25,510 nucleotides of DNA from a virus. The notes under the pieces were generated by a model. The model searched no databases, had not been told where the DNA came from, and worked only from the letters and a program-made list of their open reading frames with translations. The DNA is taken from the IMG/VR virus record IMGVR_UViG_3300025823_000021, positions 1 to 25,510 of that record; one strand, 5' to 3'. Below, one piece after another: positions 1 to 25,510 of the stretch. The translations under genes were made by a program, and so were the position numbers. Positions within the stretch are counted from its first letter, which is position 1. Every line of letters starts with the position of its first letter.

Positions 1-171
1 GCCGATGAACTCGCGGAAGTTGCCCGGCGAGTCGTGGTTGGTGACGTCGATCTCTTCACTGTCGAACGACGGACCGTCGATCGTCCTGACCTGCGCGACG
101 GTAGTGTAGGTGCCAGAGCCAGGAGAGTCCTCGCGCTGAAGCAGTGTTCCTTTGCCGAAGATGTACGCCAT
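1..171 (-). CDS. Major tail tube protein, N-terminal part (lambda gpV position)
   Basis: This is the first 57 codons of a gene that continues past the left edge. It starts MAYIFGKGTLLQRED and contains the stretch DVTNHDSPGNFREF, which matches the start of the phage major tail tube family: a short strand, then IDVTxHDSPxxxREFI. Such proteins stack as hexameric rings around the tape measure to form the tail of siphoviruses. The ATG at 171 has a good ribosome-binding site (AGGAAG) a few bases upstream. It is the last gene of the visible minus-strand structural operon, in the position of lambda V after the head-tail joining genes. The fold assignment rests on the N-terminal motif only, because the rest of the protein is outside the window. 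Confidence 0.82.
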   Translation of the reverse strand, partial: MAYIFGKGTLLQREDSPGSGTYTTVAQVRTIDGPSFDSEEIDVTNHDSPGNFREFIG

Positions 172-221
172 GTCTTCCTCATGCTTCGGCCCCGTATTGG
201 TGAACTAACGGTGTGATTGGA

Positions 222-572
222 TCAGTTGCCGACGTCTCGGATGACGGCGAGTTCCCAGGTGTCGACGGCGAGGTCGACGTGACAGGTTCCGTCCGCCTGG
301 GCGAAGCCTTCGCGCGTGAGCGGTCCGTACGTGCGGACCTGGCCTGCGTTGTGCGTCTGGGCGATCGAGATCGAGCGGCCGAGTGCGTCGGGCTGAGTGA
401 TGAGCGACAGAGACTCGTTCCCGGCGCCGGTGTTGCGCGCCAGCAGGATGTCACCGTCCTTCAGGGCCCACTCATGGTCGTTCGTCGAATCGCCGCCTGT
501 CTGGGCGACCGCGCCGTTGGCGAGACCGGTCCGGCCGGCCAGGTTGTGAACAGTGATTGCGGTTCGCGCCAT
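222..572 (-). CDS. Small beta-rich phage structural protein, unknown role
   Basis: A 116-residue protein lying between the tail terminator and the tail tube, where lambda has no additional gene. It begins MARTAITVHNLAG and is rich in short hydrophobic strands and Thr/Gly/Asn (TNDHEWALKDGDILLARN), with no signal peptide or membrane segment. The composition suggests a small beta-sandwich, like many phage capsid or tail accessory proteins. The ATG at 572 is preceded by an excellent ribosome-binding site, AAGGAGG, so it is probably made in quantity, which fits a virion component. No specific function can be assigned. It could be a decoration or neck protein. Confidence 0.6.
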   Translation of the reverse strand: MARTAITVHNLAGRTGLANGAVAQTGGDSTNDHEWALKDGDILLARNTGAGNESLSLITQPDALGRSISIAQTHNAGQVRTYGPLTREGFAQADGTCHVDLAVDTWELAVIRDVGN

Positions 573-590
573 CGCGACCTCCTTGCTGAG

Positions 591-1067
591 TTACAGAGGC
601 GTCTCGGGCGACGTACCCGAGGCGTGGAACTGGATTTCGAACGTCATGCGCGCGGCGGGAATAGACCCGCTCTCGCCGAAGGCCTCGCCGTACTCGGTCG
701 CGAGAAACCGAGGTGCGGAGCGCGACGTCGCGAGATTCGGATTGGCTCGGACGGCCTGCTTTGCCTTGAGCACGAGCTGGCCGCGTACGTCCTGCTGGTC
801 TGTCAGCGCGGTAACCAGGACTCGCGACCGGTGGTGCTCAAAGTCCGAGTCGTCGTGGTCATTCGCTCGGTCGGTGACGCGGTCTTCGACCAACTCGACC
901 ACGAGCGCAGGGAACGCTTTAGAATCGACCGCAAGCGGAACGCCGCCTTCGCCGAACATGTTCACATTGAGCGTCTGGTCCGGAGTGCCTGACCGAACGA
1001 CAGTCATCCCGGCGAGAGACGAGAGAACTTCCCTGTGAACCGTCTCGGCGTAGTCCTGCGGTTCCAT
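591..1067 (-). CDS. Probable tail terminator (lambda gpU-like)
   Basis: A 158-residue protein. Its pattern fits tail-completion proteins: an N-terminal helix (DYAETVHREVLSSLA), a strand LVVELVED in the middle, a long helix with charged residues, and a closing strand MTFEIQFHAS near the C terminus. Tail terminators cap the tail tube, stop its polymerisation and form the interface with the head. The gene sits between the FII-like joining protein and the tail tube, the place of U in lambda. The ATG follows the TAG stop of the upstream gene directly and has no clear ribosome-binding site, so translation is probably coupled. The family is inferred from length, position and strand pattern. A Z-like protein is the alternative, but a better Z candidate lies at 10989-11645. 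Confidence 0.6.
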   Translation of the reverse strand: MEPQDYAETVHREVLSSLAGMTVVRSGTPDQTLNVNMFGEGGVPLAVDSKAFPALVVELVEDRVTDRANDHDDSDFEHHRSRVLVTALTDQQDVRGQLVLKAKQAVRANPNLATSRSAPRFLATEYGEAFGESGSIPAARMTFEIQFHASGTSPETPL

Positions 1068-1403
1068 CTACGCGGTGTCCAGCTTGAGCGAACACATCGC
1101 GTCGCCTGCGTTCCCGTCGCGATCTTCGACGCCGATCACCTCGTAGACGTCGGAGTTCCCCAAAACGACGCGGTCGGCGTGTCCCGGTGTGTGCGGGTAC
1201 AGGTCCGCGACGTGCACGAACAGCACCGGACGGCGAGACTCGATTGCGATCCCGAGTGCGTCCGTCTGCGCGTAGTACGGGCGGAACTGCGCCCGGATCA
1301 CGATCGGCGCGAAACCCTTCGGCGTGTAGGAGACCGACTCACCGAAGACGGCCTGCGCCTTGGTTTCGATCTGCCGGCGGTACGCGGAGGAGTCGATAGG
1401 CAC
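1068..1403 (-). CDS. Head-tail joining protein (lambda gpFII-like)
   Basis: A 111-residue protein matching the gpFII / Phage_attach fold. It has FGESVSYTPKG near the start, then RPVLFVHVADL, then a strand pair around DRVVLGNSDVYEVIGVEDRDG and a final strand CSLKLD. In lambda, gpFII joins the filled head to the completed tail. The start is GTG at 1403, chosen because the strong ribosome-binding site GGGGGTGA lies just upstream. An in-frame TGA two codons before the GTG rules out a longer version. It sits directly after the capsid gene region and before the tail terminator, as expected. The out-of-frame stretch upstream (1407-1593) is in the same reading frame as this gene. Confidence 0.75.
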   Translation of the reverse strand: MPIDSSAYRRQIETKAQAVFGESVSYTPKGFAPIVIRAQFRPYYAQTDALGIAIESRRPVLFVHVADLYPHTPGHADRVVLGNSDVYEVIGVEDRDGNAGDAMCSLKLDTA

Positions 1404-1406
1404 ACG

Positions 1407-1593
1407 TCACCCCCAATGCAGGCCAAGGGTTCGGCGAACAGCAGCAACGGACACGGGGCCGCCGAACCCGGCGCCGCTGTCCGCCTTGCCCCAGGACGTG
1501 AAGCCGACGGTGCGGTCTTTACGTGCGCTTCGCCTGGCGCAGCACGCGCGGTCGCGTGCAGTACGGAAGCGGATTCGACTGGGAGTGCAGCTT
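1407..1593 (-). other. Open, coding-like stretch without a start codon, at the gpFI position
   Basis: On the minus strand the frame of the joining gene is open from about 1593 to a TGA at 1409-1407. It overlaps the last part of the capsid gene in another frame. Past the capsid stop it reads KDRTVGFTSWGKADSGAG and ends TLGLHWG, and for its first twenty codons there the third bases are almost all G or C, as in real genes of this window. No ATG, GTG or TTG is present in frame. Three explanations are possible: a relic of an FI-like gene, a C-terminal capsid extension made by +1 frameshifting at the capsid stop, or a sequencing indel. The 115-bp gap also contains CGGACA and TGTCCG arms that could pair. 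Confidence 0.35.
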
Positions 1594-2529
1594 CACGTAG
1601 CGCTGGAACTCCGGGTCAACTGCCTGCTTCGAGTAGCGCGGCAAACCCATCGTCCCCTCCGTCTCGACGAAGTCGGCCGGGGCGAACGGGTTGCGGAACA
1701 GGCCGCGAGCGCCGACGGGGAAGAAGTGCGCCTTGTCGGTGTTCACGAAGTCGGTCGCGCCGACGTAGCCGTGGTAGTTCTCGAACACGATCCCGGCGTA
1801 CGGGAACATCCGGTAGACCAGGCCCATTCGGAGCCACTCGCCTTCCATCCAGCGGTCGTACGCCGCTCGGACTTCGTCGTGTGCGACCAGGTCGTCGAAG
1901 AACTGATCCCCGCAGAACGCGTGGATGTGGTTGAACATCACATTCGGCATTTCGCGCTGCATGTCGCGGGAGATCCCGTGGCACGTCGTCCGGATGTCAC
2001 CGACCGATGCGGTGTCGAACGAGAAGTCGACCTCGGCCAGCGCCGAGACGCCGAACTCCGCGAACAGGTCGTAGATCGGAGTCACGCCGTCCGCGTCCAT
2101 CACGATGCCCTTGAGCGCGGAGACGCGCAGGTGTTCCAGCGTGGCGTCGAACGACGCCGCGTGGTCCATCTGACGCCGGGAAATCTCCGACTCGACGCCC
2201 GCCTGTTGGTTCTCCGTCCCGAACTCCCGCACGTCGCGCAGTTCGGACGCCTGGATCGTGTCTTCGAGCGCGATGTGGGGAATCTGGAGCGTCCGGGTCT
2301 TCATCTTGTTGACCGTGGCCTGAGTCGCCGGGGCTCCACGAGGGGTCGTCGGGATCAGGGTGAGCCACCCGTCCCGCTCCTCGAGGAGGATTCCTTCCGT
2401 CGACACTCCGAACTCTTCGAAGATTCCGAGCTGGCCAGCACGGCCGGGAACGAAAGGCATCTTGTTGATCGAATCCGTGAGGGACCGAACGCCGTAGTTG
2501 TCGCCGCTAAGGACGTCGAATACTGCCAT
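1519..2529 (-). CDS. Major capsid protein, lambda gpE family (Phage_cap_E)
   Basis: A 336-residue protein with the layout of the lambda E family: an N-terminal MAVFDVLSGDNYGVRSLTDS segment, then LGIFEEFGVSTEGILLEE, a P-domain-like helix around AASFDATLEHLRVSALKG, and a C-terminal region GYVGATDFVNTDKAHFFPVG ending in charged residues. It forms the icosahedral shell. The ATG at 2529 has GGAG eight bases upstream. The gene follows the decoration protein and precedes the joining protein, exactly the lambda D-E-(FI)-FII order. The length is normal for the family (about 330-350). A possible alternative-frame extension past its stop is listed separately. Confidence 0.93.
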   Translation of the reverse strand: MAVFDVLSGDNYGVRSLTDSINKMPFVPGRAGQLGIFEEFGVSTEGILLEERDGWLTLIPTTPRGAPATQATVNKMKTRTLQIPHIALEDTIQASELRDVREFGTENQQAGVESEISRRQMDHAASFDATLEHLRVSALKGIVMDADGVTPIYDLFAEFGVSALAEVDFSFDTASVGDIRTTCHGISRDMQREMPNVMFNHIHAFCGDQFFDDLVAHDEVRAAYDRWMEGEWLRMGLVYRMFPYAGIVFENYHGYVGATDFVNTDKAHFFPVGARGLFRNPFAPADFVETEGTMGLPRYSKQAVDPEFQRYVKLHSQSNPLPYCTRPRVLRQAKRT

Positions 2530-2580
2530 TGGTGGTTCTCCGTTTGGCCCCGTGGAATTGAACGTGCGTGGTGGTGCGAA

Positions 2581-3249
2581 CTATCGGACGAGAATCCCGA
2601 GGTTCTTCTCGAGCGCCTGGATCGCGTCGGCCTTCTCGGCCGCGTTGATCGAGGACGGCCAGACGATCTCGTTTCCGTTCACGATGGCGTTGCCGCGAAC
2701 CAGTGCGACGCCGTTCGCGTTGTCCACCGAATCGAGCGCCGTGATGTTCTCGCCGAGGATGCCGGCCGGAACCTGCTCGCCGAGTGTCCCGTCCTCGTCG
2801 AACTGGAGGTACTTTTTCGCCGTCTGGGTGACGGTGATCACGAACGTGTCGCCTGCGGCGAAGTCGGTCGCGCCATCGGCCAGCGTGAACGCGAGGCCAC
2901 CCGCCGAGAACGCCACCGCCACCGTGCCCGTTCCGACCAGCAGGCCGTCGGGGTCGCGCACTTCGAAATCACCGGCGTCGGAGCCCGGCTCGATGAACAC
3001 GAGCGAGTAGGCACCGTCCTTCGCGGGACCGGTGACGGTGATCGCGCCCATGGCGCCGTTGCCGGTATTTCCGGCACCAGCGACCGCCGCCGCGGTGCCC
3101 GACAGACGGGCCCCGAGAACCATGCCGGCTGTGAGGACGCGGTCCGAACCGGATCCTGCCAGGATCACGATCTGCTCGCGGCTGTAGTCGCTGTCCGACT
3201 CGGAAACGACGAACTCGAACGGGTGTTGACCTTCGGTGTATTCGGCCAT
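2581..3249 (-). CDS. Head decoration protein (lambda gpD-like) with an inserted beta domain
   Basis: A 222-residue protein, about twice the length of lambda gpD (110). The first 45 residues (EYTEGQHPFEFVVSESD, then SREQIVILAGSG and LTAGMVLGA) and the last 70 (from LGEQVPAGILGENITALDS to ALEKNLGILVR) form a standard decoration protein. Between them, at about residues 50-145, is a Gly/Ala/Thr-rich insertion containing GNTGNGAMGAITVTGPAKDG and GLAFTLADGATDF, a module often found inside phage decoration proteins. Decoration trimers cement the expanded capsid. The ATG at 3249 has GAGGAG upstream. It lies between the protease/scaffold gene and the capsid gene, as in lambda. Confidence 0.88.
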   Translation of the reverse strand: MAEYTEGQHPFEFVVSESDSDYSREQIVILAGSGSDRVLTAGMVLGARLSGTAAAVAGAGNTGNGAMGAITVTGPAKDGAYSLVFIEPGSDAGDFEVRDPDGLLVGTGTVAVAFSAGGLAFTLADGATDFAAGDTFVITVTQTAKKYLQFDEDGTLGEQVPAGILGENITALDSVDNANGVALVRGNAIVNGNEIVWPSSINAAEKADAIQALEKNLGILVR

Positions 3250-3325
3250 TTGAAAGGCTCCTCAGACCCACGGGTGCGGGTCGTTGATTGGGTTTTGGCC
3301 CCGTGGACCTCTGTGTCTGTTGAAA
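3250..3325 (-). promoter_or_regulatory. Gap upstream of the decoration gene with a box repeated before the capsid gene
   Basis: This 76-base gap lies between the protease stop and the decoration start. It contains the minus-strand box TCCACGGGGCCAAA at 3294-3307. The identical 14 bases occur at 2543-2556, just upstream of the ribosome-binding site of the capsid gene. A short stem, GACCC/GGGTC, follows the upstream copy. No promoter consensus is evident. The repeat may be an mRNA processing or translation-control element for the two most abundant head proteins, or a remnant of duplication. Confidence 0.3.
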
Positions 3326-3829
3326 TCAGTTGGACGGAGACGCCTGATCCCAGACCCGTCGCTCCTTCGCGCTCGGCGTCGCGACGCTCGCGCGGGACTG
3401 GTAGATCGCGTTTCGGTCGATCTGGACCGGCTGTCCGCCCGTGGCGCCGGCGTGCTGCCCGCTGACGTCGGTCGCGGCGTCACGGGAAGCGGCTTCGTCC
3501 ATGAGCGTCTTCCGGATGTCTTCGATCGAGACACCCTTCTCGATGAAGTCGATCGCGCGCTGCGGGCACCCGGCGAGCGTGCAGATGTCCTTCACCTCGG
3601 CGACGCGCTTCTGGTGCGCTTCGCGCTCGGCGTTGCGCGCCGACACGGCCGCCTGTTCGCTTTGCGAGCGCGCGGCATCGAGACTGATCGCTCCGTCGCC
3701 TTCGGTCGTCACGGTCGTGGGCGTGGTCGCCGCGAGTGCCGCCTGCCGACCGCGCTCCTCCGCTTCCTTGATGTTCTGCTCGTTGCAGGCCGCCAGAAAT
3801 TGCTTCTGTTCTTCGGTCAGGGTCGCCAT
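3326..3829 (-). CDS. Nested in-frame scaffold protein (lambda Nu3-like)
   Basis: Inside the protease gene, in the same frame, an ATG at 3829 is preceded by CAGGAGCAATC, an AGGAG ribosome-binding site at ideal spacing. Translation from here gives a 167-residue protein starting MATLTEEQKQFLAACNEQ. It is predicted to be largely helical, with a coiled-coil-like segment NIKEAEERGRQAALAA and a second helix VSARNAEREAHQKRVAEV. This is the lambda C/Nu3 arrangement, in which the free scaffold is made from an internal start and shares the protease C terminus. The internal start is read directly from the sequence. Scaffold function is inferred from lambda. Confidence 0.75.
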   Translation of the reverse strand: MATLTEEQKQFLAACNEQNIKEAEERGRQAALAATTPTTVTTEGDGAISLDAARSQSEQAAVSARNAEREAHQKRVAEVKDICTLAGCPQRAIDFIEKGVSIEDIRKTLMDEAASRDAATDVSGQHAGATGGQPVQIDRNAIYQSRASVATPSAKERRVWDQASPSN

Positions 3830-4771
3830 GATTGCTCCTGTGCTGGATGCGCCGACCCGATTGCCGGCTGGTTTCAACCTCGCCCTCAGTGCATCGAGGG
3901 TTTGGGCGTACGTCTCGACCGCATCCGCGAATCCCACATCGAGGGCGGTTTCGGCGTAGAAGACTCCCGCTTCAGTCGCGAACACTGCGTCGGCGCCCAT
4001 GCCGCGATTGCGCGCGACCGTGTTGACGAAGATCACGCGGAGACGGTCGATCTCGGCCTGGAGGTTGTTCCGGGCCGTGTCGTTCAGCGGTTCGGTGTCG
4101 ATGTAGTCGCCTTTGCGCTCGCCGCTGGTCAGCGTCGTGTACTTGACGCCGATGCGGCGGTCCATCTCGCTGAACTCGACATGCGTCGCGATGACGCCAA
4201 CCGAACCGACGCCGCCTGTGCGCGGAAGCGAAACGCGCTCCGCCGAACTCGCGAGCGCGTATGCGGCAGAGAACGCGTTGTCGTTCGCGATCGCGTAGAC
4301 TGGCATCCGCGCCCGCGTCTCGAAGATCAGGTCGGCCAGGTCGAACGTGTCAGTGACGGTTCCGCCGGCACTGTCGACGTTCAACAGAATCGCGCGGATA
4401 CCCGCTTCGCTGCGCGCGCGTTCGATCTGCTTTCGAATCCTGGCCAAGCGCCACTTGAACAGGCCGCCGTTGACCTCGATGACGGCAATCCCGTCGATCC
4501 GCGTGAAGTCGTCGTCTCGATACCGGTCGTAGAAGTAGAACCCGAACGCTTCCGGAGCCGGATCGCCTCCGCGCGTGGCGTGGTTGAGCGATGCGAACAG
4601 CGAGTCGGCGCGACCCTTTTCGAGCAGTAGCGGCGTGTTGTAGAGCGCTGCAACCAGTTCGGTCGGGTAGCCCTCTTCCGATACGACGATCGGCTGGACG
4701 CCGGATGTAGGCTCGGAGCTACGCGGCGTTTGCCTCGTCGTCGCCTTCGACTTCGTCGTCCGCTTCGGCAT
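3326..4771 (-). CDS. Capsid maturation protease, S49 (SppA-like, lambda gpC-type) fused to scaffold
   Basis: A 481-residue protein. After a basic N-terminal tail (MPKRTTKSKATTRQ), residues about 90-290 are a peptidase S49 domain. It includes DSAGGTVTDTFDLADLI, the nucleophile motif NDNAFSAAYALASSAERV with Ser168 as the likely catalytic serine, and TSGERKGDY with Lys220 as the likely general base. It cleaves scaffold and portal tails during head maturation. The C-terminal third is Gln/Glu/Ala-rich and predicted helical, as in lambda C where it overlaps Nu3. The ATG at 4771 is chosen because AAGGGGGG precedes it; an upstream extension is low-complexity and lies over the portal gene. It overlaps the portal end by 53 bases. 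Confidence 0.9.
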   Translation of the reverse strand: MPKRTTKSKATTRQTPRSSEPTSGVQPIVVSEEGYPTELVAALYNTPLLLEKGRADSLFASLNHATRGGDPAPEAFGFYFYDRYRDDDFTRIDGIAVIEVNGGLFKWRLARIRKQIERARSEAGIRAILLNVDSAGGTVTDTFDLADLIFETRARMPVYAIANDNAFSAAYALASSAERVSLPRTGGVGSVGVIATHVEFSEMDRRIGVKYTTLTSGERKGDYIDTEPLNDTARNNLQAEIDRLRVIFVNTVARNRGMGADAVFATEAGVFYAETALDVGFADAVETYAQTLDALRARLKPAGNRVGASSTGAIMATLTEEQKQFLAACNEQNIKEAEERGRQAALAATTPTTVTTEGDGAISLDAARSQSEQAAVSARNAEREAHQKRVAEVKDICTLAGCPQRAIDFIEKGVSIEDIRKTLMDEAASRDAATDVSGQHAGATGGQPVQIDRNAIYQSRASVATPSAKERRVWDQASPSN

Positions 4772-6269
4772 CGCCGCCCCCCTTGTTCGCAGCCGCTCCG
4801 CTGTCGCGGTCGTTCTCGGTTCCGGTGTCCATCTGAGAGGCTCTTGGCAAGCCGAGTTCTTCCTCGCGCTCGCGGTCTGCGACCCGCTCGCGGTCCAGCT
4901 CGACCGCCGACACACCGGCGTAGTTCGGGACTTCGCGCGTCCGGGACGTGAGGCCCAGGTCCAGGGCGAGAGCCACCGCCTTGATCTCTTGCAGCGGGTT
5001 GACGTACTTCTGGCCCGTCATCGCGACCCACTTCGGCCGCATCAGGATTCGTACCCGGTCGCGCTCTTCTGCGGGCAGCTTCAGTCGCCCCGAAATCAGC
5101 GCCGTCTTCAGCCAGCGCGCGAACACGGGCCGGTTGAACTGGAATTGCAGGACGCGGCGTGAGTGCGCGCGCACCCGGCGGAACTGCTCGATGGTCCCTG
5201 CGCGAATCGAGCTGTAGTTGACTTGCGCGAGGTCGCTCGTCAGCCCCTCGTACGTGACACCCGAGCCTACGGCGACGCCGCGGAGGTTGTTCCGGACGAA
5301 TGCCTCGTGATCGTCTGCGCCTGTCGGCGGGTCTGAAAACTTCACATCGTGGCCAGGCTTCAGCTTGACCGAGATACCCGGTTCGAGTTCGACGTCGACG
5401 TCGCCATCGTCATCCTCAGCACCGGAGGTATTGACGTTCCCGAACACGCTCCCGTCGCCGGTCGGAATCGTTTCGATCGCGACGAGCATATTGCGGATCT
5501 TCTGGTTCAGGATCTTGGCGTCGTTCGACTCCTGGAGGTCGTGGAGCGTTGTCAGCACGGCGGACAACGACGGGACGCCGCGAAGCTGGCCAGGGCGCGT
5601 CGGCGTGAAGACCTGGAGTACGTTTTCCGCCGGCACCGCGACGCGCTGCTGTCCGGCGATCATGTAGTCGCCGGGATGCTGGCGCCACATGTGGTAGGCG
5701 GCTCGGCGACCTATCGGATCGAACTCAATTCCGGCTCGAATCCTGCGACCGCCCGGCAGTAGCGCGTTGTAGCTGGCGTCCACTAGCTCGGACTCGAGGA
5801 TCTGCAACTGGAGCGGGACACTCAGCCCGTCTTCGGCTTGTCGGTCCCGGAACCGCGCGAACACGTCGCCACCTTCGCGGTACGACTGGACGACCATCGC
5901 CTGGAGGCCGTAGAAGTCCTGCACGCCGTCGGCGTCACACTCTTCGACCCAGTCGAGCCAGGCCGCTTCGATCTCTTCGCGGAACGCCTTCGACAGCGTG
6001 ATCGGAGTCGGTGCGATCCCCTCACCGACCACGGAATCGACGAACACTCCGATCGCGTTGAGCGCCCACGGATTGACGCGAGCCTCGGCGCGCGAGCGGC
6101 GCCTGAGAGTCTGGACATCACCGCCGAGAAGCGCGTTCACGTGCGCGTTCGGTGCGTACCAGCCGTGCGCGCGGCGACCCGTTCCGGCAGCGTGCCAGGC
6201 CGCGTCGGCGTACTTCGTGACGACCTGTTTGCGGGTGAATCGATCCGCGATCCGGCTCAGCAACCCCAT
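4719..6269 (-). CDS. Portal protein (lambda gpB-like, Phage_portal_2)
   Basis: A 516-residue portal protein. The N-terminal part has WHAAGTGRRAHGWYAPN, then RRRSRAEARVNPWALNAIGV, which is characteristic of lambda-type portals. It continues with AMVVQSYREGGDVFARFRD and the core PTRPGQLRGVPSLSAVLTTL. Twelve copies form the ring at the capsid vertex through which DNA is pumped and to which the tail attaches. I start at the ATG at 6269, which overlaps the stop of the upstream W gene (TGATG), rather than the TTG nine bases earlier, because the overlap implies coupled translation. The C terminus is acidic (EADDEVEGDDEANAA), and its last 53 bases overlap the protease start. Confidence 0.93.
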   Translation of the reverse strand: MGLLSRIADRFTRKQVVTKYADAAWHAAGTGRRAHGWYAPNAHVNALLGGDVQTLRRRSRAEARVNPWALNAIGVFVDSVVGEGIAPTPITLSKAFREEIEAAWLDWVEECDADGVQDFYGLQAMVVQSYREGGDVFARFRDRQAEDGLSVPLQLQILESELVDASYNALLPGGRRIRAGIEFDPIGRRAAYHMWRQHPGDYMIAGQQRVAVPAENVLQVFTPTRPGQLRGVPSLSAVLTTLHDLQESNDAKILNQKIRNMLVAIETIPTGDGSVFGNVNTSGAEDDDGDVDVELEPGISVKLKPGHDVKFSDPPTGADDHEAFVRNNLRGVAVGSGVTYEGLTSDLAQVNYSSIRAGTIEQFRRVRAHSRRVLQFQFNRPVFARWLKTALISGRLKLPAEERDRVRILMRPKWVAMTGQKYVNPLQEIKAVALALDLGLTSRTREVPNYAGVSAVELDRERVADREREEELGLPRASQMDTGTENDRDSGAAANKGGGDAEADDEVEGDDEANAA

Positions 6270-6487
6270 CAGTGCCAACCCGTCTTAGTTGCGAACCGTG
6301 TCGCTTGGAGCCCCTTCGCTGTCGACCCGGTCGTCGCCGCTGCGACCTCGGCTTCCATCGATTCGAGCGTCGCCATCATCTCTTCGCGGCTCTGGTAGGT
6401 GACGGATTGGCCGTCGTACTCGACTCGCTTCACCCCGAGCGCAATCGCGGCCTTGAGCGCGTCGATGTCGGACTGTGTCCACGCCAT
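6269..6487 (-). CDS. Head-tail joining protein, gpW-like
   Basis: A 72-residue protein starting MAWTQSDIDALKAAIALG, followed by a beta hairpin (VKRVEYDGQSVTYQS) and a helix (REEMMATLESMEAEVAA). This is the helix-hairpin-helix pattern of lambda gpW, which binds under the portal and stabilises packaged DNA before the tail joins. Length (lambda W is 68) and position between terminase and portal both agree. The ATG at 6487 has GAGGAG upstream. Its stop overlaps the portal start. Confidence 0.85.
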   Translation of the reverse strand: MAWTQSDIDALKAAIALGVKRVEYDGQSVTYQSREEMMATLESMEAEVAAATTGSTAKGLQATRFATKTGWH

Positions 6488-6497
6488 GACGAACTCC

Positions 6498-8642
6498 TCA
6501 CCCGAGATACTTCGACCGACGCTTTCTCTGCCTCGGTTGCGGCTCTGTTTTCGGTACCGGTTCCACCGAGGGAGCCGGCGCGGAGGCGATCCGCTCCAGC
6601 AGCGACCGCTCCGCCTCGAGGTCCATCCCCATCGAGAGCGCGGCGTAGTAGGCGCCGTCGCCGTACACGTGGGTGTCGAGTGCCTCGTTGCGAGAACCTT
6701 CTTTTTCGAGCATCCAGACGAACTCGTCGCGCCCAGCCTTGTTGGTCCGGGTCGCGCGAACCTCTGCGGTCAGCTGGTCGAAGTAGTCCGACGCTTTCAG
6801 CGTCCCGTCGCCCAGGTCCACGCCGAGGTCGCCCGGCAGTCGTCCAAACATCTTCCCGTTGATGCGCTGGCCCGGGATCGACCCCACCGGGAAGCGCGGG
6901 AAGTGGATGTAGCCGGGCCCGGGTTCGAGGATCCGGTTGAGTGAATACTGGAGCGTCGTCTTCGCGGGATCGACGTTGATCGTGTAGAGCGGGATCTTCC
7001 CGATGTTGTTGCGCGTCGGCTCGCGGACGAACACGTTGCCGGCCGGACCCGCGCGTCCCTTGATCCCGAACAGATACGCGCGTCGGCCATCCGGCGTCGC
7101 GTACACGGCCCGGTTGCGGCAGAACTCGTACGCGCGCTGCGCGTGGTGGCCCTGTGTGTCCAGGCACGTCGAGCGGATGTAGTCGACTCCGCCGCGCTCC
7201 ATCGGGAGCGGCCGGAGCATCAAGTCCCACATCTCGCCCCAGAGCGGCGGCGCGGATGGATCGCCGCGTAGGACGTAGTACGCGAGTTTCCACGACTCGT
7301 CGTTCAGGCCGTATCCGGTGATCTGGCCTTCGAGCCGATCGTCCTGGGTGTCGAACCCGGCGGTGATCAGAACCACCTCTTTGGGGACGACGACCAGGCC
7401 GGCGTGATTGGTCGGGTACTCCTCGAGTCGCTCGTTCAGATCGCCGCGGACCTTCACGCGCTGCTGCTTCCACGGCTCGCCAAGCACGGTGTTGATGAAC
7501 GCCTTCACGCGCTCACCCTTGCCCTGGGCCGTGATCCACTCTTCCGCGAGGTGCGGGAGCGACATGTTCGGCCACAGCGCGTACAGCCCGGAGAGTCGGA
7601 ACCCCGCGGTGCCGTTGAATGGCTTCGAGGCGATCCAGCCGATATCCGGGTCGTCTTCGTTCTCAGACGCGCGCCGGATCGCCCGGTGGCGCTGCGCCTC
7701 CGACCAGGGCTTCTCGCAGTCCTCGATTTCGCAGTAGTAGCGAGCGGTCGTCGGGAGATGCTCGCCGCGCGCGCCCTTCTTCCAGCGCACCTGTTCCCAG
7801 CGCAGCGTCTGGGGATGGCCGCAGTGTGGGCACGGGACGAACAATTGTCGCTGGTCGCTCTCCTCGTAGGCTTCGCAGATCCGATCGCCTTCGTCCGTCG
7901 GGGAGCTGTTCATGCCGATTTTCCGATTCGGAAACGTCGTCGTTCGCCGCGTCGCGATCGTCACGGGGTCGCCTTCGCTACCGGCCGACGCTGGGAAGCG
8001 GGCTACCTCGTTGAACAGGACCACGCGGATCGGGTCTCCGGCCAGGTCGGCCGCGACGTTCGCGCCGACCATCCGGATCGAGCCGCCCGGGAACTGCTTC
8101 TCGAGTGTCGTGTTGTCTGAGTCGCGGGACTTCGGGTCGCCGATGATCTGCCGGAGGACCGGCGTGTCGCGGATCATCGGCGCGAGTCTCGTCTTCGCGT
8201 TGTGCAGCGCGCCGTTTTTCGTCGGCTCGACGATCATCACCGGCGACGGGTCCTGGTGGACGAAGTACCCCACCGGGTTGAACACGCCGCCCTCACTCTT
8301 CGCCAGCTGGCTCGCCATCATCTGGACGACGGTCGTGACGCGCGGGTCACTGTACGCGTCCATCACCTCGCGCATGTACGGGACGCGTGAGGTCTTCCAC
8401 TGACCGGAGTACGCGGACGTGCCGGGGCTGACGATTCGGTATTTGTCAGCCCACTGACTGACTGTGAGTTTCGGCGGTGGCCGCAGCAGTTGAAGCGCGA
8501 CTCGCGCGGCTCTTCCGAGTGCCGGGTGCCCCTGTAGTTGGATCTGCGGCGACTTCGACTTCCGCTTCCGAGATCGAGGAGAGCGCGGCTTCGACCGCTT
8601 CGCGGATGAGGGTCGTTTTTTCCGCGAGCGTTTCGCAGTCAT
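6498..8642 (-). CDS. Terminase large subunit, lambda gpA family
   Basis: A 714-residue packaging motor and nuclease. It has a basic Lys/Arg/Ser N-terminal tail, then LTVSQWADKYRIVSPGTSAY, the usual start of the GpA family. The ATPase has a Walker A region QMMASQLAKSEGG at about 107-119. The Walker B segment VVLFNEV, at about 207-213, carries Asn211 where the family usually has Asp, before Glu212. A zinc knuckle is formed by Cys271, Cys274, Cys304 and Cys309. The nuclease domain opens with TAGFDTQDDRLEGQITGYG. The protein pumps DNA into the prohead and cuts concatemers. The ATG at 8642 has only a weak ribosome-binding site and lies 197 bases inside the small-subunit gene, so translation is probably coupled. 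Confidence 0.93.
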   Translation of the reverse strand: MTAKRSRKKRPSSAKRSKPRSPRSRKRKSKSPQIQLQGHPALGRAARVALQLLRPPPKLTVSQWADKYRIVSPGTSAYSGQWKTSRVPYMREVMDAYSDPRVTTVVQMMASQLAKSEGGVFNPVGYFVHQDPSPVMIVEPTKNGALHNAKTRLAPMIRDTPVLRQIIGDPKSRDSDNTTLEKQFPGGSIRMVGANVAADLAGDPIRVVLFNEVARFPASAGSEGDPVTIATRRTTTFPNRKIGMNSSPTDEGDRICEAYEESDQRQLFVPCPHCGHPQTLRWEQVRWKKGARGEHLPTTARYYCEIEDCEKPWSEAQRHRAIRRASENEDDPDIGWIASKPFNGTAGFRLSGLYALWPNMSLPHLAEEWITAQGKGERVKAFINTVLGEPWKQQRVKVRGDLNERLEEYPTNHAGLVVVPKEVVLITAGFDTQDDRLEGQITGYGLNDESWKLAYYVLRGDPSAPPLWGEMWDLMLRPLPMERGGVDYIRSTCLDTQGHHAQRAYEFCRNRAVYATPDGRRAYLFGIKGRAGPAGNVFVREPTRNNIGKIPLYTINVDPAKTTLQYSLNRILEPGPGYIHFPRFPVGSIPGQRINGKMFGRLPGDLGVDLGDGTLKASDYFDQLTAEVRATRTNKAGRDEFVWMLEKEGSRNEALDTHVYGDGAYYAALSMGMDLEAERSLLERIASAPAPSVEPVPKTEPQPRQRKRRSKYLG

Positions 8643-9036
8643 GGAGCCCCGTCGCGACGTCGTCCGGGAGCGACATGAATGCCGAGCGGACCTCGTGGAG
8701 AACTTGACTCCACGCCAACTGCACCTGGGGCGCGGGAATCAGCTTCCCGTCGAGGACGTCGAGTTCGCGTTCTTTGAGTTCAGCCTGGGCCGTCTTCAGC
8801 CGGCGCTCGGCTTCCTTGATGTCGACGATCTTGCCGCCCTGGCCGAGCTTGGTCTGGAGATCGACGATGTACGCCTTCGCACACTCGATCAGCGGATACC
8901 GGCCGCGCGACGCCTTCGGGATGACACCCTCTTGCGCGAGCTGCTGGACGCGTCGCTCGGTCAGGTTGAACAGCGCGGCGAGCGTTCCGACGTCGACTGT
9001 GTTCTGGGTCTTACTCTTCGTCTTGCGCGCTGCCAT
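8446..9036 (-). CDS. Terminase small subunit, Nu1-like
   Basis: A 196-residue protein. Residues about 12-60 are a winged helix-turn-helix, VDVGTLAALFNLTERRVQQL followed by AQEGVIPKASRGRYPL and an IVDLQTKL helix, the lambda Nu1 DNA-binding fold that recognises the packaging site. A long helical segment (IKEAERRLKTAQAELKEREL) and a region with AWSQVLHEVRSAFMSLPDD follow, as in Nu1-family proteins. The ATG at 9036 is preceded by CGGAGCGG. Upstream in-frame sequence overlaps other genes and is rejected. The C-terminal 65 residues overlap the large terminase gene in another frame. Confidence 0.85.
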   Translation of the reverse strand: MAARKTKSKTQNTVDVGTLAALFNLTERRVQQLAQEGVIPKASRGRYPLIECAKAYIVDLQTKLGQGGKIVDIKEAERRLKTAQAELKERELDVLDGKLIPAPQVQLAWSQVLHEVRSAFMSLPDDVATGLHDCETLAEKTTLIREAVEAALSSISEAEVEVAADPTTGAPGTRKSRASRASTAAATAETHSQSVG

Positions 9037-9163
9037 CACCGCTCCGGTGCAGTTCGCGCGGACCCATCGGCTCGACCTCGCCGCAGATCGGGCACCACGC
9101 CAACCAGGCCGGGCCCAGGACGGCGGTGCAGTCGTCGCCTGGACACAGGACGCGATCAGGCAA
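9011..9163 (-). CDS. 50-residue zinc-ribbon protein with a TTG start
   Basis: A short frame between the four-repeat zinc-ribbon gene and the small terminase. It begins TTG at 9163, eight bases before the TGA stop of the gene upstream, and ends TAA at 9011, 26 bases inside the small terminase gene. It encodes LPDRVLCPGDDC, then LAWCPICGEVEPM and an acidic tail, giving one CxxxxC/CxxC zinc-ribbon knuckle. Function is unknown; a DNA-binding or protein-binding accessory to packaging is possible. The Cys spacing and close fit to its neighbours support it as real, but the TTG start has only a weak upstream GGGATG. Confidence 0.5.
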   Translation of the reverse strand: MPDRVLCPGDDCTAVLGPAWLAWCPICGEVEPMGPRELHRSGDGSAQDEE

Positions 9164-9761
9164 TCGGCATCCCGATGTCGTACCCGGATTCGGAATCTCG
9201 GGCGCGCAGGAAGTCGGCGATCTCGGAACGGGTCGGGCACCGGTCGAGTGATTCGATCGGAGGCATTTTCGCGAGAATCTCGGCGCAGTCGTCTTCGGTC
9301 AGGGTGCTCTCTTTTCGGACGATCCGATCGATTCGGCCCACACTCGCGCAGTCCTGGCAGACCTTCGCGTGTCGCGAAAGGCCGAGCACGGGTTCACCGC
9401 AGTGCTTGCAGGGTTTCGGTTCAGCGATCGCTTTCTTGCGGAAGCACTGGAGACAGATCCTCGCCTGCCTCGCACGGTTGACGATCGGGCGAGAGCAAGC
9501 GCTACATCGCTTTGGCCCTACCCGCTTCGTGGGCGTGTATGGCTTGCGGCGTCGAACCAAGCCATGTCCGGACGCTGCACAGTCGAGACAATACTTGGCG
9601 CACTTCGAACGCCCCGTGATTTCACCGTCGCAGTGACGACAGATTCGCGGCTTCACTACCCGTCGCCGTCCGCCGCGCCCTTCGTCGACGCAGTCCAGGC
9701 AGTAGCAGGCGCCCGCTGACCGGTTCACGATGGGTCGTTTGCAGGCGCGACATGGTTTCAT
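9156..9761 (-). CDS. Four-repeat zinc-ribbon protein, unknown function
   Basis: A 201-residue protein with four copies of one knuckle. Each is CxxC, exactly 13 residues, then CxxC: Cys4/7-21/24, Cys41/44-58/61, Cys86/89-103/106 and Cys118/121-135/138. The first and third copies share PIVNR after the first pair. Linkers are Arg/Lys-rich (RRRVVKPR, LVRRRKPYTPTKR). The C-terminal 60 residues have no Cys pair and contain an acidic helical part. It is probably a nucleic-acid or protein-binding factor. Lying just ahead of the terminase genes, it may act in packaging-site recognition or in late transcription. There is no obvious ribosome-binding site at the ATG at 9761; a weak GGGGG lies upstream. 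The repeats suggest internal duplication. Confidence 0.75.
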   Translation of the reverse strand: MKPCRACKRPIVNRSAGACYCLDCVDEGRGGRRRVVKPRICRHCDGEITGRSKCAKYCLDCAASGHGLVRRRKPYTPTKRVGPKRCSACSRPIVNRARQARICLQCFRKKAIAEPKPCKHCGEPVLGLSRHAKVCQDCASVGRIDRIVRKESTLTEDDCAEILAKMPPIESLDRCPTRSEIADFLRARDSESGYDIGMPIA

Positions 9762-9838
9762 TCGGGACGGCCCCCGTAAGTAACCGAAACGAAATGGAAA
9801 ATTTTTGGGTGGAACTAGAGGTGCAGACGGATGTCGCG
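9762..9838. promoter_or_regulatory. Short A+T-rich gap before the zinc-ribbon gene
   Basis: This 77-base gap contains an A+T-rich core, near-palindromic CCAAAAATTTTCC on the minus strand at about 9797-9809. It contrasts with the G+C-rich surroundings. It could hold a promoter for the zinc-ribbon and terminase genes, but no convincing -35/-10 pair can be seen. Confidence 0.25.
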
Positions 9839-10123
9839 TTACCCGCTGAGGGAACGGCCTTTCTCAGTACCTTTTTCTGTGTGGTCCTCGTCTCCATCAT
9901 CCACCGGCAGCTCCGTCATGTCGTGGAACTGCGCGGCCAGGTCGAACGTCTCGCGCGATTCGCCGAGCACGGACACGGAAGCGACGGCGGACGCCCAGGT
10001 GCCCGCGTCGACCTTGAACTGCATCGCGATACCCGAGTCCGCCTTCGGGGTGTTCATCTTCGTGATGACGACACCGCCGTCGGGAGCGCGTTCGAAGTAG
10101 AGTCCGTCGACTGCATGGAACAT
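9839..10123 (-). CDS. Conserved-type small phage protein, unknown function
   Basis: A 94-residue protein starting MFHAVDGLYFERAPDGGVV, with a central TWASAVASVSVLGES and an acidic C terminus. The pattern of a hairpin followed by DAGTWASxVASVS is familiar from small proteins of many tailed phages, but no function is known to me. I choose the ATG at 10123 because AAAGGA lies at good spacing upstream; the longer frame to 10201 is low-complexity. It has no Cys pairs or membrane segment and is probably cytoplasmic. Confidence 0.65.
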   Translation of the reverse strand: MFHAVDGLYFERAPDGGVVITKMNTPKADSGIAMQFKVDAGTWASAVASVSVLGESRETFDLAAQFHDMTELPVDDGDEDHTEKGTEKGRSLSG

Positions 10124-10129
10124 CGGTGT

Positions 10130-10264
10130 TCCTTTCTGCGCCGGTGTGCGGCTGCGAGAAGTGCCACGATCTGGAGCGCGATCGTGGTGGGTTCGGGGCA
10201 ATCGATCACCTTGCCCGGTTCAAAGAAGATCCCGTCAGTCCAACAGGGCGGGTCGCTCGGGAGC
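10130..10264 (-). pseudogene. Displaced C-terminal end of the secreted protein, with a PEP-CTERM-like tail
   Basis: In the +1 frame after the 10235-10630 gene, the minus strand reads PCWTDGIFFEPGKVIDC, then PEPTTIALQIVALLAAAH and RRRK (Pro-Glu-Pro at 10189-10197; RRRK at 10132-10143). The codons look genuine, with mostly G or C in third position. Proline-Glu-Pro, a hydrophobic span and an Arg cluster are the three parts of a PEP-CTERM sorting signal. The frame can be joined to the upstream gene at the run of six C's at 10268-10273, so one indel would restore a single precursor. The frame does not stop right after the Arg cluster as a true PEP-CTERM should, which weakens the idea. Confidence 0.4.
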
Positions 10265-10630
10265 CGCGGGGGGAAACCTGCCGACCAATGGCCCCACCTC
10301 CGCTGGTCCGACTTCGTTCGTACACTGGACTGTGACTGAGTGCGCGAAGCGGAGCGGGCCGACCGGGACAGTCACGACGACGCCGGGTTCCAGGTCAGCA
10401 TCCACCTGGAACACGTTGCCATCGATCACCACAACGCACGTCATCAGGTAGCCTGTGCCGTCGCCGCCCACGTACAGCGAGGAGCAGTAGCGACAGTCGC
10501 CGTCTTCACACGGCCACTCGGTCAACGGCGGAGGGCTGACGCATTCCGGATCGATGGCGAAAGCGGGGTGGCACGGCCCTACGATCGAGATGACTGCGAT
10601 GGCAGCCAACCATCTCGCCGCCGGCATCAT
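10235..10630 (-). CDS. Secreted cysteine-rich protein, probably frameshifted
   Basis: A 131-residue protein with a clear signal peptide: MMPAARWLAAIAVISIVG, then PCHPAFA as the likely cleavage region. The mature part has several Cys residues (DPECVSPP, WPCEDGDCRYCSSLY, LMTCVVVI, VTVQCTN), suggesting disulfides outside the cytoplasm, and beta strands. The ATG at 10630 overlaps the stop of the gene upstream (ATGA). The last 15 residues after a CCCCCC run are Pro/Ala-rich and ordinary-looking, while a coding-like continuation exists in the +1 frame. An exported protein within the virion operon is unusual; it might be expressed in the lysogen or alter the cell surface. No family is recognised. 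Confidence 0.6.
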   Translation of the reverse strand: MMPAARWLAAIAVISIVGPCHPAFAIDPECVSPPPLTEWPCEDGDCRYCSSLYVGGDGTGYLMTCVVVIDGNVFQVDADLEPGVVVTVPVGPLRFAHSVTVQCTNEVGPAEVGPLVGRFPPAAPERPALLD

Positions 10631-10980
10631 CGCTCCAACTTCGAGATCGAGTAGGTCGCCCCATTCGGGTTCGAATGGATCACCCGCAGCTTCGCGTGCG
10701 CGCGCGGCATCTTCTGCGCGATGACATCAGATGCCGGAGTGTCACCACTGCCGACATGGTAGACCGTCTGAACAGCCGAGTTCTGCGTCAGGCCGAAACT
10801 CTTCCAAACCTTGTATGCGCCATCGACCGGATCTTCCACCAGGATCTGGAGCGTCAGCGTCGGAGGCGTCCCATCGATCGCGGTGATGTGCCAGATCAGC
10901 GAGAAAATCCCGCTTGCGCTTTGGAACACAGTTGAGTCGTTGATGGTGGCGGTTCGCTCGGCCAGATCAAAGATGACCAT
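10627..10980 (-). CDS. Small beta-sandwich phage protein, probably virion-associated
   Basis: A 117-residue protein starting MVIFDLAERTATINDSTVFQ, with strands SLIWHITAIDGTPPTLTLQI and QTVYHVGSGD, ending in a charged KLER. The pattern of a strand, TAxxGTPxLTLxI and then a second sheet resembles small beta-sandwich proteins found among phage head or tail accessory genes. Function is unknown. The ribosome-binding site GTAGGAG precedes the ATG at 10980. The stop overlaps the secreted-protein start. Confidence 0.6.
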   Translation of the reverse strand: MVIFDLAERTATINDSTVFQSASGIFSLIWHITAIDGTPPTLTLQILVEDPVDGAYKVWKSFGLTQNSAVQTVYHVGSGDTPASDVIAQKMPRAHAKLRVIHSNPNGATYSISKLER

Positions 10981-10988
10981 CTCGACTC

Positions 10989-11645
10989 CTACAGTCCTGG
11001 GAAGCGGATGCGCTCGAATTCCCGCTTGGCCTTAGGGGTGAAGTTCGCCTCGGCCGTGCGCTGTGCAACGCGGTAGAACTCGACGGTCGGGTCGAGGTCG
11101 GCTGAATCGCGCAGCACGTACGCGAGGCGGATCGGGTAGCGGCGCTTGCCGGTGCGAACGAAGATCCTGTCTCCGTCGTTCGAGAGAAACCCGCGACCAC
11201 CAGGTCCGGTCAGGGCTGACGGAGTGCGACGCTTGCCTACACGGCCCCGGGCGCCACGCTTGATGTTGACCGGAATCGCCAATCGACCGCGGAACGTGAT
11301 GCGCTCCACCCGACCGGACGGCCCGATCGTCGCGCCTTCGCGATGCTGGAGAAGAATCTCCTCGGACTTCGAAGGCGCTCCAGTCGGAGACGTACCGCGC
11401 GGCGTGACGTACGCGACCAGGCTGTCCGGCTTCGCACCGAACGACCGGAATCCTGCGATGAACCGGCCGGCACTCGCGCCCGCGTTCGGAAACGTGCGCT
11501 CGATGTGTTCCTGTTCGGCCTCGCGGATGTCGAGCGCGGTACGCGACAGTGCGCGCGCCATCGCGCGACCGACTTCTTGATTGCTCAGCTTGACGAGGTT
11601 GCGCCGGAGCTCGCGCGTGTCGAGCGTGATGAACGACTCGGCCAC
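10989..11645 (-). CDS. Minor tail protein Z-like (lambda gpZ / HK97 gp10 class)
   Basis: A 218-residue protein. The N-terminal helix FITLDTRELRRNLVKLSNQE, ALSRTALDIREAEQEH and GRFIAGFRSFGAKPDSLVAY match the gpZ/gp10 group of tail-completion proteins. It has a basic middle part (RGRLAIPVNIKRGARGRVGK) and a C-terminal helix. In lambda, Z lies between FII and U and prepares the tail for joining; here it is the first late gene, far upstream of the terminase. The GTG at 11645 has GGGAG at good spacing. The upstream terminator at 11655-11694 ends only a few bases before that site. Confidence 0.7.
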   Translation of the reverse strand: MAESFITLDTRELRRNLVKLSNQEVGRAMARALSRTALDIREAEQEHIERTFPNAGASAGRFIAGFRSFGAKPDSLVAYVTPRGTSPTGAPSKSEEILLQHREGATIGPSGRVERITFRGRLAIPVNIKRGARGRVGKRRTPSALTGPGGRGFLSNDGDRIFVRTGKRRYPIRLAYVLRDSADLDPTVEFYRVAQRTAEANFTPKAKREFERIRFPGL

Positions 11646-11654
11646 GGCGTGCTC

Positions 11655-11694
11655 CCAAAAAAGAGGCGGCCTCCGAGGGGAATCGAAGGCCGCC
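11655..11694 (-). terminator. Strong rho-independent terminator, lambda tR'-like position
   Basis: On the minus strand GGCGGCCT and AGGCCGCC (11687-11694 and 11665-11672) form an 8-bp perfect G+C stem with a 14-base loop, followed at once by TCTTTTTT. This is a textbook intrinsic terminator. It ends next to the ribosome-binding site of the first late gene at 11645, so no promoter can fit between them. Transcripts from the early operon stop here unless antitermination occurs. Confidence 0.8.
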
Positions 11695-11733
11695 GAATTG
11701 GATGGGTTTGATCGAAGAGAGCGGGATCAAGGG

Positions 11734-11763
11734 ACGCGCCGCTGTGTCAGACACACGACGCGT
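11734..11763. promoter_or_regulatory. Palindromic site, possible operator
   Basis: TGTGTC-A-GACACA is a perfect 13-base palindrome at 11743-11755, flanked by the outer arms ACGCG (11734-11738) and CGCGT (11759-11763). It could bind a dimeric regulator or form a hairpin in RNA. It lies between the structured repeats and the terminator. Confidence 0.4.
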
Positions 11764-11778
11764 AGCATGACCAGAATT

Positions 11779-11815
11779 GCACTTTTCTCGCGGGTCGGCA
11801 AGGTCGCAAAAGTGC
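11779..11815. repeat. 8+8 bp inverted repeat in the late control region
   Basis: GCACTTTT (11779-11786) and AAAAGTGC (11808-11815) are perfect inverted copies with a 21-base spacer. The second arm overlaps the start of one of the two longer repeats. They may be an operator pair or RNA hairpin. Nothing coding is seen here. Confidence 0.4.
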
Positions 11816-11881
11816 CTCGAAACGCGGGATTTCGTGGCAGTTTTTCCCCGTGGAACGCTCGAAACCCGCGATTTCGTGGCA
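11814..11881. repeat. Two 26-bp direct repeats, 42 bp apart, each an imperfect palindrome
   Basis: Copies at 11814-11839 and 11856-11881 agree at 22 of 26 positions. On the minus strand both read TGCCACGAAATC, CG, then GTTTCGAG. In the 11814 copy the arms TGCCTCGAAA and TTTCGTGGCA pair with one mismatch. The 42-base offset equals four helical turns, so two proteins could bind on one face. This suggests activator or repressor sites for late transcription. A replication or packaging site is an alternative. Confidence 0.6.
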
Positions 11882-12142
11882 CTACGAATGATTTGCTGTA
11901 GCGGCCGCTGAGAGCATCCCAGGCAGCAGCGGGACGATCGCTCGCAACTGCTGCGTCGTGACACCCTGGCGCGACAGGTACCACGCGGCCGAGATCAGCT
12001 TCACTTCGGATTCGGTGTAAAGCGCTTGATTTCCGCTTGCCACACGCGCGCTCGGCTCGACGATGCCCTTCTCTCGCCAGCTCCGTAGGCGGCTGCGCGG
12101 GATGCCGACGATCCGGCTGACCTCGCGCGGTTTGTACGTCAT
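11882..12142 (-). CDS. MerR-like helix-turn-helix protein
   Basis: An 86-residue protein starting MTYKPREVSRIVGIPRSRLR. It has the winged helix-turn-helix of the MerR superfamily: EVSRIVGIPRSRLRSWREKG, then an ALYTESEVKLISAAWYL segment, then QGVTTQQLRAIVPLL. It has no effector-binding domain, so it resembles small excisionase or regulator proteins of phages. The ATG at 12142 overlaps the upstream stop (ATGA). It is the last gene of the early operon and lies directly beside the repeat-rich control region, so it is a natural candidate for the protein that binds those repeats and turns on late genes. An excisionase role is possible, but no integrase is visible. Confidence 0.72.
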   Translation of the reverse strand: MTYKPREVSRIVGIPRSRLRSWREKGIVEPSARVASGNQALYTESEVKLISAAWYLSRQGVTTQQLRAIVPLLPGMLSAAATANHS

Positions 12143-12705
12143 CGCGTGCATCCGCGCCCCATCCGCTGCTTCACCACCAGCCGCGCACGGTTCACCCATC
12201 TCCAGACAATATCGCGTGTCCACCACTCGGGAAACGCCGGCTGGACTTTCAATCCGTTCGCATACTCCGCCGCGCTTTGGTAACTGCCGATCTTCGGGTG
12301 CAGGTACACGCGCCACGCCTGGAGAGCGAACGACCAGCGATCCGCCTCCCACGCACGTGGACGGTTGTCCATGATCGAGCGGAGGTACTCGTACTCGTCG
12401 AGATCGCGGACCAGATGACGCTCAGGGTCCGGTGATGGGCCTCCCCCTGCCTTCGGAACGTCGAACTCTCCCGACTCGTCCTGCGTCCACGGCTGCCGGC
12501 ACGACGCGCAGATTTCGACCAGGTGCCAGCGACCAGGAAGGCGCTTGCCGCGGAACTCGATCGTCTTCGGCCCGCCTTTGCAGCGCGCACAGATGACGCC
12601 GCGAATCGCGCGCAAGTCCTGTGCTTGGATCGAGTAGCGCGAATCGACGAGGTGGAAGTAGCGCGACGCGACCTCATCCGGTGTGTGGAACTTTCGGATG
12701 GTCAG
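12139..12705 (-). CDS. Zinc-ribbon phage protein, probable CTG start
   Basis: A protein of about 188 residues reading LTIRKFHTPDEVASRYFHLV from its proposed start. It contains one zinc ribbon: CARC, 26 residues, then CASC. The C-terminal half is aromatic and helical (WEADRWSFALQAWRVYLHP, FPEWWTRDIVWRWVN). No ATG or GTG lies at a sensible place. The CTG at 12705 overlaps the stop of the upstream gene as CTGA and has GGGAG eight bases before it, exactly like the ATGA/GTGA junctions around it. The in-frame GTG at 12924 would bury the upstream gene and is less likely. Function is unknown; nucleic-acid binding is plausible. Confidence 0.6.
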   Translation of the reverse strand: MTIRKFHTPDEVASRYFHLVDSRYSIQAQDLRAIRGVICARCKGGPKTIEFRGKRLPGRWHLVEICASCRQPWTQDESGEFDVPKAGGGPSPDPERHLVRDLDEYEYLRSIMDNRPRAWEADRWSFALQAWRVYLHPKIGSYQSAAEYANGLKVQPAFPEWWTRDIVWRWVNRARLVVKQRMGRGCTR

Positions 12706-12953
12706 TGCTTTGGCTCCCGCTGTGACTCGCGCGCCGCCCGCTCCGCAGCGCGCTGCCGGATCTGGTCTCGGGCCTGCTTCGCGCGCTGTAGAGCGTTTTC
12801 GCTCACGAGACTCCGGATCTCCTGCGCTCTGTGATAGCGGGTCCAGTAGATCAGGCAGCACCCGAAAGCCATTAAGGCCAGCCCGTAACTGATCTGGATC
12901 GCGCCGGCGATAATCGCCCCCCACCCCAACCGAATCCAGGTCTCGTCCTTCAC
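12702..12953 (-). CDS. Small single-pass membrane protein with a charged tail
   Basis: An 83-residue protein. Residues about 10-36 form a hydrophobic span (GWGAIIAGAIQISYGLALMA, FGCCLIYW), followed by a highly charged helical tail (ENALQRAKQARDQIRQRAAE). The tail is probably cytoplasmic by the positive-inside rule. The ATG at 12953 overlaps the stop of the gene upstream (TGATG). Its role is unknown: it could be a membrane anchor for a replication or host-takeover factor, or a holin-type protein, but there is no neighbouring lysin to support that. Confidence 0.6.
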   Translation of the reverse strand: MKDETWIRLGWGAIIAGAIQISYGLALMAFGCCLIYWTRYHRAQEIRSLVSENALQRAKQARDQIRQRAAERAARESQREPKH

Positions 12954-13123
12954 TTCGGCAGCCGATCGCGGATTTCCTCGAGCGTCACACCGATCAGGTA
13001 CAGCGCTTCGAGTAGATCGCGGTCATCGACTGTTGCCGCGTCGTTCTTGTTGAGAAGCGGATCGAACCGGCTCTTGACGACTTCCTCCGGCTTCGGCTTG
13101 GGCTTCGCTTTTGATTTCGCCAT
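12950..13123 (-). CDS. Small basic-acidic protein, unknown function
   Basis: A 57-residue protein with a Lys/Pro-rich start (MAKSKAKPKPKPEEVVKSRF) and an acidic helical end (DRDLLEALYLIGVTLEEIRD). The ATG at 13123 has GAGGAG at good spacing, and the stop overlaps the next start. No family is recognised. The longer upstream frame has no independent support. Confidence 0.5.
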   Translation of the reverse strand: MAKSKAKPKPKPEEVVKSRFDPLLNKNDAATVDDRDLLEALYLIGVTLEEIRDRLPK

Positions 13124-13125
13124 CG

Positions 13126-13329
13126 CTACTCCTCGCACTCGGCCAACACTGCTTGGCGGCACGCCTCGCGAAAAGCCACCCGGTTGTCCGGTGTGCATTC
13201 GGTGCCGGCGAACTGCTCGACGACTTTCGACAAGCGCCTGCCGACACTGTTGCGGAACTCGGTTCCGAGGTCCGTGATGAAGCGGTCCCAGTGGCGAGCG
13301 TCGCGGTAGAACTGCATGGAGGCGGTCAC
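13126..13329 (-). CDS. Small helical phage protein, unknown function
   Basis: A 67-residue protein reading VTASMQFYRDARHWDRFITD, then LGTEFRNSVGRRLSKVVEQF and a C-terminal EACRQAVLAECEE. The GTG at 13329 overlaps the TGA stop of the nuclease gene (GTGA) and is preferred to the internal ATG at 13317, which lacks a ribosome-binding site. It is predicted to be helical with two Cys. No function is known. Confidence 0.5.
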   Translation of the reverse strand: MTASMQFYRDARHWDRFITDLGTEFRNSVGRRLSKVVEQFAGTECTPDNRVAFREACRQAVLAECEE

Positions 13330-13781
13330 GAAATCCACTCCACAACCCAATCCTTCGGCGGCCCACCCGTCACGGCGAGCCACTCGAACATCTGGAACCG
13401 TTCCGCCGCGACCAACAGCCGGGTCCGCGAGTCGCGCGCGTTCTTCGCTTTCCACGAGCCTTTGACTTCGACGAGTACGTAGCGCCTGGTTACGCCCAAC
13501 GACAGCACCAGGCCGAAGTCCGGTGTGTACGTCAGGCCGCGCGCGAGGTTGAACGTCATTGGGTGGTAGTCCCAGTCGATCATCACCCGACCTTCGAAGA
13601 ATCCACACTCTGCTTTGGCCAGCGCTTCGACGTACTGCGCGAAGTGGGCCTCGGTTGTTGAGTCGTAGATGGGTTGCTTGGGCGTCGCGTCGACATGCCC
13701 GCGGTCGCGCTTGCGGTTGGCGAGTTCGCGACGCACGGCCAGGCGGTGTCGCGGGGAGAGCGCGGAGAGGTCGAGTTTCAT
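13326..13781 (-). CDS. DUF1064-type PD-(D/E)XK nuclease
   Basis: A 151-residue protein. The nuclease core has an Ser/Thr-Glu motif in YDSTTEAHFAQYVEAL, the TYTPDFGLVL motif with its catalytic Asp, and VLVEVKGSWKAKNARDSRTR giving Glu-X-Lys, followed by LLVAAERFQMFEWLAV. These three elements in order are the PD-(D/E)XK fold of DUF1064 phage endonucleases, related to Holliday-junction resolvases. It probably acts on branched DNA during replication or before packaging. The ATG at 13781 overlaps the stop of the upstream coiled-coil gene (ATGA), and a modest AAGG lies upstream. Confidence 0.82.
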   Translation of the reverse strand: MKLDLSALSPRHRLAVRRELANRKRDRGHVDATPKQPIYDSTTEAHFAQYVEALAKAECGFFEGRVMIDWDYHPMTFNLARGLTYTPDFGLVLSLGVTRRYVLVEVKGSWKAKNARDSRTRLLVAAERFQMFEWLAVTGGPPKDWVVEWIS

Positions 13782-13975
13782 CCCCGACCTTCTTGACGGC
13801 GCTGAACTCTCGCGTGGATCTGATACACACGCCCATGTTGCTGCGCGGCGAGTTCTTCCCGCAGATCCACCACCTCCGCGCGCAGGGACTCGTTCTCGGA
13901 ACGCAGCTCGTCTTGGTCGTGAAAATGGAACATGAGCATCCGCCACCGCGACCCCATATCGGAGAGGTTGTCCAT
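13778..13975 (-). CDS. Small coiled-coil protein
   Basis: A 65-residue protein with a central coiled coil, DELRSENESLRAEVVDLREE, resembling a short leucine zipper, and a basic C terminus (RVYQIHARVQRRQEGRG). It could dimerise and bind nucleic acid or another replication protein. The ATG at 13975 overlaps the upstream stop (TGATG) and has GGGGGAG nearby. Its own stop overlaps the nuclease start, so the two may be made in equal amounts. Confidence 0.6.
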   Translation of the reverse strand: MDNLSDMGSRWRMLMFHFHDQDELRSENESLRAEVVDLREELAAQQHGRVYQIHARVQRRQEGRG

Positions 13976-14421
13976 CAGTGCTCCCCCGCGCCCAACTGCG
14001 CCATGATCTCGCCCGGACCGATCGCGATCGCCGGCGCGAGCGGCTCGAACTCACCGGCCGTCACCGCATAGCGCTTGCCTTGAGGCGGCCACTCGCGTGG
14101 CGGCGGCAGGTATTTGCCCGCGTGATACTGCTCGCGGTGCATCCCGGCCGCGTAGCGAGCAGCGGACCAGATGTCAGCCGGAAGCGGTACTCGGTTCCAG
14201 TGGTGTGAGCGCAACAGGCCGCGAATCGCCACGGCGAGGAAGTGCAGCGGGATCTCTTCGGTCACGAACACATACTGGTCGACCCGCGTCCCGAGTTCCT
14301 CCGCGTACACCGCGAACAGGCCGCTGATCAGCTTCGTGCGCATTTCGAGTACTTCGGCACTCGCGCGCTGCGTGGCGCCGCCATCGATCACCTGGTCCAA
14401 CACGCTTCTAAGCTCGTCCAT
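13975..14421 (-). CDS. Helicase-loader-like replication accessory protein (tentative)
   Basis: A 148-residue protein that is helical in its first two thirds. It contains LISGLFAVYAEELGTRVDQY, then IPLHFLAVAIRGLLRSHHWN and RVPLPADIWSAARYA. This succession (enzyme-like YAEEL, a helix, then a hydrophobic helix and RxPLPADI) resembles the G39P/DnaC-accessory proteins that load or restrain the replicative helicase. The C-terminal part is Pro-rich and less conserved-looking. It lies directly after the replication-initiator gene, overlapping it by 14 bases, which supports a joint role in phage replication. The assignment rests on pattern and position only. Confidence 0.45.
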   Translation of the reverse strand: MDELRSVLDQVIDGGATQRASAEVLEMRTKLISGLFAVYAEELGTRVDQYVFVTEEIPLHFLAVAIRGLLRSHHWNRVPLPADIWSAARYAAGMHREQYHAGKYLPPPREWPPQGKRYAVTAGEFEPLAPAIAIGPGEIMAQLGAGEH

Positions 14422-15355
14422 GCGTCACCCTCGCTATCGCTGCCTGTAAATCCGTGTCGAACTTTTCGCGCTTGGCGGCCGGGGACGCGCGAGCGTTGCG
14501 GCGCGCGGCGTTCGTGAGTTGCGGCCACTTGTTGCGAAGGTCGGCCCCGGACCGGATCTCGACTTCGTAGCCCGAGTCGCGGTTCGCGGGCGACATCGCC
14601 CATCGCACCGCGATCACGAGGCGATCGATGAGCGCTTTCTCGCCGGACGCTTCGAACAACTGGCCCAGTTCAGGGGCGCATTCCGGCATCTCGGCGATCG
14701 CCTTCGCCGAACGCAGCCGCCATCCCTTCGGGAACGCGGCGCCCTCCACGGACTGGAGTTCCGACTCGAGTACGTCGACCACGGCGAACGCCCAGCCAGG
14801 TGGCGGGTTGGGCTTCAACTTCGGTTTCGATCGGGTGGAACTCGAGACCGGAGCCGCCGGAGGCGGCGACTTGGGGTGTTCTTTAGGCCCAGGCCCAGGT
14901 ACTGGCTCAGGCCCAGGCCCAGGAAGTGCGCCTATGGGCGGACGTTGGCGGACAGTGTCGGCCGTTGGCGGACAACGTTTGCCACCGTTCGCCGTTGGCT
15001 GCCCAGAGTGGTCGGGCGGCAGACTCGCGAACAACTGACCAGCCCGGTGCACACGCTTGAGAACCCAGTCCTCGCAGTGCGCGTGCCAGTTGTGAACGAC
15101 GAGACGATGGTCAGGGTGGGTATCGATCCACCGGGTTGAGACAAGCGCCTCTACGAGTTCGCGACCTGGGCACCGGTCCCAATCGAGGCCGGCCGCGATC
15201 TCGTCGTCAGTGAAGCGCCCGACATCGCCACGCTGCGCGTTCTCGGCCGTGAAATCCCACAGCGCCTGAAGTAGCCCCTTCGCTTCCCAACTGGAAAGCG
15301 TGAGCTTCCGCTGCAACAGCCGAAACTTCAGCTTGAGGTCTGTACCTCGCTTCAT
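14408..15355 (-). CDS. Replication initiator-like protein (winged helix N-terminus, lambda O analog)
   Basis: A 315-residue protein. The N-terminal 110 residues (LTLSSWEAKGLLQALWDFTA, RFTDDEIAAGLDWD, HRLVVHNWHAHCEDWVLKR) form the helix-turn-helix domain of phage replisome-organiser proteins. A Pro/Gly-rich flexible linker (ALPGPGPEPVPGPGPKEH) separates it from a helical C-terminal domain (FAVVDVLESELQSVEG, LIDRLVIAVRWAMSP), probably the helicase-recruiting part. Lambda O has the same two-domain plan with origin iterons inside its gene; iteron-like repeats lie at 14944-15000 within the linker region here. The ATG at 15355 has GGGGGTG upstream. The stop overlaps the helicase-loader-like gene. 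Confidence 0.68.
   Translation of the reverse strand: MKRGTDLKLKFRLLQRKLTLSSWEAKGLLQALWDFTAENAQRGDVGRFTDDEIAAGLDWDRCPGRELVEALVSTRWIDTHPDHRLVVHNWHAHCEDWVLKRVHRAGQLFASLPPDHSGQPTANGGKRCPPTADTVRQRPPIGALPGPGPEPVPGPGPKEHPKSPPPAAPVSSSTRSKPKLKPNPPPGWAFAVVDVLESELQSVEGAAFPKGWRLRSAKAIAEMPECAPELGQLFEASGEKALIDRLVIAVRWAMSPANRDSGYEVEIRSGADLRNKWPQLTNAARRNARASPAAKREKFDTDLQAAIARVTHGRA
14944..15000. repeat. Iteron-like repeats inside the replication gene, candidate origin
   Basis: GTTGGCGGACA occurs at 14944-14954 and 14964-14974, and GTTGGC again at 14994-14999. The offsets are 20 and 30 bases, so all copies face about the same side of the helix. A further GGCGGAC lies just upstream at about 14938. They fall in the linker-coding part of the initiator gene, where protein sequence is least constrained, as for the lambda origin. 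Part of the repeat could simply reflect Pro codons. Confidence 0.4.
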
Positions 15356-15385
15356 ACAGCGCGCACCCCCCGGAGCGCTTCGGTC

Positions 15386-15643
15386 CTACAAACACACCTC
15401 TGGTCGATCACCAATCGCGCACGAATAACACTTCGCGCCCGGCATTTGAACGAGCACCTTGCCAGACAGCACCCACTTTCCGGGCTTCCGATAGACGAAC
15501 TCGCAATCGTGTGAATCGATATAGCTCTGCTTCTCGACCATCGACCAGACGCACAGCGGGACGAACAAGATGGTGGCAGCGAGCAACGCAAGCAGGATCC
15601 GCCCGCCCCAGTCCTCGCAGAGATCCCGGACGAACGCGATCAA
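15386..15643 (-). CDS. Small membrane protein with a cysteine-bearing C-terminal domain
   Basis: An 85-residue protein with one membrane span at about residues 16-34 (RILLALLAATILFVPLCVWS) and a 45-residue tail rich in Cys (HDCEFVYRKPGKW, GAKCYSCAIGDRPEVCL). The tail is probably outside the cytoplasm if its Cys form disulfides, but the orientation cannot be settled. The ATG at 15643 overlaps the stop of the upstream gene (ATGA). Possible roles are membrane anchoring or host modification; no lysis partner is nearby. Confidence 0.6.
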   Translation of the reverse strand: MIAFVRDLCEDWGGRILLALLAATILFVPLCVWSMVEKQSYIDSHDCEFVYRKPGKWVLSGKVLVQMPGAKCYSCAIGDRPEVCL

Positions 15644-15987
15644 GCCCCACCCTCAAACAACAACGACCGCCAGACCCGCCGCGGATTCCGATGCGCCGTC
15701 ACCCGATCGCTGGCGCGGTACTGGTCGGTCGCCTCGATCCATCTGTTGTCCCGAGCCCGCCGCATCACCGCGCCCATCGCGCGCGGCTCGTGCGGCCCCT
15801 TGCACTCGGGAATCCGCGACCACACCTCGTCGACGATGAACGACTCGAGCTCGATCGCCGTGCGCCACACTGCTTCAAGCGCGTGCGCGGCCCAGTCCCA
15901 CTCGACGTTCGCGGCCACGCGGTTGATCGCATCGTCGCGGGCGTGTGTTGCGGCGGGTGCGTCGAAGTTGAGTTCGGGCTGGTTCAC
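15640..15987 (-). CDS. Phage early protein of a common unknown type
   Basis: A 115-residue protein that is acidic and helical in its first half (NRVAANVEWDWAAHALEAVW, FIVDEVWSRIPE). It contains PHEPRAMGAVMRRARDN, followed by RWIEATDQYRASDRVTAH and a basic C terminus. The segment with PRAMGAVMRRA is familiar from small phage proteins near replication genes, but no biochemical role is known to me. The GTG start at 15987 overlaps the upstream stop (GTGA). It is followed by the membrane protein with the ATGA junction. Confidence 0.6.
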   Translation of the reverse strand: MNQPELNFDAPAATHARDDAINRVAANVEWDWAAHALEAVWRTAIELESFIVDEVWSRIPECKGPHEPRAMGAVMRRARDNRWIEATDQYRASDRVTAHRNPRRVWRSLLFEGGA

Positions 15988-16166
15988 TGCTTGATGCGCT
16001 CCGGATCAGCAGCCATTCCGAGCTCATCCGCGAGAACAGCGACGAAGTGGTTCTTCTCTGGATCCTTCCCCAGATCAACCATCTCGTCGTCGAGAATGCG
16101 CGTGAATGTCCTGGGGCGACCAGCGTCGTCCCATGTGTCGATCCGCATCAGAACTTTGATTGCCAC
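15984..16166 (-). CDS. Small acidic protein, unknown function
   Basis: A 60-residue protein reading VAIKVLMRIDTWDDAGRPRT, then FTRILDDEMVDLGKDPEKNH and ADELGMAADPERIKQ. It is acidic, likely a small beta-alpha fold, with no membrane span. The GTG at 16166 is chosen because an AGAGGGGGG ribosome-binding site containing a run of eight G's lies just upstream; the longer upstream frame overlaps another gene. The homopolymer sits where a length change would alter the spacing between ribosome-binding site and start, rather than the protein. Confidence 0.55.
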   Translation of the reverse strand: MAIKVLMRIDTWDDAGRPRTFTRILDDEMVDLGKDPEKNHFVAVLADELGMAADPERIKQ

Positions 16167-16189
16167 ACCACCCCCCCCTCTGAATTTCG

Positions 16190-16894
16190 TCAACCGACCA
16201 CCCTCCGATACAGCCGCGCAACACGATGATGGGTCCGCGCGAGCACGCGCTTGCGGCCGATCTGGAGACAAGGTGACTTGTACCCGAGTAGCCTCGCGAC
16301 TTCGCCCTTCGTGAAATACTCGGCTTCGAGCTCGCGCAGCAGCTTCCACGTCGGCCCGGCCGGAATCAGCCCGTGGTCGGCGACCGCGTCCTCGTCAACC
16401 GCGAGGATCGCGTCGGCGGTGCGCTTGCGAGTCTGCTTGTTCTGGCCGGACAGAATCTCGAACACCGTCGTCGTACCGATGTCGCACGCGGCTGCGACCT
16501 GTTTGTATCCGACACCTCGTTTCGAGAGGCGCTTGAGATGCCGACGCGCAGGCTTCGCGTCCACCAGGCCGTTCCAGACGAGCGACACCCGGCAGTCGCC
16601 ACAGATTCCACCGACGCTGTCCTTGCGCAGATGCCGGCCGCGAGGGCAGCCACTCTCGTCGATTCCGGGGCAACCGAGGTAGGTCCGCGTCCTGATCGAC
16701 CCATCCCGGCGCGTGAACTTCTGCTCGACCGCGATCGGCGCGCGAGGTGTGAAATCCGCGAGAGCCTCTTTCGCCCGCCGCTGGCGCTTGTGGTACACGG
16801 TGGTGTTGGCCTGACGGCACGGCGCGCACCGACAGCCACGCACGTAGCAGGCGCGCGTGCCGTGGGCGTGGTCGCCTTCGAAGATCAATTTCAC
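16190..16894 (-). CDS. Cysteine-rich and helix-turn-helix protein, probable regulator
   Basis: A 234-residue protein. The N-terminal part has HGTRACYVRGCRCAPCRQAN, a Cys-rich element widely seen in phages of high-GC bacteria. A second Cys cluster (LGCPGIDESGCPRGRH, ICGDCRVSLVW) follows, then a helix-turn-helix (LSKRGVGYKQVAAACDIGTT, TVFEILSGQNK). A further segment, TWKLLRELEAEYFTKGEVAR, ends the protein. The Cys clusters suggest zinc binding, and the helix-turn-helix DNA binding. GTG at 16894 is preferred, as GAAGG lies seven bases upstream; a longer TTG start would overlap the upstream gene. It is likely an early regulator. Confidence 0.65.
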   Translation of the reverse strand: MKLIFEGDHAHGTRACYVRGCRCAPCRQANTTVYHKRQRRAKEALADFTPRAPIAVEQKFTRRDGSIRTRTYLGCPGIDESGCPRGRHLRKDSVGGICGDCRVSLVWNGLVDAKPARRHLKRLSKRGVGYKQVAAACDIGTTTVFEILSGQNKQTRKRTADAILAVDEDAVADHGLIPAGPTWKLLRELEAEYFTKGEVARLLGYKSPCLQIGRKRVLARTHHRVARLYRRVVG

Positions 16895-16931
16895 GCCGAC
16901 ACCTTCACACACCGTTGTGACCAGCCAGGAC

Positions 16932-17333
16932 TCAAGCCACCTGCTCCCGCACGCGCGGCACGACCTTTCGCACCCCCCGCGCCGCAATCCCCTCGACAGC
17001 CCGCCCGATCCCTTCGAGCCGAACCTGTGTCTCTCGCAGTTCGGTCAGCAGTTCCGCAAGCGATTCCTCGACGGGCGGCGCGACGATCTGCCATCGCACC
17101 CCGCACAGCTCCGCGATCGCGTCGAGCAGCGGGCCCGGGTTGGTCCGCAGTACCTGATCGAACAGTTGCCAAGGCGGATTGAGATCGCCCTGCCCAGCCA
17201 CCGTTCGATCGAGCTTCCCGAGCGCGCCCGTCGACGTCGGCCAAACATCGCCGGCAATCTCGGATTTGTGTCCCTCGATGGCATCCGCCACTCCTCGACG
17301 GAACTGGCTGGATTCGCGAAGGTTTTCCGTCAC
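16932..17333 (-). CDS. First gene of the minus-strand early operon, possible regulator
   Basis: A 133-residue protein reading VTENLRESSQFRRGVADAIE from a GTG at 17333. It is helical, with a central WQLFDQVLRTNPGPLLDAIA and a C-terminal coiled-coil-like segment ESLAELLTELRETQVRLEG that ends in a basic KVVPRVREQ. Size and position (first gene of the leftward early operon, next to the repressor region) recall CII-type or early regulatory proteins, but no helix-turn-helix is clear. The ribosome-binding site is weak (AGG). I make no functional claim beyond a possible regulator. Confidence 0.5.
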   Translation of the reverse strand: MTENLRESSQFRRGVADAIEGHKSEIAGDVWPTSTGALGKLDRTVAGQGDLNPPWQLFDQVLRTNPGPLLDAIAELCGVRWQIVAPPVEESLAELLTELRETQVRLEGIGRAVEGIAARGVRKVVPRVREQVA

Positions 17334-17376
17334 GCTGAAACCTGCTGAAAGCGATTACCAGTTGTTTTCAGGTCGG
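17334..17376. promoter_or_regulatory. CTGAAA repeats, candidate operator of the leftward operon
   Basis: GCTGAAA occurs at 17334-17340 and 17344-17350, one helical turn apart. Its inverse, TTTTCAG, lies at 17365-17371 and extends to CAGG opposite an upstream CCTG. They sit immediately before the leftward early operon. No clear -35/-10 pair can be fixed. The rest of the gap to 17483 is G+C-rich and shows only a near-palindrome TGCAGCTTGCA. Confidence 0.4.
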
Positions 17377-17483
17377 GAGCGACGCAAGAAAGGGGCGATG
17401 CAGCTTGCAGCGAAGACACGCCTCGTGAGAGGATGGAAAAGTGCGGAGGCGCCGCGGGGGCGACGCGCTGAACAGGGGGGATC

Positions 17484-17693
17484 GTGGAAGACTCCGCGCC
17501 GTTCTCGACGGGCGAAACAGTGTTCGTTCTCGCGCTGTACTTCCTACCGTGGCTCGTGGCTAAGGCGCGCGGCCACCACCAGTCGGGCGCGATCTTCGCG
17601 ACCGTCACCCTGCTCGGATGGACTGTTGTCGGATGGATCTTCGCGATGATCTGGGCGTACACCGCGATTCCGCCGGAGTACCGGCGGCGGTGA
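17484..17693 (+). CDS. Superinfection immunity membrane protein (Imm family)
   Basis: A 69-residue protein with two membrane spans: VFVLALYFLPWLVAKARG and ATVTLLGWTVVGWIFAMIWA. This is the T4 Imm-like superinfection-immunity family, with its LYFLPxxxA motif before a short loop (GHHQSGAIF) and LLGWTxxGWIxAxIWA. Such proteins sit in the host membrane and block DNA entry by related phages. The start is GTG at 17484, with AGGGGGGATC upstream. It lies next to the repressor gene, so it may be expressed in the lysogen and give immunity alongside the repressor. Confidence 0.85.
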   Translation: MEDSAPFSTGETVFVLALYFLPWLVAKARGHHQSGAIFATVTLLGWTVVGWIFAMIWAYTAIPPEYRRR

Positions 17694-17781
17694 CACTGGC
17701 ATGTTTTGGGAAGCAAACACTCTTGCGCTGTCGCGTCACTGGGCGCGTTGGTAGCGTGCAATTCGTGAAGGACGCAACCGG

Positions 17782-18009
17782 TCATGCCGCAGGAACTCGA
17801 GCCCCTTCGACAACGAGGTCTTCGAGGCTGATTGTTCCACCACCAGGGGTAGGCTCAGCATGTGAAGCCTTGATGATCTGAAGCGCCGTGGAAGCGCTAC
17901 AACCACCGCCGAGGCACACGCGATTCACAGTCCTCTGCTGGAGTCCAGCTCGACGGGCAAACGCCGCCTGCCTTTCGTCTCGTGCGTCCAAGTACTCGTT
18001 GATGTCCAT
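17782..18009 (-). CDS. Small Cro/CI-type helix-turn-helix repressor
   Basis: A 75-residue protein starting MDINEYLDARDERQAAFARR, with a helix-turn-helix of the Cro/CI class (RQAAFARRAGLQQRTVNRVC, then LGGGCSASTALQIIKASH). It lacks the C-terminal dimerisation and self-cleavage domain of lambda CI, so it is a compact repressor or Cro-like protein. I start at the ATG at 18009 because a promoter (-35 TTGACA, -10 TAGCTT) ends just upstream, making the mRNA leaderless. The alternative ATG at 18069 has a good AAGGA site but would put the coding sequence through the promoter. It is transcribed toward the superinfection-immunity gene; the 88-base gap between their ends shows no clear terminator. Confidence 0.8.
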   Translation of the reverse strand: MDINEYLDARDERQAAFARRAGLQQRTVNRVCLGGGCSASTALQIIKASHAEPTPGGGTISLEDLVVEGARVPAA

Positions 18010-18019
18010 GACGCGACCG

Positions 18020-18048
18020 AAGCTAGGCGTATCCGACTCGGATGTCAA
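18020..18048 (-). promoter_or_regulatory. Repressor promoter with a palindromic operator, leaderless start
   Basis: On the minus strand TTGACA (18043-18048) and TAGCTT (18020-18025) are separated by exactly 17 bases. The spacer contains the perfect palindrome ATCCGA-C-TCGGAT (plus strand 18031-18043). Transcription should begin only about four bases before the ATG at 18009, like the leaderless lambda cI mRNA. The operator position between -35 and -10 suggests autorepression. Confidence 0.65.
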
Positions 18049-18117
18049 GGCGGTTTCGTCTGTTCGCATGCGAGTCCTTGACGACTAGCCTCTATCCCTA
18101 CGGGGGAGGCCGCGAAA

Positions 18118-18630
18118 ATGCGCGAAACGGACTACGAAGCGATTCTGGAAGCAGAGCCGGTATATACCGACGATCAGGGTAGGGACGTGTGGGACATGGA
18201 CTTGATCGTGCGCCAGCTGCTCGTGAATATCATGAACGACCGGGGATGGAGTCAGGCGCAAGCGGCCAAGAAATTCGGCTTCTCACAGAAGACACTTAGC
18301 CGATTCCTATCTGGCCAGCAGAACACCTCTCTCCGCAAGCTGTCACAGATCGCTACGGGGCTGGAAACCACCCCTCTCCGCTTTCTCGACAGCCATCCTG
18401 ACCTCGGGCGGAAACGTCCCGCAGTCCGGATCGTGCGCGACAAGGTGTACGACCGATTCCGATCAGTCTTTACTCCGCAGGAGCAAGATCAGTTGCTCAC
18501 CCTGATCGAAGAGATTCGCAACTTGGGACTCTATGCCGCCGCTGTTTCTACGCTCAAGGGCATCGTGGACGCCGGCAAGATCGGTAAGCGGCGAGGGAAA
18601 CGCGAGGCGCGAAAGAAAGTAGGCGGATAG
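18118..18630 (+). CDS. XRE-family helix-turn-helix regulator
   Basis: A 170-residue protein. Residues about 30-90 form an XRE helix-turn-helix (LLVNIMNDRGWSQAQAAKKF, GFSQKTLSRFLSGQQNTSLR, then LSQIATGLETTPLRFL). An acidic N-terminal part, a region RPAVRIVRDKVYDRFRSVFT and a very basic tail (KIGKRRGKREARKKVGG) follow. It is divergent from the small repressor and probably works with it as the second regulator of the switch. GGGGGAGG lies eight bases before the ATG at 18118. It is followed by the rightward operon promoter at 18634. Whether it is the repressor or a Cro-like protein is not decided by sequence. Confidence 0.8.
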   Translation: MRETDYEAILEAEPVYTDDQGRDVWDMDLIVRQLLVNIMNDRGWSQAQAAKKFGFSQKTLSRFLSGQQNTSLRKLSQIATGLETTPLRFLDSHPDLGRKRPAVRIVRDKVYDRFRSVFTPQEQDQLLTLIEEIRNLGLYAAAVSTLKGIVDAGKIGKRRGKREARKKVGG

Positions 18631-18633
18631 GAC

Positions 18634-18662
18634 TTGCATACCTAGTCGGATGCGCCTACAGT
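18634..18662 (+). promoter_or_regulatory. Rightward promoter sharing its operator with the repressor promoter
   Basis: TTGCAT (18634-18639) and TACAGT (18657-18662) are 17 bases apart. The spacer ACCTAGTCGGATGCGCC agrees with that of the repressor promoter (TCCGAGTCGGATACGCC) at 14 of 17 positions, and AGTCGGATRCGCCTA is common to both. Transcription would start near 18669 and run into the gene at 18690. The same position within each promoter suggests one regulator controls both. Confidence 0.65.
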
Positions 18663-18689
18663 GGGTTCCGTCACCAACACGGAGCCGAC

Positions 18690-18950
18690 GTGCCCACCAC
18701 CGAATCCGACCGCATCCACACCCACTACGCCACCCGCGACGCCGAACGCGCCGCCGCCCACGACGCCCTCGAAGCCGCCCGCGGCCCCATCTGCGACGAG
18801 CCTGGCTGCAAGGGCCCGATCTGGCATCAGTCGAAGCCGCGCGTCCGCTGCCCGAAGTGCAAAGGGCAAGGGCGATTGCAGGTGGCCGACCGCGAGGAGA
18901 TCCGGCGGTTGGAGCGCGCGTACGACGCGGCTTGCGTGGTGGGGGACTAG
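18690..18950 (+). CDS. Zinc-ribbon protein, first gene of the rightward operon
   Basis: An 86-residue protein with an acidic helical N terminus (HYATRDAERAAAHDALEAAR) and two Cys pairs: ICDEPGCKGPIWHQ and VRCPKCKGQGRLQV. These could hold one zinc. GTG at 18690 has GGAG (18681-18684) at good spacing. It lies just downstream of the shared-operator promoter. Function is unknown; a small regulatory or DNA-binding accessory protein is possible. Confidence 0.6.
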   Translation: MPTTESDRIHTHYATRDAERAAAHDALEAARGPICDEPGCKGPIWHQSKPRVRCPKCKGQGRLQVADREEIRRLERAYDAACVVGD

Positions 18951-18953
18951 GCC

Positions 18954-19190
18954 GTGGGCATCGTCATCACCTGCGAGCGGCTTCCGGACTTCTGGTTGCT
19001 CTCGATCCAGCACGCGGACGGAGACCCCGACGGCGGCGACAACCCGTGCGCGACAGGGCGATCGCTACCCGAAACACTCCGCGAACTCGCGAACACACTG
19101 GAGCGCTCTGCGGTCGTCGCCTTCGAGAAGGAACACGTTATCCCGTACCACAATGATCCGACGATCGGACTGCGCGCGGTGGCACGATGA
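18954..19190 (+). CDS. Small protein of the rightward operon, unknown function
   Basis: A 78-residue protein reading VGIVITCERLPDFWLLSIQH from a GTG at 18954, followed by an acidic loop (ADGDPDGGDNPCATGRSLP) and a helix (ETLRELANTLERSAVVAFEK). A strand, loop and helix pattern is visible but no family is recognised. The stop overlaps the next start (ATGA). The ribosome-binding site is weak. Confidence 0.55.
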   Translation: MGIVITCERLPDFWLLSIQHADGDPDGGDNPCATGRSLPETLRELANTLERSAVVAFEKEHVIPYHNDPTIGLRAVAR

Positions 19191-19492
19191 GCGACTTCCA
19201 GTACCTGTTTCCAGACTGCGATTCGACGGAGACACCTTCGCGCGGGCTATGCAGAAGGCACTATCAGGTAGCCCGGAAACGCATCTGTAATGGTCATGCG
19301 GACGAAGACGATCTGATCGAACGCGGCCTGATGCTGCCGGCGCATACTACGCGACCGAGCGTTGTCTTCGATGTCGGCAGCGAAGTGAAAGGCTACCGCG
19401 ACAAGGCGCTGTGTTCGCTGGAATGCGCCGTGCAGCATCTGTGCGGCGAGCAGGAGAACAACTCGACTGCGATCGCGGAGGCGCTGGCGTGA
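19187..19492 (+). CDS. Small Cys/His protein with a GLCxxHY motif
   Basis: A 101-residue protein. Residues 10-40 contain PDCDSTETPSRGLCRRHYQV, the CxxxxxxxxGLCxxHY pattern common in small phage zinc proteins. The remainder has a helical C-terminal half with two more Cys (ALCSLECAVQHLCGEQEN). ATG at 19187 overlaps the upstream stop and the end overlaps the next gene (GTGA). It is probably zinc-binding; its role is unknown. Confidence 0.6.
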   Translation: MSDFQYLFPDCDSTETPSRGLCRRHYQVARKRICNGHADEDDLIERGLMLPAHTTRPSVVFDVGSEVKGYRDKALCSLECAVQHLCGEQENNSTAIAEALA

Positions 19493-19650
19493 AACGCACC
19501 CTCGCTATCCGCTTCTGCGCCTGGTGCGACAGCTTCATCGGCTTCGCGCTCTGGCCCTGGACGCCAAGCAAGGGCTGGATCGCCGTCACACACGGCCAGT
19601 GTCCGGCGTGTGGCGAGAGGATGGCGGCGGAAGCCGCTCTGGAGGGTTGA
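19489..19650 (+). CDS. 53-residue zinc-ribbon protein
   Basis: A short protein reading VKRTLAIRFCAWCDSFIGFA from a GTG at 19489 that overlaps the upstream stop (GTGA). It has one CAWC and one CPACGERM pair with an aromatic loop (LWPWTPSKGWIAV) between them, the usual form of a small zinc ribbon. Function is unknown. Confidence 0.6.
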   Translation: MKRTLAIRFCAWCDSFIGFALWPWTPSKGWIAVTHGQCPACGERMAAEAALEG

Positions 19651-19651
19651 G

Positions 19652-19762
19652 ATGGAAGAGTGTTTGGCGCTTCACATTCTGATGGGAGCAACGATCGGAC
19701 TGGAAATCGTTCTCGCTTTTGCGGTGGGCGTCTTGGCTGTGAGCAGGCTGATCGGACGATGA
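19652..19762 (+). CDS. 36-residue single-span membrane protein
   Basis: A tiny protein reading MEECLALHILMGATIGLEIV, then LAFAVGVLAVSRLIGR. Nearly all residues from 5 to 33 form a membrane span. The ATG at 19652 is preceded by GGAGGG at ideal spacing, and the TGA overlaps the next ATG (ATGA). The tight junctions and strong ribosome-binding site make it likely real. No family is recognised. Confidence 0.6.
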   Translation: MEECLALHILMGATIGLEIVLAFAVGVLAVSRLIGR

Positions 19763-19914
19763 CACCTCTCGCAATACTCTCGATCGCCCTATCGCCCGTC
19801 GTCGTCGTTCTGCTCGTCCGGGAATTCATCCTCTGGCGCCGCGAGCGAGCCGACAAGCGCAAGGACAGCGAGGACATTCAACGCCACTTCGAGAAAAAGT
19901 ACGGAATCAGGTGA
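19759..19914 (+). CDS. 51-residue membrane protein with a charged tail
   Basis: A protein reading MTPLAILSIALSPVVVVLLV, a single membrane span, then REFILWRRERADKRKDSEDI and a basic tail, probably cytoplasmic. The ATG at 19759 overlaps the stop of the preceding tiny membrane gene, so the two may be made together and could interact. Function is unknown. Confidence 0.6.
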   Translation: MTPLAILSIALSPVVVVLLVREFILWRRERADKRKDSEDIQRHFEKKYGIR

Positions 19915-19934
19915 GAGTCCGGCACGGGGCCGGT

Positions 19935-19975
19935 GGGGCGCACGCCTTACAAACTTGGGATGGGGCGTGCGCCCC
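19935..19975 (+). promoter_or_regulatory. Strong hairpin before the exonuclease gene
   Basis: GGGGCGCACGCC (19935-19946) and GGCGTGCGCCCC (19964-19975) are perfect inverted 12-base arms with a 17-base loop. No T-run follows, so it is not a simple terminator. The stem ends just before the exonuclease ribosome-binding site (GGGGA, 19980-19984). AACTTGGG in the loop could instead pair, with mismatch, with CCCCAGTT, giving a second structure. It may tune exonuclease translation or RNA stability. Confidence 0.55.
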
Positions 19976-19988
19976 AGTTGGGGACTGA

Positions 19989-20888
19989 ATGGACGCGTTT
20001 GAAATCGTCTGTGACTCGCTGACCGACCGCTTCGCATGGCTCGAAGCGCGCCGCACCGGCATCGGCAGCAGCGACTCTCCGGGTGTCCTCGGCATCGCAT
20101 CCGTCTCGCGCTGGACATCGCCGATCAAGGTCTACACGGACAAGATCACCGACGTCGAAGACTTCGACTCCGAGCCGATGAAGTGGGGCCGCATCCTGGA
20201 ACCGCACATCATCGAAGAGTTCGGCCGCGACATGTGCCGCGACGTGACCACGTACCAGAAGCTGACGCGCTCGCGCGAATGGCCGTGGATGCTCGCGACG
20301 TGCGACGCGAAGCAGCTGGCCGGCGAGAAGCCGGGGACCGGCATCCTCGAGGTCAAGGCCACCGGCTGGCGCGCGGGCGACTGGTCCGAAGGCATCCCCG
20401 AGCACGTCCGCGTCCAGGCGCAGCACCAGCTCGCCGTCCAGGGCTGGGAGTGGGGCTCGGTCGCAGTGCTGATCCGCGGAATGCAACTGCTCTACGCAGA
20501 CATCGAGCGCGACGAGAAGCTGATCGCGCACATCGTAGAAGCGACGAAGGAACTCTGGGACCGCATCGAGCACGGCGAACCGCCGAACCCGGACGGCTCC
20601 GAGTCCGCGCGCGCCGCACTCCAGGCGCTGTACCCCGAAGACACCGGCGAGACGATCGCGCTGCCGGGGGAGCTGATCGAACTCGACAAAGAACGCGAGG
20701 GAATCACAGACAAGTTGAAGCGCCTGAAGGACCGGAAGGAATTCATCGACCAGCAGATCAAGGCAGCGCTGGGCGACGCGACCGAGGGACGGCTCGCGAA
20801 TGGAACTACGTACACACACCGACTCCAGCAGCGCAAAGGGTACGCCGTGAAGGCGGCGGAATTCCGCGTGTTGCGGCGCTCGGGATAG
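19989..20888 (+). CDS. YqaJ-type phage exonuclease (lambda Exo-like)
   Basis: A 299-residue protein. The N-terminal RFAWLEARRTGIGSSDSPGV matches the start of the YqaJ/lambda exonuclease family. Catalytic elements follow in order: Glu in MKWGRILEPHIIEEF, Asp in WMLATCDAKQL, Glu-X-Lys in GILEVKATGW, and Gln in QAQHQLAVQG. It degrades one strand of double-stranded DNA ends to give single strands for RecT annealing. The C-terminal 90 residues are helical (ELIELDKEREGITDKLKRLK). It lies just upstream of recT, a typical phage recombination pair. The ATG at 19989 has GGGGA upstream, next to the hairpin. Confidence 0.9.
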   Translation: MDAFEIVCDSLTDRFAWLEARRTGIGSSDSPGVLGIASVSRWTSPIKVYTDKITDVEDFDSEPMKWGRILEPHIIEEFGRDMCRDVTTYQKLTRSREWPWMLATCDAKQLAGEKPGTGILEVKATGWRAGDWSEGIPEHVRVQAQHQLAVQGWEWGSVAVLIRGMQLLYADIERDEKLIAHIVEATKELWDRIEHGEPPNPDGSESARAALQALYPEDTGETIALPGELIELDKEREGITDKLKRLKDRKEFIDQQIKAALGDATEGRLANGTTYTHRLQQRKGYAVKAAEFRVLRRSG

Positions 20889-20896
20889 GAGACGAG

Positions 20897-21706
20897 ATGT
20901 CAGAAGCGATGCAGTCCACCAGCGCGGTGGCGAAGAAATCGGATAGCCAGAAGACAGTGATGGAGTTGCTCCAAACCCCGTCGATGATCGCGCAACTCAA
21001 GATGGCGCTCCCGAAGCACGTCACGCCGGAGCGACTCGCGCGCATCGTGCTGACGCAGATGCGGCTGGTTCCTGACCTCGCGAAGTGCACCCGCGACAGC
21101 CTGCTCGGGTCGATCATGACCGCTGCGACGCTCGGACTTGAACCGGGGACGCTCGGTCAGTGCTGGATCATCCCGTACAAGGATCACAAGAGAGGCACGA
21201 TCGAGGCCACGTTCATTCTCGGATACCGCGGGATGTGTCAACTCGGCTGGCGCAGTTCGCTCGTCTCGTCGATCACCGCCCGCGCGGTCTTCGAAGGCGA
21301 TCACTTCGTCTACGACTTCGGCGCCGACAAGATTGAGCACGTCCCTGGTGGTGAGACGGACCCCAAGAAGCTGACGCACGCATGGGCCGCGGTGCACACC
21401 ACCAACGGAGGCCGGCCGTGGGACGTGATGACGCGCAAAGAGATCGAGGACATCCGCCAGCGGTCGCGCGCGAAGTCGGGGCCGTGGTTCACCGACTACG
21501 CCGAGATGGCGAAAAAGACTGTCCTGCGTCGCCTCTTCAAAATCTCCCCGCAGTCGCCGGAACTGCAACAGGCGATGGTGCTCGACGAGGCGGCGGATCA
21601 GGGGATCTCGCAGGGGATCGACTTCGACATCCCGGAGACGGTGGACATCACGCGGGAAGACGAGCCGGCAGCGACGGATGAACCGGTGCAGACGGAGATG
21701 GCGTGA
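20897..21706 (+). CDS. recT: RecT single-strand annealing protein
   Basis: A 269-residue protein of the RecT family. It contains TPERLARIVLTQMRLVPDLA, SIMTAATLGLEPGTLGQCWI, IPYKDHKRGTIEATFILGYR and GMCQLGWRSSLVSSITARAV, then the conserved WFTDYAEMAKKTVLRRLFK toward the C terminus. It pairs complementary single strands made by the exonuclease, acting in recombination-dependent replication and repair. The ATG at 20897 has AGGAG at ideal spacing; an upstream frame in the same register is antisense-like and rejected. The acidic C terminus (DEPAATDEPVQTEMA) may bind other replication proteins. The stop overlaps the next GTG. Confidence 0.95.
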   Translation: MSEAMQSTSAVAKKSDSQKTVMELLQTPSMIAQLKMALPKHVTPERLARIVLTQMRLVPDLAKCTRDSLLGSIMTAATLGLEPGTLGQCWIIPYKDHKRGTIEATFILGYRGMCQLGWRSSLVSSITARAVFEGDHFVYDFGADKIEHVPGGETDPKKLTHAWAAVHTTNGGRPWDVMTRKEIEDIRQRSRAKSGPWFTDYAEMAKKTVLRRLFKISPQSPELQQAMVLDEAADQGISQGIDFDIPETVDITREDEPAATDEPVQTEMA

Positions 21707-21921
21707 TATTCGCAAGCCCGGCCGATCCGTACCGGGATCGAAAGAAGTACCACAAGGCCGCCAAGAGCGACGGGCGCGGGAGCGTCTCGGCTCTGTGCTT
21801 CGCGCGCCCGCGCCCGATCAACCTCGCGCACGCGCTCTGGACCCTGCGCGATGAAGCGGTGACATGCCCGAAGTGCCTTCGAATCATCCGCGCCCCGAAG
21901 CAAACAGGAGATCCCCAATAA
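21703..21921 (+). CDS. Small zinc-binding phage protein
   Basis: A 72-residue protein with a GTG start at 21703 overlapping the recT stop (GTGA). It reads VIFASPADPYRDRKKYHKAA, then SALCFARPRPINLAHALW and TLRDEAVTCPKCLRII. The pattern of a lone Cys, a His, Trp and a CPKC pair is typical of small phage proteins placed near recombination genes. It probably binds zinc. Its stop overlaps the next ATG (TAATG). Confidence 0.55.
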   Translation: MIFASPADPYRDRKKYHKAAKSDGRGSVSALCFARPRPINLAHALWTLRDEAVTCPKCLRIIRAPKQTGDPQ

Positions 21922-23396
21922 TGACCGAACCCCTCGAATACGAAATCACCAACGTCGGCGGCGTCGAGCACGCGTCGCTGACGCTGCGCCCTGGGCTCAA
22001 CATCCTCCGAGGCCCGAACGGATGCGGCAAGACGAGCTCGATCAACGCCGTCGCCCGCCTCCACGGCTCCGACGTGTCACTCGAGCGTCGCGACGGAACC
22101 GACCACGGCACGATCTCCGGCCCCGGTGGCGTGCTGGTCCGCGTCGGCCAGGTGGTCCGCAGCAAGGGCGACGCGTCGCTGTCGATCGTGGACACCACAC
22201 CCGTCAGCACCCTGATCGACCCCGGACTGAAGGCCAGTGACGCGGCAGCACGCGCACGCCTGCGGGCGCTCGTCAATCTCGTCGGCATCGGCATGGAGGA
22301 CGACACGCTGGCCGCGCTCGCACCCGACGAAAGCCTACGCGCGTGGCTGCGCCAGTCGATCGAGGACGATCCGACCGAAGACGTGATGGTCGCGCTGAAT
22401 CGGCTGAAGCACGAGACGGAGCGCCGCGCGCGCGAACAGGAAGCGGTCGCGGAGAGCCAGGACGGCCGGATCTCAGCGGCGACCGAGCGCGCGGAGTCCC
22501 TCGTCGAAGCGATCGGGGGCCGGCAGAAGATGGTCTCGGTGTCAGTGGACGACGCGCGGCAGGCGTTGATCGCAGCATCGGGCCGCTACGAGCGCGAGGT
22601 TGCCCGCTGTGAGGCGCGGGAGGACCTGGAGGCGCGGCAGGCTGAATTCCAGTCGCTCTCGCCGGAACGACCGGACGTCGAAGCCGCCGAGGCGAAGAAA
22701 CTGTCGGCGCAGGATGACCTCAGCATGATGGACGCGGCGGTCCACCAGCTCGAAGTGAAGCTCGCCGAGGCGAAAGCCCAGCAGGCTGGCTTCCGCTTGG
22801 CGTTGGAGTCGGCCACGGAAGACGCCTTGTCCGTGAAACAACGCGCCGACGAATGGGACGCCGCCCAAGCGATCCTCGCACGTCCAGTCGAAGGCCCGAC
22901 GCGCGACCAGCTCGACGCGCTCAAGGTCGAGATCGTCAACGACGCCGAGATGACGCTCGAAGCCGCGCGGATCTCCGAGGAGTACGCGGAGAGTCAGAAG
23001 GCGTTCGCCGACGCCGTGAAGGGCCGCGACGAGGCGCAGCGCGAAGGCGAGCGGCTCCGCAAGCTCGCGAAGGGGCTGCCAGCTCGACTCGCCGAGATCC
23101 TCGACACTGCGGGCGCTCCCGGTATCACCGTGGTCGACGGCCGTGTGTGCGCGTTCGACGGAGACCGCGTGCTCGACTGGGAGCGCCGGCTTTCGGACGG
23201 GCAGCGCATCTACCGCGCGCTCGATCTCGCGGCGCGGCGATGGCCCGGTGGCGTGGTCGCGCTGTCCGGGCAGTTCTGGACGGCGCTCGACCCGGAGCAC
23301 CGCGGGCTGATCGCGAGCGCGGCGGCGGAGCGCGGGCTGTTCGTGGTGACGGAAGAGGCGGACGACGGGGAGTTGCGGACGGAGTGGGTGGGGTGA
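21921..23396 (+). CDS. SbcC/RecF-like AAA ATPase with coiled coils
   Basis: A 491-residue protein. Walker A is GPNGCGKTS at about 31-39, after a short N-terminal strand set (YEITNVGGVEHASLTLRPGL) typical of RecF/SbcC/RecN-type ATPases. The middle (about 150-390) is predicted coiled coil. Near the C terminus, at about 424-428, is LSDGQ, an ABC signature, followed by GGVVALSGQFWTALDPEHRG in place of the usual Walker B. It is probably a DNA-end or structure-binding ATPase that works with the exonuclease and RecT. I choose the ATG at 21921, because GGAG lies upstream and the N-terminal extension lacks conserved features. The altered Walker B may mean slow hydrolysis. Confidence 0.78.
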   Translation: MTEPLEYEITNVGGVEHASLTLRPGLNILRGPNGCGKTSSINAVARLHGSDVSLERRDGTDHGTISGPGGVLVRVGQVVRSKGDASLSIVDTTPVSTLIDPGLKASDAAARARLRALVNLVGIGMEDDTLAALAPDESLRAWLRQSIEDDPTEDVMVALNRLKHETERRAREQEAVAESQDGRISAATERAESLVEAIGGRQKMVSVSVDDARQALIAASGRYEREVARCEAREDLEARQAEFQSLSPERPDVEAAEAKKLSAQDDLSMMDAAVHQLEVKLAEAKAQQAGFRLALESATEDALSVKQRADEWDAAQAILARPVEGPTRDQLDALKVEIVNDAEMTLEAARISEEYAESQKAFADAVKGRDEAQREGERLRKLAKGLPARLAEILDTAGAPGITVVDGRVCAFDGDRVLDWERRLSDGQRIYRALDLAARRWPGGVVALSGQFWTALDPEHRGLIASAAAERGLFVVTEEADDGELRTEWVG

Positions 23397-23587
23397 ACGA
23401 CGTAACCCTCGACATCACCATCCGCCTCGACGCCGGCGCCGATCTCCAGACCATGCGGCGCGCGTTCGACCGCGCACTGATCGCGAACATGCTCGCGCGA
23501 AACGGCGGCATGAAGCAACGGACGGCGGATGCGCTCGGCATCACGCGGGAGGGGCTGTGGAAGCTCACGAAGCGGCTCGAACTGTGA
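23393..23587 (+). CDS. Fis-like helix-turn-helix protein
   Basis: A 64-residue protein reading VNDVTLDITIRLDAGADLQT, followed by a Fis-type helix-turn-helix (RALIANMLARNGGMKQRTAD, ALGITREGLWKLTKRLEL). It resembles the C-terminal DNA-binding part of NtrC/Fis proteins. The GTG at 23393 overlaps the ATPase stop (GTGA), and the next gene starts in its stop. It may be a nucleoid-like or early regulatory factor. Confidence 0.7.
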   Translation: MNDVTLDITIRLDAGADLQTMRRAFDRALIANMLARNGGMKQRTADALGITREGLWKLTKRLEL

Positions 23588-23724
23588 CCTGCACCTCACC
23601 CGCCTGCACCGAACCCGCCACGGTCCTCTGCGCGGACTGCGGCGACGTGCGGTGCGCCGATTGCGTGAGCCCGGATGGGCGGTGCGAGTTTTGCGATGAC
23701 GCGGTTTTGATGGGGAACACCTAA
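23584..23724 (+). CDS. 46-residue cysteine-rich zinc protein
   Basis: A very short frame with a GTG at 23584 overlapping the upstream stop (GTGA). It encodes eight Cys in 46 residues (TCTSPACTEPATVLCADCGD, then VRCADCVSPDGRCEFCDDA), a B-box-like or double zinc-ribbon spacing with pairs CADC, CADC and CEFC. Density and spacing of Cys make it very likely real although short. Function is unknown; protein or nucleic-acid binding is plausible. Confidence 0.6.
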   Translation: MTCTSPACTEPATVLCADCGDVRCADCVSPDGRCEFCDDAVLMGNT

Positions 23725-23743
23725 CAGCAACACGGAGGGGATG

Positions 23744-24112
23744 ATGGGAAACGGAGAGAAGCTTCCGCAGTTCGAACCGATGACGCTCGAAAACATCGGT
23801 GACGGCAGACTGGAAGGTGAGTTTCAGGACCACTTGGCGACCGCTCAGGCGATCTGGGACGAAGCGTTGATCTTCGAGCAGAAGTCCGACGGACGCGTGA
23901 CGGCGAAAGTCACGATCACGATCGAGCTCGGGTACGACCCCGACAGCAAGATGAAGTCCTACGGCTTCACCTCGAAGATGTCGCCGCCCAACCGGAAGAA
24001 GGTTGTCGGCGCACTGTACCAACAGGACGGCGTCGTGCTCGTCGAGCCAGACCGTCAAGCGAGCTTGTACCCAGTCGCACCCACCCCGATCCACGCACGC
24101 AAGGAGGACTGA
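23744..24112 (+). CDS. Phage protein of the recombination cluster, unknown function
   Basis: A 122-residue protein containing TLENIGDGRLEGEFQDHLAT, then VTAKVTITIELGYDPDSKMK, a pattern of helix then strand often seen in phage proteins placed near recT and DUF2303 genes. Two ATGs occur at 23741 and 23744; the second is preferred, as GGAGGGG abuts the first. No catalytic motif is visible. It probably acts with the next gene. Confidence 0.62.
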   Translation: MGNGEKLPQFEPMTLENIGDGRLEGEFQDHLATAQAIWDEALIFEQKSDGRVTAKVTITIELGYDPDSKMKSYGFTSKMSPPNRKKVVGALYQQDGVVLVEPDRQASLYPVAPTPIHARKED

Positions 24113-24115
24113 TCC

Positions 24116-24988
24116 GTGGCGAACGAAGAGATAGCGAACCCGACAGAAATTCCGACCATGGCCGACCAGCCGGCGATCGCGATTCAGAACATTTCGCATC
24201 CGTGGGAACAGCACGAGCCGAGCCCGCAGACACAGGTGGTCGACTGCCCATCCGGCAACGGCGTGCTGGTCACGACCCGCGACGGCTACAAGGTCCAACG
24301 GTTCGAGGGTGCGAAGGAGCGCATCGAGGCGCACACGTTCGACGATCTCGCCAGCCTCGCGCGTTGGCTGGTCCGGTACGGGAAGGGCGACCAGGTGCAG
24401 GTGCTGTTCGGACTCGAAAGGGTGGTCGCGTCCATCGAGCCGACAGCCGTCAACAGTCGCGAGGTCAGTTGCAAGATCCTGCCGCACCCGAGTTACGACG
24501 CGTGGGTAAAGGCGACCGCCTCGCCACTCTCGCAGTCGCAGTTCCTCGAGTTGCTCCGCGGTCACGGCGCCGCGTTCGCCGAGAGTGCGGCAGCGGAAAG
24601 CCTCGCCGGTGAGTTGCTCAAGATCGAAGTCGCAAGCGGGCACAAGCTCAATTCGGAAATCGACGCGACCGGGCTCCAGAAGTTCCAGGGGTCGGACTCG
24701 AAACAAGAGGTTTCCGGAAAGATTCCGCCGAGCTTCCGGCTGTACGTCCCGGTGATCGACGGCGTCATGACCGAAGGCGACAGCGAGGCCCACTACTGGA
24801 TCGACGTTCTGGTGACGATGTCAATCAAGGAAAACCGGCCGCAGTTCAAGCTGTCGATCCCGTCGCTTCCCCTGATCGAACGACAGGCGCGACGGGAGGC
24901 GGCGGAATACCTCGAGCGATTGCTCGGAGACGAGTTCGAGGTCTTGCTCGGGAAGTACGAATCGACCGTGAAGCCGTTCCTCGGATGA
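24116..24988 (+). CDS. DUF2303 (YfdQ-like) protein
   Basis: A 290-residue protein of the DUF2303 family, with TFDDLASLARWLVRYGKGDQ, a mid-part SYDAWVKATASPLSQSQFLE, and the C-terminal part LPLIERQARREAAEYLERLL. These proteins are encoded in many lambda-like phages near recombination genes, but their function is not established. The GTG at 24116 has AAGGAGG eight bases upstream. The stop overlaps the next ATG (ATGA). Confidence 0.82.
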   Translation: MANEEIANPTEIPTMADQPAIAIQNISHPWEQHEPSPQTQVVDCPSGNGVLVTTRDGYKVQRFEGAKERIEAHTFDDLASLARWLVRYGKGDQVQVLFGLERVVASIEPTAVNSREVSCKILPHPSYDAWVKATASPLSQSQFLELLRGHGAAFAESAAAESLAGELLKIEVASGHKLNSEIDATGLQKFQGSDSKQEVSGKIPPSFRLYVPVIDGVMTEGDSEAHYWIDVLVTMSIKENRPQFKLSIPSLPLIERQARREAAEYLERLLGDEFEVLLGKYESTVKPFLG

Positions 24989-25137
24989 GCGGCAAACGCG
25001 CCAAAGCGATCCGCGCCCGCATCTACGGCGACCAAAGCCGGCGCGTCGTTGAGTACCAATGGGATCGGACTGGCCGGACCATTCGGTGCGTCGGGTTGCG
25101 CGGGAAATATCTGGCGGCGAAGCGGAAATCGAAGTGA
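24985..25137 (+). CDS. 50-residue basic protein
   Basis: A short, strongly basic protein reading MSGKRAKAIRARIYGDQSRR, then VVEYQWDRTGRTIRCVGLRG and KYLAAKRKSK. The net charge and small size suggest nucleic-acid binding. The ATG at 24985 overlaps the DUF2303 stop (ATGA), and its TGA overlaps the next GTG. Similar tiny basic proteins are common in phage early operons; no function is known. Confidence 0.6.
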   Translation: MSGKRAKAIRARIYGDQSRRVVEYQWDRTGRTIRCVGLRGKYLAAKRKSK

Positions 25138-25376
25138 CCCCTCTCCTCGACGCCGTCAACGCGATCTACGAAGAACTCGAACAGGTCGACTACGACGCGC
25201 AGATGCGGATCGTCGGCGTGATGCGCTCCTACCAGATCGTTCAACTCGCGCCCGACTCGCAGGAACTCCGCGCGCTGGTGATGACGCTGGGGCGGTTTCT
25301 GGCGCTGCCGTTGGACATCCGGCAGAACGCGCGTCACGCGGTGGGTGCTTTGACGGGCACGGAGGGCGCGGCGTGA
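25134..25376 (+). CDS. Small helical protein, unknown function
   Basis: An 80-residue protein reading VTPLLDAVNAIYEELEQVDY, DAQMRIVGVMRSYQIVQLAP and DSQELRALVMTLGRFLALPL, predicted as an all-helical bundle. GTG at 25134 overlaps the upstream stop (GTGA), and its own stop overlaps the next GTG. No family is recognised. Confidence 0.55.
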   Translation: MTPLLDAVNAIYEELEQVDYDAQMRIVGVMRSYQIVQLAPDSQELRALVMTLGRFLALPLDIRQNARHAVGALTGTEGAA

Positions 25377-25510
25377 GTCGTACCTCCATCCAGTGGACCG
25401 ACCACTCAGTCAACCCGATCCGCGCGTCCATCGGCGGGAAGGTCGGTCACTACTGCGTGAAGGTCAGCGACGGGTGCAAGAGCTGCTACAGCTCGCGACT
25501 CCAACCGCGC
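25373..25510 (+). CDS. Gp37/Gp68 (DUF5131) family protein, N-terminal part
   Basis: The first 46 codons of a gene that leaves the window. It starts VSRTSIQWTDHSVNPIRASI and contains HYCVKVSDGCKSCYSSRLQP, the SxxIxWTDxxxNP and CxKxSxGCKxCY motifs of the Gp37/Gp68 (DUF5131) phage proteins. These look like radical-SAM-related proteins with three spaced Cys, though their biochemical role is not settled. The GTG at 25373 overlaps the upstream stop (GTGA). Identification is firm from the N-terminal motifs. Confidence 0.8.
   Translation, partial: MSRTSIQWTDHSVNPIRASIGGKVGHYCVKVSDGCKSCYSSRLQPR

Follow-up and report, generated by a model that had tools for sequence, protein, structure and literature searches.

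The window, by which we mean the whole stretch of DNA analyzed here, is the entire IMG/VR virus record IMGVR_UViG_3300025823_000021 (25,510 bases, GC ~65%). In the minus-strand late module of this lambda-type phage, the coding signal of a gene for an exported, cysteine-containing protein changes frame at a run of six C's, and the +1 frame that takes over carries a PEP-CTERM-like tail. We hold with about even confidence that this is an accessory gene which encoded a surface protein of the PEP-CTERM type, was broken in frame by a real mutation, and is now decaying.

The carrier phage and the gene neighborhood

The lambda-type late module was recognized from profile matches to the genes neighboring the focus gene, and the match of the terminase large subunit to phrog_15 means that the carrier is a tailed phage. 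The genes concerned are the following.

10989 to 11645, minus strand: minor tail or neck-type protein (phrog_1924, 4.8e-14; phrog_27, 3.8e-6), upstream of the focus gene
10627 to 10980, minus strand: preceding gene, 117 aa, whose stop overlaps the ATG of the focus gene by 4 bases (ATGA)
10235 to 10630, minus strand: focus gene, 131 aa, the frame-0 ORF
9839 to 10123, minus strand: next gene, 94 aa, with the tail frame running across its start
9156 to 9761, minus strand: double zinc ribbon gene with several CxxC modules (PF18912, 30.5 bits), beside the terminase
8446 to 9240, minus strand: terminase small subunit (phrog_57, 3.9e-27), downstream of the focus gene
6498 to 8642, minus strand: terminase large subunit (phrog_15, 9.6e-194)

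Beyond the terminase the module continues on the same strand with portal, decoration, and major head protein genes, and the cargo genes are placed between the minor tail gene and the terminase. The 117-aa preceding gene matched no family in Pfam, PHROGs, or NCBIfam, and a ribosome-binding-like site, AGAAAGGA, was recognized by inspection upstream of the start of the 94-aa gene. No confirmed IMG/VR relatives were obtained for the genes at 10627–10980 and 10989–11645 or for the 94-aa gene, and INPHARED holds no relative of the 94-aa protein.

A terminator-like hairpin (11694–11665, minus strand; 12 pairs and then TCTTTTTT) lies just before the minor tail gene and may form the upstream limit of the late operon. 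A MerR-type HTH gene (11882–12352, minus strand; PF13411, 41 bits) is located upstream of the late module, and a superinfection immunity family gene (17484–17693, plus strand; PF14373, 59.6 bits) is found near repressor-like HTH genes. The PF14373 gene together with a repressor-like HTH gene suggests a temperate life, and no integrase was seen in the part of the gene set that was scanned.

Two further IMG/VR contigs derive from the same virus, being 100% identical over 9139 and 7268 bases, and both end short of the focus gene and its break site. An identical contig begins (position 1 of L002/L095, window ~9139) immediately upstream of the small terminase subunit, at a place where one would look for a cos end. 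Relatives of the terminase large subunit were found in 13 IMG/VR loci, among which the closest different virus, L003, stands at 54%; one of its ORFs before the terminase has a DNA-methyltransferase-like DPPY motif by eye, and its minor tail gene was assigned by place and length, the phmmer comparison giving no match for that ORF. The 80 terminase relatives kept from GTDB, with identities of ≤42%, are scattered over many phyla, and RecT relatives are likewise spread taxonomically, while scans with the portal and major head protein added few relatives.

An exported, cysteine-containing protein

As assembled, the focus gene runs on the minus strand from an ATG at 10630 to a stop that ends at 10235. 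The elements discussed below are these.

10556 to 10630, minus strand: type I signal peptide, residues 1–25 (...PAFA/ID), by inspection
10268 to 10273, minus strand: C6 run, codons CCC CCC in frame 0 (G6 on the plus strand), where the coding signal changes frame
10054 to 10272, minus strand: +1 frame, open from the run to TGA (10056–10054), with coding signal only to ~10127
10132 to 10197, minus strand: PEP-CTERM-like tail with PEP, a hydrophobic helix, and HRRRK (TIGR02595, 17.9 bits)

The first-pass annotation had described an exported protein rich in Cys, and our inspection agrees with it. The N terminus has an Arg in the n-region, a hydrophobic core, and A-F-A before the cleavage site, the most hydrophobic 15-mer of the ORF falls in this signal peptide, and the ORF contains seven Cys, one of them within the signal peptide. 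That residue, Cys20, stands in the context G-P-C, and no lipobox was recognized by inspection in the focus ORF. Read as written, the ORF would yield only a soluble exported protein of 131 aa that lacks a tail.

The Cys-containing body of ~100 residues is perhaps β-rich, as judged from a single-sequence AlphaFold2 model with five strands and a mean pLDDT of 45. The best Foldseek match of this low-confidence model had an E value of 0.91, and some matches were to fibronectin-III domains, which carry little weight at such confidence. No solved structure related by sequence was found. The protein belongs to no family in Pfam, PHROGs, or NCBIfam and has no homolog among INPHARED phages at E values up to 1. 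Scans with six 8-residue patterns, which are insensitive and may miss distant relatives, returned 85 stretches from IMG/VR and 507 from GTDB contigs, none of which was confirmed. Three weak matches (E 0.0029–0.0064) among 369 whole genomes of one class were rejected, as the two inspected were apparent chance frames and the third had four internal stops.

The coding signal changes frame at the C6 run

Before the run, frame 0 has a coding score of +18.6 over 119 codons. After it (10267–10127), frame 0 drops to −25.2 over 47 codons and the third frame scores −14.9, whereas the +1 frame, which includes ...FPPRLPSDPPCWTDGIFFEPGKVIDCPEPTTIALQIVALLAAAHRRRKEHR..., scores +7.1 over 46 codons; frame 0 as assembled ends 10 codons beyond the run. 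This switch of the score from frame 0 to the +1 frame at the run indicates one coding unit split over two frames, as had been proposed from the letters alone, so that the signal peptide and the tail belong together, in support of the reading given at the outset. The signal of the +1 frame stops at the ATG of the next gene (10123), and in the overlap the frame of that gene scores +9.1 and the tail frame −1.9.

Could the +1 frame be non-coding and the real gene end at 10235? Such a coincidence seems highly improbable to us. A score of +7.1 was reached by 2 of 1940 same-strand, wrong-frame segments of 46 codons taken from 23 other genes and by 327 of 2916 antisense segments, and the lack of detectable homologs would suit a frame open by chance. 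Against this, the three plus-strand frames at the tail stretch score −2.9, −22.9, and −5.2, which leaves the +1 frame as the best of six, and its coding signal coincides both with a PEP-CTERM match and with the start of the next gene.

The second alternative is programmed +1 ribosomal frameshifting at CCC_CCC, by which the gene would give a soluble exported form and a tailed, surface-sorted form. A shift-prone codon is present at the switch, since frame 0 reads CCC CCC there, coding signal exists on either side of the run, and the available text of PMC5009743 describes shifts at CCC proline codons in the Listeria phages PSA, A118, and A500. We nevertheless consider such a mechanism quite improbable. 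The 81 nt just 3′ of the run form no RNA structure beyond chance in a calculation in which pseudoknots were not modeled (z 0.39; folding is equal or better in 137 of 200 shuffles), no homolog was found in which the site is conserved, and the 12 complete viral PEP-CTERM ORFs described below are all in a single frame. In addition, the run has a length of only six, and such runs are frequent in this genome, with seven stretches of at least six C's or G's in the window, this one included. Both points speak against a programmed and a phase-variable switch alike.

The main rival to a real mutation is that the same PEP-CTERM cargo gene is intact in nature and was broken only in the data, when bases were miscalled or misassembled at the C6 run. 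We regard an error of this kind as unlikely, though it has points in its favor: the sequence is coding and free of stops on both sides of the run, as it would be in a gene that had never been broken, and among the 14 viral PEP-CTERM contigs there is one, L144, whose gene is split over several frames in an error-like way. The absence of internal stops from both gene parts, equally expected from an assembly error, counts against decay, and the failure to find a homolog that joins body and tail counts against our main reading as a whole. On the other hand, the window has six further C/G runs of this length or longer, which may count against an error, and the end of the tail frame does count against one, as discussed below.

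A PEP-CTERM-like tail in the +1 frame

The claim that a PEP-CTERM-like tail lies in the other frame was borne out by TIGR02595, which matches it in one piece at 17.9 bits against a curated cut-off of 16 and matches nothing else in the window. Among 14 control genomes, 2 had over-cut-off matches when the search was loosened to E 10. The Pfam model PF07589 gave 13.5 bits, below its gathering score of 20.7; the Pfam model of that time caught 22% of TIGR02595 instances according to the available text of Haft et al. (2006, PMC1569441). The tail stretch PTTIALQIVALLAAA has a mean hydropathy of 1.81.

A second model of our own, built from 18 tails of PEP-CTERM-rich bacteria, gave the whole ORF 14.0 bits, a score reached by none of 200 first-order Markov shuffles of the window (best 12.1); the best among phage and prophage loci (30,252 stop-to-stop frames, 1.42 Mb) was 10.0 bits. 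The 14.0 bits are the sum of two gapped pieces, PEPTTIAL (9.4) and VALLAAAHRRRK (5.0), and a best single piece of ≥9.4 was found in five ORFs across the 200 shuffled windows and in one ORF of the phage loci. With the composition correction of HMMER turned off, the lead of the window shrinks to 17.2 versus 16.9. Since the score combines two pieces and shuffles can match a single one, this control backs the tail only in part. The case for the tail is carried by TIGR02595, by its place, and by its frame; judged from these, the motif seems to stand above chance, by the second model not overwhelmingly so.

The tail departs from those of bacteria in several ways. The first-pass annotation had cautioned that no stop follows soon after the Arg cluster, and rightly so: the tail frame runs 25 residues beyond RRRK to a stop inside the next gene, and the motif thus does not lie at the extreme C terminus. 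According to the available text of Haft et al. (2006, PMC1569441), fewer than 10 residues follow the domain in 87% of bacterial cases, with a median of three, and long post-domain tails are suspected to be non-functional. Counted from the first basic pair, 27 residues follow here versus 1–14 in bacterial loci (19 matches, one of them spurious), and the mid-tail glycines of 10 aligned bacterial tails are missing. As assembled, moreover, the signal peptide and the tail are in different frames. Because they do not form one continuous ORF and the tail is not C-terminal, we do not count the focus gene among the working PEP-CTERM proteins. The window record yielded no exosortase.

These departures bear on another interpretation, which takes the PEP for a coincidence and the tail for a plain membrane anchor at the C terminus, such as a spanin-like or superinfection-exclusion protein might have. 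In lambda, the lysis genes and bor lie upstream of the terminase, and the focus gene has the same position. The score below the PF07589 cut-off, the two-piece match of the second model with equal single pieces in five ORFs of the 200 shuffles, the absent middle glycines, and the location short of the extreme C terminus all agree with a plain anchor. The passing of the TIGR02595 cut-off in one piece does not, and we think such an anchor rather unlikely. For a spanin-like anchor in particular, a unimolecular spanin requires a lipobox before its Cys, while the context of Cys20 is G-P-C. A unimolecular spanin is also disfavored in that, by inspection, no single ORF combines a lipobox with a C-terminal transmembrane segment, the latter being found only in the other frame.

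Among 13 virus records with relatives of the terminase large subunit, two of them from the same virus as the window, TIGR02595 found no tail at E 0.1; that run included no positive, and the same search finds tails elsewhere. In a plain motif search of 95 sequences (1.38 Mb), among them the window and its copy L001, these two were the only ones with the motif. Since related phages lack it, the tail is no constant feature of this group of phages, as one would expect of cargo. The tail peptide had a single INPHARED match (E 6), in a restriction enzyme gene, and this was taken as chance.

PEP-CTERM proteins on other uncultured phage contigs

PEP-CTERM genes occur on phages, as the earlier suggestion of phage-encoded PEP-CTERM proteins would have it. 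Ten aligned bacterial tails, forming one narrow pattern, were run against IMG/VR and picked out 40 stretches. Of these, 14 were inspected and confirmed as contigs that carry PEP-CTERM tails, and the true number is at least 14. Twelve of these contigs have a complete, single-frame ORF with start and stop (181–287 aa), and signal peptides are visible by eye in most of the ORFs. The PEP ORF of L140 (1–555) is cut by the contig end. The PEP-CTERM gene at L144:4458–5093 is split across several frames and looks like the product of indel errors in the contig or a decayed gene. The proteins of L136 and L137 are identical and those of L141 and L142 nearly so, leaving twelve distinct cases. All ten viral proteins tested passed TIGR02595 with 20.0–30.2 bits, and the tail in the window (17.9) is weaker than every one of them.

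Nine of the 14 loci (all except L135, L137, L138, L140, and L141) were scanned for neighbors with PHROGs, and each of the nine has PHROG-family neighbors. Virion or lysis families neighbor the gene in five and replication-type families only in four, as listed.

L133: portal
L136 (4536–5081): flanked by head morphogenesis on one side and major head protein on the other (of the pair L136/L137, neighbors scanned in L136)
L139: virion structural family
L145: endolysin/tape-measure-type, weak
L146: tail fiber
L134: DNA polymerase
L142: helicase
L143: exonuclease
L144: helicase and homing endonuclease

L139, L140, L143, L145, and L146 form one family, 48–81% identical to L146. Its tails are PEPxxWA-like, its PEP ORFs, apart from that of L140, lie near 4370–5105, and phage-type replication or structural genes are nearby in the four loci scanned. 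No member of this family turned up at E 1e-10 among 385 genomes belonging to one class, a search that, having no positive control, carries little weight; four viral PEP-CTERM proteins tried against INPHARED gave no relative. No exosortase was found in the 14 viral records. The phage proteins would presumably use the exosortase of the host.

Proposed decay of a surface-protein gene and its possible function

In its original form, the focus gene would have been of the moron type and would have encoded, in order, a signal peptide, a Cys-containing body of ~100 residues, a linker, PEP, a membrane helix, and a basic cluster. In the model given in the available text of Haft et al. (2006, PMC1569441), a protein is exported and anchored by its tail, EpsH recognizes the PEP, and the protein is released toward the outer surface. 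If the focus protein followed this model, it would be exported via its signal peptide and held temporarily in the inner membrane by the tail, and recognition of PEP by the exosortase (EpsH) of a presumably exosortase-bearing host would then bring the body to the outer surface or the polysaccharide there. The gain for the phage might be an altered adsorption of other phages, aggregation, or matrix, and a temperate phage could change the surface of its lysogen by this route.

The focus gene has two departures from a working gene, namely the frame break at the C6 run and the lack of a stop after the basic cluster, and both would be mutations of a decaying gene. The fit with decay comes from these two together: decay accounts for both, whereas an error at the run accounts only for the first, leaving unexplained a stop that comes 25 residues past RRRK inside the next gene, in a frame whose coding signal is already gone where it ends. 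We therefore place a real break with decay first, an assembly error second, and a programmed shift last. A more ambitious proposal is that sorting by the host PEP-CTERM system is a standing phage strategy and that the focus gene supplies two forms of its protein through a +1 shift at CCC_CCC. The 14 viral contigs with PEP-CTERM tails are the reason for the first half of this proposal, and the combination of both halves strikes us as very doubtful.

PEP-CTERM/exosortase sorting is known as a bacterial system, and a report of phage-borne PEP-CTERM proteins, or of any link of the system with phages, did not emerge from the literature searched, which was judged mostly by title and lay largely outside subscription journals. 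If the proposed sorting is true, phages remodel the host envelope via the host's PEP-CTERM route, and such genes could mark phages of exosortase-bearing hosts and supply small test substrates for exosortases. The copy in the window looks broken, and complete copies such as those on L133, L136, L139, L142, L145, and L146 are better objects of study.

Comparison with known systems

The signal peptide, orphan body, PEP, hydrophobic helix, and basic cluster of the focus gene agree with the substrates of the PEP-CTERM/exosortase (EpsH) system as they appear in the available text of PMC1569441. Unlike those substrates, it is phage-borne, has its signal peptide and tail in different frames and 25 residues after the basic cluster, matches more weakly, and is accompanied by no exosortase found in the window record. 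In switching frame at proline codons CCC, the focus gene recalls the +1 frameshift genes of the Listeria phage PSA. In the available text of PMC5009743, the PSA genes that shift are those for capsid and tail-shaft proteins, and a pseudoknot or a stop codon adjoins the shift, whereas the focus run has no stop codon directly after it and no 3′ structure beyond chance in folding without pseudoknots.

The PEP-CTERM proteins of the contigs L133–L146 share with the focus gene phage-type surroundings, a PEP tail, and a record in which no exosortase was found. They differ in being mostly single complete ORFs (12 of 14) and, in the 10 tested, in having stronger tails, and none of them came up as a relative of the focus body. 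As a small exported cargo gene upstream of the terminase in a lambda-type gene order, the focus gene also resembles lambda bor and other surface-protein morons. Bor is a lipoprotein, whereas the focus protein, which has no lipobox, has a putative exosortase-type tail.

Follow-up and report, generated by a model that had tools for sequence, protein, structure and literature searches.

Positions 11646 to 11881 (236 bases) of an uncultured phage form a real control region, which was read, with a probability of about 0.48, as the switch that takes a gpA-terminase phage from early to late transcription, with an activated late promoter followed, in this reading, by a terminator that would have to be overridden. 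The DNA analyzed was IMG/VR record IMGVR_UViG_3300025823_000021, positions 1 to 25,510, and this whole stretch of 25,510 bases is called the window. The features of the region support a late promoter with activator sites and then a terminator. The layout recalls known phage switches, but the adjoining proteins resemble no switch protein known so far. Each element is of a familiar kind; what is unusual is their combination with orphan proteins. The promoter candidate, the 5-7-5 geometry of the sites and a zinc-motif protein as second candidate regulator are additions to the first-pass annotation.

The minus strand carries every recognisable gene from about 18,069 down to 1. Its early part encodes, in order, a repressor-like protein, a replication-initiation-like protein (14408-15355), small early genes, the zinc-motif protein (12139-12726) and a MerR-like protein (11882-12142), and its late part a minor tail protein Z-like product (10989-11645), the small and large terminase subunits and capsid E. 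With early genes above and virion genes below on that strand, the region was placed as the early/late boundary; one minus-strand gene run crosses it, with a single strong terminator at the boundary. The first late gene, the Z-like one, has a GTG start and matched phrog_1924 (PHROG E 4.8e-14; Pfam Minor_tail_Z 0.29). No close-range relatives of its protein were found.

The strong minus-strand terminator of the first-pass annotation was confirmed. It lies at 11657-11694, with a perfect, GC-rich stem of 12 bp (11694-11665), the loop TTCCCC and the tail TCTTTTTT, its U-tract being U at 7 of 8 positions (MFE -25.1 kcal/mol, z -5.3). No other strict terminator occurred in the window, and none turned up in 40 shuffled windows; on the minus strand it was also the sole strong one. 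Between the last base of the U-tract (11657) and the GTG start (11645) is a gap of 11 nt. It holds the likely Shine-Dalgarno sequence of the first late gene, GGGAG (11652-11656, minus strand), which follows directly on the U-tract, so there is no room for a promoter after the terminator, as had been claimed from a T-run ending about 10 bases before the first late gene. Override by antitermination would be the most economical reading of this arrangement.

The main rival, serious if somewhat unlikely, is that the terminator is a leaky end of the early operon: most early transcripts would stop, the rest would read through, and late output would rise as gene copies increase and the upstream promoter is activated. 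Such a system would have no antiterminator. Across the related loci compared, 26 of 246 strong terminators abutted a gene start, without an obvious override system, so abutment alone is no proof of a processive antiterminator. Several of these lay in late regions, far downstream of the large terminase gene, so gene-start-abutting hairpins can also act as attenuators. The leaky end is also consistent with the lack of a recognisable antiterminator, and with two relatives (L004 and L058) that do without a terminator at this place; the perfect GC-rich stem and the U-tract, however, predict efficient termination, and such a stop would be badly placed in front of the full set of virion genes. In related phages, well beyond terL, strong terminators ran into the ribosome-binding site of the following gene at 8414 in L165, 13414 and 16470 in L062, 16710 in L017 and 17870 in L018; these may be dosage attenuators.

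No homologous junction was found among related contigs, so that the comparison with related phages suggested in the first-pass annotation speaks neither for nor against conservation of the repeats and terminator. L004 (terminase 57% identical), the closest of the relatives whose upstream part is complete, had a Z-like gene near the head of the late genes, early genes in the opposite direction, and a promoter-like site with no terminator before the late genes. In L058 the order was a DUF6362 gene, a promoter-like site and a Z-like gene, again with no terminator; the terminator is thus not general to this gene order. A Z-like minor tail gene was located upstream of the terminase in L004 (3337-3897), L058 (2937-3509), L017 (6863-7447), L019 (3936-4520) and L137 (1-456), whereas in lambda Z lies among the tail genes; such a position upstream of the terminase is a feature of these distant gpA phages.

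Promoters were scanned on the minus strand (25,475 positions) with a sigma70 weight matrix of hexamer frequencies. The best match (18020-18048, minus strand; TTGACA-17-TAGCTT; rank 1) is a likely early promoter; no strong minus-strand terminators were found between it and 11694, and transcripts from it would run to the terminator. It ends about 11 bases before the ATG (18009) of the repressor-like gene, so the mRNA made from it may have almost no leader. The candidate late promoter (11773-11801, minus strand) has TTGCCG as -35 (11801-11796), a spacer of 17 bp and AATTCT as -10 (11778-11773), and sits between the repeats and the terminator. Its score of 7.4 ranked 3 of the 25,475 positions, vs. 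5.1 or less for all other candidates in the late region. Shuffles of the AT-richer region scored as well in 61 of 1000 cases, and the sequence evidence for this putative promoter was good but not strong.

From the promoter candidate, transcription would yield a terminated leader of 110 nt (11657-11766, minus strand), predicted to fold into hairpins at 11763-11734 and 11730-11708 plus the terminator. The predicted folding was more stable than expected (z -5.98), with 0 of 200 shuffles as stable. The first hairpin begins 3 nt after the inferred start, and its tip is the 13-base palindrome TGTGTCAGACACA (11743-11755). Near the predicted start, the hexamer CATGCT at 11769-11764 matches the sigma-dependent pause element at 3 of 6 positions, and no pause element was called. 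A leader so compact, so highly structured and so bounded by a promoter candidate and a terminator could instead be a phage small RNA acting in trans from its own promoter, late genes depending on another event. Eighteen nucleotides of the leader (11722-11739) are exactly complementary to terL mRNA at 7051-7068, as a trans-acting RNA might be; the complementarity is probably chance. The predicted energy of pairing with terL was no better than that of shuffled leaders, and Rfam gave only sub-threshold chance matches, which makes the small RNA very unlikely.

Upstream of the promoter candidate lie two 24-bp direct repeats on the minus strand (11858-11881 and 11816-11839), identical at 22 of 24 positions and offset by 42 bp, or four helical turns. 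Over 60 dinucleotide shuffles of the region, no pair of 24-mers matched at more than 17 of 24 positions; the repeats are far above chance. Each contains a near-palindrome of 17 bp with 5-7-5 geometry, CGAAA-N7-TTTCG: CGAAATCGCGGGTTTCG at 11860-11876 in repeat 1 (center 11868, about -102 from the inferred start) and CGAAATCCCGCGTTTCG at 11818-11834 in repeat 2 (center 11826, about -60). There were exactly two such sites in the window, and two occurred in 0 of 100 shuffled windows. The first-pass annotation had described two 26-bp palindromic repeats offset by 42 bp; the repeats and their offset are real, and they are better described as direct repeats of 24 bp that enclose the 5-7-5 near-palindrome. 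Positions such as -60 and -102 are typical for activators that touch the polymerase from upstream, as at CRP class I promoters.

The 8+8 inverted repeat GCACTTTT/AAAAGTGC (11779-11815; arms 11779-11786 and 11808-11815) straddles the -35, one arm occupying the end of the promoter spacer. Both this inverted repeat and the 13-base palindrome, listed in the first-pass annotation, were present, but neither alone was above chance: 8+8 inverted repeats arose in 235 of 2000 shuffles of the region (about 12%), and 13-base palindromes in 181 of 2000. The exact direct repeat did not occur elsewhere in viral contigs. A search for the degenerate double site returned seven stretches, all simple or dispersed repeats and unrelated. 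Many pairs of the palindrome CGAAAG-N5-CTTTCG, 37-38 bp apart, were observed in L183, L184, L186, L187 and L188 (IMGVR_UViG_3300021400_000020 and one other contig) and constitute an unexplained dispersed repeat family.

The candidate binder of the two sites is the MerR-type winged-helix protein of 86 aa encoded immediately upstream (11882-12142, minus strand; Pfam MerR_1 E 4.4e-11). Its model (pLDDT 79) aligned with MtaN, CueR, TnrA and GlnR, with a Z of 11.0 over 79 residues for TnrA 4r24. No AlpA or Q structure was among the matches that Foldseek and VIA-align listed for this model, an absence that excludes nothing. No relatives of the protein were found in phages, viral contigs or plasmids, and the literature search on a MerR-type phage late activator returned nothing on point. 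GlnR and TnrA, which are short and dimerize weakly, lack a coiled coil and bind TGTNA-N7-TNACA (PMC6191146). The phage protein likewise has a short winged-helix MerR fold with no room for a long coiled coil, and in both cases the promoter region carries at least two 5-7-5 palindromes of 17 bp; the protein is therefore a natural candidate binder of the repeats. The half-sites differ (CGAAA-N7-TTTCG in the phage), sequence identity is about 15-21%, and the phage offers no nitrogen context. At classical MerR promoters the operator lies in a spacer of 19-20 bp, whereas here the candidate spacer is 17 bp and the repeats are upstream. By predicted fold and site geometry, the first-pass proposal of the MerR-like protein as a site-binding regulator appears credible.

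If the MerR-type domain were Xis-like or terminase-small-like, the repeats would be recombination or packaging sites instead of transcription sites. This highly unlikely reading would agree with the PHROG profiles that the protein matched weakly, namely transposase and excisionase (phrog_6620 and phrog_66) and the terminase small subunit (E 0.096), but MerR_1 was by far the best family match, Pfam matches were to helix-turn-helix families only, the window showed no integrase, the terminase genes are 2.6 kb away, and the sites are in phase with the promoter candidate. The cos site or replication origin that the first-pass annotation had offered as alternative was not supported and is extremely unlikely: repeats and palindromes do occur within a non-coding gap, but no DnaA box or IHF consensus was found in 11600-11950, terS lies downstream of four other genes, 2.6 kb from the region, and a contig 100% identical over 9139 bases (L003) ends at 9139, between a zinc-motif gene and terS, not at the junction. 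A packaging end at 9139 is conceivable, yet L005, likewise identical, has its start elsewhere, at 7268. These two near-identical contigs stop at window positions 9139 and 7268, short of the junction, as do the capsid relatives L179-L181. Two CxxC-rich proteins are encoded just before terS (9156-9761 and 9011-9163), one with several repeated CxxC pairs and one a small Com-like ORF.

The switch reading has a second candidate regulator in the zinc-motif protein (12139-12726, minus strand; 195 aa; CxxC-x23-CxxC), the stop of whose gene shares the four bases ATGA with the MerR-like start, so that the two proteins are probably made together, like GafY and GafZ. The zinc-motif protein had no Pfam match at E up to 10, in a search that retrieved PF03589 at 6e-58 for the lambda Q control; no family or structure match and no known antiterminator was found for it, nor any relatives. 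Its model (pLDDT 44) was unusable, too poor for structure search. Lambda Q has CxxC-x22-CxxC, a likeness in spacing that proves nothing, because zinc ribbons are common. In L004, a zinc-ribbon protein (964-1767; Zn_ribbon_TFIIB E 0.002) is encoded near the late genes; its match to a sigma region 4-like domain was weak, and it is a possible late regulator; kinship of the zinc-motif protein with it was considered and is not claimed, as similarity stayed at E 0.15.

The region resembles lambda pR'-tR' in that regulator genes, promoter, short terminated leader and late genes follow one another and are all co-directional, with the early genes on the same strand. The lambda-like late layout of the first-pass annotation thus holds as to a promoter candidate upstream of a terminator ahead of the late genes, but no Q-family protein was recognized: no gene for a recognizable one adjoins the region, and the MerR-like protein gave helix-turn-helix matches only. 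The distance from tR' to S in lambda is about 400 bp (lambda record, tR' position from sequence), whereas the present terminator touches the ribosome-binding site. Lambda Q is not known to need upstream activator sites.

AlpA of P. aeruginosa is likewise an overriding protein at a promoter followed by a terminator (PMC7969949, PMC9371919). The intrinsic terminator between promoter and first gene, as at alpB, is shared with the phage region, and a small DNA-binding protein performs the override in AlpA's case; the AlpA element GGGACG, which lies in the promoter spacer there, is absent from the spacer here and occurs on the other strand only (11731 and 11931). GafYZ, of the Caulobacter gene transfer agent, combines an activator and an antiterminator with a promoter and an overridden terminator (PMC11150451). 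The phage region is similar to it in having adjacent genes for an activator and an antiterminator as candidates, with the activator far upstream of a weak -35 and a downstream terminator to override. The GafZ palindrome between -35 and -10, the need for IHF and the location of the terminator after the first gene were not seen here; a central promoter palindrome of the GafZ type is absent, as the inverted repeat lies across the -35 and puts no more than one arm into the spacer. Lambda Q, AlpA and GafYZ share little or no sequence; the mechanism is common and the sequence is not, so antiterminators are found by layout, not by homology.

In the proposed switch, early transcripts from near 18013 would end at 11657, and late transcription would start near 11766, where a sigma70-type promoter of low strength would be assisted by the MerR-like protein, bound as a dimer to the two 5-7-5 sites, which lie near -60 and -102 and in helical phase. 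The polymerase from 11766 would make the leader of 110 nt and go no further than the terminator. To read through into the virion genes it would have to be modified, at the promoter or close to it, by a factor like Q, AlpA or GafZ, which may be the zinc-motif protein, the MerR-like protein, or both. Counted for the switch were the one strict terminator with no promoter room after it, the best late promoter candidate upstream of it, the stable leader, repeats above chance, the likeness of the MerR-like model and its sites to GlnR and TnrA, and the precedents of AlpA and GafYZ; counted against it were a promoter score unexceptional for an AT-richer stretch, the lack of an antiterminator match, the two relatives with no terminator, the recurrence of abutting terminators and the lack of a homologous junction.

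A more specific form, doubtful as it stands, is a two-protein late switch not previously described, in which a short GlnR/TnrA-type activator at two phased sites would recruit the polymerase to the weak late promoter, and the adjacent zinc-motif protein, of a new family, would load there and act as a processive antiterminator, so that polymerase passes the terminator joined to the ribosome-binding site of the first late gene. If the switch works as proposed, it would extend the short list of known phage late switches by one that pairs an activator with a terminator and has orphan regulators. If true, it would also give a search rule for others: orphan DNA-binding genes next to a strong terminator that runs directly into the ribosome-binding site of the first late gene.
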